DNA of 64,000 nt from Thysanoteuthis rhombus (taxonomy: Eukaryota; Mollusca; Cephalopoda; Oegopsida; Thysanoteuthidae): the NCBI GenBank assembly GCA_963457665.1, contig OY735222.1, forward strand, positions 39,293,908 to 39,357,907. Direction: 5' to 3'. A program made the position numbers and the translations under genes. Below the pieces are notes generated by a model. That model saw only the letters and a program-made list of their open reading frames with translations. It did not search any database and was not told where the DNA came from. Positions 1 to 64,000 of this stretch are shown here, piece after piece; within the stretch, counting starts at the first letter, position 1, and every line of letters begins with the position of its first letter.

Positions 1-1040
1 ATCTCTTGAGTTTTTCTCTTCATATTTCAATTGTCATTTTCATCTACATTCCAAACATATATGTATAATAATGCTTGTCGATTAACATCGAAATATCAAG
101 AGTGAAATGATAATTCAGAAGACCATCAGATTTCTTTGATTTATTTTGACACTGCACTTGTCCATCGTAGCTTCTACAGAAAATGCCACGGAGATGAAAG
201 AGGGAGCAGAAAAAGAAGCCAGATTGAACCGGTGAAACGTGAAAAAAACAAAAAAAAAAACCAAATCTCATTGTACACGGCAGTCTCCTGAATAGTCTCT
301 AATATCATCGGATAAATTAGACTCAACATCAAAACACCTATCATACATGTACCAGGGAGAAAGAGACGATGTCTTGAAGTACGAGGGATGAAAGTGATAC
401 AAAAGATATATGCCAGTAGCAAGCATCTAATTGTTAACAAAATCATCGATGTTTCTTGACCCCTAACGGTAAAGGTGTTTTTGTCTTTTATTCTTTTCGG
501 AAAAATTAAAGTTAAATTGGTATTGTCGAGCCAGAGGCAACGTTGCCCATATCACATATACTGATCACAGAACTGTCCCATATCATGAAAACTATTATAG
601 GTAAGAGCATGCAGTTTTCGCCATTCGATAACACGTATTTTGAAGATTCAAATAGATTCCTGAAAAATGACCTGACCCAGTTTTTGAAGTTAATTAATCA
701 AACCCCCAAATTAGAGAAACCCCATGATAAAGATAGAGACATTTTCACTAATCAGTAGTCCATTATTTTGTCAAGATTTCATACGTAAGCGGCAAATATG
801 ATAAGTGTTTGTAGTGTTGGAATTAACATCGTCTTTCTGAAGCAAGTCACTTTTAGTAATCCTTGTTTATACGGATGTAAAATACGGTAACTCACAGACA
901 ACATTATTTTACACCCGTAAAGTAAGAACTACCTCATATTTGATTCATTTCGGGAACATATGAGATTTTTTGAATATTTTCTCGCTATATTCATCGTATA
1001 AACGAGGCTGTTGCCAGATTAGGTTACGAGAAGTAGATTA
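1..1040. other. No gene recognised
   Basis: AT-rich sequence with only short chance reading frames on both strands. I see no repeat shared with the rest of the window and no RNA gene. Confidence 0.5.
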
Positions 1041-1110
1041 GACTATATATCATCATCATCAATCTTTTAACGTCCGTCGTTGGACATAGACCTTCCCCGG
1101 AAGATTTCGG
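1041..1110 (-). mobile_element. RTE-clade LINE 3' tail fragment
   Basis: A short (ATC)n run is followed by a near copy of the tail seen at 2020-2055 (cttttaacgtccgtcgttgg, acatagaccttcccc). The homology stops after about 70 bp, so only the extreme 3' end of a minus-strand element survives. This fits 5' truncation during target-primed reverse transcription. Confidence 0.6.
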
Positions 1111-1976
1111 CTATCGGTTTGGCTATTATTAGAATACGGTTGGACAAAAAAACTGGTGCTATCAAACCCAATCAGATTTGGTCCTAAGGAATTCAGTGTA
1201 GGGGGTTAATGAATGTATCTTTACTGTTAGATTGTAATTTGAACAACTGATCTGGATCTTTGGCAAACAAGTTTTTGACATTGTTGGTCGCGGCTTACAA
1301 GATCCAATACATGAAGTCAGTTGAAAATAACCGGTTTCAAAAGCATTTTTCTATGGGAATAAAACCAGAAGGACAAGTTCACGGCGAAAAAATGTTATCA
1401 CAGGGAATAAGAAATGCTGAGACCAGGCTCAAATTATACATGAAGTTCAAATAAAGTGTGACTTTGGAGAAGAAATATGTTTGGTGTGAAAAGGAATGTT
1501 TCTCTTCTACTATCATTTTTGGATGACCGTCTCTAGACAGGAGTTTTTAGCCGGTTCATTGAATGAGGAAAAGTGGTAAATGATGGACCTGAATCTATAT
1601 TCTAGCCCATATTTACCAACTAAGTTCGCGAAGTGGTCTAAAACATTTATAACATTTTAGTTTTAATGATATTCTTGAAATTGTTTTTGACAAATGAAAT
1701 ACATAAACATGGCATATCTAATTAACCTTTTTACGGAAAATGCCCGTCAATTTCAATAGCAAAAATTCTTACTTTTTCGATAACTTTCCGTATCACATTT
1801 GAAGGGATATCTGGTCTTGGTCATTTATTCCTTCTCAGATATCAAACTCTACCTCCTGGACAGTCCGTGTCTTGTTGACGTGGACCTTTTGTCTCAAATG
1901 ATCCCAAAGAAAAAGGTCTGGAGCTGTTGACGAATCATCAGCTCAGACGTCAGTGTACGCTCATTCGAATAAGCAG
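1111..1976. other. No gene recognised
   Basis: AT-rich DNA. The frame at 1260-1454 (64 aa) has no family signature and is not supported as a gene. Confidence 0.5.
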
Positions 1977-2016
<40 letters not shown>

Positions 2017-2480
2017 GTCTTTTAACATCCGTCATTGGACATAGACCTTCCCCAGGATTTGCCACACTTCTCTATCATGGGTGTCGTGGAGCCAGTACTT
2101 CCTGAACTTTTCTTGCTCGTCTCTCCATCTAATATTCTGCCGGCCTCGGTTGCGCTTGTGATCTCGGGGGATCCATGTCGTGAGTTGTGATGTCCATCGG
2201 TTGTCCGCCATTATTGCAACATGGCCAACACACTGCCATTTGAGATTTTTAATGATTCTATCATGTCCCTGACTCTTGTCTTTTCTCGGATGTACTGTGC
2301 TGTCTTGTGGTCTCTCCATGTGCACTTAGCATGGTTCTCAATTTGTGGGTCTGTCTCTTGGTTAGGTTCCATGTTTCAGCTCCGTAAGTGACTATTGGTA
2401 GGATGCATTGGTTATACCCCCTTCTTTTTAGGATTAATGGGATCTTCTTATTTTAGAAGGTTGAGCTCGCTCTGCCATAA
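1977..2480 (-). mobile_element. RTE-clade LINE, C-terminal ORF2 fragment
   Basis: The minus-strand reading frame at 2325-2032 carries the C-terminal signature of RTE-type endonuclease-reverse transcriptases as I know them from animals: KWQCVGHVAIMADNRWTSQL, then WIPRDHKRNRGRQNIRWRD, then HDREVW and the end of the protein. The element ends in a (TGATGA)n tail, seen as (ATC)n at 1978-2015. Homology continues upstream to about 2480 but is broken by stops and frameshifts. Endonuclease and palm domains are absent, so this is a dead 5'-truncated copy. It is the cleanest of the RTE C-termini here and can serve as a local reference for the others. Confidence 0.75.
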
Positions 2481-2815
2481 CCAGAATATGGGTTAATGTT
2501 ATTGATTCATGATATTCAACGTAAAAATCTATTATTTTTGTTCATTACTCAGTTGTGAATTTTCCGAAGATAAATTCTCAAGAGTTTCTTTATTTATATG
2601 AGAAGACGAAAAACAAAGAATCCTGAAATAGAAAGAATTATGATTGACTTTTGTATCGCCCTGTATCTAGAGCTTTTCCCCATTAGAGTGGAGAATTAAT
2701 TTTGTAAGCTGAAACGGCATAAGCATAGAAACATTTTGTTAGTCTTTAAGGCCTGTTTTTGAACCCAGGCCTTCCTTTTCGTAAGTGTTGGACATGGAGA
2801 AAGTGATGGGCTTTA

Positions 2816-2960
2816 CTCTGTCATGCTGGCTTGTGTAATTTTGGTAGCCAGGAGGGGATATATACATGCCTCTCGTAAAGGCATTTGTGTGAAGTGACTG
2901 TGAACGCAAATTATCTCAATTGGAGATTGACTCGATTTACTGATCTCGTTCTCCTTGCCG
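2816..2960 (-). repeat. Possible SINE-like fragment
   Basis: The stretch around 2879-2915 (ggcatttgtgtgaagtgactg) resembles the minus-strand SINE-like copy at 62690-62955 (ggcattagtgcgaagtgaac). It is short and diverged. The rest of 2481-2988 shows nothing I recognise. Confidence 0.35.
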
Positions 2961-2987
2961 TTAATCATTAAGCCACTCTCATCTTTA

Positions 2988-2988
<1 letters not shown>

Positions 2989-3068
<80 letters not shown>

Positions 3069-3073
3069 GAGAG
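2989..3073. repeat. (TA)n-(GA)n compound microsatellite
   Basis: About 40 bp of TA is followed by about 35 bp of GA/GAGG. The 113-aa minus frame across it ([12 protein letters not shown]) is only a translation of the microsatellite. Confidence 0.95.
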
Positions 3074-3794
3074 AGAAAGAAAGAAATGAATTGCAACATT
3101 ATTACAATAAATATATATTGTAATAAAAAAAATTCCTTCAAGTAGCAAAGGCAATTTTTCTCACAAAAAATTGCGTTTTACACCAATAAAAAGTTTCTAT
3201 ACTTCAGATATTTCACTAGGGTATGTTTTAAACAATATTTCTAAAGAGTTTTGAGGATTATTTTTTTCGGCAAAAAAAAGGTTTCTTTTTGTTGTGCTGT
3301 GTAACCGTTACGTTACGTCGTACTTTCTATACAAACAAATATTCAAACTACTTTTAAAAGAGTCGTATATAAATCTATCTTTCAAAAGTAGTTTTGAAAG
3401 ATAAGATAATTCAATTAGAATATCTATCTTAGATTATGCCCCACTACAAAATGAAACACGTTGAACGATGGATTATTTTTTTAAATCTTTATCTTTTTGA
3501 TTTTATCATATTTAGTTTTTTTTCTCTCGTTTTTGGATGAATGCCTTTGAAAAAGAGTTTTAGTTGGCTGCTTAAAAGATAAACACACACACACTCACTC
3601 ACGCACACACATACATATTTACATAGTTTAATAGCATACGTACGTTTATATATAATATTTCAAGAAAAATATCCAAAATTACTCCCTATGACTGATTTAA
3701 AGAATTCAAATCAAGAAATATTTTTATAAATTCACTTTGAAAATTGTCTATTGGTTTGTTTGTATGTTCATTCGTGCATTATCTATTTCATGTT

Positions 3795-4262
3795 TGTCTT
3801 TCAATGAGATTTTGGGGGAGGATAGGCAATGGGATAAGAAAGAGGTAGTAATATTTTAGGGCGGATCCAGGAATTTTTCCTGCCTAGGAATTTTTCCTGA
3901 TTTAGAGATATTTTTCTATTTTTTTTTCAATCACATTTATGTATACGTTCATGGCTTTCCAAAAGTTGTCAATAAATGACATTTTGTGGACGGGTGGACA
4001 ATAGGCTAAGAAAGAGCTGATTACATTTTGGAATGGATGCACGGACAATTATCTCCCCTACGTCGTTGTTATATCTCCAAACCGCGTAATATCGCCAAAT
4101 TTAAGTTTGTCTGCACGATATCTCCGACAGCTATCAATGATATTTTGTGGTTTGGTGAGCAAAAGCAATAGACGAACGGATAGAATTTAAGGGTGGATCC
4201 GTGTATAATTACCTCTCTGGCCTTGGCAGAAGTATGCTTTCTCTGAGTGCTTTCGAGTGATT
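3795..4262. repeat. Three diverged copies of an about 180-bp repeat ending in a widespread repeat tail
   Basis: The motif 'atgacattttgtgg...gggtgga' with a following 'ggatcc...aatta/tttcc' block recurs near 3800, 3980 and 4140. The last copy runs into cttggcagaagtatgc and tctctgagtgctttcgagt (4219-4258). This resembles the 'cttggcggaggt...ctctgagtgc' tail that I remember as common to dispersed repeats in many animal genomes. The family name is not known to me. Confidence 0.5.
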
Positions 4263-4377
4263 TTTACTCCTGTATGATTTATTCTTTTCACCTGATATAT
4301 CAGTCAGCGTACAATGCATTTTTCTTGATGAACGTCTCCAAGTTCTAGTTTCTTGCTTAAAATACGTACATACTTAC

Positions 4378-4414
4378 ACACACACACACACACACACTTA
4401 TATATATATATATT

Positions 4415-4465
<51 letters not shown>
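4378..4465. repeat. (CA)n-(TA)n microsatellite
   Basis: A (CA)10-like run at 4377-4397 is followed by interrupted TA to 4465. It sits at the end of the 3.4-kb repeat module. Confidence 0.95.
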
Positions 4466-4468
<3 letters not shown>

Positions 4469-4812
4469 AATAATTCTGTCATGCAGGGTACTTATATTTT
4501 TTTCATAGTACATATATATATTTATATATGAATGTGTGTGTGTGTCTACGGCTTGGAGAAATTAATGTATATAATATTTCAATTAAAATACTAAATAACA
4601 TATGCTGCGTATATAAACTATTTCAATTAAGATATATAAGATACATATGTTTGAAATATTTCAATTAAAATATTCAACTCGACTAGTGGGCCACAACCCA
4701 AAGATAGATTTTAAAATAGCTTTTTAAAATCCTGTCTTTCTTTTTCAAATTTATTTATTCTATTTTTATTCTTTCTGACCGAACCTCTTTGAAAAGAGAT
4801 TTTCCTTGGTTG

Positions 4813-5439
<627 letters not shown>

Positions 5440-5984
5440 GAATATTTCAATTAATATATCTACGATACGTATGCATAAAATGTTTAAATTAAAATACCTA
5501 TCTTAAATTATAGTTCCCGACCAAATGGAAATTTTGGAAATTTTTTTCTTTTTTCATTTCATTTCATTTATCTATTTGTCTGCCGTTTTCAGGATGAACC
5601 TATCCGAAAAGAAGTTTTTGTTGGCTGCGGTTGCAGTTGTGTGATTATATGTGCGTATGTATGAGTATGATGCATAAATTTGTGTGTAAAAGATACATAC
5701 ACAGATGAAATGTTTCAATTAACATACCCGATATACATATACGTAGTATATTTTAATCAAAATATACATCTTAAATTATAGTCCCCCGTCCAAATGATAG
5801 ATTTTGAAGAATACATTTTTTTCAAAATTTATCTAACAGCAATAGAAGAAATCTGACGGTGTGCATGTATGCACTGAAATTACTCGACAACTGGCCATTG
5901 TATGAAGCTGACATACATAAACAGATATACTAGTCAGCATGAACTGCATTGAAGTATCAAGTTTGAAGTTGTTTTTGTCAGCAC

Positions 5985-6322
5985 CTTTTGAGATTGAACC
6001 TAACCAAGAGACAGACCTACAAACTGAGAAGTATGCAACGTGCGCATGAGAGAATCATGCGAAACTTTACGTGGAGAGATCACAAGACAGCACAGTATAT
6101 ATCATCATAGAAACTATTAAAAAACTCAAATGGTAATGGACAGGCCATGTTGCTAGAATGAAAGACAACCGATGGACATCACTTCTCATAACTTGGATCC
6201 CCAGAGATCATATGAGAAACCGAGGCCGACAGAACACAAGATGGTGAGATGAACTAGACAGATTCAGGAAATACTGGCTCCGCGACGCCCATGGTCAGTG
6301 TCCAACGACAGACGTTAAAAGA

Positions 6323-6357
<35 letters not shown>

Positions 6358-6358
6358 A
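5985..6358 (+). mobile_element. RTE-clade LINE 3' fragment
   Basis: The plus strand carries the same C-terminal block as 1977-2480 in the opposite orientation. It runs from gaacctaaccaagagacag, through the WRDHKTAQY-like segment and a (W)TGHVARMKDNRWTSLL-like segment, to ccaacgacagacgttaaaag and a (ATG)n tail at 6325-6357. It has frameshifts and an internal deletion near 6280-6300. It is a dead copy. Confidence 0.75.
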
Positions 6359-7857
6359 TTTTGTCTAAAATTTCTATGAATTTTCTCCCTTAATCCGTCT
6401 TGGTCTTGAAATGCAGTTAGCCTACTGATGAAACTTTTACAAATTTCTACTATTTTTCGACGAAGATCGGCAACTCCATTTCTATATTCTGATCTCTGGA
6501 AAGTAATTATGTATTTTCAAATCATAATTGCTGTTTTTAGATGTTTTAAACAACAGCTAGCATTTACGAGCCTTTATTGCATCAAGATACACTTCACAAA
6601 TATTTCTTATTGCCTGTGTAACAGTACTGGCCTTTCAAAATTCGTACAGTAAGCAATGGTGAATATGTTGCTCTTTAAATTATAGATTTAAATTATAGAC
6701 TTTTTCTCGTAGTTCCTATAAAATCATTTCCCTTAAATATCGCTCCATAGAATCATCTAAATTCAGACATGAAATATTTAGATTGGCAACACTGAAAAGA
6801 AGTAACCATAATTTTGACAGAAAATCATTTTACATGACTATTATGGCAGGCTACGCTACACTCCAGAAGGTCTGGCCTATTCCAAGCATGCACCTTTGAA
6901 ATGGGTACTGCCCCAGTAAAATGAATTATCATTATATCATTCACTTTATTATTAGTTTTCTCGTCTTCGTCATTTTGGATTTTGAGTCCGTCGACCTTCT
7001 TTATATGATCTGAAGTTCAGAGAAATGAAAGGTTTGTCCAGAAGTATCCATTTATTTCGGATATCTCGGAAACCGTTGGAGCAGCAATGATGTAACTTGG
7101 CCACCAACCAAGAAAACGTCGGCTGAAGCGTTAGGATAAAAAGAACAAAGATGATGATCCAAATTGGAAGAATGTGTGGAATATTTATAAGAACTACAGG
7201 TAGAATCAGGAAGGTCAAACAGCACACCGGTCAGAATGTAGTTATCAAAACAACAAAGATAAGGATATTAATCTGAATAGTTGGTAAAATTATGACTGGA
7301 CTTGATCCACGGACTTATGCCGACTCTGGGAAGGTCGGAGAATGCCTCGAATATCTGCATTCGAAATCCCAAGTTTTGACCCGGGCCCGATCATCGACTG
7401 CTGTTGCCGGTGGGTAATGTAGAACAATTTAAGCTCTATGAACTCCTAAATTTTCTTTATTTAACAGGGTATTAATTCAATTCCGAAATAAACACGGAAT
7501 CTTTCTTGAGTCATGACTTCAATATAAGTCAATGGAACTATTTAAAATAGAGATATCATATGGTCTCCAAAAGGAGGGCATGTCCTCCTTTCTCTATTGA
7601 AATTAACAATGTCTTTTTTCCGCTTTTTTGTTTTGATTCCTACTGCGTTACACTCTTCATATCTCTTGAAATACTTTGGGAACCAACGAACTAAATAGAC
7701 TTTATTTGGAGTCAGTCGAGGCCATAATACTCAAACAATACAATGGCAAGGCTATGGTGTGCATGGGTTATTTCAGCTATCTCTATTAAGGAGTGGATAG
7801 CTGTCAAAAATATCAAGCCCTGAACAGTATGCCTAAGTAGGTAGTATCAGCTCTATG
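6359..7857. other. No gene recognised
   Basis: Low-complexity AT-rich DNA with one island of higher GC near 7310-7420. An inverted copy of the 12-mer CAGTGTTGCCAA lies at 6783-6794. The 85-aa minus frame at 6970-7227 is hydrophobic but matches nothing I know. Confidence 0.45.
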
Positions 7858-8653
7858 CTCTCATTATCAGCATTTTAGCATCAGTCATGAGACATGTATT
7901 TCCCAAGGTTCGCCTGACCTCTCTATGATGAGTGTCGCAGAGCCAATACTTCCCGAACTAGTTCGTCATGCCATCTCATATTTCATTCGCAACAGTTTTG
8001 TATATGATCTCTAGTGATCCACATAGTAAGTGGTGATGTCCAGTGGCCACCTGACATATTTTGTCCATTGTCATATGAGTTTCCTATGATATCTCTAACT
8101 CCGGTTTTTCCTAAAATATCGATATGTTTTGTGCTCTCTTCATGTGATGTTGAGCATGATTCTCTCTTGTGCAAGTTACATAGATCTCAGTTTTGGGGTT
8201 AAGCTTTTGGTTAAGGTCCCATGTTTCAGTGACTATCGGGAGGATATAGTGGTTGTATACCCTCCTTTATAGGACTAATGAAATTTGCTTGTTCTTGAAG
8301 ATCGAGCTTGCCCTACCGAAAGCTTGCCAATCTAGAGTGTTTTTTCGATTGATTTCTTCTCCCTATGAGGATTTCATTGAGATTCGTTGTCCTAGGTAGG
8401 TGTAGTGATTTACTTTCTTCCGTTTTGCATTTTCGATTCTAAACGTTGTGTTTTTTTCCTCAATATGTTTATTGTACATGGCATTTATTTTATTGAAGTT
8501 CATATAGAGGCCAAATTTCTTGCTTCCTTCATTCAGTTTCTCCAGCAATCTTTGGAGACCGGGAACGTATTTACCGTCTATTCTGATTCCTTTGTTTTCC
8601 CAGTCTAGGTATCGAAAGATCATCTCGTAGTAACAGTTTATATTAGAAACCAT
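7858..8653 (-). mobile_element. RTE-clade LINE, longer decayed fragment
   Basis: The tail lies at about 7862-7900 and the C-terminal block at 7915-8240 (NNIRDNGQNMSGGHWTSPL- and WITRDHIQN-like). Further upstream the minus frame 8653-8363 reads FRYLDWENKGIRIDGKYVPG, then LLEKLNEGSKKFGLYMNFNK and YTYLGQRISMKS. The last two are the segment that follows the RT active site in RTE proteins. The FADDI active-site block expected between GKY and the leucine-rich segment is missing, so about 12 residues including the catalytic aspartates are deleted. This is a pseudogene. Confidence 0.75.
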
Positions 8654-8721
8654 GTGTTACCGGAAGTGTCAACATAGGTTTCTATCAGTCTTTAAGTTGG
8701 TCCAGTTGGCTAATGCTGTAA

Positions 8722-9045
8722 CATTTCTGAAAATTCAAATATTTACTCCTTATTGTGTCTCCAAAAAGTCGTTTTTTTTTTTATTCCCCACCCCAATGGG
8801 ATTTTTGTGTCGGGGGTTCAATTTGCAATGTAACTTTATGCAAAATTGACGACTTGGTTTGTGTCGGTTCGTTTTTGTTTTAGAATAATTGCTCTAGCGA
8901 TCATTGCCCAAGGAGAAGCGAAAAAAGTGACCTATTCGTTGAATACTTCTTTTCCCAATGTTTTAATTGATCATCCCCAAACGCTGCATGTTTTCAAAAG
9001 ATGTTGGTCATGTGACGGTTTCCGCTGAGTGATTAATCAAACCAG
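8722..9045 (+). mobile_element. MITE-like family, copy 1
   Basis: It shares ordered blocks with the copies at 22.3, 46.8, 48.2 and 50.3 kb: 'gggggttcaatttgcaatgtaa', 'ttgatcatccccaaacgctgcatg' and 'ggtcatgtgacggtttc...gagtgat..accag'. Its 5' third is missing or too diverged to see. Confidence 0.65.
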
Positions 9046-9455
9046 TCTGAAATTTTGAAATGTCGTCTAGTTCGATTGATTTCATAAAACTCAAATAACA
9101 ATGGGCTGGTCCTTTTTCATCATTGCATATGTAAACCCTAGTCTTGAGACCAGGAAGATGAATCCCTGTGTTCGCTTTTAGTCTACAGTGTAAGATGTTT
9201 AATCTGAGATGAACACGACATCTTCTGTTGAACTTCTTGAGTTATCGATGTAAGTCAGTATCCCTTGTTTTCAAACTTTTTACTCGAATAAATCTAATAG
9301 TTTTTTTTTTAAATTACCGATACAGACCCAATCCGTCGTTGTTGAAAAGATCATAAGAAACGTAGAATTATCATAAAAAAACGACTTTTAAAGTATCTCT
9401 ATTTATTTGACTATTGTAGAGAACATTGGCTTCATTCTATTGCGTGGGAAGCAGG

Positions 9456-9636
9456 CAGTGTTGCCAATTTAGCGCTCCTCGCTCTAAATTCTCATTCGAG
9501 CTATGCGAAAAAAGGCTAAATTAGCAGAGCCGTGCTTAAACATTTTGGCATGGACGTTTTTTTTAGCTATTTTTCTTCAATTTAGCGCTTCTTTGAAGTC
9601 AAACTAGACCGAATTTTTTTTGAGTTAGCATCACTG
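9456..9636. mobile_element. hAT-like MITE, 181 bp
   Basis: The left end CAGTGTTGCCAATTTAG and the right end, read on the minus strand as CAGTGATGCTAACTC, form imperfect terminal inverted repeats. The flanks gaagcagg (9448-9455) and gcggcagg (9637-9644) match at 6 of 8 bases, as expected for an aged 8-bp target duplication. CAG-type ends with 8-bp duplications are typical of hAT elements. There is no coding capacity. Confidence 0.6.
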
Positions 9637-9644
9637 GCGGCAGG

Positions 9645-9989
9645 TGTCTCTAAACAATTCCACACGTGGAAAAATATTTACTAAACTTGGCAAAGCCTGG
9701 CACATGTGGTTATTTACGAGGGTGGATCAATAAACCTGATACGTAGTTATTAGCTGAATTTTTCATTGTGATGTTTGAATTTTTCGTTGTATACAGTTCG
9801 ACTTATGTCCTAATGAACGGCACATTGGTCATATTAAACGGAGCAAATTAGTTCTATGGTGCGACTGGCTCTAATAATCGGTGGTCATATTCAGCGTATT
9901 TGTGAGAATGAAAAAGTGACTATAAATGAATCTTTGATAGAAAAAAAGAACTGCAAGATATTTATGAAATACCGTTATGAAATAATGCT
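9645..9989. other. Possible mariner-type end, otherwise nothing
   Basis: The sequence tacgagggtggatcaataaa at 9715-9734 looks like the outer end of a mariner-type element as I remember them. No opposite end was found nearby. The remainder to 9989 is unremarkable. Confidence 0.3.
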
Positions 9990-10400
9990 ATGCAGGAGAG
10001 AGAAAGAGAGCAGGAGAGAGTGAGGGAGGTTCAAGAGTGAGACAGAGACAGAGAGAAAAGAGAGGAAAGACAGAGATATCGAAAGTGGGAGGAAAGAAAG
10101 AGAGATAAATAGAGAGAAGGTGGAGAAATAGGAGGAGAAAGGAGAGAGATAGAGGTAAAGATGGAAGGAGAGGAGAGATATAGAGCGAGATGGGGTGGAG
10201 GCAGGTGAGGGATAGAGACAGAAAATAGGAGAGGGATAGGAGAATGAGATAGGAGATTGTTGAGAGAGATAAAAGGTAAGGAGGAATAGAGAGGGTAGAT
10301 AAGGGTGTATTAATAGAGATAATAGGTGGAACATAGATAGATAGATAGAAAGAAAGAAAGTCAGAGGTAGATAGATAAATAGATAGATAGATAGATGCTT
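9990..10400. repeat. Purine-rich low-complexity tract with (GATA)n
   Basis: About 410 bp of GA-rich DNA grades into (ATAG)n at 10332-10397. The 159-aa serine/leucine-rich frame on the minus strand is an artefact of the tract. Confidence 0.9.
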
Positions 10401-10416
10401 ATAAAGTTGGTCTCTG

Positions 10417-10815
10417 AATGGGAACTGTTGCGTAACCAACATTTTTGATAACATGCTGGGTTGGGGATGATCAATGAGGGGATTGGAAAGAAAGGGTGAT
10501 CAATAAATAAGTTATTTAACTCGCATTTAGTTCGGGCAGTGATCACCTGAAGTCTAAATTTTCAAAAGATCAAAAGTGAATGATACCGGTTAGCAACTCA
10601 GTGATCAATTTAGCATCAAATTACCTTTCAAATTGAACCCCCAAATAAAAATCTATATAATGGAAGGGTTTAGGAAACATGTTTTTTGTTGACATAATGA
10701 GGAGTACATGCTGATATTTGTACCTACATGCATACATAACCAGCTAGTTGGACCAATCTGAAAACTGAAAAAAAATCTATGTTGGCAGTTTTGGCTGACG
10801 GTTTCTAATATGTTA
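10417..10815 (-). mobile_element. MITE-like family, copy 2
   Basis: This is an inverted copy with blocks for 'ccaaca...catgctg..ttggggatgatcaat', 'cacctttcaaattgaacccccaa' and 'ataatgaggagtacatg'. It ends 'ttggcagttttggctgacgg' then tttctaatatgtta (10782-10815), so the family's 5' end is preserved here. The other terminus is diverged. Confidence 0.65.
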
Positions 10816-11109
10816 CACGTGATGGTTAATGAGCACCTATATCCGACCTACTGGTTCCGAAAAGGCAAGAATTAAAAAGTCAGCAGGGGGGAAGAATTCT
10901 GTCGACAGGAGACAAATTAACCCAGAAATCTCGAGCCATACACCCATGCCTGTTCCAAGTGGAAATAAGGCTGATTCCTTTAATCTGCTGAAACACTGAG
11001 ACGTTGGTCTTCTATTGGTTCACTTCCCCAATTCATTTAATCAAAATTAGAGGCTTTTAATCGTGCAACATACACACATTGAGGAAATAATACTTTTGGT
11101 GGCTGGTTC

Positions 11110-11365
11110 CAGTGTTGCCAAACCCCCCAAATATTAATCTTTTTTAATAGCCAAAAGAACATCAAAAATGGCCCAAAAAAAACTTATCAAAAAGAATCCT
11201 AAAATGGTCGGAAAAACGCCGAATAAAATTGCTAAAATAGTCAAGCGTGAGAACTTATTCTTTGATTGCCCATTTTTCCAACTTTTAATTGATCACCCGA
11301 AACATACTACTAAAAGACATTAGTTGCATGATGGTTTCTATTGAGTGACCAACCAGACTGATTAT
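11110..11365 (+). mobile_element. CAGTGTTGCCAA end and MITE-like family copy 3
   Basis: A CAGTGTTGCCAA end lies at 11110-11121. At 11262-11365 there is a short 3' piece of the MITE-like family ('cttttaattgatcacccgaaaca', 'aaaagacattagttgcatgatgg' and tttctattgagtgaccaacc). A further CAGTGTTGCCAA occurs at 11496-11507 with no matching second end. The stretch 11510-11930 holds nothing I recognise. Confidence 0.55.
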
Positions 11366-11929
11366 TTCCAGATTTCTTCTAAGTTTTCAAATGCACTAGT
11401 ATCTCTAGCATCGATTGCCTTCACTGACTGACATACTGGAATATCAGTTTTGTCTTTTGCACAGTAATGCTAACTTAGATGATGCCAAGTTTGCTCAGTG
11501 TTGCCAATTTTGAAATTTTTTGCCTAAATCTAGTTGTTATTTGTTGCATCTTGCTGTCAGAAATTTTGATTTTTTGATAAGATAAGTAATATTTTTATTT
11601 ATATCATAGTTTCTAAAATCAGTGATATTTTCAACAAATGAATTAATATTTCATATTTTAATGAAATAAATGTTGGAGATTAAAGTCACATTTTTCTTTA
11701 TTTGTTGATAACGTATAATATACTTCCTAGATTTTAGATATATACCTGGAGAATATTCTTGCTTCAAGGTGTTTTAAGATGTTCTTCCTTTACATCTTTT
11801 ATATGAGGAAGCGGTAAATTTGTGTAGTTTAGAATCAACTGAAATGTCTAGAAGGGGTTTCCATGTTTGATCTGAAGTTTGGAAGTAAAAATGAAGATCG
11901 AATTATTTCCAAAAGCAGCCTTTAGCTTT

Positions 11930-12180
11930 TTCTTTTTTTCATTTTGTCACGGCTACAAAAATATTATCTATATCTATTGTGAATCAGTTTTAGTTGAGTT
12001 TTTTCAAGAATATATGTTTCTAGGTGAGTTATGTAGTAATTTGCAAATGTCGGTTCGAGAGTAGATCTCATTGCAATGCCAACAGTCTGGGGATAAGAAT
12101 GAATGTTTCTACATTCTTCTAGATTTGGAGTAATTAGTAAATGTCGGTCCAAGAGGAGGTCTCATTGTAATGCAAATAGT
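11930..12180 (-). mobile_element. Penelope-like element RT fragment
   Basis: On the minus strand the frame at 12152-11964 reads VGIAMRSTLEPTFANYYITH. This is a decayed form of the RT block GxAMGSxLGPxxANxFM typical of Penelope-like elements. The segment is partly duplicated: the DNA at 12038-12090 and 12129-12180 are diverged copies about 90 bp apart. No flanking RT blocks are readable, so this is a relic. Confidence 0.6.
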
Positions 12181-13094
12181 CAGTGAATAAATATTGCCAT
12201 TATAGCCATATAAAAAGAGTATTTATAGTGTACGTTGGCTGAAGCTTGCAGAGAACAGTAGGTTTAATTTTGGTAGGTGAGAGGGAATATTATTTGAACG
12301 CTTCTTATCTGAATTTTGTTGTACGGATATCTTTAATCATTGTATGTGGTATAATCAGACTATTTTTCTTGTCTATGTTGTTCATTTTCTTTCACAACGA
12401 GTGGCTGTGTATCCTCCAGCCTTCTTTGGGTGTCCTTTGTGCTGAGATGTGACAATTAGATACTGTGACGTATGCGAGCGTCACAGGAACCAGTTTCTGC
12501 ATTCCAAAACAAAGAACTCCTGAAGAGGGCTGGGAGTGGGGGGTACATTGCCAAGGCGGTGTGAAAAATGAGACACATATACCAGGAAAATAGTCCGGCT
12601 ATACCTCATACAATGATTGGAGAGCATATATTCGACATTTAGTCAAACTAAGATACCGTGATATGTTTTTACAGAGTGGAGTATACGAAGAAATTCTTGT
12701 CCGGAGTTTATACTATAATTAGTAGGTAAATATGGCAAGATGATATGGTTCAGTGTTTTTTGCTAATTGGTACGTACAGTAGTAATATGAGAAATGATAG
12801 ATCTCAGAGGAGCACGACATTGTTGATCCTTACATTGCCATACATGTATCCATATAGTTTTCTTTGCTTGTATGGAGTCAATTTCAATATTGTTGGTAGT
12901 GATATGTTTATTGACTTGTTTGTTTAGTAAATCTGTGGTATTTCTTTCTTAATTTTATGAACTAACTTCAATTTTTCAAGAATAGTTCGTAATTTTGAAC
13001 TATAGTCCTAATAGTTGAAGATTACATGAATGAGATTTGTCACTTGTTTTTAAAATCATCTCTATTATAGTTTATAATTATCATATCTGTTTTT
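12181..13094. other. No gene recognised
   Basis: AT-rich DNA with short frames only. The bases at 12440-12590 are somewhat richer in GC but show no motif. Confidence 0.45.
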
Positions 13095-15700
13095 ACACGT
13101 CCATAAAATAAAGTACTAACATGTGTATGTGTGTACGTGTGTGTGTGTGTATGTGTGATTGTACACTCTAAGGTGTCGAGAACTATGCGTACCAGTACAG
13201 AAACAAAGACACATCCGGAATGAGCAGGTCTAAAATTACTTACAGCATACAGGTCGAATTTTCCAAAAATAAATCGTCTGTTTTGTATGGGGTTAGCATT
13301 CGCACTCTCAGAAAACAAATCTGTTGAGAAAAAAAATTTCTTCGTGTTTTATATATAGTTTGATTTCATAGATCTGTCTTTTCTGAAAATCCTAGACAAA
13401 AAATCGCGCGCTTAGAAAACATGTGTACACACGTTTTCTTCATTTTTTCTGTGGATAGTAATTCAGAGTATACGAGTCATTGCAATTCAGTAGCTGAGTG
13501 GTTAGAGCTTCGGACGATAGAAACAGCGAGCCGAGTTCGGACTCAGTCGGAGAAAACTTTTTCTTGGAGCTGATGATATTTTGGCTATGTCTATCTATAT
13601 TAAGAAGTACTAACGTGTATGTGTGTGTGTATGTGCCTGTGTCTGTGTACTCCAAGATATCGGGAAATAGGCATCACAAAACAGAAACAAAGGCATGTCT
13701 GAAATCAGTGCATATCTTTTGGTCGAATTTTGCAAAAACGATATCGATTTCTATGGGGTCTCCTTTCGCGCTCTCAGAAAACAAGTGTGTCAAAAAATAT
13801 TTTTTCGCTGTAAGTTCTTCATCTAGGATTTTCTGAAAAACTATTGAAGTTAAATCTTTAAAATCAAAGTGAGTGTAAGTTTTTGATCAGCATCAAATAG
13901 AATTATGGTTCATCATTTATTTGAACCAACTCATATACGATTAGCGTGGTAGTTCAATCTTTTTTTAAATTTTGAGCAGTAACTATTAGTATGGACGTCA
14001 TATTGAATTATTAACCGAGCGGTAAGAACCTCGTGAATAGAAATCGGTGGACCAAGTTCAAACATCCGTGGGAAAAGTTGTTTTTTTTTTTCTTTTCAAA
14101 TTCATATTCTTTAAAATCATTTGACCGTTGAACCTCACAGAAATTTGTCAGTTATGATTGATTGATTTCCTTCAGGTTTTAGAAGGGTTTTCTCTTTACA
14201 ATGTCGTTATAATGCTAATCTGGACACTCACTCTAGGCATGTCCGAAATCAGACGTTCGCAGTTGCCCACAATACACATTTAAAAGTTGACTTACACGAA
14301 AACAAGTTTCGATTTCTATGAAGCCTGCGTTCGGGCTTTCAGAAAACAAGTCTGGAAAATACTTTTTTCGTTGCTTTTTTTCTTCCTCATCTAAATTTTC
14401 ATCTAAGATTTCTTCAAAACCTATGAGAGTTAGACGTATGAACTTAAAGTAAAAGTATAATTTGAATCAGCATCCCCAGGGGATTTTTTTCTTCATTATT
14501 CTTTTGAACGTACTCACATGTGAGGGGGTAAATGCTTTAAAAAGAGATTTGGCAGTGGGGGGGGGGGTAGTAATTCGTCTTTTCAAAGTCATGTTGGTGC
14601 AATAGCCGAGTGGTTTAAACCTTGGAAAATAGGCATATCCGAATTCAGGCGATCACAGTTGCCTGCAGCACACATTATAAGGTTGAATTTTCCTAAAAAC
14701 AGGTTAGGCGCTTACTGTACAGTCTGCGTTCGCTCTCCTGGAAAAAGAAGTGCGTACTCTCATACTTTTTTTTCAATTTCATTTTTGAACTCTAGTTTAC
14801 AGTCATAATGTTTTGGCGGTTCAATAGCCGATTGGAAAAATCATCGGAAAATGGTGTCGGCGGACCGGTGTCCCCCTCCCCCTCAGAGCTAATGTTGTTT
14901 TGGATGTGCCTGTATTATACAAAGAATTATATCTTAACTTTTTTTTTTCATGTTTCATGTGCTTTCAATTTATTTGACTTCCAAGGCTCTTGGAAATTTG
15001 GCAGGTTTGAGAAAGGAACTATTTCAAGTCTTTATGATTTATACATTCTATTTATAATGTCGCGATAATGCTAAACAGTAACCTTAATTTTTGTTCGTCA
15101 TAAGGGACCATAGATGAGAATTTCTCTTTCTCTCTGTTTTTATGGCAGTTTGTCCAAGGTCGCTCGCTGGCCTGTGCATGCATGTCTGCGAACGTGTGCT
15201 AGCCCAATCTATAAGGTGTCACAGAGGAAAGACAAAGGCATATCTGAAATCAGCAGATCACTATTTACCAACAACGCACATATTAAGGTCGGACTTTATC
15301 AAAAATAAACTGTCGTTCTGAGGAAAGGGTGGTGTCTGCACATATAATACACAGTAATTTTAGCGTTAAAGAAATCAGTGAGAGCTACAATACATCAGAG
15401 TTTAGGAACATAGTAAATACAATTGGTGGGCCGAGTTCAGACTGTTGGAAGAAATTTACTTTTTGTTCTCTTAGTTTCATGTGTTTTCAATTTATTAGAC
15501 ATTCAAATTTTCTGGATATCTGTCAGTCTTGAGAAAAGATATATTTGAAGGTTTTATGTGAGAGGGTTTTATCGACTGTGCAGCTATGATACTGAATTGC
15601 ATTCATACTTTCCATTCGTCATAGGTGACCATGGACGTGAATTCCCCCTTCGTTATAATCAGTTATATGCTTACACTAGTTTAGCAGTCTGTCTAAGAAT
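13095..15700 (+). repeat. Array of about six diverged units with tRNA-like heads
   Basis: A module recurs roughly at 13095, 13480, 14000, 14590, 14810 and 15350. Each unit, where complete, has four parts. First is a head like 'gcaatagccgagtggttagag...' with a later 'ggtgggccgagttcagact' (A-box-like and B-box-like). Second is a T-rich block with 'gttttggctatgt'. Third is 'ataaggtgtc..gaaa.aggcat.tctgaaatcag'. Fourth is 'aggtcgaattt.ccaaaaa' with 'tatggggtctgcgttcgc.ctctcagaaaacaa'. Units differ by many substitutions and deletions, so this is old. It may be a tandem satellite derived from a tRNA-headed SINE, or several independent SINE insertions side by side. Confidence 0.6.
13486..13545 (+). 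repeat. tRNA-like head with A and B box motifs
   Basis: TAGCTGAGTGG at 13491-13501 fits the Pol III A box (TRGYNNARNNG). GAGTTCGGACTC at 13533-13544 is close to a B box. The full cloverleaf cannot be closed and there is no CCA-side acceptor stem, so this is a SINE-type head and not a tRNA gene. Confidence 0.5.
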
Positions 15701-15984
15701 AGCCTTTAACTGACAAATGTTTTTTTCATAGCCAAAACGATAAGCCTTATCTGACCTTAATGCAAATCCAAACAAAACGATGAAACATGGACACAATTTC
15801 CGCTTTTACATGCCAACTACCTTCGCCAGAAATGACAAAATGAATTCTCAGTTTTCAGAAAAATTAGCCATCGCGGTTTTGCGGGGGTTCTGCATGCCTG
15901 ACAGACGTTTACAAGAAATTTCTATGAAATACGATTTGCTTCCCCGTGTTTTCATGTATAGTGCTTTGTCCCGGACAACGCTCA

Positions 15985-16073
15985 AGTGCACATGCACACA
16001 CACATATATACATACATACATACACACACACACACATATATATATGTACACACACACTCACACACACACAAAT

Positions 16074-16110
<37 letters not shown>
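15985..16110. repeat. (CA)n/(CATA)n/(TA)n microsatellite
   Basis: Interrupted CA, CATA and TA repeats. Frames crossing it on both strands are artefacts. It ends exactly where the GC-rich block at 16109 begins. Confidence 0.95.
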
Positions 16111-16480
16111 GGTTGGCTTCGTAGACAAAGATTTGGGCAGGGCCGTCCAAGATCCCAGGATCCTTGGACGACGAAGCCAACCACGCAAAATAACCCTCCG
16201 CTTGCGCAATGGAATTTTAAGATGAAGGGCCAACCCCCACCCTTCGAACCAAGGGTTAGCATCCCATGGTCCACCGAGGTGGCACGAATAGGAGTAGAGC
16301 CCCTAGGTCGTAGGTTTGACAGGAGTTTCCTTCTCTTGACAGATGTCCGACTAGCTATAGGGGTCTGCCGTCCCTCAGCAGATGTATGCTGACTGTTAAA
16401 GTCTGCTACTCCCACATAGGAGTAACTCGATAGTGTAGCAGCCTGTGCAGATTGCTGCCCAGGTCAGAGTAACTACCCTG
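16109..16480. other. GC-rich block with strong hairpins, origin unknown
   Basis: The block is clearly richer in GC than its surroundings. It opens with GGTTGGCTTCGT (16111-16122), whose reverse complement ACGAAGCCAACC lies at 16171-16182. Inside this is a second hairpin, GTCCAAG...CTTGGAC (16145-16169). Further along are smaller inverted pairs, such as ctactcccacataggagtaa (16406-16425) and cccaggtcagagtaactaccctggg (16457-16481). It looks like a structured mobile sequence or a LINE/SINE head. I cannot assign a family. Confidence 0.5.
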
Positions 16481-16481
16481 G

Positions 16482-17429
16482 GAAAAAAGAAAAAAAAAGG
16501 GATCAGGGAAGGGGGGGGGGCATTATATTTGACGAATGAACCAACAGACTTTTGTCATACGTTGTATATTAATGCTGATTTTGCTTGACTGGTAGATTTT
16601 TTCACCTGTCACGATCCAATTACCGGCTTTTATGGTATTTTCGAGCTTTTCAGAGTTCTGCACTCAGAGATAACCCGTTATCGATTATTCAAAGCACAGG
16701 CCATATTCCTATCCTCATTCACCTGAATGCAGCTGGAATTGAATTTCTTCTCCATGTTTATGGTGAAGGGGGATTTCATACATATCTTATTTTCTGTACG
16801 CCACTGTAAACGGATGCCAGAGCTTGATGTAGAGGTCTGACGATCCCAGAGAAAAGTAAATTTCAATAGTACTAATGATGCATATTGGCTGGCGCACGGG
16901 CCCTGGACACTCCTCCTTTTCATTTTATTTTTTCTTTTTTTTTTTTTTTTTGTTTTGCTCTTTCCTTACATTGAGTTTTATCTTGAAGTTTATGTAACTC
17001 ATTTTCGTTTCAGACCACTCCCTTGAACACCCCCAATTCTTAAAAAGAATGAATATCAATTATGGCACCAACAATGAAATGTGAACAATAACAATATAAT
17101 GTTATATACATATATTTTTTTCCTCTCCAAAAGAGTCTTTTTGCTCATGCGCACTTATGAATCGAGATAGTTTGAATTGAAATTTTGATTTTTAGTGAGA
17201 CTTCTGACGGTACTGATTCTGTTGGTTTTTTTTTCCACTACATCCATTCTCTGTTTTGATTTGATAGAGGAGATAACATTGATGGTCTCATTGTGCAACG
17301 TTGGTTCTTAACTTTTATTAATAATCACTCAAAATTCATATTCGATATGAATATTTAGTTTATTTATATTTTATTAGAAATTAACATTTTTAAATAATAC
17401 TCAATACATTTAATAGTTAATATTTGTAA
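16482..17429. other. No gene recognised
   Basis: A-rich and G-homopolymer runs (16486-16520) and a poly-T run (16933-16951). No family signature. Confidence 0.45.
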
Positions 17430-18440
17430 TGATATTTAACATTGCTTATTTATATAATGGAGTAAGGATTTGCTACTCAAACACGTTCATGTTTCTGCCC
17501 TCTTTGGGCTTATTCAGGCGAATGATTCGGTTTATTTTAGATTCCTATTTAGGACATTTGGGGGGATGTCTATATCTCCAGGTTGTAGGATCTTCCTTCA
17601 ATTCTATTTATATATGTTTTTGTTTTGTGGTTGGCTATTGTTTGCTGTATTCTTGTTTTATTTGATGGGGATGTTAGGTAGTTATAAATTACAAACCAGG
17701 AGGTTATGGTATGGGTATTTTCGTTATCAGTATGTGGTTGATCTATCAGGGTTTTTTGTGGTATACTTCCTCCCTGAGAGTTTTTATTCTCATTTTAATC
17801 TGTTTCTCAATGTTGGAGTTCCCTTTTTTTGACATTAGTTATTAATTTGATTATTTTGGGTTTGGTCTGTTTCTATATGTCCAAGATAATTATGGTGTTT
17901 GGATTATTCTTTAAGGTGACGTAAGATATCTATGGTGGTTATTTTTAGTATGCCTGCGTTGTTATGTTTGTAAATAGAAATTCTGAGCGATGCAAGCATT
18001 TTAACGCTATTTCATTTTTTCCGTCTAATAATTCTGTTCCTGTTTTGTTTTTTGTTCTATTGGAATGTATCGAACACTTTATCTGGGTATTGTAGAGGTT
18101 CTTTTATTTGGTTATTTGTATCTTCTCGTGAATATCCTTCTTTAATGAAATGTTGTAGCAGTTTATGGTCGTGTTTGTTGAGTTCACTATCTATAGAGTG
18201 AATTCTCCTAATTCCAAGTGCCTGTGGAAATGGTGGTAGGGTTTTTTAGGAGTTGGGGTGGATCGATTAAGAGTGACGGTAGTTGCGAGTGTCTGTAGGT
18301 TTAGTATAGAAGGTGGTCAGGAAATCTATTATTATCTATGTGCATATAGGAGTCTGTGAAGGCTATGGAATCAGTGGATATCTCGTAGTCAAATTTAATA
18401 GAGTCATGTGTTGAGTTTATGAGTGAAGAATTTCACTCAT
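17430..18440 (-). pseudogene. Penelope-like element, RT C-terminal region and 3' part
   Basis: On the minus strand, near 18430-18310, the translation reads LINSTHDSIKFDYEIST, then DSIAFTDSYMHIDNNRF. Around 18200-18060 it reads RRIHSIDSELNKHDHKLLQ, then HFIKEGYSREDTNNQIKEP. These are the 'HPxIKFTYExSxxxIxFLDxxV' block and the following 'Rxx.IxSxxxExxxxxxxLxxxFxxxGY' block of Penelope-like reverse transcriptases. Stops and frameshifts break it. The 3' part (17430-17960) has a related copy in the opposite orientation at 24841-25405, so both belong to one repeat family. Confidence 0.65.
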
Positions 18441-18618
18441 TCGGCTTGAACTCCTGTATATATATATAAGAAAAAAGAATATCACATATATATATCTGAC
18501 ATATAAGATGCTGTCTTTGTTAATCTCTTGGTATATGCAAGTCCCTTAAATATATTGGGGAAAACATTAGCGCAATAGATAGGAAATGTTAACATTCAAC
18601 GGTTATGTGTCTTGTAAT

Positions 18619-18664
<46 letters not shown>

Positions 18665-19669
18665 TTTTCAGCTATACTACTTTTTGGAAGTTTGAAAAGA
18701 GAGTCAAAAGGCAGTAATGCTGAATTCATACAATTTATTTTGAGTGCTCAGTATCTACATAATGTATGGAGTGAGCAATATAATAATTGGAAAAAATTAC
18801 AAAGACCTCTACACTGTGTTTTGCGATAGATGCTCGCCAGAAGTGATTTGAAAACACCAAGGCATGGAGGGGATTCCAAACAAGTTCGTTATTTTTGTTG
18901 CTTTTGCGTCATTAAAAAAAAATGGACTACGCGGTTTCATACAATGTTTCATCCCCCACGCTATTTCATTGCTATTTCGTTTATAGTTCATAGCTCTTGC
19001 TTTTAAATTAGTTATATCAAGGATAATTGTTTATTCTCCCGTGTGGAGTCCTATTTCAATGCGATCAGACTTCTATCTTTATTTTTATTGTTATGAGGTT
19101 ATATGCTTTATAAAGTTTCAGTATGACAAGTAATGGATATTAATATCCGACAATGTGAACAAAGGAAAACAGTTTAGGAACTAATTTTTTGCTTGAACCG
19201 AATTATTTACGGTCTCGATTCACGTTGAGGTCTAATTGTTTTATTTGTTTCTCACACCGATAATTATCTTTAATCGTGTTGAATCACTGAAAAAAATATA
19301 AAAATGTTTTCATTGTTTTTATTTATTCGTTAATTTACCCTGACTCTATTTCTATGTTTATCTTATTCTATCTTCTATTAATGTTGATTCACTTGTTATA
19401 TTGTTTGTTTTCAATGGGGGACTTTGGATGAGGGTCTATTATTAATTCAAGAAATAGGTTCATTTTTATAAAGGATTTTTAGAAAATCAGGTGGAAAATA
19501 TGTTTTACGATTGTTTTTTTCAACTTATTTGTACCATTCAAATGGTTTGAGTGAAATACTTTCGTTCTTGAAAGTCAAAATACCGAATTTTTTCCTCCAA
19601 ACAAATGTAGTACCTACTGTTAAGGCAAATTGGGAATCTAGAATACCCTAATATCGACTATCTGATTAT
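18441..19669. other. No gene recognised; one (TA)n run
   Basis: A pure TA run at 18623-18663 lies within otherwise AT-rich sequence. Nothing else is supported. Confidence 0.5.
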
Positions 19670-20060
19670 GGGGTCTGAAACATGGAGCCTAACCAAAAGA
19701 TTGACCCTCAAACTGAGAGCCATCCAAAGTGCACATGAGAGAATCATGCTCAACACATGGAGAGATCACAAAACAGCGAAGTATATTCGAGAAAAAAAAA
19801 CAACATAAGCCAGGGATATCATAGAATCCATTGAAAAATAAAATGACAATTGGCTGGTCATGCTGCAAGAATGGCAGACACCCGATGGACATCAAGACTT
19901 ACAAGGTGGATCCCCGGAGATTATAAGTATAAGATAAGTACAAATCTAAGAGGGTGTGATGAAATATACAAGTTCAGAAAGTATTAGTTCCGTGATACCC
20001 ATGATAGAGAGGTCTGGCGAATGATGGGAAATGTTCATGTCCAACGGAAGATGCTAAAAA
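19670..20060 (+). mobile_element. RTE-clade LINE 3' fragment
   Basis: The plus strand carries 'gtctgaaacatggagcctaa' (a TWNLTKR-like block), the WRDHKTAKY-like block, 'WLVMLQEWQTPDGHQ' in a shifted frame and 'gttcatgtccaacggaagatg' at the end. Point mutations and indels are frequent. The trinucleotide tail is lost. Confidence 0.75.
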
Positions 20061-20650
20061 TCAGCTGCTTCGACAGTACAGTGTTGTTTTTGTGTTTTTT
20101 AGTTTGTTTGTTTTTTTTTTTTTAGATTTGAAGAACAATTTTCATTGTAAACTGTTTCAACCACGTATTCCCGTCGTCGGACCGATGTAAAAGGAATTGT
20201 TTTTTTTTTTTTCTCAGCTGTGGTCATGCATATAGTGTCTTCTTTCTTGCATCCATTGTTTAGGGAACAATCCTTTTCGTTTATGCTGTTACATTCTTTT
20301 TCGATTTTTCCTTTGCGCCCCCCCCCCCAACTCCAAAAAAACAAAAACAAAAACAAAAAAAAACACAAAAAACACCCAAAAAAGAATGGTCATCGTTTGG
20401 GATTTTTCTGTCGGGTTTGCTTATGACTCTTATCAATGTTGCTGACGCAGTTAGAGTAGATTTTTAGTTTCGTAGAATTTCCAGGAGATATTTTGTTTAG
20501 TGGGTTACCCTTGGGAAAACATTTGCTTATTAGCTTTAGAAATATTTATCCAATATTTTTGTTGGATCATTTACAGTTCGTAAAATTGTACCATATTGAT
20601 TTTTCATTTCTATTTGACGCTCTTTTCGTTTTCGATCTTATTATCATTGC
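20061..20650. other. No gene recognised
   Basis: T and A homopolymer runs at 20108-20123, 20200-20212 and 20333-20385, with a short C run at 20321. No gene is visible. Confidence 0.5.
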
Positions 20651-20836
20651 TTTTTATCAAAATTCTGTGAGTTGATGCACTCTTCATTATTAATGTTTCT
20701 TTTTATCAATACACCCTGGGTCGATGCACCCTAAGTAATTTTGCTTTTTATCGATACACTCGGGGTTGATACACTTTTCATTATGATTACTTTTTATCTG
20801 AACACTCTGGGTCAATACACCCATATTATTGCTAAT
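20651..20836. repeat. Minisatellite, four units of 45-49 bp
   Basis: Units start with TTTTTATC at 20651, 20700, 20745 and 20791. Each contains a 'acactctgggttgatacac' type core. Units are diverged but clearly in register. Confidence 0.7.
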
Positions 20837-21289
20837 TTTACTCATATAACAGATTAGTGCTCTGATTTGATATCTCTAAATCATAAGGCTGCGTCTATGA
20901 AGGTTAACCTTTGAAGCCACATTTTTATTCTGAATTTTACGTTGTTCACTAGAGTGGCTGCAGAGTCAATTCATCGAGCGTTGTGATAAAAAGTAAACAT
21001 GAATAAACAAGACCGGTTGCTTCAGGTTCTGACTTCACTCTGAACGTAACTATTTTCCCACTAATCCGAATTTTCGAAATATAAAGAGATATATTCGTAC
21101 TCATTGAGGGGAGTATGTGTGCAAAATTTCAAGTTTCTATTTTGGAAGGTTAGAGGTGAGAAGCGTAGAAAAGAAAAAAATGGGAAAGAATTATTGTAAA
21201 GATTTTTTAGAGAAAGAAAAAGTAATAAATTCTAATGGAAAGGATCTCTCTAGCAACAACACTTGATTCAATCTTGCAACCATAGTTTC

Positions 21290-21620
21290 CCATTCTCCCT
21301 CTCTATCCTTCCTTCTTTCTTTCTTTCTTACTCTTTTCCTTTTTCTGTCTTTCTTTCTTTCTTCCTTTCCTTCTTTCTTTCTCGCTCTTTTCCTTTTTCT
21401 GTCTGTCTTTCTTTCTTTCTTTCTTTCTTTCTCACTCTTTTCCTTTTTCTGTCTTTCTTTCTTTCTTCCTTTCCTTCTTTCTTTCTTTCTCACTCTTTTC
21501 CTTTTTCTGTCTTTCTTTCTTTCTTCCTTTCCTTCTTTCTTTCTTTCTTTCTCACTCTTTTCCTTTTTCTGTCTTTCTTTCTCTCTTCCTTTCCTTCTTT
21601 CTTTCTTTCGTTGATTGATG
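21290..21620. repeat. Pyrimidine-rich minisatellite
   Basis: (TTTC)n with a recurring longer segment 'ctcttttcctttttctgtct' at roughly 21330, 21387, 21433, 21492 and 21554. A unit of about 45-60 bp has been amplified. The lysine/arginine- and serine/phenylalanine-rich frames are artefacts. Confidence 0.9.
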
Positions 21621-21913
21621 ACGTAGAAATAGAATCCGTTTCGCTCTTTTTTCCTTCTCTCTCTCTCTATCCATCATTTAAATTTAATAGCCCGATCATT
21701 CCACTCTTATCCTGATGTCTGTACTTGTCATTGTTGCGAGAACTGGAAAACTCAGTTGAAATTTGACAAAATTTAGAAAATTCTGTATTTATGCTGTGTT
21801 TTGGGAATAAATTATCATCTTGCATTGTCTATTTGTTGTTTGGGGATTATTAATTCTATTTTTAATACCAACCACCGGTAATAGTCCTGGTAATAATCTT
21901 ATTAAGAATAATA

Positions 21914-22127
21914 ATTATGTCGGTGAAGAAGAAGAAGAAGAAGAAGAAGAAGAAGAAGAAGAAAGAGGAGAAGAAGAAGAAGAAGAAAGAGGAGAAGAAG
22001 AAGAAGAAGAAAGAGGAGGAGAAGAAGAAAAAGAAAGAGGAGAAGAAAAAGAAAGAGGAGAAGAAAAAGAAAGAGGAGAAGAAAAAGAAAGAGGAGAAGA
22101 AAAAGAAAGAGGAGGAGGAGAAGGATA
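21914..22127. repeat. (GAA)n and an 18-bp purine minisatellite
   Basis: (GAA)n at 21926-21961 grades into about ten units of the type agaggagaagaaaaagaa. The strand asymmetry is complete (all purine on the plus strand). Confidence 0.95.
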
Positions 22128-22280
22128 GATAATTTTGTTTATCGATCGTCGGTTTTCAATGGGTGGAATGACCTCTCTCAAGGGAGGCTACTGAGTGATA
22201 ATCTTGGGAAATTACCTCCCTTGCGCACGTCGATTCACGAGTCGCTTCAAAATATTTTTCCACTTTTATTAGGAACCTTT

Positions 22281-22735
22281 AACCAAGTTAAAGCATGGTC
22301 TATCTGTCTGAATGGCTGGATGACCGGCTATATATATATCAGGTATACACGACACACTACTGGAGCTAGAAGGCTGAAAATTTTAGCATTAACCCCAGAT
22401 CATGTCTAGAAAACCTTCTTTTTTTTAAATTGACGTCTTAAATTGTTTTTTGGCCGAATGGGACACTTTTCAATACAAGTTTGTTTTTTTTAAAACTGAT
22501 ACCTCAGTTTATTTCCGGCAGCACTCATGCTTGTTTTCTTTTTTTTTTTTTTGTTTTGTTTTTTTTTCTGATTCGGACTTTTTTAGTCACCACTACCCAA
22601 CAAAGTCTGGAGAAGAAAATCATTTATTGCTCACCCCTTTTTCCAATTTTCTAATTGATCGTCTCCAACACAGCATGCTGCCAAAAGACATTGGTCATGT
22701 GGCAGTTTCTATTGAGTGACCAACCAGACCTCTTC
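22281..22735 (+). mobile_element. MITE-like family, copy 4
   Basis: A nearly full copy. It has 'ctgtctgaatggctgg...tatatatatcaggtatac', 'ggagctagaaggctgaaaat', 'tttatttccggcagcactca', 'aattgatcgtctccaacaca' and 'ggtcatgtggcagtttctatt' with gagtgaccaaccagacc. Long T runs were added inside it (22534-22570). Confidence 0.75.
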
Positions 22736-24430
22736 GTACATATTCTGTGTGTTCAGTCTCTAGTTTTCAGAAACAGCGCCGTGAGCACACCAAATAATTT
22801 CAAACTATTATTCGATTTTATTCTAAATGGTATCCGACAATAAAACTCACTTTTTTAACAATCAATGCCAAATCAACAAACCAGAGTATTGCGCTATCTA
22901 TCCAAGAACCATGTGAAGTGGCCAATATCATGTTTGTGGCAAAACTTTGTTGAATACGACAAGAAAATCAAAGTAGAGTACGTGCACAATTTTCAATACG
23001 GTTAGATTCCAACGAGAGTTGCGTTCACAGTACTTAGCCACTGACTTTACTGCATCTCCAACGCTACGAAATCAACTTTCGACTTTTTCTCTGCTAACAG
23101 AGTAGATATTTCTGATTGGTAATTATTGATGATAAAACGCTGAATTTCCTAATTTTTTTTTTCTTGAAAATTGTTTAAACAAATTTAGGTACTTAGAAAT
23201 TTAGTCATATCGCAAACTAAGATTAGTAAATACTTCAGGCCCCTCCCATGATGCAATAGTGTACACACTAGTCTCAAAGACCACACCTTAGTGCATTGAT
23301 TGCTAATCTATGGCACACTGGTCAAGTATTTTTGGTAATATGCGATGGACTTCTACAAAATTTGTTTTCAATCTAATTTTAGTATCCAAATTTTATAAGT
23401 ATATTTTAAAATTTCAAGTTATATTTTATCAAACAGTTAGTTTGATGAATATATCAGAATAATAAGCAACTCATCTAATGATAAGCAGCATTTTCCGAAA
23501 ACTAAAACACGTTTACTCGTAAGTGACATGCCTATAACAGTATTATTCAAAAAGATTGAAATTTCGACCTACCAGCTGAAAAGATATGCCATCATCGCTC
23601 CAGCATTTTTGATCGCTCAAGTAAGCCACCAAATAAGCTCTTAAATAAGATTCTCCGAGTAATTAACTTTAAGACTTCCCCACTGCGGAACAATAGTTAA
23701 TTAAAGTGTCTAATGATAACCCTAAGATGTACTTGTGTGAACTCAGTAATAAGGGAGACAACTTGATTTTATACTCCTCCAGTAACTTCCCTTGAATTAT
23801 TTTCAACTTATCAAACTCGAGTGGCATTTGTTAATTGTTTGACACTCGATAATCAGATTTTATCATTCTTAAATTATTTTCACCAGCGAAATCAAAGGGG
23901 AAAAACTCAAATTGTGTATATCAATAAAAAGTTTAATAAATCAAGTATTTGAATGACAAATACTTATATTATTTTTTAATCATATATAATAAATATTAAT
24001 ATTTTTCAACGAATAAAAATATAAGCAAATGAGTAATGATATAAAAAACAAATTGAGTTAATGATGGATCTTTCGGATACAGATAAAATATCATTGATTC
24101 ATAATACTGCATAAAACGATTCAATTCATAAAGATCTTTGAATAATTCTCACTTGACGATGTTCTTTGGGCGTGGGAGGATCAATATGCTTTTATTCTCT
24201 CAAGAATAAATTTTAAACAAATACTATTGGATGGATTTCAGCGGCATTCGTCAATATAGCTGCTATGTAATGATTGAAAGAAATACTGTCAGCAAATAAA
24301 AAGGAATGCTAATTTTCATTCGCAAAGAAAATGTATCAAGGCGATAGGGTTGGATTTTAAGAGAGCGTAATATCTATATAGCCACACTGAAGAGTTGTAA
24401 TACAACGAAACAGCTCTCTGTAGCTGACTC
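22736..24430. other. No gene recognised
   Basis: AT-rich DNA with no repeat shared within the window and no plausible exon. Confidence 0.45.
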
Positions 24431-24434
24431 AATT

Positions 24435-24485
<51 letters not shown>

Positions 24486-24560
24486 GTATGTATATATATA
24501 TGTATATATATGTATGTATATATACATATATATATGTATATGTATGTGTGTGTGTATGTA

Positions 24561-24603
<43 letters not shown>
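24431..24603. repeat. (TA)n/(TATG)n/(TG)n microsatellite
   Basis: Compound microsatellite. TA flanks surround TATATATG- and TGTG-type interruptions. Confidence 0.95.
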
Positions 24604-24605
<2 letters not shown>

Positions 24606-24840
24606 AAATGGACATATTTGGTCCGACAAAATGAATTATAAATTGCGTTATATCATATACTAACTTATTTGAAACGATCTCCTGTCATTACACGGTTAAT
24701 GTATCAATTAAGATAACGTAAATAGAACGAGTAGTTAGAGAAAATAGGTCTGCTACAAGAATCAAACCAATAGGGTGGTCACTTCAACGGAGCGATGCTC
24801 GTATCATTGAGCTAGACATCTGCTGTTATATCAACAAACA

Positions 24841-25405
24841 TATCAATAACCTCCATACAGATATATTAAAGCTTAAGCATCATAGATATCTCATTTCCCT
24901 GACACTTTTAGAAACAACGCAATCACCATAATTATCTTTGACATGTTGAAACAGACCAAACCCAGAATAATTAAATCAACAACCAAAGTCATATAAAAGG
25001 GAACCCAAACATTAGGAAATAGATTTAAGTGAGAATAAAATACTCTCAGAGAGAAAACATACCACAAAGAACTGGTGGATTAATTACATACTGATAACTA
25101 AAATGTCAATACCATACCCTCCTAATATATAATTTATAACTACCAACAAGCATGGCATCCCCACAAAATAAAACAGAAAAACATAACAACCACTATACAA
25201 AGAAATATACGGATATATAAATAGGATAAAAGGAAGATCTTATCATCTAGAAAAGAACCCCCCACCCGAAAATATGTCCCAAATAGGGATATAAAATGAA
25301 CCAAATCATTTGCCTGAAGAAGCCTAGCAGAGCAAAAAATATAAATATGTTTGTGTAGCTCCATTATATTTCAAGCTCTACATGTTTAATATTGAAAGTA
25401 TCGAG
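24841..25405 (+). mobile_element. Penelope-associated repeat, inverted relative to 17.4 kb
   Basis: This is the reverse complement, much diverged, of 17430-17960. Shared blocks include 'accaaatcatttgcctgaag' against 'cttattcaggcgaatgattc' and 'ctccattatat' against 'tatataatggag'. Also shared are the 'aataaaacagaaaaacataacaacc' region and 'agaccaaacccagaataatt'. If the family is oriented as at 17.4 kb, the element runs on the plus strand here. No RT block remains. Confidence 0.55.
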
Positions 25406-25563
25406 CTTTTTATGAAATAAATCCACGACACATCGGATATTCATCATCATATATTGGATATCTGATTCGTATTTTTAACTATTTCTATATAAATAAATCG
25501 TCAATATCATCAACTGCTTTCTTAAACGGGTGTGCTTTCTTTATCTGATATTATTGTATTTTT
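25406..25563. other. U1 3' flank
   Basis: AT-rich sequence directly downstream (minus-strand sense) of the U1-like gene. It shows no similarity to the 3' flanks of the U1 copies at 34.4 and 35.6 kb. A 3'-box-like AGATAAAGAAAG may exist on the minus strand near 25535-25547, but this is weak. Confidence 0.35.
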
Positions 25564-25728
25564 CGGGGGTGAGCGCGGACGCAGACCCCCACACTTAGAA
25601 ATAGCGTGTCCGAGTCGCTCACATTTGGAGCGATCGCAGAGGTCAGCCCAACCGAAGTGCAATGGAAGGGCCTCACTCTGGAAGAACGGCCTTACTGATC
25701 ACCGTTGACTTCTACACCAGGTAAGTAT
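25564..25728 (-). ncRNA. U1 snRNA-like sequence, 165 nt
   Basis: U1 pairs with 5' splice sites. Read on the minus strand from 25728, the sequence starts ATACTTACCTGG, the exact splice-site-recognition end of U1. It continues through all expected parts: stem-loop I with loop GATCAGTAAGG; stem-loop II with CCATTGCACTTCGG (the U1A-binding loop of the family is AUUGCACUCC); 'TGACCTCTGCGAT'; stem-loop III with CCAAATGTGAGCGACTCG; an Sm-site-like TATTTCTAAG; and a terminal GC-rich hairpin, GGGGGTCTGCGTCCGCGCTCACCCCC. The length matches the family (about 164 nt). The stem-loop I loop differs at two positions from the conserved GAUCACGAAGG, and the Sm-like site is weak, so function is uncertain. The LINE ends immediately upstream, so its own promoter is displaced. 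Confidence 0.9.
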
Positions 25729-25729
25729 A
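25712..25729 (-). repeat. 3' target-site duplication of the LINE (U1 nt 1-17 plus one base)
   Basis: The 18 bases ctacaccaggtaagtata are identical to 32480-32497. This copy is contiguous with the remainder of U1. Confidence 0.8.
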
Positions 25730-26157
25730 TTATTTATTTCCTGAAAGGAAGAAAAAAAATTACAGGCTTCCCTCACAGGAAAATCGGACACGCGGTCCAA
25801 TAGGGGAGTGGGGAAGGTTTTTGGTCATCACTATCTTAACTTTAAACTTAGCTAGTCTCATTTACTGACCCGTTCGTACAAACATTGTTCCTTTCACCAT
25901 AACATCTCATTTATTCAAAAAAGAAAATCTTTCTTACTTCTATCACCAAAATACCGCATGTTCTCTGTGTAATTTCTAACTAAAGGTTTTTATATACAAT
26001 TTTATTGAGGGGAGGGCTGAGAATGTGAAAGTTGTACACTAAAAAGATTCTCAGATGAAAATGAACGTTAGTATGTCTGGATGACCCCCCTCAAATTCTA
26101 ATATGGCAGACAAAGCGAGTTAACCAGTCGAAAAAGTGGATGTGGGAGGAAAAAGTG

Positions 26158-26188
<31 letters not shown>

Positions 26189-26404
26189 ACCACGTCCGCC
26201 GGAGAACTCTGCTTTCTGTCATCTACCCGGGGGAGGGGAAGGGGAATGTTAAAAATAAAAAAAGGGGGACTAAAAAAAACAAAAACAGGCCGATGATCAT
26301 TCGCTCTCTAGCTAAGTTAAACCAGCTTAACAAAAGAAAATGTGACTTATTCTACCTTAATCTGGGCTGGGTTGACACATTTTTTTCCGGTTCTCAAAAT
26401 TCTT
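25730..26404 (-). other. LINE 3' region
   Basis: No open frame. It contains an A run of about 30 at 26158-26187, which is poly-T in the sense of the element, so this is not a poly-A tail. The sense end near U1 reads 'CTTCCTTTCAGGAAATAAAT'. I see no poly-A tail or microsatellite tail at the junction. Confidence 0.55.
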
Positions 26405-29400
26405 TTAACCAGTCACTTCTAAATGCCACTCAATTTTCGCATCTATTTCTCTACACAATCGCGCACAATTCACCCACCTTTCGTTGAACTCCGACGAGGA
26501 GAGCCGTAACCTCTCGGCCTTGATTTTCACTTTAAGCTGATGTTTAAAAAAAACAATCAGTTGGCCGGAGGAAAAGCGCTCGCCCCCGTGAAATTCCTTC
26601 TGTCTCGTCGTCCAAACCACGACTCTCATAATGCTAAGTAAGCACTTTAGAATATAAAATTCTATTTTTCCTAGCGACAGTATTACATTACTGCACACGG
26701 CGCTGGCATCCAAGGCAAAAAAAGGTTTGCGGAGGGCGCGAACCATGTAGTCTTCAATCAGTCCACACAACGGGCGTACGACACTGCAGTGAAAGAAGGC
26801 GTGCTCAAGAGACTCCTCCAGGTCACCGCAGCGAACGCATTCTGGCGAATCTACCAGTCCCGCTGCGAACAACCGCTTGCCGACCCAGAGCGCGTTCCGA
26901 ATGACTAGCCAGGAGAGTGATGCCTCGTTGTTGTTGAGACATTTCATCCCGGGAGCCCAAGGCCACAGCGAGCGACCCTCTCCCTTCGACAGACCCAGCT
27001 CCCCGATCAGATCGTCTCGGACGGTCCCCCCGACTATTTCCTGATATAATATCTTCCTCGACAACGGTCGGGTTTCAGGTAGGCCTTCCTTTACCCGTGA
27101 GAAGACCCTCAGAGCTTGTCGACATTCGCGGTAGAAGGAGCATTCGTTTCGGGGTACACGGCGGGCCTCTCCCCTATCCGAACGCACGCTTCTCAAGGCC
27201 GGGAAGGCCTTCTTGGCGTCTTCTTTCCAGAAATCGCCGTTTCCTTCATTTGGTGTACACATCCGCTCTAGGAATTTTAACCGTAACGTATGTCGCCGAA
27301 TCTTAACGTTTGGCATTCCTAGACCGCCTTCAGATGGATGGAGCTGGCAGATCTCGCGACGTACCGTGGGTTGTCTGTGACCCCAGAGGAGTCTGAACAG
27401 AGCAGCCTCTAGCTTAGCTAGCTGGGTAGACGGGAGAGGAAGTACAGAGAGTCGGTAAAGAATGAGGGGGTAAATATGCGAAGCGGACACCTCCGCCCTC
27501 CCCTTCAAGGAAAGATTCCTTCGACTCCACACCTTAACTGTTTCGTCGACCTTCTCCTGCACCTCCGACCAATTTTTCTCCAGCTGAAGGCCAGGACCGA
27601 ACCAGACGCCGAGTATCTGGCAAGGCCCGTCCGTCCAGCTAAAGGGACCCGGCAGAGGACAACCTCTCCACGCGCCCAGCCGTAAGCCTTCAGACTTACG
27701 GCAGTTGGTTTTAGCGCCTGCCACTGTCTCATACTTTCTGATTTCTTTGCTGACTTCCATAATCTCGGCATTGCTCGCTACAAGCAAAGTTATGTCGTCA
27801 ACATAAGCGGTGTATCTGGCTGAGATGTTGGCACCAGGTAAGCTTATTCCGCTTAGGACCGGGTTCGCCTTCAAATTGCGTAGGAACGGTTCCAACGCAA
27901 GAACATAAAGCATCGGCGAAAGTGGACAACCTTGACGGACTGATCTAGATAGACTGAAAGGCTTCGACTTGACTCCATTCACTTCCACTATAGCACTGGG
28001 AGACGCATACAGGATGTGTATCCAGGAGCGAAAGTCCTGGCCGAAGCCAGCCGCAGACAAGATGGACTCCAGAAAACGATGGTCAACCCTATCGAAAGCC
28101 TTGGACTGATCTAATTTGATCAGCGCGGCTCCATTGTCGACTTTCTCGACGATCGTGCGCACCAGATGCAGATTATCTTGGATAGTCCTCCCCTTAACAG
28201 AACATGTCTGTTCGGGGCCAATCAGACTAGCCAGCACAGTCTGCAAACGGTTCGACAGGATCTTGGCCAAAATCTTTAACTCTGTGTTCAACATAGTTAA
28301 GGGCCTAAAATTGTCTACCCCGTCCCCTCCATCTTTGTCCTTGCGCAGCAATTTCACCACACCCCTGCTAAAGCGTTGGGGAATGCTCCCCTGCTTTAAC
28401 CAGTGGTTGAACATCACTGTTAGCAGATGGACGAAGATGGGCGACAGCCTCAAGTACAATTCGTATGGCAGACCGTCGATCCCCGGAGTCTTCTCCTTTC
28501 CGACGGTACTAAGCGCCACCTGGACCTCCACCTCTGTAATGAGCCCCTCGCACCTAGCCGTTTCAGTCGCATCGAGGCGAGGGAAATCGGCCAAATAGGC
28601 GTCGAACTGAGCCGAGCTCAGACCAGGCTCCCTAGTGAAAAGCTGCTGAAAGTAAGAGCGAAAAACCTCGCAGACACCTCCGTTTGTGGTCACGTGTCGT
28701 CCATCCGGTGATGTGACTCTAGCGATATGTCGACTCGAAGCATTCTGAGTTTCTTCTGCGCGCAGTTCTGCGGCCATATTCGTCGCCTCGGGAGACATTC
28801 TTTTTAACTTAGATCTAACTACCAGAGCTTGATCCTTTTTGATAAGCAAAGAGGCCAGCTCTGCTTTAGCTATGACTGTTTCAGCCGCATCTCCGCTACG
28901 TACAGCCTCATCTAAGCGGCTTTCCAATGTCGTTCGTGCCGCTACTCTATTTAAATTGAGTCTTTTACTATAGTCGGCAGCAAACGACCTAATCTTATCT
29001 TTTAGACTGCCCCACCATTTATTTCCTACTACTGAACCAGTTAGTTCCTTTAATATTAGTAATGTTAACTGGTCTCGAAAGTCCCTCTCGTCCAGTAAAG
29101 ATGAGTTGAACTTCCAATATCCAGTCATTTTAATTTTAGGTCTACCTAGATTTACCCGGACCCTCACTAGTCTATGATCCGAATAATTTACATCATGAAA
29201 ACTTGGACACTCTAACAAGCCTACGTCGACTCTCTTAACTAATACCCGGTCGATGTAACTATAGCGTTGCATCGAGTTCGGGTTGCCTCTAGCAGTCCAA
29301 GTCCATACTATTTTAGAGGGGTGCTCGCTTCGGAACTTGTCGACTAGGTCTAGCCTGTCGATCAGGTTTCGAAACGGAGTCACGTCTTGGTTAGTAGCGT

Positions 29401-29866
29401 TATTCCTATTCTCTTGTCTATCTAAATCGGGATCAAGGACGGCATTCCAATCTCCCGCTAGAATTACCCGTTTCGACGTCGTCACGAAGGGCTCGATCCG
29501 CCGAAAAAAAGTGGCTCGCTCGGCCTGGTTATTGGGCCCATAAACCCCAATCAATCGAAACTCGTCACTTTTTATGGTAACGTCCAACACACACAATCTG
29601 CCTGCCAGGTCGGCGTAAGCAAGGGAACACGTCGCATTCAAAGATCGGCTTACTAGCCAAGAAACACCTCTCGCACGACTATTAAAACATGCTGAGAAAA
29701 GACGAAACTTTTTACTCAGTACGTTCTCATAGTCGGCCAAAGTAAAGTGTGTCTCTTGCACACAACATATATTCACTCCCAAGTGCTGAAGATTACGAAC
29801 GAGTTTAGTTCTTTTACTCTCGTTCCTCAGCCCTTGGCCATTTACACTTGCTAAAAAGAGAGCCAT
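26405..29866 (-). CDS. LINE ORF2: endonuclease-reverse transcriptase, 1153 aa
   Basis: This protein nicks the target and copies element RNA at the nick. The N-terminal apurinic-type endonuclease shows SVNGQGLRN (about 8-15), CVQETH with Glu38, LAGDWNAVLD with Asp139 and Asn141, YSYIDRVLV (202-210) and the closing YSDHRLV (Asp230, His231), so all catalytic positions are filled. The reverse transcriptase follows: KTPGIDGLPYELY (459-471), NFRPLTMLNTELKILAKIL (519-537), CSVKGRTIQDNLHL (555-568), ALIKLDQSKAFDRVDH (581-596, Asp586), SVRQGCPLSP (642-651) and AYVDD (687-691). A C-terminal knuckle CVRCGDLEESLEHAFFHC spans about 1010-1027. The pattern and length fit the L1/Tx1 group; neither an RNase H domain nor an RLE-type nuclease is seen. 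The ATG at 29866 lies 8 nt past the ORF1 stop in another frame (TAG-ACGGATAA-ATG), which suggests translation by reinitiation. No stop or frameshift is present. Confidence 0.93.
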   Translation of the reverse strand: MALFLASVNGQGLRNESKRTKLVRNLQHLGVNICCVQETHFTLADYENVLSKKFRLFSACFNSRARGVSWLVSRSLNATCSLAYADLAGRLCVLDVTIKSDEFRLIGVYGPNNQAERATFFRRIEPFVTTSKRVILAGDWNAVLDPDLDRQENRNNATNQDVTPFRNLIDRLDLVDKFRSEHPSKIVWTWTARGNPNSMQRYSYIDRVLVKRVDVGLLECPSFHDVNYSDHRLVRVRVNLGRPKIKMTGYWKFNSSLLDERDFRDQLTLLILKELTGSVVGNKWWGSLKDKIRSFAADYSKRLNLNRVAARTTLESRLDEAVRSGDAAETVIAKAELASLLIKKDQALVVRSKLKRMSPEATNMAAELRAEETQNASSRHIARVTSPDGRHVTTNGGVCEVFRSYFQQLFTREPGLSSAQFDAYLADFPRLDATETARCEGLITEVEVQVALSTVGKEKTPGIDGLPYELYLRLSPIFVHLLTVMFNHWLKQGSIPQRFSRGVVKLLRKDKDGGDGVDNFRPLTMLNTELKILAKILSNRLQTVLASLIGPEQTCSVKGRTIQDNLHLVRTIVEKVDNGAALIKLDQSKAFDRVDHRFLESILSAAGFGQDFRSWIHILYASPSAIVEVNGVKSKPFSLSRSVRQGCPLSPMLYVLALEPFLRNLKANPVLSGISLPGANISARYTAYVDDITLLVASNAEIMEVSKEIRKYETVAGAKTNCRKSEGLRLGAWRGCPLPGPFSWTDGPCQILGVWFGPGLQLEKNWSEVQEKVDETVKVWSRRNLSLKGRAEVSASHIYPLILYRLSVLPLPSTQLAKLEAALFRLLWGHRQPTVRREICQLHPSEGGLGMPNVKIRRHTLRLKFLERMCTPNEGNGDFWKEDAKKAFPALRSVRSDRGEARRVPRNECSFYRECRQALRVFSRVKEGLPETRPLSRKILYQEIVGGTVRDDLIGELGLSKGEGRSLWPWAPGMKCLNNNEASLSWLVIRNALWVGKRLFAAGLVDSPECVRCGDLEESLEHAFFHCSVVRPLCGLIEDYMVRALRKPFFALDASAVCSNVILSLGKIEFYILKCLLSIMRVVVWTTRQKEFHGGERFSSGQLIVFFKHQLKVKIKAERLRLSSSEFNERWVNCARLCREIDAKIEWHLEVTG

Positions 29867-29874
29867 TTATCCGT

Positions 29875-32067
29875 CTACTGGCGTTGAGAACCTGAAACGA
29901 ACATGTCGGGGGTCAGAACACCGATGGCCCGCCCCATTGACTCGTGACCCATTTCGGTCTTAATCTCTCCGTCATGGGACAAGCCACCGATGTGTCCTGG
30001 GAATGCTAGCTTAGCAGCCCTATAGAGGGAAGGGTGCATAAAAACCGGGGCCCTCCCAGCACAAAATTGTTCAAGTTTTTTTAATTTTTTATCCGTCCAA
30101 TCGGCCAGTGGGGGGGACATGTTGAAGGTGTTGTTAGCTTCCTTCAGCATGCTCCATACCTGTCGCGAACCGAGACCCGTTCTGACTACAGTCAGAACTC
30201 TGCCAGCCTTTGGATAGTTGGTAGGGTCCTCCACATTCTTATTGTCTGCCAATTTGAAATTGTGGAGGACTTTTAGTTCTTTCTGTGTTTTGACTGGTAG
30301 GTCGTTCTTTTCATGAATGTCCGGGTCAACGCGACATATGTCTCTCCCCCTTTTATATTTTGCTTTCGGTTCTTTTTTTTTCGGGGGTTCTTCTAGTGAG
30401 CCGCTGCCTACTGACGGGCTCCTGTGTCGTTTCGGTGCAGGTGTTTGTGTTGGAGTATGTGTTGGGGTAGATTGGGGAGGGGCAGAATCAGTTTCTTGTG
30501 CTGTTGTGGTAGGCAGCTTGAATGTCGGTGTTGTTATTTTTGGTGTTGTTTTTGTGCAGGGGATGGGACACACAGAAGTGCTAGGTTGGGGAGAGGAAAC
30601 ATTTTTGGGTGGTGTTGATTTGGTCGGAGTTTCTTTTTTTGCTGAAGGGGTTCCCCCCTCTGCTGGTCTATTTTTTTCTTTTTTCTTTTTTTTTTCTTTC
30701 AGTTGAGTTAGTAGTTTCTCGGCCATTTTGAATTTTTCTTTACCCGGACTAGCCCAACTGCCAACACGTTTAGCCCTGTCTGTGTATGTCTGTGGGGTCT
30801 CTCCTTTTTTTCTTTCTGGACTGTTGGTGTCAACCGGATTGGAAGGCTTTGGGGACTGAAGTACCGCTGTCTGGGCCTTCGTTCCGTCTTTTCCCACTAA
30901 CTGCCACTCTCCGTTTGTCTTCTCCTCAGTTGCCAACACTTTTTGTGGCGATGGAGTCGGACACTTGGGAGAGGGGGGGCGAAGATGCCCCCCTGTTGTC
31001 GACCTGATCTTTTTGGTCCCAGTTGTGGGCTGGTCTGTTATCGACCTCTTTTCTACAGAAGAGGCAGACGGGGGGGAATCATTATTTAGGTCTGCCTGAA
31101 TCAAAGGTGCCTTTTTACCTTTGCAAACAGCAGAGAGGTGACCAGTCTCTCCGCATAGCCAGCACACTGGTCGTCTGCCAGTAACAATTACTGGCATTTT
31201 CCGGCTCTCCACGTCTAAGCAGTTGGGAATGGAGGTGAAGGCTTTATATTCAACCATCAGGTCGAATCTCCATTCGCCACGCATTCGGTCAGAGGACACC
31301 GAGACAATGTCTCCGAACTGCAGAAAAAAGGCTCCTAAATGTTCCCCCAATACGAATGGGGGTACTTCAAATATTGTTACCCTGGTCCTTCTACGACCAA
31401 GGTATTCTACACGAAGGATATGGTCTTTGGTGTGTAATTCCTTTTTTGTCAGGTCTTTACAATCTTCCTCCGTGGGCAACAATACGTCCCAAAAGGCAAA
31501 ACCTCGTCCTCTTACAACTTGTTGGACTTTCACACCTAGCCCGGTCAGTGATTTAATCACTAGGTCTTTTGTGGATTTGACAATCTTTTTGGTTTTTCTG
31601 TCAACCACAAAGACAGACACCGTTCTCTTTTCGATATTCCTCAGTTCGGGCATATCTACAAGAAGGCCATCTTCTTTTACAAGATGTTCGTACTTCTTAC
31701 ATTTATCCACGAACTCTGCAATATCGTACATAAATGAAGGCGGGGATTTCCACTGGTTAGGAGAGTCCCCACTTGACTTTTTTTCTGTTTGTGTGTGTTC
31801 CCCCTGTTCGGGGCATGTGTCTTGTTTTAGTCTATCCCCCGTAACAAGGGGAGATTTTTCGTTTTTCTTTTCTTCAACTTTTTCGGGCGTACAAAATAAA
31901 GCCTTCATGGCCTTATTCACGTCCTCGGCCATTGTACAGGGCTCGAAAAAAGCTTGGCAGTGACTCAAATGTCCGGGTAAAATTCCGCCAGACTCGTTTT
32001 TTTTTTCGTCGACTTTTTCGGGCGTGCGAAATAAAGCCTTCATGGCCTTATTCACGTCCTCGGCCAT
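29875..32067 (-). CDS. LINE ORF1: RNA-binding protein with CCHC knuckle, 730 aa
   Basis: ORF1 proteins of LINEs coat the element RNA. Residues about 145-300 (from VSVFVVDRKTKKIVKST to the LGEHLGAFFLQFGDIVSVSS segment) look like one or two RRM-like folds, by position and pattern only. They are followed directly by a zinc knuckle, CWLCGETGHLSAVC (Cys302, Cys305, His310, Cys315; CX2CX4HX4C). The middle (about 325-560) is Pro/Ser/Thr/Lys-rich and probably disordered, with a lysine tract near 455-465. The C-terminal 150 residues look folded but I do not recognise them. The N-terminal 45 residues are a tandem duplicate of what follows: MAEDVNKAMKALF occurs at residues 1 and 46, so the original start may be the ATG at 31932. 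No stop or frameshift is present. Confidence 0.88.
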   Translation of the reverse strand: MAEDVNKAMKALFRTPEKVDEKKNESGGILPGHLSHCQAFFEPCTMAEDVNKAMKALFCTPEKVEEKKNEKSPLVTGDRLKQDTCPEQGEHTQTEKKSSGDSPNQWKSPPSFMYDIAEFVDKCKKYEHLVKEDGLLVDMPELRNIEKRTVSVFVVDRKTKKIVKSTKDLVIKSLTGLGVKVQQVVRGRGFAFWDVLLPTEEDCKDLTKKELHTKDHILRVEYLGRRRTRVTIFEVPPFVLGEHLGAFFLQFGDIVSVSSDRMRGEWRFDLMVEYKAFTSIPNCLDVESRKMPVIVTGRRPVCWLCGETGHLSAVCKGKKAPLIQADLNNDSPPSASSVEKRSITDQPTTGTKKIRSTTGGHLRPPSPKCPTPSPQKVLATEEKTNGEWQLVGKDGTKAQTAVLQSPKPSNPVDTNSPERKKGETPQTYTDRAKRVGSWASPGKEKFKMAEKLLTQLKEKKKKKEKNRPAEGGTPSAKKETPTKSTPPKNVSSPQPSTSVCPIPCTKTTPKITTPTFKLPTTTAQETDSAPPQSTPTHTPTQTPAPKRHRSPSVGSGSLEEPPKKKEPKAKYKRGRDICRVDPDIHEKNDLPVKTQKELKVLHNFKLADNKNVEDPTNYPKAGRVLTVVRTGLGSRQVWSMLKEANNTFNMSPPLADWTDKKLKKLEQFCAGRAPVFMHPSLYRAAKLAFPGHIGGLSHDGEIKTEMGHESMGRAIGVLTPDMFVSGSQRQ
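31900..32067 (-). repeat. 104-bp duplication at the ORF1 start
   Basis: The block containing the start codon (31900-31963) is repeated at 32004-32067 with two or three differences, including the 'ccattgtacagggct' / 'ccattatacagggct' start context. The spacer (31964-32003) is itself a copy of the 5'-region segment 'agtgactcaaatgtccgggt'. The duplication stays in frame and lengthens ORF1 by about 45 residues. Confidence 0.85.
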
Positions 32068-32118
32068 TATACAGGGCTAAGATGGGGTAAATAAAATTGA
32101 AAATAAAATTGTTTTGGG

Positions 32119-32149
<31 letters not shown>

Positions 32150-32479
32150 CCCACCTCGAAAAAAGCTTGGCAGTGACTCAAATGTCCGGGTAAAAATCCG
32201 CAAGACTCGTTTTTTTTTTTTTTTTTCTTTCTAATTTTTGGTCTTTCAAAATGGCACTATACGTCTTGCCTGAGCGTCAGTCAAAGGTTGGACTGGTCCA
32301 AAACAACCTGTGCCAAGTAAGTATATTATTTGTTTTGGTAGTGACTCGAATGTCCGGGTAAAAATCCGCGAGACTCGTTTTTTTTTCTTCTTATTTTTGG
32401 TCTTTCAAAATGGTACCGGAGAATGTCACCATACGTCTTGCCTGAGCGGCGGTCAAAGATTGGACTGGTCTAAAACAAC
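32068..32479 (-). promoter_or_regulatory. LINE 5' region with tandem monomers
   Basis: Two diverged tandem units start in sense orientation with GTTGTTTT(A/G)GACCAGTCCAA at 32479 and 32307 (172 bp apart). Each runs through 'CAGGCAAGACGTAT', 'CATTTTGAAAGACCAAAAAT', an A-rich run, and 'ACGAGTCT.GCGGATTTTTACCCGG'. Each unit is preceded by a U1 start. An A run of 29 (32119-32147) separates the inner unit from ORF1. Tandem 5' monomers often act as promoters in LINEs. Here the flanking U1 promoter could also drive the element. Confidence 0.6.
32308..32336 (-). pseudogene. Internal fragment of a U1 5' end
   Basis: Minus-strand reading from 32324 gives ATACTTACTTGGCACAG, 13 of 17 bases identical to U1 nt 1-17 at the outer junctions. 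It is preceded by AAAACAAATAAT, which matches the bases upstream of the complete U1 (AAATAAATAAT). It marks an older junction inside the 5' region. Confidence 0.7.
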
Positions 32480-32497
32480 CTACACCAGGTAAGTATA
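32480..32497 (-). repeat. 5' target-site duplication of the LINE (U1 nt 1-17 plus one base)
   Basis: Identical over 18 bases to 25712-25729. U1 homology stops exactly where the LINE starts (32479). Upstream (32498 onward) there is no similarity to the flanks of the other U1 copies. Confidence 0.8.
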
Positions 32498-33689
32498 ACT
32501 ATTACCGACGGTCAATCAATTAGTATTCCTCGCTTGCACACACTTTCCCTCTTTCTCTGTTACGATGTTGATCAAAATGAATAAATAGCATTGTATTCTA
32601 TACAATTGATTCTTTGCAGTCTGATACCTTACACTATTCCTGAGGGTTCTCAATTAGTATCTGATGGAAATATGGCCACATTGCAGATATTATTTTATTT
32701 CAAATAAATTTGACACCTACAAATCAAATCACCCCCTTTTTTTCAAATTTTGATTGATCACCTTAAACACAGCATGCTGTTAGAAGGCTTTGGTTGCCTT
32801 ACGGTTTCTTTGGGGGTGACTAACGAAACGTGTTTCTTTTTCTTGTTTATTTTGTCATTGATTGAAAGAACTATTCTAGGTACAATTCTTGTTGCTACAG
32901 CAATAGTAAATTCATCCATCGGACAACAACGGAATGGAGTGTTGGGCTCAAAAACACCGAAGGTGTTTTGCCACGGATGATCAGATGTCAGTTAGTAGAA
33001 GAGGCGCGGATCCAGGGTGGAGGTTCAGCGGGTTTCGTACCTGTGAGGTTTCAATGCTGAGAATGTCTTGGAATCATGTGACAACCCCATCCCTGCCGAA
33101 ATAAAGCAAAAATTTTGAGTGCATGAGGAGAAGGAGAATTCAAAGGGGCCTTCTGTAGGAATCAGCTCCCCCATAAATATTTTAAAATTATGCATCCAAG
33201 ATTGGCTTGAATTGCGTTTCAGGACACATTAGCTGTTGAAATTAAATCTTAAGTATCATCTAGCAACTTATCTGAAACATATTCTTCTCAGGTGAGATTT
33301 TTTTCAGAAATCTGAACCAATTCAATAAATCTAAATAAATGTATCACTTTTTATAAAATGCGTGAGATTTCTCCTTTAAATGAATGTATCAAAATGAGTG
33401 TCTCACGCATTCTGTGTGAGACTTACAAGGTTTTGGGTCTGTGGTCACTCTGCTTGGACAAAGCAGATTTGTTAAGGTTTGAATAGCTACATAAAGTATG
33501 CATACATAAAAACCCAAATAATCATTAATTTACCTGAAAACAAAAAAAAATATTGTACCCATTGGATAATTAATCGGATGGAGTGAAAAGAAATGGCCAC
33601 CCTCACTTAAAATCCTCGATCTGCCCTTGCATACAGTTCGAAAAATGAACCCCAAATCATTTATATAACATTTAGAAGAAAAAATAGCC
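32498..33689. other. LINE 5' flank, no gene; MITE-like family copy 5 at 32725-32830
   Basis: At 32725-32830 there is a 3' piece of the MITE-like family ('ttgattgatcaccttaaaca', 'cagcatgctgttagaaggct', 'gtttctttgggggtgactaac'). A small inverted pair, tgcgtgaga / tctcacgca, lies at 33358-33411. If 32480-32497 is a real U1 start, the bases 32498-32700 should hold the original U1 promoter, but I cannot recognise its elements. Confidence 0.5.
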
Positions 33690-34419
33690 GGAAAACAGAG
33701 ATTGGAAGGGATAAGGGAGAAAATGGGAAGTCATTGGCAAATAATGAAAGAAGAGCAGGGTCAGGAGGTTATGGATACTCTTAGTTGTCAACAACCGTGA
33801 AATTTCTACGGTCTCAGCTAGTAAAGTACAATACGTTATTTGCTGAAAGCGCCGATCCAAACAGATGTCAGTTATTTTCCACAAGGAGCATACGTTACTG
33901 TTAACTCTGCCGAAGCTCTGAAATGTTTGGTTGGCTCCAAGAATAAACCAGATTTCAGATCAGAAGTACCTTCTGTCATTTCCCTCTGCCCGAGAAGCTA
34001 ATTTCTTCATCGAAAAATGCAATAAAGTAGTTTATTTTCCATTACTCGGCCGCCTCTACATCGACCTTAACAACCATTCTACTGACGTCCTCAGCGTCAT
34101 TGTCCCCCTAAGCACTTTAACGGTGATGTTATTGTCAACGAAATAAGCAATTTTTAATCAAGGAAGGCGCGATTCACTTCCAGAGCGTTGAATTACTTCA
34201 AACGAGCTCAGCTCCATTCCCTTAAGAAGCATGCGAACATCTTCCAGATTCATAATTGAATTATTGATATTGATAAGGATGGATAATATGTTAAAAATAA
34301 ATGATTTCTACGATGAGGGTATGACGGTATTGGTGTACTTGTGTATCCATGGCTTTGACCCAAGGATTTTTAACCCGTTGAAAATCATTGGATCAAGTTA
34401 GACTTGTCGGATTCCTCAT

Positions 34420-34554
34420 CGGGTGGTGAATGCGAACGCAGACTCCCCCCCCAACACTTTGAGATGACGTGTATGTGTCGCTCACATTTGGAGAAATCGC
34501 AGAGGTCAACCTTGCTGGAGTGCAATCGAAGGGTCCCACCTTGAACGAAGGGTC
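34420..34554 (-). pseudogene. U1 snRNA pseudogene, 5'-truncated
   Basis: Minus-strand homology to U1 runs from the 3' hairpin (34420) through CCAAATGTGAGCGACAC, 'CGATTTCTC' and stem-loop II (CGATTGCACTCCAGC) into stem-loop I. It stops at 34554, so the splice-site-recognition end is missing. The Sm site is degraded. Confidence 0.85.
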
Positions 34555-35635
34555 ATTTTTAGCAGGAATATTCATTTCATCAAATTTACAGAAAATTGCA
34601 CAAAACCAAAAGCGGGGGAGGAGGCTGATTGGATATTGTCTATTGCAAACTATAGTAAGTGTCTCTCACTGTCCACACGCACGAAACTCTTCTTTTTTTT
34701 TTCTTTTCTTTTTTTTTTTGATTTTCCAATTAAATCAGATTTTTTAACATTCTTGTTCGAAGCTTTGTAGGTAGGAGGAGAGGATGAGGGACAGAAAGTG
34801 GAGTACTTCATTAAGAGGGTAGGAATGAGAAGGGGAGGAAAGAAAGTTAGGTAGTTTACTGAGTAGTCGGATGTTTTTCGTTCATGAGACCAATCCATGT
34901 GTGTATAACATTATGGGCAACGTAGATTGGAAGGGATAAGGGAGAGACGAGAAGATTATGGCAAAGGATAAGAGAAGAGCAGAGACATAAGATGATGGAT
35001 ACTATTAGTTGTCAGCAAACATGGAATTTTCGTGGGTTCACCTGATTCTTTCCAGCAGCTAAAAATGTGTAGATTTATCCTTAAAATGACTAGAAATAGA
35101 AATTGGCAAGAATTGCCAGAAAATAGCGATGAAAATTAACTAAAAATAGTTGTACATGGTGTATTTTCGCACTACCATGACAAGAAACTTGCTAAATTTA
35201 GCGTGAAAAGTGCTAAATAGGCAACGATGTTCAGAGATAAGACCAGATTCCAGAACAGTAGAACTTTCCGTCTTTTTTCCTCTGACTGAGGAGCTAATTT
35301 CTTCATCGAAAAAAACACAATAAAGTACTTTATATTCCATTACTCGATTGCCTGTAACCTCGACCCTAACGGCCATTTAACCACGTCCTTTGCATCTCCG
35401 TCTCTCTATGCACTTCAACACTGAGGTTGCCTTCAATGGAATAAGCAATTTTCAATCAAGGGAGCTACAACTCATTTCGAGATCGTTGAATTACTTTTAA
35501 CTTGTTCAGCTCCATTCCCTGAAAAAATAAATCCTACTTTCATAACGGAGCTGCTGTACATCAGTTGCTTTGACCCAAGGACTTTAATCCGTCGAAAAAA
35601 ACATTGGATTAAGATTATCTATTTTGAAATTTGTA

Positions 35636-35796
35636 ATGGGGATGGGTACGTCGCAGAACCCCAACATTTAGGAACTGCTTACCAATATCGTAGACATTTA
35701 AAGAGATCGTAGAGGTCAATCTTACGGGAATGCAATGAAAGGGTCCCAATCTGGACAAACGGTCTTACTGATCACCGTTCTACTCAAGGTAAGTAT
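35636..35796 (-). pseudogene. U1 snRNA pseudogene, nearly full length
   Basis: The sequence begins ATACTTACCTTGAGTAGAACGG on the minus strand. It keeps the variant stem-loop I loop GATCAGTAAG seen at 25.6 kb, but its stem-loop II, stem-loop III and Sm region are mutated (CTAAATG in place of an Sm site). Upstream of it, TGGAAATAAATATGC resembles the bases upstream of the U1 at 25.7 kb. Confidence 0.85.
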
Positions 35797-36284
35797 GCAT
35801 ATTTATTTCCAGAAATATCCGATCCGGACGGATGTCAGTCATTTGCCGCAAGGTAAATACGAAGCAGCTAGCTCGAACGGAGCTCTGAAACAGATAGAAG
35901 CACCTCTACCTGAGAAGCTAATTTATTCCCCGAAAAATGCAATAAACTAGCTTATTCCCCATTACTCGATTGCCTCTGACCTCGACCCTAACCGCCATTT
36001 AACCACAACCTCGGCATCATCGTCCCTCTATGCACTTCAACAGGGAGGTTACTATCAGCGAAATAAGCAATTTTCAATCAAGGAGGCTGCAATTCACTTC
36101 CAGGGCGTTGAATTTCTTCAAACATGCTCAGCTCGATTCCCCCAAGAATTATGTGAACATCGCCGAGATACAAATACAGCTCATACATAAAAATACACGG
36201 AACGGTTGAAACGCTTTATTTTAACTGTAGCTCAACTCCTTAAATACATTAACTGTTTTAATGATATCCTCAGTTGTACAGTAA

Positions 36285-36287
36285 TAA

Positions 36288-36372
<85 letters not shown>

Positions 36373-36393
36373 TAGAGAGAGATAAAGACATAG

Positions 36394-36426
<33 letters not shown>

Positions 36427-36593
36427 TAAAGACATAGATAGATAGATAGATATAGTGAGAGATAAAGACATAGATAGATAGATAGATGGATAGATAGAGA
36501 GATAAAGACATAGATAGATAGATAGATAGATAGATATAGAGAGAGATAAAGACATAGATAGATAGATAGATAGATATGTAGAGAGATAAAGAC

Positions 36594-36628
<35 letters not shown>

Positions 36629-36630
36629 TT
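36285..36630. repeat. (TA)n followed by (GATA)n with a recurring insert
   Basis: TA to 36340, then GATA units interrupted six times by 'gagagataaagacata', so a unit of about 40-50 bp of GATA plus insert was itself amplified. The YLSIYLSIY frames are artefacts. Confidence 0.95.
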
Positions 36631-36804
36631 TTTTAGTTTTGTTTGGGGTTTTTTTCCGCCGAAAAAACTACTTTATTTAATTTTTTATTAGTAATATTTT
36701 GGCCTTGCTTGTCAAAGTTGTTTTCAAGCTGTTTGACCAGCAAGACAGAGGAGAAAAAATATATATTTAAATATGTATTCTTTCAAGGTCTTATCAATAA
36801 TTTC

Positions 36805-37140
36805 ATCATTAGCATCAGCTTTTTAGCGTTTGTTTTTGGACATGGACCTTCGTCAAGATTCCAAGCCTCTCTGCTTTGGTTGTTACAGAGCCAGTACTTT
36901 CTGAATTTGTCAAAACGTTACGCCGTCTTATCTTCTGCTGACCACAGTTCCACATATGATCTCCTGGGATTCACGTTGTGAATCGTGATGTCTAATGGTT
37001 GTCTGCCAGTCCAACTACATGACCAGCCCATTGTCATTTGAGTTTCCTTATATGACTATCGGGAGGTTGCATTGTTTGGGCAACCTTCTTTTTTTATGAC
37101 TAGTTGTATTTTCTCGTCTTTGACGGTCGAGTTAACAGTA
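36805..37140 (-). mobile_element. RTE-clade LINE 3' fragment
   Basis: The tail 'atcattagcatcagctttttagcgtttgtttttggacatggacc' is followed, on the plus strand, by the reverse complement of the C-terminal block ('gagccagtactttctgaattt', 'tctcctgggattcacgttgtg', 'tgtctgccagtccaactacatgaccagcccattgtcatttgag'). There is a deletion near 37050. It is not coding. Confidence 0.7.
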
Positions 37141-38917
37141 CATAAGAATAGTGTTCAGTGAACAGACCATTAGATGTAACTACCAACCGGTAAATCTTAT
37201 TTCCAAAGTCTAAAAATGGCTCAGTGGGAATGCTAGTGCCCATCTTTACAGGTCCTTTTATATAAGCGTTCATTGTATAAATCCACCATAGCATCATTGA
37301 CGTATCCTTTGTCGATCACATAATTCTGTGATCTTGTCGTCTTTTAATCACGTCAACGAATATCCTCTTTGGTCACGCCATGTTGCTGAATATTATTACA
37401 GAAATAGATTTTCATAAGAGTCCACGCATCTCAATAATATGTCTTTCGATCGGTCAGTCAGTCAGTCGATGAGCCATAGTTACGTTAAACAACAGAAAGA
37501 GGAAGGATCTGAATGAGTGGCGTCATTAAAAAAACATCAAATCTGATCAATAGAAGACGTATTGTTTGTTTGGTCAATGTTACCAAGTATCGTTCGTTAT
37601 TATCGAATAAAACAGTCGTCAAAAATGGTTGAAATTGGCCAAACTTTTCAATTTCCAGCTGAAAATGTTATGTATACCAATCAAGAGCCCACTTATCAAA
37701 TGAGATAACTATACCCTGAGACTCTAGAACAAATTATTAATGAACATTGTTCACTTGCTCTAATTCAAACATACTTTTTTTTTAATAGCCATATTTTCGG
37801 TTGGGTTTTTCTCTTTTCCTCCACCTGCTAATGCTGCCACAAATAGAAATGCTACTACTACTTCGTTTAGAATCCCTTTGAAATCAGACATCACTGATAT
37901 GGCCGTAAGGATGGTGGACGCATCGTTAATGGTTCTTGTTCTTTAAAGTGTTGTTAAATTGGAGAAGAGATAGAACATTGGAATGGCCTTTCAAGGGGCT
38001 AATCGCAGCATAAGATCATGTTAAAGCAAACTTTGAGCGTCGGTGCAATATTCACGCGTTATTGGTCTTACTTTCTTTCATTGTCAATGATACCATAGGA
38101 CAAGGAAAATAAGGTTCAAGCCTTTCTCAAGTAATTTTGTTAAGTGGTAATACTAAGTCTAGATCAAACTCGTACAGATGGTTCTCCTTGAAGACACACA
38201 ATATTTGGCTCGCTTACTATATGCTCATTTGAAAATATATATTTTTTAAAATCTAACGAGCAAGGTTTAGTCTGGTTTAAGACCGCAAATCTTTGGCACC
38301 CGTGAGGATTTGACATACAAGACTGATGAATTGGTGTGAGAGACAAGCTTTCTCAACATTGTGCAAGGGTAGGCGCCCGAATCTCATTGTGCCCATACAT
38401 ACTTTATTGAAGAATTGTTGTTCGGGTTTTTTTTCTCTGTAGTTCCCATCAAAGACTAGCGTCCATAAGTTTAAAGTATATGCTGCTACTACTACTGCTA
38501 TTCCAAAAGGATTGTTGCATTTTCATTATTTCGCCGACAATAAATACCATTCATAGCAGTAATTTTTTAGGGGGGGGGTAAAAATTTAACAGCGATGATC
38601 TTCGAGAATCAAAACATTCCAACCTATCTCCCAAATGGTCAGTCAGTCAGTATGTATTCTGATTTGGTTCCATATCAGTTAAATTGTCAGTTTGTTTTGT
38701 AGATTTGCCCAAAGGAAATGCTAATGCTGTCAAAAAATTTGGAATGATATAAATCGCAATATTACGGCATAGCATTTGGGGTCTTTCTCGTCTGTCCCAA
38801 CCAAAAATGCCATAACCAGTGGAAATTGATGTGTTAAGTCTATTCCGGCTCTGGGTTCAGTGTTAGCGTTTGAATTATGATGAAGACTAAAAAAACAGAC
38901 TTATAATTTGGGGTCTT
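37141..38917. other. No gene recognised
   Basis: Mixed AT-rich DNA. Similar 'ggtcagtcagtcagt' runs occur at 37451 and 38638, and 'gctactactact' runs at 37850 and 38490. These hint at an old pair of repeats, but the rest does not align by eye. Confidence 0.4.
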
Positions 38918-39151
38918 GTGTGTGTGTGTGTGTGTGTGTGTGCTGCCAAAAAAGAAAGAAAAGAAAATGCAACTTTATGGGCCCTCTATACTTTGAATTT
39001 ATGGACGTTAGATTTTAGTGGTAACTCACGAAAATATCCTCTCTCTAATCATCATACCACGGTAGGCAACCAAATAGAAGAAGAAGAAGAAGAAGAAGAA
39101 GAAGAAGAAGAAGAAGAAGAAGAAGAAGAAGATGATGATGAAGAAGAAGAA
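38918..39151. repeat. (GT)n at 38918-38941 and (GAA)n at 39079-39151
   Basis: Two microsatellites separated by about 135 bp of unassigned sequence. The acidic EEEE frame is an artefact. Confidence 0.95.
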
Positions 39152-39459
39152 GTGTTCATCCAGGGAAATAACATTGTACATTAAAAAGCACATGCACTGT
39201 AAGGAGGTGGGCGTGATCTAACTTAGAAGGTATTCTTCCTCCTATCACAAGTAGAAACCAACTTTTTCATTTCCGTACTTACTACATAAATACAAATATT
39301 TTTCAAAAAAAGCAAACAAACATACAAACAAACCAATTTGTAGACAGAAGAGCATCCATCTTCTTTTAGTACTAGAACAAGTATTCATCACGAAAAAAAA
39401 AAGAACAGAATCACCGTTGAAACTTTTTTTACTGTGTAAATGTCAAGTAGAACAATAAT

Positions 39460-39720
39460 GGTGGCAGCCGATTGGCGCGCCAGGGATAGCTTTCAAGTGA
39501 AAAGAAAATCAAGATGGCGCCCAATTCAGTCGATGAAGAATCTGGTCTAATGGGTGAAGCCGCATGAACTGATTGATCGTAATGTCCAGTGACAGTCCCC
39601 CCGAATGGTCAGTGGCCGGTGATTGTTAATGTCCGGTTAACAAGCATCAGAATGACGAGCTTCCTGGCACCAGAGAAGCTAATTACATAGAAATGTCGGA
39701 AGATGGCGCTGCAGCAGCTG
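39460..39720 (+). promoter_or_regulatory. Candidate host promoter / first exon
   Basis: A local GC-richer stretch holds an inverted CCAAT box (gccgattggcgcgcc, 39468-39482) and two AAGATGGCGC-like motifs (39511-39522 and 39699-39708), which resemble YY1 sites or strong start contexts. From the ATG at 39514 a short frame reads MAPNSVDEESGLMGEAA and stops. A GT donor is possible at about 39552 (ATGG|GTGAAG). I found no downstream exon, so this may be a single outlying exon, a pseudogene start or chance. Confidence 0.25.
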
Positions 39721-40084
39721 TCGTTTCAAAATGATTACTCAAAGGAATGGCTTCAAAAACGAGGCTTGAGCAAGCCGCCTCAGCGACACTGCTCAGTTCA
39801 AAATTGATCCGATTATCAGGAACAGATTGGATCGCTGCAAGGAATTGTGGGAAGAATATCTCTAAAGATAGATAAAAAAAAATGCAGAGGCTGACACGTA
39901 ATATCGGCGATTCTTTGAACATTACACACGTCACGTTTTTGAACTTCTGTTCGTGTATTGATCAACGATTATATTAGCAAGATTATTACAATGAAGAAAT
40001 GATATCGAATTGGCGTTTTCTTTTCAAGCTCTAATGAGTCTTGATATTTTTAGTTTGAAGTGTCGGTCGCGAGGCTGTTACTAG

Positions 40085-40181
40085 CACGGTAAATGAAATC
40101 AGGGATCCGAGTACAAACTCCGATTACAATAATCACTGTTCACTTAGAACTAAAGCCCTTGGTAAAACCATGAATCAATCT

Positions 40182-40237
<56 letters not shown>

Positions 40238-40300
40238 AGCTATGAGTAAAATAGCGGGTAATGGGGTGGTGTTTGTAGCCTTTTAAATGAATTGTCGCGT
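40085..40300 (+). mobile_element. SINE-like repeat, copy A, with internal (CT)n
   Basis: It shares ordered blocks with 48930-49110 and, inverted, with 62690-62955: 'ggtaaatg.....gga..cgagtacaaactcc', 'cttagaactaaagcccttggtaaaaccatgaat' and 'agctatgagtaaaatagcgggtaatgg'. The first block is tRNA-like (a 'gagttcaaactc' B-box type). A (CT)25 run has expanded inside at 40185-40234. Confidence 0.55.
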
Positions 40301-40877
40301 ATTGAAGAACTTCGAACCGAGACAAGAGAGTGTGGAGAAAATGAGCGACGAGTGATGCCCTGACAGGGACGACTGGTGGCGTGGCCAGCGTAAGGATGCT
40401 ATTCAATTTTTTAAATTTTAACTGGAGAGAAGGCATGAAATTAGATTGGCGTTTTTTTTTTTTTTGCTTTTTTTTGGTTTTTTGTTTTTTGTTTTGCTTT
40501 TTCTCTGTCTTAATATTCATTTAGTTTATCTTGAGCAATTGTCTATGAGTATTAGTCTCCACCCCAGGGGCGTTTGCTGGGGGTGGGGGTAATTCTCACC
40601 CAGGGCGAAGGGGTTTTAAAGTTGAACCTTTATAGTCAGTTAAGGATAATGGTGCTGTACGATTGATTTATGTGACCTCAATTCAATGTACTAACATAAA
40701 AAAGATGGTATTATTCTATGTTAGTAACAGGATTACCGGCAAGATATGCTCTGAATGTATTCGTTTGTCCCCACCCCCTCAGAAGCGGCAGTGGACACCC
40801 ATGCTTCGTTCGTATTTATTTGAATCTTTTCAAGATTAACCTATTAAGGACCCTAATGTCTGAATTTTAGAAGAGTA

Positions 40878-41381
40878 TTGTTGGTCATTACAGTGACCAG
40901 GATTCGATCGCCTAATGCTGACTTTCGCAGATTGGAATGTACACATGGCCAACGTTTTAGACTACCCTCATCCTTTAAATGGGTCAGCCCTCAAGTATCT
41001 TATAGATACATCCTTCGTTGTTCACGCATTCGGTTACACTTCTACAGTAGTGAGGTTGCCAATTAGGAACCCCTTTTTTGTAGCTATCTTTAGGCAACAG
41101 TATAAAAAAGTCAAACCCGTGTTGATTCTTATTTAATAGTTAAAGAAGACTTGAGATATATGTGTCCCAAGAGTTTCGAAAGAGTTAAATATGTGCCACA
41201 TTTCCCAATATATGAAGAGGAAAATTATTTGTATGTACTTAAACTATCACCATTATCAACAACAAATCAAATTTTGTTATTTCAAACTTTGATGCTTATT
41301 TCGGAATACACTATTCTTTCAACTATGTTCACAGAATATAACGTTTCAAAGCATGAATTTAGCTCTCCTTATTTAAACTGA
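40878..41381 (+). other. Unrecognised open frames
   Basis: Overlapping frames at 40915-41136 (73 aa, ...YTSTVVRLPIRNPFFVAI, FRQQYKKVKPVLILI) and 41151-41381 (76 aa, ...RVKYVPHFPIYEEENYLYV) lack a repeat origin and have fairly protein-like composition. They could be parts of one broken gene or element, since they abut with a frame change. I recognise no family. Confidence 0.25.
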
Positions 41382-41455
41382 GCGTTTTCTTTTTTTATTC
41401 TGCTTTTTAGTTTTTTAGTTGAAATGGAGAAAATCAAATTTGAGCATTTTGCTAT

Positions 41456-42720
41456 ATGAGTTCAAAATGGAACGTAAATCGGCGGGAACTGCTCGCAATA
41501 TCAACCAAGTATTTGGTCAAGGGACCGTCAACGAACGTACAGCTTACGTTAGTTCCAAAATTTCGAAACGAATATGAGAGCGTAGTAGATAAGGAGGGTC
41601 GTGAACGTCCTTCCGGAGTTGACAGCATCCGATTGAACGACATTACTGAGGCGGACCCGCGCAAAATAACTCGAAAGCTCGTAGAGGAACTAAACGTTGA
41701 CCATGGTGCAGTTATTCGACGTTTGTATCAATCTGGAAGAGCAAAAAAAGCTCAACAAATGGATGCTGCACGAGGTGAACGAAGAGAAAATTCAGTAGTT
41801 AGTATTTCTCTGAATTTTTGAGATGAGGTATTATTACTATTTCTATTATTATTCGGACTATCCTCATCTTGGTTGTTTTTCATACAACGTTTCGACTGTT
41901 GTACTCTACGGTCTTCATCGGGTATTATCTTAGAGGGGAGTGCGGTCTATATACCCCCGTCGGTTAAATGAAGGGTTTGGTTCGTTACTTCCCCCACACC
42001 TACCAGATGATACCTGATGAAGGCCGTAGAGTACAACGGCCGAAACTTTGTATGAAAAACAACCAAGATGAGGATAGTCCGAATAATAACAGAAATAAAA
42101 AAAATGAGAAAATCCGCTGTTACGAGATTTGCTTTGCGCTTCCTCTGCACACCAAAAACGGTCAATTACGCCTTGTGACATATAATGGAGATTGGATTCT
42201 GGACAACCATCGATGGCGTTTCGAAGAGTAGCTGGACACAGACACTGCCCCAAACCAAACCAGCGTCAAAAGAAGATTATGGTCACTTTTCGGAGGTCGG
42301 AAAATGGAATCATTCACTACAACTTCTTGAGTCCTTGCAAAACCATCAAAGTAAAGAAATATTGCCATTGAAATCGACAAAATACACCACGAACTGCAAC
42401 GTTTACGTCCAATATTGATCAATTGAAGGGGGCCAATTCTTCTTCATCATAACGCCAGGTCAAATGTCGTACAAATGACCCTGCACAAATTGAACGAACT
42501 AGGATACGAAACTCTACCTTACCAGCTTACCACCCCTTTCAACAGACCTCTCTCCGACCAACTAAAGTTTTTTTTTTGAAGAATTTCATCCTCTCCTTGC
42601 AAAGAAGGATCTCCAATAACCAAGCAGCAGCTCAAAACACCTTTGATAAATTCATTAGTTCGAAAATCACAGAATTCTATGCCTCTAGACTTAATGGACG
42701 TCTAACTGACAGAAATATAT
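41456..42720 (+). pseudogene. mariner transposase pseudogene
   Basis: The frame 41456-41821 carries the mariner DNA-binding region: ECVV-like ESVVDKEGRERPSGVDSIRL, then DITEADPRKITRKLVEELN and VDHGAVIRRLYQSGRAKKAQ (helix-turn-helix). After an interruption the catalytic part resumes as EKIRCYEICFALPLHTKN (42106-42160) and NGDWILDNHRWR in place of the usual CDEKWI block. Then come HYNFL-, VQMTLHKLNELGYETLPYQL- and KNFILSLQ-like segments to about 42700. Stops and frameshifts are frequent, and the catalytic aspartate motifs are damaged. No terminal repeats could be placed. It is a dead copy. Confidence 0.8.
41839..42097. mobile_element. Palindromic MITE inside the mariner copy
   Basis: The left arm 41839-41925 and right arm 42010-42097 are inverted repeats of about 87 bp with roughly five mismatches (for example attcggactatcctcatctt against aagatgaggatagtccgaat). 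The loop is about 84 bp. The element separates the DNA-binding and catalytic halves of the transposase, so it inserted later. No coding capacity. Confidence 0.85.
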
Positions 42721-43217
42721 AAATTCTAAAGATTCTCATTTAGATCAATTACTTTTATTCTCTGCTGAGATATACTGATTTAAAGTTGATGGTGGAAAAC
42801 TGCAAATGTTTTTGCACCAACCTAATATAATAATTAAAGAGTGATTTTCTTGGGTCTCTGTCAGTAAACGTGGACTCTTCCAGAATGGAGTAATAATTTT
42901 GTTGATGTAAATATCGCCTACCCAATATTTTAGGTGGTGGATGCTTTTATTGAAACGAATTTTTTTGTTAATTTTTTAAAATAGATCATCAAATAGAAAT
43001 CATATACAGCTAACCCCCATTTCTCGAAAGTCCGATTTATGCCACTTTTTTTCCTTTTCCGAAAAATGTGAAAAGCAAAAGTAGCGTCCAGCTTCTGTTT
43101 TTGATCAATTGAAACATGGAAAGAAGGGTTGATTGATGAATAAATTACTTCTCTTCCCCTCTGTTGGACAGTTAAGTCCGAATTGCAAAAAAAAAACAAC
43201 AAAAAAAAAACAAGCGT

Positions 43218-43620
43218 GAATCAAACTGACGGATCAGGTTAGCAAAAACTTACATTGCAATTTGTAAACCCAACAAAAATGTTTTTGGGGTGGAGTCAAA
43301 AACAAAACGAAAGAAAAACGTTTTTGTTTTTTTCCAGACATAACAATGAGTGAATGTTTGAATGTTCATCCTTTTAGCTCTGGCCCGTGCACATGAAATC
43401 TACCAACGCAGCAGTTCCATCATCTGGCTACAGAAAGACTCCGAGCTTTTTCCAACCAGATAAAACGAGTGAGACAAGGTGATACCAGATCAGCCAACCT
43501 TTATCACGGTCTGCCTTGAGATGATACATGCATAGCCAGCCAGCCATACCAACTTGAAAAATGAAGAAACCTATAGACAGTTTTGGTTGACGTCTTCTAA
43601 TATTTTGCTGTACGATGAGA
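43218..43620 (-). mobile_element. MITE-like family, copy 6, split by an RTE piece
   Basis: Outer blocks 'gttagcaaaaacttacattgc', 'tttttggggtggagtcaaa', 'gacataacaatgagtgaatg' and then 'agccagccataccaacttga' and 'ctatagacagttttggttga' with tctaatattttg belong to the family. The middle (about 43379-43540) does not. Confidence 0.6.
43379..43540 (+). mobile_element. RTE-clade LINE fragment nested in the MITE-like copy
   Basis: EIYQRSSSIIWLQKDSELF with the following 'gtgagacaaggtgataccag' is the RTE segment just before the RT active site (KGVRQGD). The same block occurs at 44363-44445. It has no 3' tail, which is unusual for a LINE insertion and suggests rearrangement. Confidence 0.6.
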
Positions 43621-43635
43621 AAAATTTATTAACCA

Positions 43636-44079
43636 TGCAATTTAGTTCTACAAATATTTACGCGGACTTGCATGATCCTAATGTATCAATTTGTATTCTA
43701 TTAGATCGGTAAGCCATTGTCTGTTCGTCGTCTTTAAAAGGTAATTATTGTGCTGAGCCTCAGATAAATTTATGCAAAGAGTGGCCATAAATATTGCTGA
43801 GATGTGTGCAGCCATTGTTTCAGATGCCAACAACAGCTTCGCTAACGTAACGGAATAAACATTGTTTATTTCTTGCACAGTTCCTTCCAAAAGAATGACG
43901 TCGTCGTCGTGATAACGACAAAGGTTTATTGAACAGTTGATTTGGACGTGACAAGGTTTTCGAGATTGAGGTGGTCGACGTCTCTGGTCGAGAGAATGAC
44001 CAGTTGCATGGCAACTATTGGTATATCATTCACCAGTAAAGAGGTTTAATGAATGAAAAAGAAAGTAAGAAAGAAATCC
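43636..44079. other. No gene recognised
   Basis: Two short minus-strand frames (70 and 64 aa) overlap in different frames. No known motif. Confidence 0.4.
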
Positions 44080-45175
44080 GAAAAGCCCCATTGCTGACGA
44101 CATGCCAGTAAGCTTACTCAACTGCCTCTACAAAATCTTTACCATAGTGACCACCAACCCAATCACCAAGGCAGGAACAAACTGTTTTCAGAAAAAAGCT
44201 ACTGAAAAAAAACTAAAAGAGAAAAGAGCAGAATATAAAATGCCATTCACTGGAGTATTTGTTGATTTTGAGAAAGGCCTTTGATTCAGTGGAAATCCAC
44301 AGAGTCATTGACGCTATCGTATAACAAGGCGTAGACCTTATATATGTCAGGGTATTACGACATATCTACCAACGCAGCAGTTCCATCATCGGGCTACATA
44401 AAGACTGTGAGCGTTTTCAACTAAAAAAAATGAGTGTGACAAGATGACCAGCTCACCCAGCCATTTCACAGCCTATCTTGAGATGATCTCCCGAAACCTA
44501 GACTGGGAAAACAGAGTTATCAGAACAGACAGTGAATACTTAAGTAACTGCAGAATTGAAGATGACATCGCCTTTATTGCTAAGATCATTCATGGTCTCC
44601 AAATAATGACAAACCGAAGGAAAAAATGCAAGAAAATTTGTCTCCACATGCATAACAAACATGTTGAGGTCGAAGATACAACAATGAAAATCGAAAATGT
44701 AGAGCCGAAGAAAGTAGACAACTACATCTACCAAGGACAGCAAATCTCCATGAAATCTTCAGAAGAAGTAAAAAAACCAAGCAAGAATCACAGTAGGTTT
44801 GCAAGCTTTTGGTAGGGCGAAAAAATACCATTAGTACGAAGAAGTGCACACAAAAAACGCATGCTCCCGATTGTCCCCTATGAAACTGAAACATGGAATC
44901 TAACCAAAAGATTTATCCTCAAACTGAGAACCATACTCAACCTCGTACGAAGAGATCACAAGACAGCACAATATATTAGAGAAAAGATGGGGGTCCGATA
45001 CATCATAGAATCCATTGGAGAACTCAAATGGCAATGGGTTGGTCATGATGCAAGAATGACAGACAACCACTGGACATCATGACTACGTGCAGCCCCAGAG
45101 ATCATGTGAAATTGGGGCCGGCAGGAAGTAAGATGACGAGAACGACGGGCGCTAAAAGGATGAGGAAGACCAGTG
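44080..45175 (+). pseudogene. RTE-clade LINE ORF2 pseudogene, RT to C-terminus
   Basis: This is the longest RTE copy in the window. In order it shows MPVSLLNCLYKIFTIVTTN (44102), FTGVFVDFEKGL followed by a frameshift into DSVEIHRVIDAI, YQRSSSIIGLHKDCERF (44369), ISRNLDWENRVIRTDSEYLS (from 44488), and an RIEDDIAFIAK active-site region where FADD has become IEDD. Then come LHMHNKHVEVEDTTMKIENV, YIYQGQQISMKS and ETWNLTKRFILKLRT. It ends with IRESIGELKWQWVGHDARM-like and DNHWTS. At least four frameshifts, so it is dead. It lacks the endonuclease and the (TGA)n tail. Confidence 0.8.
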
Positions 45176-46070
45176 GCATCCAATTTCCTGAACCTCTGAC
45201 TGTTCATTTGCTGGATACCGATTCTAAATTCTCCGGAAAACAATGGAGGACAATTCGAGGGCCTTTGTTTCTTAGTTTATCAATTACATAAACACCGGTT
45301 GACTTCTTTTTCTAAAATCAATTCGATGGGAGCATATTTACGTTTTACTAAAGTCTTGCACAGATGCTGTCACTTTTGTAGTTGGGTGGGGACAAAAGAA
45401 TATATTCCGGGGAAGGGGAGCAAAAGCATGTATTTGAAATATATCTTAGCAGCAACCCTGTTACCAACGAAGAATAATGCTATCTTTTTAGATAGGTTCA
45501 TTAGGTTGGTGTTTCATAAAATAATCATACAGCACCATTATCCCTTGTTGACTATAAGGTTCCAAATTTCAAACCCCATCATCCCAGGCCTGATTCATGG
45601 TAAAAACATTTCACCATACTTACCCCAAGCAGACGCCCGTGATTATTGCCAAATTCTGTTAGCAAGACTTACATTGAATCCTTGCCATTGATAATAAATT
45701 TCTTTCTGTTGTTGGTCAATTAACATTAAAAATATCTTTATCGACATACTATAATCAATAGTTGAAATAGTCGTACATTTTCAACTGGTACTGGTAATGG
45801 ATATTTAACCTACGTAGAGCAATAACAGCAATAGAAATGTGCATATGTCTTCTGTCACTACGTCATCAGTGATGTTTGACAAGTAACTTAGTTGAAAAAG
45901 AATTTCATGTTGCATTAAACTTGATAAACTGTATCTTTACTCAATTTTACTTTTAGATGTTTTCAGGGAAATATTGAACGTGAACAAGAGAATGTTCTGT
46001 AACATTAGGTTCTTGATATTTCCTGAGTCCTATGCAATTGCAAAATTACTTGATTATTGAAATCATCTAT
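45176..46070. other. No gene recognised
   Basis: The plus frame at 45299-45691 (130 aa) has no recognisable motif and lies in AT-rich DNA. I do not support it as a gene. Confidence 0.35.
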
Positions 46071-46117
46071 TGACGTCATTCATTGACGTCATTTATTGAC
46101 GTCATTTATTGACGGAA
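46071..46117. promoter_or_regulatory. 13-bp tandem repeat with three TGACGTCA palindromes
   Basis: TGACGTCA occurs at 46071, 46084 and 46097, and a decayed TGACGGAA at 46110, in exact 13-bp register (unit ttgacgtcattta). TGACGTCA is the full CRE that CREB/ATF dimers bind. Function is inference; it may be only a small minisatellite. Confidence 0.5.
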
Positions 46118-46256
46118 AGGGGTAAAGTTAGTCAACATTATGATATGCAACTTATCCACCGTCTGTCAGTTCGGTGACAGTTCGGCTCGATGTAAAGTCA
46201 CTTCCTTTCTTAAAGAATCTATATTTCCCTCTCATTCTGGAGACATTAGAATGTGC

Positions 46257-46471
46257 TTGTGTGTGTGTGTGTGTGTGTGTGCGCGTGTGTGGATGTAAGT
46301 TCCGTTAATTCATTTTATTTCAACATTATTTTCAACATGCAACGGATAGCACTCCACGCTTTTATGCATGGCACAAACTTCTGACGACACCAATGAGATG
46401 GCGAATTGATAACAATAAAAATTTTGAGACGTTCTCAATCTTTTATTTCTGCATTGTCAAAATACTACTAT

Positions 46472-46557
<86 letters not shown>
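46257..46557. repeat. (GT)n at 46257-46288 and (TC)n-(CA)n at 46470-46558
   Basis: Two microsatellites in an otherwise unassigned stretch. They are embedded in plain AT-rich DNA up to 46790. Confidence 0.95.
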
Positions 46558-46794
46558 AATGTGTATATATATAAGATATCTTTGATAAATGCTGGAAACT
46601 TTTGCATCAATGTCGTATGATGTCGATACAAAATTCATCTGAAAGGTAGTACAAGGTCATAAACGTCTAAGATACTTTGATGACTGAATCATTATGGGTT
46701 TTTTGAATTTATATGAATAAAATATTTTTCAAAAGTATGGGAAATTTTTTGCATCAAAACTCACATCTTTGATTTCAAAAGTGGTTAGTAACGG

Positions 46795-47258
46795 TCAACT
46801 AAAACTGCCAATAAAACTGTCCACATAGGTTTCTTCAATTATTAAGTTGGTTTGGCTGGCTCACTGCCTATTTATGTATATATCCCGTGTATAGGCCACA
46901 CCAATCGAACTACAGGGCTGAAACTTTTCGACATTTACTCTTAATCACATCTTGAAAAAACATTCTTTTTGTTTTCTCTAAGCCTCTTCCCCATAATAGA
47001 TTTTTAGTGAAGGGTTCATTTTGAAATGTTCAGTTAATGTCCAATTGATCCCTTATTTTATGTCCAGCAGCATTCACTTTTCTCCTTTTGAAAATTCAGA
47101 CTTAATTTAGTTATCACTACTCAGCCAAAGGCGGGAGAAGTATATTATCCATTGTTCGCCCATTTTTCGATTTTCTTTATTTGATTACCCCTAACAGAAG
47201 ATGCTGCCAAAAGACATTTATCATGTGTCAGTTTCTATTGAGTGACTAACCAGACATG
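46795..47258 (+). mobile_element. MITE-like family, copy 7 (best plus-strand copy)
   Basis: The 5' end is 'ggttagtaacggtcaactaaaactgc' with 'actgtccacataggtttctt'. Then come 'ttggtttggctggctc', 'atatcccgtgtataggccac', 'actacagggctgaaac', 'tttgattacccctaacag', 'tgctgccaaaagacatttat' and 'tcagtttctattgagtgact' with aaccagac. About 460 bp. Confidence 0.75.
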
Positions 47259-47321
47259 TTTTTATGAATTAATAAAATTGTGTTCAACAATGAAATGCAA
47301 TCAGTGGCACCCCCTGAAACG

Positions 47322-48015
47322 GGTCCGGTTAGTCGCTAAACAGTAACCGTCACCTGACCAAAGTCTTTTGACAGCATTTTTTGTTAGGGTGATCAATTAA
47401 AGAGTTTTGAAAAGTAGTGATCAATGAATTAGTTACCCCTCTCGCCTCTTCTTGGTTAGTGATCATTGAGAAAGGTCGAAATCTTTTTTATAAACAAACG
47501 TGAATGCTACCGAACACAAACTAAGGAATCAATTTGGCAGAAACTAAAATCGTAGATTGAACCCCCACTAAAAACCTACTTGAGGTGGGATCTTTAAAAA
47601 GGAAAAGGCGTTTGTCTAGACATAATAAAGAGTAAATGTTGGAAGTTTCAGCCCTGTAGCACCATTGGTGAGGCCCGTACGTATAATACCTAATTTACCA
47701 GGAAGGCAGGTAGGCAGCATGCAAGTAGGGCCTGAGGTTCCCTTTTACATGTTTTTTTTGTTTGTTTGTTTTTTCTCGAAAACTTCTCAGCCCAATGCTG
47801 AAAACATTTAGACTTTTTTCATGTTTTAAAGTCCAGTGTTGCCAATCAGTTGGTTTTGATTTAAATTTCGAATTCGTATGTGACTTCTAGAGTCGAAAAA
47901 AATTGAAAAATCACATCTGTATTGGCAAAGTTGAGCCGGGCCAACTCAGAAAAGAAAAAAAAACAAAATGAAGAAACCTATTATGACAGTTTTGGTTGAT
48001 GGTTTCTAATATGTT
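47322..48015 (-). mobile_element. MITE-like family, copy 8, with an internal insertion
   Basis: Inverted relative to copy 7. The two 3' ends face each other across 63 bp. It begins 'ccggttagtcgctaaacagt' and ends 'gacagttttggttgatggtt' with tctaatatgttg (48001-48015). It is longer than other copies because of extra sequence at about 47700-47960, which includes a CAGTGTTGCCAA end at 47834, so a hAT-like MITE may have inserted into it. Confidence 0.7.
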
Positions 48016-48177
48016 GAATTTTTAGAACTAACGCCGAAAGGTTCGTTTGTTTTTTTTTTCATTCTCCATTTTGTCTCTTAGATCGTTAGAAACTTTTCTG
48101 AAATTAATGACAAGGCAAAAACACAAAGAGAAACATTAAAAGTTAATTGGGTCTGGAAAACCATTTTATCGCAAATT

Positions 48178-48565
48178 ATTTGAGACTGTCACTCAAAACT
48201 ATCAGAATAGATTACTTCATTTTTCAAGTTTATCTGACTGGCTGGCTGGCTGGCTGGCTGGTTGGCTGGCTATATATCCCTCGTATAGGCTGCATCAATG
48301 GAGCTCAAGGGATGAAAATTTCATCATTTACTGTTTAATACAACCAGAATTTTTTTTGAAAATTTCTCCACTTAATAAGGTTGGGGTCAACTTGCTATCC
48401 ATGTTTATTCCTTAGATTTTGTCTGCCTTTTTCTAAATCAGACCTTTTAATAATCTCAATTAGCAAGAGAAATAACTTATTCATTGATCACCACTTTATG
48501 TAATTTTTAAACTGATCATCCCAACAGAGCATGGTGCCAAATGATATTGAGTGACTAGCCAGTTA
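48178..48565 (+). mobile_element. MITE-like family, copy 9
   Basis: It has (GGCT)n expanded inside the family's 'ttggctggctgg' segment (48237-48271), then 'tatatatccctcgtataggc', 'ggagctcaagggatgaaaat' and 'aactgatcatcccaacagag'. The end is 'gagtgactagccag' after a small deletion. Confidence 0.7.
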
Positions 48566-48929
48566 ATTTCTCTATTCAATAAATTAGCAAACTTCACTGA
48601 TTAAAACCTCCTCAAAATCGTTTCATTGAATTCATCTTAGAGAACTCGATTGAATTGAAATGAATTTGAATTCCAAGGCTTGGTAAAGACAAGCAATAGC
48701 CGTAACTCGCTTAAGTGAATAAATGAATCACCGTAGCACGTCCGTGTGTCGGAAGTGATTAAAAAAAAATTTATCAAAAATTACGTATTAGGTAGCAGGC
48801 CCAAAATGAAAAAGAAAAGACCCCCAAAAAGTACCTCTTTGGAAGACTCCCCCTCCCCCAATTTAACTAGTGTCTAGTGAAGTTTTCATGTTTGGCTTGT
48901 TGGTTGGGTAGGCCATACAATGATTAGGA
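48566..48929. other. No gene recognised
   Basis: Unassigned AT-rich sequence with a short A/C-rich stretch near 48815-48860. Confidence 0.45.
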
Positions 48930-49110
48930 GGGTGCAGGTTGGTCTAGCGGGTAAATGGCATGGAGAATGGACTCAAATTCCAATAAGACAATTTGTGTTC
49001 CCTTTGCACTAATGTCCTTAGGAAAAGCATGAATCTACCTCTTCCCTCGCCCCTAGCCATGGGTAGAATAACGCAATGGTGGTATGCGTAACGCTACTAC
49101 GGCTGCTTGT
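48930..49110 (+). mobile_element. SINE-like repeat, copy B
   Basis: 'gttggtctagcgggtaaatgg' with 'atggactcaaattcc' is tRNA-like. 'ttccctttgcactaatgtcc', 'aggaaaagcatgaatctacc' and 'ctagccatgggtagaataac' follow the same order as copies at 40085 and 62690. Confidence 0.55.
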
Positions 49111-49574
49111 CCTCTCTAAGACTATTTCATGTATCACAAATGGGCTGCGTAAGAAGTAATGTAGCCAGTTTGAGGGCACAGAATTTTTTAAAGAATGAAA
49201 ACGCATTGTAAAAACTAATAGATCTGTACTTACAGTCAAGTCACGCTGAAAACATCTATTCTAGTCTGATCACTGGAAAAACGTCGAAATTGATCACTGG
49301 GCGACCGCTCAGGGGCAATTGTTACCTTCCCGTTTTAAATATAGTCACCGTTCCAGCTGCAAAATAACAGATTAATGATGACAAAAAGTACTAATCCCAA
49401 ACCTAAATCAAGAAACACCAACCCCAACCGTAATATGCTGGAACGACGGTCATTTTAAAGCAAGAAAGATAACAATCGACCACTCAGAAACACCGGGTAC
49501 GGGAAGCAGATAATGACTTCTTTTCAACCTCTTCTCTTCGCCTTCTTCTTCTTCCTGTCTTTCCTTCTTTTTTT

Positions 49575-49960
49575 TTTTTTTTTGTCCTCAGTACGAAGTC
49601 TGGGGTTGACTTCGTTTTGCTCCCGTAACAAGAACAATCTTCACTAAGATACGGGATGTAAACCAATGAGTGAAATTTGCATCCCCTACAATGATTTAAA
49701 CTCGTGATCAACCAATTGCTAGGAGACATTTTAACTGACTGAGCTCATTTGACAAATGTCAGTTATCAACGAAAACTTATCGAAGGAATACGCAAAGGCT
49801 TACTTCATTCTAATGTGAAAAAATGCATTTTTATTTTTATGAAAATATATAGATTTCTCGAATTTTTTATTTATCATATACTATACAAAAGTTGCAATAA
49901 TCATTTTCAGTAGGAACAGAAGTTGGAGTGGAGTTTGACACTGCAGCAACCAGTCTTGTT
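49575..49960. repeat. Repeat pair member 1 (with 56980-57450)
   Basis: Shared in the same order with 56980-57450: 'gtctggggttgact.cgtttt', 'aacaagaacaa', 'cgtgatcaaccaattg', 'acttcattctaatg', 'catatactatacaaa.gttgca' and 'gttggagtggagtttg..cctgcaac'. The 'gtctggggttgact' block and the 'aaactcgtgatcaaccaatt' block hint at a tRNA-derived SINE, but I cannot name it. 49111-49574 holds nothing I recognise. Confidence 0.5.
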
Positions 49961-50269
49961 TCTCTCTTTGTTTTCTCCCTTTTCCCTCTACTTCCCTTTT
50001 TCTTATTCTTTGCAGTTTTTTTTTCACAACCAGTTTCCGTCTGGTTCATCAATATCTGAATCAGGGTAGAGGGTGTGGCTCATGACTGGGTGGTACAGTA
50101 ATCGACCGATGGACTACCATCTTTACACGCCTGCAACAAAAGTGATTTTGGCCGAACACCGTTCTCTGGAGATCAGGGAATTAATGAATCCATTTACAAT
50201 AATCTCATATTTCCCAGCGAACATAAAACTAATTTAGATAAAAGATTGTTACTTTGTATTTATAGAAAC

Positions 50270-50800
50270 AGTCAAACAAAACTGTCCACATAGGTTTCTT
50301 CAGTTTTTAAGCTGGTCTGACTGTCTTTCTCGCTGGTTGGTTATGCATGGATACATCACGCGTACAGGTGGCACCAATAGAGCTATGAGGCTGAATATTT
50401 AAAAATTAACTCCTAATTCTTGTAAAAACGTTTGTGTTAAATCCAACTCCTATGTAAGTTTATTTTGGTGGGGAGGCTCGATTTGCATTGTAAGTTTTCA
50501 ACGTTTATACTTAATTATGACTAGATAAAAAAATTCGTTTTTTTTTTATTTCCCTTCATAAATACGTTTTTAGTTGGGCATCAATTCGCAATGTAAATTC
50601 ATGCTAAATTAGTCCTTTGGTTTGTGTCAAGCAACATTCACACTTGTTTGTTTTATTTTTAATCCAGACTTTTTTAGTGACCAAACTTTTTCGTTGATTA
50701 CCCCTTTTTTCATTTCTCAACTGAACATCCCTAACCCGACATGCTGCCAAAAGACGATGGTCACGTAAAGGTTTCTATCAAGTGACTAACCAGACCCGTT
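50270..50800 (+). mobile_element. MITE-like family, copy 10
   Basis: A nearly full copy from 'actgtccacataggtttctt' (50282) to 'ggtttctatcaagtgactaa' with ccagacc (50796). It contains a tandem-looking double of the 'agttgggcatcaattcgcaatgtaa' / 'ggctcgatttgcattgtaa' segment. Confidence 0.75.
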
Positions 50801-51359
50801 TCTATATTATTTTCATTTCTATTGATCGAACAGACGACATGAACGTGAAAGATGGCGCGTTTTTATTAACTGTTTAGAATAATCTGCTATAATAAAGGTG
50901 GTGGAGGGTTATATAGTTTTTTTTATAAGTGCTTATGTTTGTGTTATTTCAGCGCTTCTGGCCATACCGTTTTTTGAAAAATTGGCATCAGTACTCCACT
51001 AGAACCTTTCTAAAAATACTTTTCTTTATTTTTGGAAAAAAGTTCTTTTGACCTTTTGGGGCCATGTAATGACTGGTTTATCAATAACATCCAAATTCTC
51101 TAGAATCTAGATGTTTCTAGATGTTTTCTTATTCTACTTCACACGTTTTCTACGGGAAACGCCATTGTTGTTATGAATAAAATTTGTTTTGAACATATTT
51201 GTTCTTCAATGGAATTTTTTCTACGTGACTTCAAATTCTAACGCTACGGTTGTTCAGTAATTGACTGTGATGGCTAATAAACGTTTATTCCGATCACTTT
51301 TTCTCAATAGAGATTTTTTTCAATTAACTTATACACAAACCAAACATTTTTGAAAATTT
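50801..51359. other. No gene recognised
   Basis: AT-rich, no motif seen. Confidence 0.45.
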
Positions 51360-51525
51360 AGGGGTCAAACGTGAAAGGAATTTTCCCCACATTTAGGGAG
51401 TTAAATGAAGAGGAATTATCTTTCTATTTTTAAAGGTCAAAAATGAAATGTAACCTTTTTTCTTTTAAAAGACGTCGTAAATGAAAGGAAGCCTTTTTCC
51501 TTTTAAAGGATTAGAATAATGTTTA
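51360..51525. repeat. Minisatellite, four units, inverted relative to 53.7-54.9 kb
   Basis: Units of about 37 bp such as 'ggggtcaaacgtgaaaggaa' with ttttccccacattta match the reverse complement of the unit at 53740-54950 ('gattttgacccctaaaagtg' with gaaaaaagaattcccctc). Confidence 0.7.
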
Positions 51526-52054
51526 GTTTCTCTGTCCGTAACCATGGACACTTCCACTTTGAGGTAAAAAGTTTGCTGATAAGAATATCTTTTAGCGACC
51601 GTTGCAAACCATGAACTCTTCCACAGAAAATCCTCAAAGTTCAAATACAGGTAATCACCACTTTTTAAAAGTTCGCTTTACGCCACTTTTTTGCTTTTCC
51701 CAAAAAAAGAAAGCGAAAATATTTTTCAGCTTTTGTTTTCCAGCAAGCCCTTATAGATGCAGCGCCCATCCTATTCTCCTATTTTCTATGCCCAGTCTCC
51801 TGTACTAGCCACACCTGCAACCTCCTATGACTCAACCTGATATACGGTCATCACTATTTAAGATCACAACAAAAAGTTTCTCAACGGTTTGTCGTTGTGT
51901 GATCGATGGCATACTAAAAGTTTACCACAGTTTAACCACTGGAAAGGTTTAATACTCGACGAAGCACAAAAGTCTTATCACAGACATACTAAAAATCATA
52001 CCCTTTCGGTATGCTATCAAGCACATTTGATACGTCTAAAAACGGCGAACCCTG

Positions 52055-52110
52055 GAGAAGGTCAATGTCCAGTGACAGACGATAAAAGACTGATAATGAT
52101 GAAAAACGTT
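52055..52110 (+). mobile_element. RTE-clade LINE 3' tail fragment
   Basis: 'gtcaatgtccagtgacagac' and 'gataaaagactgataatgatg' match the RTE tail seen at 6297-6330. The short length means almost everything is missing. The frame at 51889-52131 that overlaps it is not recognised. Confidence 0.5.
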
Positions 52111-52576
52111 GAAAAAAAAACTTGTCTATGATGATTATTGAAGGAGTAATGGGAATTATAAGAATTTATTACAAGTCAAAGATGGCAGTCATGTTGAAAT
52201 TATTCACACAGGGCCATAAAAAATAAATAAACTTACGTGTAAGAAAGTAGAGTTATTTTTTTTTCAAGTCGATCTACGTCAAGCTTATTTCAGTGTTTGG
52301 AACAATTATGGAATGTGTCGAAATTCAGCCACGTCACTTGGAACAGTAAAAGGACCTGTAGTAAAAAAAAATTAAAAAAACTGGCACCAGATATTAGAGG
52401 TAACCTTTAACTGATCTGGTGATAAGAGCTTTTTGCGATCGTATGGATGTTCAACACCTTATTAAGTAGGTGGCCATAATGTTTTGAATCACTAGTGTAT
52501 TTGCACGTATATGTATGATTATATGTGTGGAAATACGTGGGAATATGTGTATATACGTGCAAACATATGTTTCTGG

Positions 52577-52710
<134 letters not shown>

Positions 52711-52867
52711 TATCAATATCGACGTGAAGAAAATTAAATCAATACTATCAATATCGTCATAAATAATTAGAAATAGTGTGTTGATACTGACGCATAATTC
52801 AGTGAATCATTTAACTGGATATAATGATAAACATAAAACCCAAAGAAATACGATAAGAATTCAATTC

Positions 52868-53400
52868 AAACTTCGATTATGTTTGATCTGACAAGAATAT
52901 TTTGTGTGAAAGTCGAATTCCCTTGAATCATGACTAAACTATAGAAGCCAAGCACCAAGAACACAAAAGGCTTCAAAGGAATTCGGTTATCTTAACGCAA
53001 GTCAATTTTACTAGGCTTCCTCTTCATTCAAAATGCTCTGTTTACAAATTGTTACGTTTGAAAACCAATCAGTCCACGTAAAGATCTGAAGCATTTAGTT
53101 AGTTTTAATAATGATAACATCGGAAACTTCTTGATTGCATTTCGGATAAAATATTGGATGTAATTAAAACAAATTTAATTAATATTTTAATTAACTAGCG
53201 CGTTATTCCCTGGTTTGCAACTGAGAACTGCATCTGCGAAATAGCTGACTGTCAAAGCGATGATTTAACAGAACCAAGACATGTAAACATCAAAAAATAT
53301 TATAATAAACAAATAAATATTGCCCTTACTCTGGTAAGAACTTCAGCCACTCTGCCCAGACATTGCATATCATAAGTCGTATCCAAACTCTTGTCTTGAC
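52868..53400. repeat. Direct repeat, left copy
   Basis: About 530 bp, highly similar to 55312-55835 in the same orientation (for example 'aaatgctctgtttacaaatt', 'gttacgtttgaaaaccaatc' and 'agctgactgtcaaagcgatg' are identical). Together with its partner it encloses the minisatellite. Confidence 0.85.
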
Positions 53401-53739
53401 TGAGGTTTGTGATTCGTGAAAATTTCCTTACAATTTACTTGTGCCGATAATGGCGACACTCACTTCACCTGAAAAGAACATAATGTCATAATTCTTAAAG
53501 AGTCTCTACTACCACCAACTCTGTACATCAAAAAGAAGTCAGGGGATTTTATAATCATATAGAAAAAGTATATACTGAGGCAGTTTCCGCTAAACTGAAA
53601 TAATTGTCGATTTTTACGTAACGCAAAAAATATAGTCGGGAGCATGCTTGTGGGGGATGCCGATGTAAAATGACACTCCCAAAACACAACAAAACATTCA
53701 AGAGTTTTGGACCTCTGAAAGTTGAAAAAAGAATTCCTC

Positions 53740-54950
53740 CATTATTTTGACCTTTACATGTGGGAAAACTTCCCTCTCGATTCTCACCCTAAATGTCAAA
53801 GAAGAATTCTTTCAGATTTTGATCCCTAAAAATGGAGGGAAGATATCCCTATCAATTTTAACAGCCGTAAGAATGGAAAAAGCATTCCCCTTAGATCATG
53901 ACCCCCAGCCGTGGAAATAAGAATTCTATCTCAATTTGACTCCTGCATATAGAAAAAAAATTTTTTTCGATCAATTCTGATACCAAAAAGTGGATAAAAA
54001 GTTCCTTCCCGATATTGACACCTCAAAGTAGAGAAAAGAGTTCTCTCTTGATTCTGCCGCTAAAAGGAAAAAGAGACTTCCCATTCGATTCTGATCTTAA
54101 TCAGGGGAGAAATAGAATTTCCTCTCAATTTTTCAAACTGTAAAAGAAAAAATTCCCCATCAATTTGAACCCTTCCCCCATTCGAAAAAAGTATCTTTCC
54201 GATATTGACTCCCTAAAATGATTAAAAAAAGTCACGTGATTTTGACCTCGTCTGTTATTCTGATTCCAAGAGTGGAAAAGAGAATTCTCTCACAATTTTG
54301 ACCTCAAAAGAGCGAAAAATTCACCCTCCAATTTTCCTCCTTCAAGTGAAAAAAAAAAACAATTTCACGTCGATTCTTTCCCCTTGAAAATCTAAAAAAA
54401 ATTCCCTTCAATCTAAATTGATTACCTCATGATTTTAACCGCTAAAAATAGAAAAAAGGGATACCTTTTGATTTTAACCCATAATAGTGTGGAAGAAAAT
54501 TCCTCTGAATTCTAACCCCAAAGAGTTGAAAAAAAAATCTCCTTCGATTCTGACCACTAACCGTTGTAACGAGAGTTCCCGCTCGATTTTGACCCTTAAA
54601 AGTGGGAAAAAGAATTTCCCATCGATTCTGATGCTTGAAGATGGAAGAAAAGTTACCCTCCGATCTGGGCCCTCATAGGTGGAAAAATTTTCTCCAAGAT
54701 TGTGACCCCTTAAAGTGGAAAAAAAGCACCCCCTACCGATTTTGATCCCTAGAGGCGGGAAAAAATTCTACTCGTGATTTTGACTCCTTGCAGTGGAAAA
54801 AAAATTTTCCTTCTGATTCTGACACTCAAAGTGGTAAAAAGAGTCCCTTCTCGATTTTGATCCTTTGAAATAGAAAAAAAAGTTCCCCCATGATTTTGAC
54901 TCCTATAAGCGAAAAAGAATTCCCTTCGATTCTGACCCCTGTTAAACTTG
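53740..54950. repeat. Diverged minisatellite, about 30 units of 38-40 bp
   Basis: The unit consensus is about GATTTTGACCCCTAAAAGTG plus GAAAAAAGAATTCCCCTC. Units are strongly diverged, with small indels and occasional double-length units. A 13-residue period (FPSILTLKSGKKN) is visible in one frame but stops interrupt it, so it is not coding. Confidence 0.85.
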
Positions 54951-55311
54951 AAACAGGATGTTTTAAATGGTACACGTTAAAAAAATTAAAAAGTTTATTT
55001 AACGTATATTTTTCAGCTATTATCGACGTCTCATAACTTACTGGTCCGAGCGAATTGTTTTCATACAAAAATTCAAATTGTCAACTACGACAACTGCTGA
55101 CGGAAAGTGTATATTTTTCAATCGCAATCAGGGCGTTTCTTCAAGGTCATCCGTTGCAAGGTCAACCGTAAACGCAAACTATCGCTCAGAATCAATAAAA
55201 AAAAGTTTTGGGTTGATCAGGTTTTTGCTGGATAAAAGATCAGACCTCGAGACTTTTATCTATCTAACTACCCATTAATCAGTAACCAAAAGTAACGCAA
55301 TAATAATTCTG

Positions 55312-55835
55312 TTAAAACCTCAATTAATGTTTGATTCGACAAGAATATTCTAAGTGAAAGCTGAATTCCCTTGAATCGTGGTCAAACTATAAAAGCAAAG
55401 CACCAAGAACACTGAGAAATCGGTTATCCTAATGCACGTCAATTTTACTAGGCTTCCTCCTCATTCAAAATGCTCTGTTTACAAATTGTTACGTTTGAAA
55501 ACCAATCAGTCCATGTAAAGATCTGAAGCAGTTAGTTAGTCTTAACAATGATATCATCGGAAACTTCTTGATTGTATTTCGGATAAAATATTGGATGTAA
55601 TCAAGACAAATTTAATTAAATTTTAATTGACAAGCGCGTTATTCCCCGGTTTGCAATTGAGAACTGCATGTGCGAAGTAGCTGACTGTCAAAGCGATGAT
55701 TTAACAGAATCAAGTCATGTAAACATCAGAAATATTGTAATGAATAAATAAACACTACCCTTACGCTGACTACGGTTTCTGCTGTCCCTACCCGGACATC
55801 ACATATTACAAGTTCTCTCCAAACTTTTAGCTCTC
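55312..55835. repeat. Direct repeat, right copy
   Basis: Same orientation as 52868-53400, roughly 85-90% identical by eye, with small deletions. 54951-55311 between the minisatellite and this copy holds a 66-aa frame (55078-55278) without a known motif. Confidence 0.85.
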
Positions 55836-55989
55836 TGTTCATGTCGAACCTACAACCTAGGGACCTTGCTCCTTTTTTTTTTTTAACTAGAAAAAACGGA
55901 GTTATACTTATTAGTCTCAATATCTTTTCTCTTTTCCACTTAGTCAACTTTTCCACAACATTCTGTCGGATCTACATCCTTCCTTTTCT

Positions 55990-55993
55990 CTCT

Positions 55994-56060
<67 letters not shown>

Positions 56061-56062
56061 TT
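55990..56062. repeat. (CA)n-(TA)n microsatellite
   Basis: (CA)15-like run, then interrupted TA, then a GA-rich stretch to 56090. Confidence 0.95.
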
Positions 56063-56239
56063 AAGAGAGAGAAAGAAAGAGGAGGGAGACAATCAATCTA
56101 TACATTCATAGAGACTATTGACGCTAACCCTAGGATGATGATACAGTCTCAAATGTGCAGTTTGATGACATTACTCCTTTACTTAGAATGTAATGTCTAC
56201 CCTTTGTTTTTGAAAAATCAATTTATAACACGGTTTATT

Positions 56240-56975
56240 TGATCTGTCTTTATTGGTAATCCAATACATGATTAATTGAAAGAATCAATCAAAATGAAGT
56301 CATGAAGTAATTATCGATATTCGAAATCTAACAGGCATGAGTCAAACAATGATTACCGAGGAAAATATTTACCCGAAAACAGAAGAACATTTATATAATT
56401 GGATAAAGCACTAAATTAAAAGTTTTCATGTTTTATTTTATTTGTAAATATTGATTCCTGCTTTCGCGCTATCAAGATGGATTTAGGTGGGTGTGTATAT
56501 TTGATATTATATAATTCTCGATCGGAGCTGTAATGCCTTGTAAGAGGTGCAAATCAATATCTTCTCATAGCTATAGATAAAATAGTAGGTGGAGATTGAG
56601 CTCTCTCGCCTTTGGAAGGCAACCAGTCTAGCAGAAGGATATAACTGATTCCAAATCAGGGAACTCCACTCCCTTAAGACTCTTTGACGCCCAATTTGAT
56701 GTCTTTATGCCACACATATCACTCTCTGCTGTCCTCTGGACTGCTTCAGTCGGGGCCATGGGGGGGTTGGCGGCTGGGCATCCTGCGCTTCACTCAGGTA
56801 TGCGCTCTGATGGGAACATTCCATTGTCTGTGGAAACAAAACGGAGGCCACTTAAACTAAAACAAAATAACATTCATATAATTGGATGGGGCATTAAATT
56901 AAAAGTTTCCATGTTTCACTTTATTCTCGATTTTGCACTATCAAGATGTATTTGAGTGTGTGTGTGTTTTTGTCA
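56240..56975. repeat. Pair of about 95-bp direct repeats, otherwise unassigned
   Basis: 'acatttatataattggataa' to 'ctatcaagatggatttaggt' with gggtgtgtat (56386-56498) recurs at 56869-56968 with small changes. Between them is a GC-richer segment (56700-56830) that I cannot assign. Confidence 0.55.
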
Positions 56976-56979
56976 AGCT

Positions 56980-57450
56980 TCTGTCTAAGTCTGGGGTTGA
57001 CTCGTTTTGTTTACCATAGCAAGAATAAGAACAAAAAGATCAATCCTCAACAAATTAGGTGAAGTAAAAATTACCACTTCCTTACCGTGATTTGGAATCG
57101 CAACCAACTGATTGGTATGCTTGTCTCAACTGAGTTGAGTTACATGCATACGAAAATTTATGCTACAAATACGGAACAGTTAATTTCATTCTAATGAATA
57201 AACGCATTTATAAAACTAGCGTTTCTCCGTCGTGATTCGAAATCGTGACCAAGCGAGCCAAACTGAGAAGTCTTTCGTGTTACGGAAATTTGTCTCAAAG
57301 ATACACAAAAAAGTATTTCGTTCTAATAGATTATTACATTTATACTAAGAACATACATATCTATTAATACATATACTATACAAATGCTGCATTAATAATT
57401 CAGTCAGGATAGAAGTAACAGTTGAGTTTGTCCCTGCAACACCAAGTATT
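56980..57450. repeat. Repeat pair member 2 (with 49575-49960)
   Basis: See the blocks listed at 49575. This copy is longer, with a second 'cgtgattcgaaatcgtgacc' block at 57231-57250, so it may itself contain a partial tandem. Confidence 0.5.
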
Positions 57451-58029
57451 GAAATATTTACTTCTATGAATCTACCGATTTTAATGTTGTATCTAATATC
57501 ATATGAAGTATCAGATTCCAGACGGTTAATGATTTGGTGCTACTAAAATGGATTTAAGCACCTATGTATTATGCAGTATCTTTTGCCAATCAAAACCTGG
57601 TTATTCCACTGATGTATAACAAATGCCACTATACAAACCCATTTAAATCTCTCTTAATAACACAAATTCAGGAAATATTGTCAATCTGACATTACAACCT
57701 AATGCAACTATAGGATAGTACAAAAACAATTACAGGTTGAGTACCCCTCGTCCAAAACTCCGAAGACCAAAATTTCCTAAAAATCTGCATCTTTAAAGAA
57801 AAAACAAAACAAAAAAAACACATGTCCTTCGAAACGTAAGACTCTATTTACATCACGAACAGTGACAGACGAAATAAGCCCCAATCAAATCAAATTATCA
57901 TCACCTCCAGACCTATATGCGTTAGAGACTGTTGTTGTCAATTATTCTTTCAATTCCACGAAGATACTGCTAAAAATGTTCAATAGGGCTGTAGCAACAG
58001 TGATTAGAAAAAGACAAAGCATTTCATCT
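57451..58029. other. No gene recognised
   Basis: AT-rich. The plus frame at 57862-58140 runs into antisense RTE sequence and is not a gene. Confidence 0.45.
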
Positions 58030-58530
58030 CATTCATCAACAGTCTTCTTTTGTCCGTCGTTAGACATAGACTTTCCCCAGGATTTGCAAGACCTATCTAT
58101 CATGGGCGTCGCAGAGCCAATATTTTCTGAACTTGTTTAGTTCGTTTCTCCATATTGAATTCTACCGGCCTCGGTTTCGCATGTGATCAATGTTGTAGGT
58201 TATAATGTCCACCAGTTGTCTGTCATTCTTGCAACGTCTCGGACTCTCCCTGATATAGTATGCTGCCTTGCGATCTCTTCATGTGAGGTCGAGTATGATT
58301 CTTTCACATGCACGTTGCATGGTTCTCAGTGTGAGAGTCAGTTTCTCGGTTAGGTTCCATGTTCCAGCTCCATAGATGACTATCGGGAGGATGCATTGGT
58401 TGGACTAATGAGATTTTGTTGTTCTTGAATTGCTCTGCTTGCCATCCTCGAGTGATTCTTTGCTTGATTTCTTCCTCTTATGGAGACATCACGGAGATTC
58501 ATTGTCGTAGGTATATGTAGTGGTCTACTT
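58030..58530 (-). mobile_element. RTE-clade LINE 3' fragment
   Basis: The tail 'tccgtcgttagacatagact' (58052) and the antisense C-terminal block ('catgggcgtcgcagagccaa', 'ctaccggcctcggtttcgca', 'gaggatgcattggttgg') run on to 'ggagacatcacggagattca' and 'gtaggtatatgtagtggtct' near 58520. A deletion removes the GHVARM-coding segment. Confidence 0.7.
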
Positions 58531-58834
58531 TCATCTCATTAAAGATATGAAAAAATTCTAAATCCGAAACATTTTCGGTCCTAGACATTTCGGATAAGAG
58601 GAGCTCAACATGTAATATAATATAATCTATTTTGATTGTCGCAAATCATGAATAGTCGTGAATCCAACATTTTGATGGTGAAAAGTAATACAGGAGGAGA
58701 ATAGCCAGATTTACAATGGTAAATTTGAAACCTGAATGTGTTATCGTCAAGGGATCGCTCCATTCCTGTATTTTCATGACATTCAAGCCTCATATCTCTC
58801 CACCTCTGAAACCAAATCTAAACCTAATAAAGAG

Positions 58835-59125
58835 GTCTGGTTAGTCACTCAATAGAAACCGTCACCTGGCCAATGTTTTTTGGCAGTATACGTTGTTGAG
58901 GGTGATCAAAAAGATTGTCTTTTGTTAGGCAGCAACCATTAAAAAAAGTCTAAATTTTCAGTCGCAAAAAAAAATACAATCCCACTGAAACTAGCATAAA
59001 ACTACATTGCAATCCTGACCACCACACCAAAAACATTTTTTTTTTAATTTTAATCATAACATGGAGTACATGTTGAAATTTTCAGGTCTCTAACTCAATT
59101 GGTGCGGTCTGTATGCGTGGTATAT
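58835..59125 (-). mobile_element. MITE-like family, copy 11
   Basis: It starts 'ggtctggttagtcactcaat' with agaaaccgtcacctggccaa (58832-58871), the family's 3' end in inverted form. It continues to 'acatggagtacatgttgaaa' and 'ttggtgcggtctgtatgcgt'. The family's 5' terminus is missing. Confidence 0.7.
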
Positions 59126-59624
59126 CCATTCAGCTATTACACAGCAGGAGTAGCTTAAACACTCAAGAAACTCAGGGGTCCAAGTTTGAACTTATAAAGA
59201 AACATTACGCAAAAGTTCCGTGTCTATTTCATTTTGGGTTGGAAATGGCAATGGGGAGGCCACGTTACAAAGATGTCAGACTACCGCTTGACATGGCAAC
59301 TTTTAACATCGTAACCATAATAACATTTCCTTATTGAGCATTGTGCGCTGCTAGAGTGTTTCTTCATATAATGATAACGTAACACAAAAAAACGAATTCT
59401 CTTTTATTTCTCATTTTCTTTTGTATCTGTATGGTAGATAAACCTGACATTGTCTCAATCTTTAGCCAGGAATTTCTAGAGGTGTCTCTTCTTTCATTGG
59501 TAGATAGCAATTGTTTCTGAATGGGAAAAACAGATAGTATTGTTACAATGGTATTTTAAACGTATATCCCTCGAGATGATGGTTAAAACTGACTAGCAAA
59601 TGTTAAGATAGCGAACTCGTCTAG
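59126..59624. other. No gene recognised
   Basis: Unassigned sequence. The frame at 59113-59337 lies partly in the MITE-like copy. Confidence 0.4.
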
Positions 59625-59865
59625 TATGTCACGCCATCTTATTTTTTGCCGACCATAGTTTTGCATGTGATCTCCGGGGATTCATGTTGTAAGTTCAGAT
59701 GTCAAGCATTTGTCTGACATTCTTGCAACATAACCAGTCCATTGCTATTTAAGATTCGTTTCTATGATATCTTATCTTTTTCTATTATGCTGTCTTGTGA
59801 TCTCACCATGTGCTGTTGAGCATGATTCTCTCCTGTGCATTTTCTGCGACACCCACGATGGTGAA
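59625..59865 (-). mobile_element. RTE-clade LINE internal fragment
   Basis: Antisense C-terminal block: 'cgccatcttattttttgccg', 'gtgatctccggggattcatg', 'tcttgcaacataaccagtcc' and 'ttgagcatgattctctcctg'. The tail is missing, and only about 240 bp remain. Confidence 0.7.
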
Positions 59866-61184
59866 TCTTGAGGAAGGTCTAAATCCAACTGTTACGGTAT
59901 CAGGGGTTAAATAACTTCCCCATGGCCACGCACCCGCTAAGGTGTATATCTCGTAAACATTCCTTATGTATTCTCAGAACCAGAGCTGTTCCATTGCTGT
60001 AGATGGAGAGATGACGGAAACAGTGGTTACTAAGTGTTCCATGATGAATTCTATAATCATTTGGTCTTGATTCCATATTGCGTGAGATCTCAGGTCCCAG
60101 TGGAAAATGTACGTTGAAAATTCTTTCATTCTTTGACCCAAAGCTCAGAGAGAGAGAGAGAGAGGGGGAGAGAGGGAAAGACAGACATACATACAGATAG
60201 ACAGTCTCCATGTGGGGGAGCGGTCACAGGCTCTGATGAAGTTCGTTCGATGCTATCATACCCCTTCCAACTCTGACTCAGGCGACCGCTGCCCTTTCGT
60301 TCTAACAATACACACTATATACCCCATTTACTTAATCTTAGTCATTCTATTGTTTGTAATTTAATACACGTCATCAACAAATCACACAAACTATCTGCAT
60401 GATGCTATATCGAGTGGCACCTGTCACAGAATATAATATAACCCTTCATACTATTTGTCGATGTAAACACAATCAAACCATTTTTATTTCTTATTTTTAG
60501 AAATTACTAATCAGTTGGAAATTGAATACATTTTCGTTGTTGTACCAATTAATTTATTCTTCAAACCCCTCTCCTGGGGTTACTCCAGTACACAACGACC
60601 AAGTTGGTCTTATCTTATTTTTGTCAGCAAAATAAATAATGAATTTTCCAAAAGAATTGATATAAACAATGTTTCGGTGCCCACATTTAAACGAAAAAGT
60701 AGACATTATTTGTTATTTCAACGGTTGACCTAGTCTTTCTTGTCAATCATGATTGGAATGTTAAGATAATATAAATCTCTCTGGTGTAGATTATTTTAAA
60801 TGGTTTAGTGGGTTATTAATTAAGCTACTTGCGAATCAGTGTTTTTATTTGGATGACTTGGTACCACAGAGTGAAGCTAATAGTCTGCTTCTTAAAGTAC
60901 GTTTTCTTTTTCTTTTTGCTTATTTGTTTTTATAATATATACTTAGTAAGTATCAAAGTTGAAAACACTCTATCAAATTTTAATATTTGTGGGAGATTTG
61001 AGCGGAAAATACCTTTATGGTAAGACCACGCTCCCGTTATAATTTATTTGTTTTTAAATGTACCATGTTATTTTCTTGAATGAACACATCTTGTAGACGA
61101 CTTAACAAATTCTTATCAATAACAGAAGTACAAAACTCTCAGGGAGTGAATATCTCCGTAAACGCCATCGTTGCTAGAAGCTTA
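59866..61184. other. No gene recognised; short (GA)n
   Basis: (GA)n at 60147-60176. The frames at 59900-60211 (minus) and 60515-60733 (plus) have no family signature. Confidence 0.4.
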
Positions 61185-61970
61185 TTGAAAATCAGTTCAT
61201 ATGTAGCTGTGATTCAGGGTAGGTGACTATGAAAGAATTCCAGGATCTGCACCAAATCTAATCAATTCTCCCATAGACTATGGCTCATCCTTCCACGGGA
61301 TGCCACTGAAATTCGTTGAGGACCTTTGGACACACTGTGTGGACAAACATGAGTGAATACATAAATGCATGAGAAAAAAGGGAAACATTTCAAATGTTAT
61401 AAGTATTGAATTACCTCTCTTGAAATGCAAAACTAGCATTTAATTGACTTTTTCTACATATTTTCATGTACTGTTCTGCACAAAGAAAATTTTTTCAATA
61501 AAAAAAAAACAAAAAAAAAACTCCTGAATCCATCTCAAACATGATAAATTCTTCTGCAGTCCATGATTAACCCTTCCAAAAACTTTCATTAAAATTCATT
61601 CAGAACTTACTGAGAGTAGAGCTATATAGCTACGACGCAGGGAGTTTACTGTAAAAAGAATCTCTCGGATCCAACTCAAAATTTGACAATTTTCTTCTTA
61701 GCCCATGGACCATCCTTCGACAAAATCTAATTAAAATTTATAGAGAACTTTTGGAGATATCATGTGAACAACTAGCCAGCCACGCAGAAAGACAAAACGA
61801 ATACATATACCTCTTCCAACATCTTCCATAGACCACTTTTGACTGAATTTCATCAAAATCGATTAAGAACTTTTGGAGCGATTGTGTGGATAAACAGACG
61901 AGCAGGCAGACTGACAGACACGAATGAATGCATATACCTCTACAACCTCGTTGGCAGAGGTCGCAAGAAT
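61185..61970 (+). repeat. Tandem of four diverged units ending in a widespread repeat tail
   Basis: The motif 'ctcccatagactatggctcatccttcca' with '...attaaaattca.tgagaacttttgga' and '...gtgtggacaaacag' recurs near 61270, 61555, 61700 and 61830. The last unit ends 'acctctacaacctcgttggcagaggt' (61937-61962), which closes as the inverted pair acctc/gaggt. I remember such 'rttcagaacttttggag ... ggacaaacagac ... ttggcggaggt' ends from dispersed repeats in many animal genomes. Confidence 0.6.
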
Positions 61971-62689
61971 GGCGTTTTATTGTGTTTGACCTTCATCTGC
62001 AATGGCCAATTTCTTGTTCTGACATAAGCTTCTCTCTTGAGAATGAAGAGTTCCGAACAGGCAATGATGGGCGTTGACTTGCTTAGTTTGACGTGTTGAA
62101 ACCAAGCAAGTGGCACTATTCTTGCTGAAAGGTCTGTGATTGGAGAGTGTGAAAAATCGATATTTTAGCCAAGGCTAACATTGAATACACGTAATAGCAT
62201 TAATTCTAAATCAATGAAAAAATAATGAGTTTTTGACAAAATCGTTACTGAAAGAGGAGAAAGAAGAGAGAAGAAAAAAATGCCCGTCATTTCGGATAAG
62301 AAGATTGTTGAGTAAGCGGAAGTGCGCTCCCGTGAGATTAGATGACATGCGCAGTAGAAGCTTATCGCCTTAACGCCTTCCGCTGTCTCTCCATTTATTT
62401 ATTTTCGGCTTTCAAATCGCCTTTTCTCCCCTTTTTATAACCTTCCTTTCTTTTTTTTTTTCGCTTCATTTCTCGTTCACGCTTTCTTCTTTTCGTTATT
62501 CGTTATTGTGTTATGTCTTTGTGGCATGTAATAATTTACTTGCATCCAGGGCCGAATTTAACATTGATGGGGCCCTAGTACATAACAGCGCCTGTATGTT
62601 TTTATGTATCTAGCTATTATTGCAAACGAATGAACACAGAAATAAAATATTCATCAAGTTATGTGAAAAAAAAATATTGCCCTTACACT

Positions 62690-62955
62690 GGCTTCGACTT
62701 CAGTTATCTTTGCTTGAGTTCCACATACACCATATTACTACTTACTCGTCCTGTTCGATATGTGAAATATACTTAGAGGCAATAAGCACCCAAAGTGGTG
62801 GCACTCATTTCACCCTATGCTATTTTGCCCACAGCTAAGAAAGGAAATAGGTTCATACCGTTCCCAAGGGCATTAGTGCGAAGTGAACACAGATCGTCTC
62901 AGCCAGAGTTTGAACTCGGGTCGCCAGGTCCATTCTTCGTTATGCCACCAAATAA
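62690..62955 (-). mobile_element. SINE-like repeat, copy C
   Basis: On the minus strand: a tRNA-like head 'ggtggcataacgaagaatgg' with 'gacccgagttcaaactc' (a B-box type motif), then 'tgttcacttcgcactaatgc', 'ccttgggaacggtatgaacc' and 'agctgtgggcaaaatagcat'. The same order is seen at 40085 and 48930. 61971-62689 shows no gene. A GC-richer stretch at 62312-62390 with gcggaagtgcgc and catgcgcagtag could be promoter-like but is weak. Confidence 0.6.
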
Positions 62956-63793
62956 CTCATAGAAAGTTATGATGTTTCATTAAACGCAAAGTCCTTTATT
63001 GATCAACATGATCTATCTTTATGTAACACGCTCAATAATATAAGAATCTATCTCCCATCTACACATAGGGCGATGAGTAATGTGCAAATGCCCCGCTACG
63101 GGATGCAACTGACATAGTTCAATAGAATTGCATCAACGTAACTGAGGTAAATATGATAAATTTTCATTCATGTTCTGATGGCGTAGTACGAATGCTGAAT
63201 TCAAGGAATACGTAAAAATCGAAAAAGTAATAGAAACAAAAACAAAATAATAAAGATCCGTTTGTGGTGAACAGAACGCTCTCCTCAAAGATCACTGCAA
63301 TTGAAATCGATTATCGATGGCATAAGTGTCTATGTACGGTATCGTAATGACTCAGCATTATCGGCTGGTGTCATGCACTATTACTTTTAAGAATCATAGG
63401 TAATATTTTATTATTGAATACAAATTCTGTACGTAAGAAAATCATCTATGGTTTGAACTGGTGCGCCATTTCTTATAATTAATAGAACAATCGTCGTTTT
63501 TCATGAATGGGTTTTACTAATGTTCAATAATCTAAACATGTAATGAGCTTATATGCAATTTTTTTCTGCTTGTTAGGTTGTTTGCGCTCAAATTGGATGC
63601 TCTCATTGGTTAATTCACCTTCTTATTATGATACAATGAAAATTGTACCAGAGCTTTTAAGACTTCACACAGCTTTAGGCAACTTAGTGCTGATCCATGC
63701 ATTGATAATCCCATCATTTCGGACGGGTATATTCTAGTATATATAACAATCTATCTCCAAATGTTTGATATGATAATCTGTCGCTATAGTCCA

Positions 63794-63828
<35 letters not shown>

Positions 63829-64000
63829 TTGATCTACGACAAAAATCAATGCCAAGCTGAATTTTGCATAATTGACTGTGTTGATATCATACAATGATGT
63901 ATCTAAAATCCACCGAAATCTGATGTTGGAAAGGTGAGTTATGAGCATGTGAAAAATAACTATATTCATGAAATATATTACTCAGATTTTGAGTTTTTAC
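62956..64000. other. No gene recognised; (TA)n at 63793-63825
   Basis: AT-rich DNA with one TA microsatellite. The 64-aa frame at 63543-63737 has no known motif. Confidence 0.5.

Follow-up and report, generated by a model that had tools for sequence, protein, structure and literature searches.

Structure and coding capacity of the inserted LINE

The window, meaning the whole 64,000-nucleotide stretch of Thysanoteuthis rhombus DNA that was analysed, contains a LINE inserted into a U1 snRNA gene, with the following features on the minus strand:

25564..25728, minus: complete U1 snRNA gene body of variant sequence, adjoining the 3' end of the LINE
25712..25728, minus: 3' copy of the target-site duplication, read from the sequence as U1 nt 1-17 (ATACTTACCTGGTGTAG), with the same variant as the 5' copy
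25729..32479, minus: intact two-ORF LINE of 6751 bp, terminating in GGAAATAAATAAT
26405..29866, minus: ORF2, an open frame of 1153 aa with AP-type endonuclease, reverse transcriptase and C-terminal zf-RVT
29875..32067, minus: ORF1, an open frame of 730 aa with one CCHC-like knuckle
32308..32324, minus: internal U1-like 17-mer ATACTTACTTGGCACAG at the border of two 5'UTR monomers
32480..32496, minus: 5' copy of the target-site duplication, read from the sequence as U1 nt 1-17 (17 nt)

The boundaries of the LINE were set from the duplicated target and from other copies. Positions 25564-25728 matched the full Rfam model RF00003 (1-166) with 136.7 bits at a cut-off of 69.5. On the minus strand, the 5' junction reads AATAGTT, then ATACTTACCTGGTGTAG, then GTTGTTTTAGACC, and the 3' junction reads GGAAATAAATAAT, then ATACTTACCTGGTGTAG, then AAGTCAACGG, with U1 nt 1 at 25728. 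The arrangement described in an earlier note on this DNA, a LINE flanked on both sides by U1 nt 1-17 and with a complete U1 gene on its 3' side, was thus read directly. U1 homology at the 5' end of the LINE breaks off at nt 17, and the 5' copy reaches 18 bp if the shared T at 32497 is counted.

Both target copies in the window end in TGTAG, whereas CACAG was read in 11 of 12 other U1 genes (L002, L003, L005-L007, L014, L016, L026, and L057-L059; such labels denote loci read in the same 2.73 Gb genome) and CATAG in the twelfth (L111). Because both copies carry TGTAG and the others mostly CACAG, the 18-bp repeat is a true target-site duplication. The diverged U1-like 17-mer, present also in 14 of the 15 further 5' regions examined (the exception being the 5'-truncated L038), reads CACAG, or CACGG in one copy, and not TGTAG; the TGTAG repeats therefore derive from the target. 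The earlier note had reckoned with the repeat belonging to the element, and this holds for the internal 17-mer but not for the flanking repeats. This U1 relic is part of the element itself and was taken as the probable remnant of an earlier U1 insertion.

ORF2 yielded domain matches to Exo_endo_phos, RVT_1 and zf-RVT, and its best PDB matches were human LINE-1 ORF2p (residues 6-857, E 1.1e-69). With an AP endonuclease followed by a reverse transcriptase, ORF1 upstream and both frames open, the element is an intact L1-type (AP-endonuclease) LINE, as had been proposed. CCHC zinc knuckles in ORF1 are a feature of the Tx1 clade; the single zf-CCHC match in ORF1 scored 17.5 bits, below the cut-off of 20.8. 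Insertion into specific multicopy sequences, by which the Tx1 clade is also recognised, was found.

Copies in U1, U4, U3 and other small-RNA-like genes

The whole ORF2 was kept in 22 copies, at most 36 of 3459 nt apart. Their 3' flanks were U1 in nine copies (one via a SINE and one via a tandem element), U4 in three, the U3 snoRNA in one and a cluster named C44 in nine, with U1, U4, and U3 assigned by Rfam. Further copies are hosted by a second RNA-like gene family, C35. No U2 match occurred in Rfam scans of the window and L002-L041. ORF2 differences between targets ranged from 3 to 36 of 3459 nt, and copies in U4, U3, C44, and C35 sites are about 99% or more identical. Gene conversion among element copies could depress ORF2 divergence relative to the flanks.

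Five-prime ends were read at 39 places, 35 of them in small-RNA-like host genes and four in one repeated unit nearby. This set comprises 37 of 39 ends found by pattern, two being left out, plus two more; the 5'-truncated U4 insertion L038 stands outside it. The ends follow U1 nt 1-17 in 17 cases, U4 in three, U3 in one, the C44 gene in eight, the C35 gene in six (three of them after another element), and the repeated unit in four (L081-L084). The unit lies about 775 bp from C35-gene copies and is itself no recognised gene, and its four ends carry a U1 nt 8-17 relic. The 5' end of L009 (L038) differs: there, U4 sequence continues into the T-rich portion of the 5'UTR. Array duplication may account for the three U4 copies.

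Recurrence in U1, as claimed in the earlier note, was borne out by these 17 ends and by the 7 of 42 U1 genes, among the matches listed, that directly adjoin an element 3' end; a target at U1 nt 17/18 was likewise supported. The filled U1 gene L031 and the uninterrupted L059 have nearly the same upstream sequence, and the U1 junction of L014 is altered (ATAATATACCTGG). Strict specificity for U1, with all other sites accidental, would fit U1 being the commonest target and the U1-like relic in the 5'UTR monomers. However, 13 of the 22 full-ORF2 copies lack a U1-type 3' flank, the same C44 position was hit repeatedly, and the U4, U3, and C35 insertion sites show duplications. This specificity, which the earlier note had inferred, is refuted as stated by near-identical copies in U4, U3 snoRNA, C44, and C35 genes and is highly improbable. 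Other copies at unrelated sites had been named as a counter-finding; other sites do exist, but they are mostly small-RNA-like genes again.

C44 was represented by 30 exact matches and C35 by 65 matches. Neither matched a family in Rfam, where lax thresholds gave chance-level matches only. Four features suggest that both are small-RNA-like genes: how many copies they have, a hairpin, the 3'-box-like AAAAACAGATT and an upstream motif in common. At -250 to -236, this motif was present in 8 of the 16 flanks (mean 0.026 and maximum 2 in shuffles), with the qualification that it was picked after the data had been seen and that several of the 16 flanks are near-duplicates. It has opposite orientations in U1 and C44, and as an exact 7-mer it was missing in the flank of the copy in the window, in that of U3 and in some of the U1, U4, and C44 flanks.

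Insertions recur at one position of the C44 gene. The C44 flank pairs are mostly 80-95% identical (5-20% diverged), compared with 99.3-99.7% in ORF2 (at most 0.7% diverged), and most C44 insertions therefore look independent. Passive multiplication of one or a few insertions, carried along by tandem gene arrays, would account for the near-identical flanks of L011/L012 (377/380) and L017/L018 (373/377), the U4 copies within a 2.1 kb array and the identical flanks among L081-L084. The divergence of the C44 flanks, the spread of U1 copies over several contigs with differing upstream sequence and the intact ORFs argue against such passive multiplication, which is improbable and conflicts with what was observed in most C44 and U1 copies.

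The RNA-coding sequence is whole downstream of the insertion in U1 (Rfam 1-166) and U3 (1-219), whereas that of U4 is cut (18-138). Although promoterless, the intact RNA sequence may limit the damage in U1 and U3.

Relics of former host genes

Several copies carry pieces of a gene other than their present host at the 5' junction. The U4 copies carry CCTGACACAG, which is U1 nt 8-17 with one change, and the C44 copies carry AATCATGCTTTAAGGATCC, the U3 5' end with at least one change, and the join is the same as in the copy inserted in U3. The 3' end of L007 adjoins U1, while its 5' start consists of U4 nt 4-36 and CCTGACACAG; its ORF2 is nearest to the U4 copies L009 and L010 (4 differences), followed by L003 and L008 (5). 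On the tree of the copies, which is poorly resolved with 14 of 20 inner branches open, the target label required 6 changes compared with a minimum of 4. The best reading of these junctions is that the host gene was switched repeatedly while the copies differed by about 1% or less, probably from U1 to U4, from U4 to U1, and from U3 to C44.

The 5' small-RNA pieces might instead have been acquired by template switching or RNA ligation onto U1, U3 or U4 RNA, like human U6/L1 chimeras. L1 chimeras with U1-U6 and U3 are known (PMC13174262). Since the 3' flank here is the remainder of the same gene, and the relic junctions match those of gene-inserted copies (L036 with L037/L087, and C44 copies with L040), this origin has hardly any probability.

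Dispersed tails and target choice

Outside these genes, 13 dispersed stretches were read, and L062 was left out of the site count as only a 20-mer was in common. The remaining 12 tails lie at loose sites, with ATACT in 8 of 12 and ATAC in 9 of 12, and four of them (L061, L068, L075, and L079) are plainly short fragments, each with a duplication of 8-14 bp of its own. These tails would fit a loosely specific endonuclease (about ATACT), with only landings in small-RNA genes gaining a promoter and founding full-length copies, so that the pattern would reflect selection and not aiming. Loose specificity alone, however, does not explain about seven apparently independent insertions at one C44 position, nor the recurrent use of a single base in 7 of the 42 U1 genes listed. 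Moreover, the dispersed tails show a diagnostic difference (TGGGAGG versus TGTGAGG in most) and may belong to another subfamily. We consider this account unlikely, although it deserves weight.

Proposed mechanism

The best explanation as a whole, to which we assign a probability of roughly 80%, is a LINE of multicopy small-RNA genes that uses host promoters and has recently been switching hosts. The antisense strand would be nicked where the RNA gene begins or close by (U1 +1, the U3 5' end, and U4 at about nt 18), at ATAC or ATC on the sense strand. Reverse transcription would be primed at the nick, and a second cut about 15-20 nt downstream would produce the target-site duplication. Once inserted, the element would have the host promoter and the opening ~17 nt of the host RNA directly upstream and would therefore be transcribed from this promoter. 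From the relics, we infer a transcript that begins within or close to the start of the RNA gene itself, its exact start being approximate. If this RNA returned to the same gene, the borrowed head would not be visible; upon entry into a different small-RNA gene, it would remain behind at the 5' junction as a relic.

The mode of gene recognition can be suggested only tentatively. The LINE might recognise a gene class and not a sequence, finding the start of Pol II snRNA-type genes through the promoter or transcription machinery. It would rely on the host for its only full promoter, and the snRNA 5' end carried by its RNA would be an exchangeable head that guides the return and records host changes. 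If so, the element would have revealed in C44 and C35 two snRNA-type gene families not described before.

Comparison with known elements

Site-specific LINEs are usually described as bound to one target. Here, a single young lineage with intact ORFs is observed while it moves between the genes for U1, U4 and U3 and further small-RNA-like genes, and its relics give the order of jumps. Change of target specificity and dependence on the promoter of the invaded gene thus become testable in one genome. No LINE targeting U1, U4 or U3 was found among the publications listed by literature searches, Repbase lying outside them.

Keno, placed in the Tx1 clade, resembles the present element in that both are AP-endonuclease LINEs inside an snRNA gene. 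Keno is inserted in U2 snRNA genes, and Utopia is a U2 snRNA gene LINE with a restriction-like endonuclease and tandem insertions (PMC4640811). The targets of the present element are U1, U4, U3, C44, and C35 instead of U2; with Utopia it shares an snRNA-gene target and tandem insertions but differs by its Exo_endo_phos (AP-type) endonuclease. U1 genes are also hit by the Dada-U1 DDE DNA transposons with a 6-8 bp duplication (CTGCGAAT/C), although at another U1 position and by a DDE transposase (PMC3706591), whereas the present element has a reverse transcriptase. Homology to human LINE-1 ORF2p is detectable over the residues given above; the zf-RVT C-terminus and the target genes set the present element apart. 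L1 is not known for gene specificity. Its favoured site is TT/AAAA (PMC13174262).

Associated SINE and sister family

A SINE whose head is U1 nt 1-17 shows the same behaviour as the LINE. Some of its copies lie in U1 genes at the same position as the LINE; outside U1, copies have U1 nt 1-15/17 as their own 5' end inside duplicated flanks, and this head opens 7 of 9 non-U1 stretches read. The SINE shares an 18-nt exact run with a U2 gene, the gapped alignment scoring 40 compared with 43 for the best shuffle. A U4-like part was dropped (alignment score 40, shuffled maximum 42). The crocodilian SINEU/Tx1-Mar system reportedly comprises SINEs to which U1 or U2 heads were added repeatedly, and SINEU is described as favouring a Mariner element. 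With its head of U1 nt 1-15/17 before a U2-like stretch, the SINE found here resembles SINEU, in which the head comes from U1 or U2 snRNA; it differs in lying partly in U1 genes, at the position of an autonomous LINE. The movement of the LINE among its host genes also offers a concrete route by which SINEs may gain snRNA heads.

In a sister family, 72% identical, the 3' flanks mostly enter ORF1 of another copy (tandem arrays), and no convincing RNA family was present in these flanks. One sister copy, L030, precedes a frame that by eye is histone-H4-like and has a histone stem-loop, a single case.

The window element and its target-site duplication

An intact LINE lying between two copies of U1 nt 1-17, with a complete U1 gene on its 3' side, had been proposed in the earlier note and is borne out by the sequence, the open frames, and the Rfam score of the U1 gene.

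25564-25728, minus strand: complete U1 gene (Rfam 136.7 bits)
25729-32479, minus strand: intact LINE, 6751 bp, two open frames
32308-32324, minus strand: U1-like 17-mer belonging to the element itself, reading CACAG, at the boundary of two 5'UTR monomers

The 3' end of the LINE (...GGAAATAAATAAT) directly adjoins the complete U1 gene, and the second copy of U1 nt 1-17 precedes the 5' end (18 bp counting the shared T). Both copies read ATACTTACCTGGTGTAG, whereas the other U1 genes read have ...GGCACAG in 11 of 12 cases and ...GGCATAG in one. As the two copies share a variant that differs from the other U1 genes, the repeat is a target-site duplication of this U1 variant and not element sequence.

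ORF2 (1153 aa) encodes AP endonuclease, reverse transcriptase, and zf-RVT domains, with a match to human LINE-1 ORF2p that spans residues 6-857, and a weak CCHC knuckle was found in ORF1. Internal duplications at 31859-32078 involve the N-terminal region of ORF1 and segments of the 5'UTR. Close to the LINE, a local repeat holds two decayed U1-like sequences (34422-34552 and 35694-35796), which have the same orientation as the window U1 and share 74-77% identity with it.

Copies in the genome and the genes that flank them

Among 17,392 candidates in the 2.73 Gb genome, 40 were scored, comprising 22 copies with all 1153 ORF2 codons, 7 partial or broken copies, and 11 members of a sister family with 72% identity. 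Differences among the 22 full copies number no more than 36 in 3459 nt, with a mean of 19. Flanks on the 3' side were surveyed in 30 fetched loci, the window (L001) included. A 5'-end pattern gave 43 matches, confined to contigs C27, C35, C42, C44, C46, C47, and C133, and 0 in the reversed control. Subtracting four that were internal monomers gives 39 ends; 37 of these were read, as were two missed by the pattern (L032, L041).

Sequences flanking the element (C44 gene and C35 gene, two multicopy small-RNA-like families named for their contigs)
Flank; 3' side, 30 loci; 3' side, 22 full copies; 5' ends read
U1; 8 (L001, L002, L005, L006, L007, L014 with altered junction, L016, L026); 7; 17 (nt 1-17; two after another element, two after the SINE)
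SINE, then U1; L003; L003; -
Further copy of the same element; L022; L022; -
U4; L008-L010; 3; 3 (one, L036, at a U1 locus)
U3 snoRNA; L013; 1; 1
C44 gene; 9 (L004, L011, L012, L015, L017-L020, L029), and L021 by partial match; 9 including L021; 8
C35 gene; L023, L024; -; 6 (three immediately after another element)
Repeated unit with U1 relic; -; -; 4
No target assignment; L025, L027, L028; -; -
Sister family; L030; -; -

No recognisably single-copy insertion site was present among the 5' ends read. By coordinates, about 775 bp separate the repeated unit with the U1 relic from C35-gene copies. L038, the 5' side of L009, is an insertion in U4 with a truncated 5' end and was left out of the count. 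The upstream sequences of L031 and of the uninterrupted gene L059 are nearly identical, and judged by sequence the two are a natural pair of filled and empty sites.

The target gene families

Among the U1 matches listed (42 scored of 41,871 candidates), 7 of 42 genes directly adjoin the 3' end of an element. U4 had at least 42 matches among those listed, and a 2.1 kb tandem U4 array on C35 contains three element copies. U3 had 27 matches, one of them adjoined by an element. AATCTTTTGGACCGGTG, which marks the C44 gene, has 30 occurrences, every one inside a 0.7 Mb stretch of C44, and 7 of them are adjoined by an element. At no more than one mismatch, the conserved 21-mer of the C35 gene had 65 matches, which all fall on C35, with 64 inside 0.22 Mb; its reversed control had one.

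G000:C44:35573115-36251348: C44 gene cluster, thirty copies of AATCTTTTGGACCGGTG, LINE target
G000:C35:19459775-19672972, both strands: C35 gene cluster, 64 of 65 21-mer matches, hairpin RNA-like, LINE target

Neither gene matched an Rfam family. Both have a hairpin and a AAAAACAGATT-like sequence, which we take to be an snRNA 3'-box-like motif. The C44 hairpin is at the 3' end and is accompanied by an expanded (ATTT)n stretch. AAGGTCA/TGACCTT-type motifs occur near -235 to -275 upstream of U1, U4, C44, and C35 genes, with some copies lacking them. A strict test, framed post hoc and including near-duplicate flanks, placed the motif at -250 to -236 in 8 of 16 flanks, whereas shuffles gave 0.026 on average and at most 2. 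The exact 7-mer was absent from the upstream flanks of the U3 site and of the U1 site in the window.

Relics and the order of jumps

Scraps of a former host RNA gene are kept at several 5' junctions. The U4 copies carry CCTGACACAG (U1 nt 8-17, one change) between target and body, and their ancestor therefore left a U1 gene. In L007, at a U1 locus, U1 nt 1-9 or 1-10 is followed by U4 nt 4-36 (numbered from AGC) and then CCTGACACAG, and its ORF2 is nearest to the U4 copies L009 and L010 (4 differences), with L003 and L008 at 5. Because of this head and this nearness, L007 most likely derived from an RNA starting at or near U4 +1. The C44 copies start with GG + AATCATGCTTTAAGGATCC + TAA, slightly altered in some; this head is the 5' end of U3 and meets the body at the same junction as in the U3 copy.

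Divergence is 5-20% between most C44 flank pairs against 0.3-0.7% in ORF2, so that most C44 insertions look independent; gene conversion between elements may alternatively be responsible. L011/L012 and L017/L018 look like duplications. The weakly resolved ORF2 tree needs 6 target-label changes against a least possible 4.

The best reading of these junctions is target-primed insertion at the start of small-RNA genes, after which the inserted element would be transcribed from the captured host-gene promoter. The borrowed RNA head would be invisible on return to the same gene and be kept as a relic when the host gene changes. Acquisition of the U-RNA heads by template switching, which is known to join U RNAs to L1 (PMC13174262), is very improbable, as the relic junctions match those of gene-inserted copies. 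Under insertion with promoter capture, host genes may be reached through DNA sequence, promoter machinery, or loose nicking followed by selection.

Passages of a 2015 paper give Keno and Utopia (U2), Dada-U1, and Dada-U6 as the only snRNA-gene elements (PMC4640811). Among the matches listed from an open-access library, no paper describes a LINE targeting U1, U4, or U3 in its title or abstract opening, which is no proof of absence.

Companion SINE, dispersed tails, and sister family

L003:5638-6004: SINE, a unit of 352 bp separating L003 from its U1 gene; further stretches L102-L111

The SINE unit had at least 47 dispersed matches with 82-100% identity, one a 43-bp fragment (40 scored of 3538 candidates), and adjoins 3 of the 42 U1 genes among the matches listed. 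Ten stretches were read, one of them (L111) at a U1 gene. Seven of the nine others start with U1 nt 1-15 or 1-17; in L105 and L110 the SINE starts inside the U1 head segment. L104, L108, and L109 show clear duplicated flanks beyond the head. As the U1 head leads copies away from U1 genes and the duplications lie outside it, the SINE RNA most likely starts at U1 +1. Its layout is U1 head, U2-like stretch, and tail GTGATTAAATA, and three stretches contain tandem dimers with a U1 17-mer separating the units. The U2-like part has an 18-nt exact run in common with a U2 gene, with a gapped score within the shuffled range.

The 20-mer of the LINE 3' end had 127 matches at no more than one mismatch and 0 in the reversed control. 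Of 20 stretches read, from the first places among the matches listed, 13 were dispersed and 12 of these were element tails. ATACT was the site of 8 of the 12 tails, and four dispersed tails have their own short duplications. Most differ from cluster copies at a diagnostic position and may for this reason be another subfamily.

Sister-family copies (L046-L055) mostly have the ORF1 of another copy next on the 3' side, forming head-to-tail arrays on C12, C38, and other contigs. The sister-family copy L030 is inserted just upstream of a histone H4 variant-like frame with a histone 3' stem-loop.
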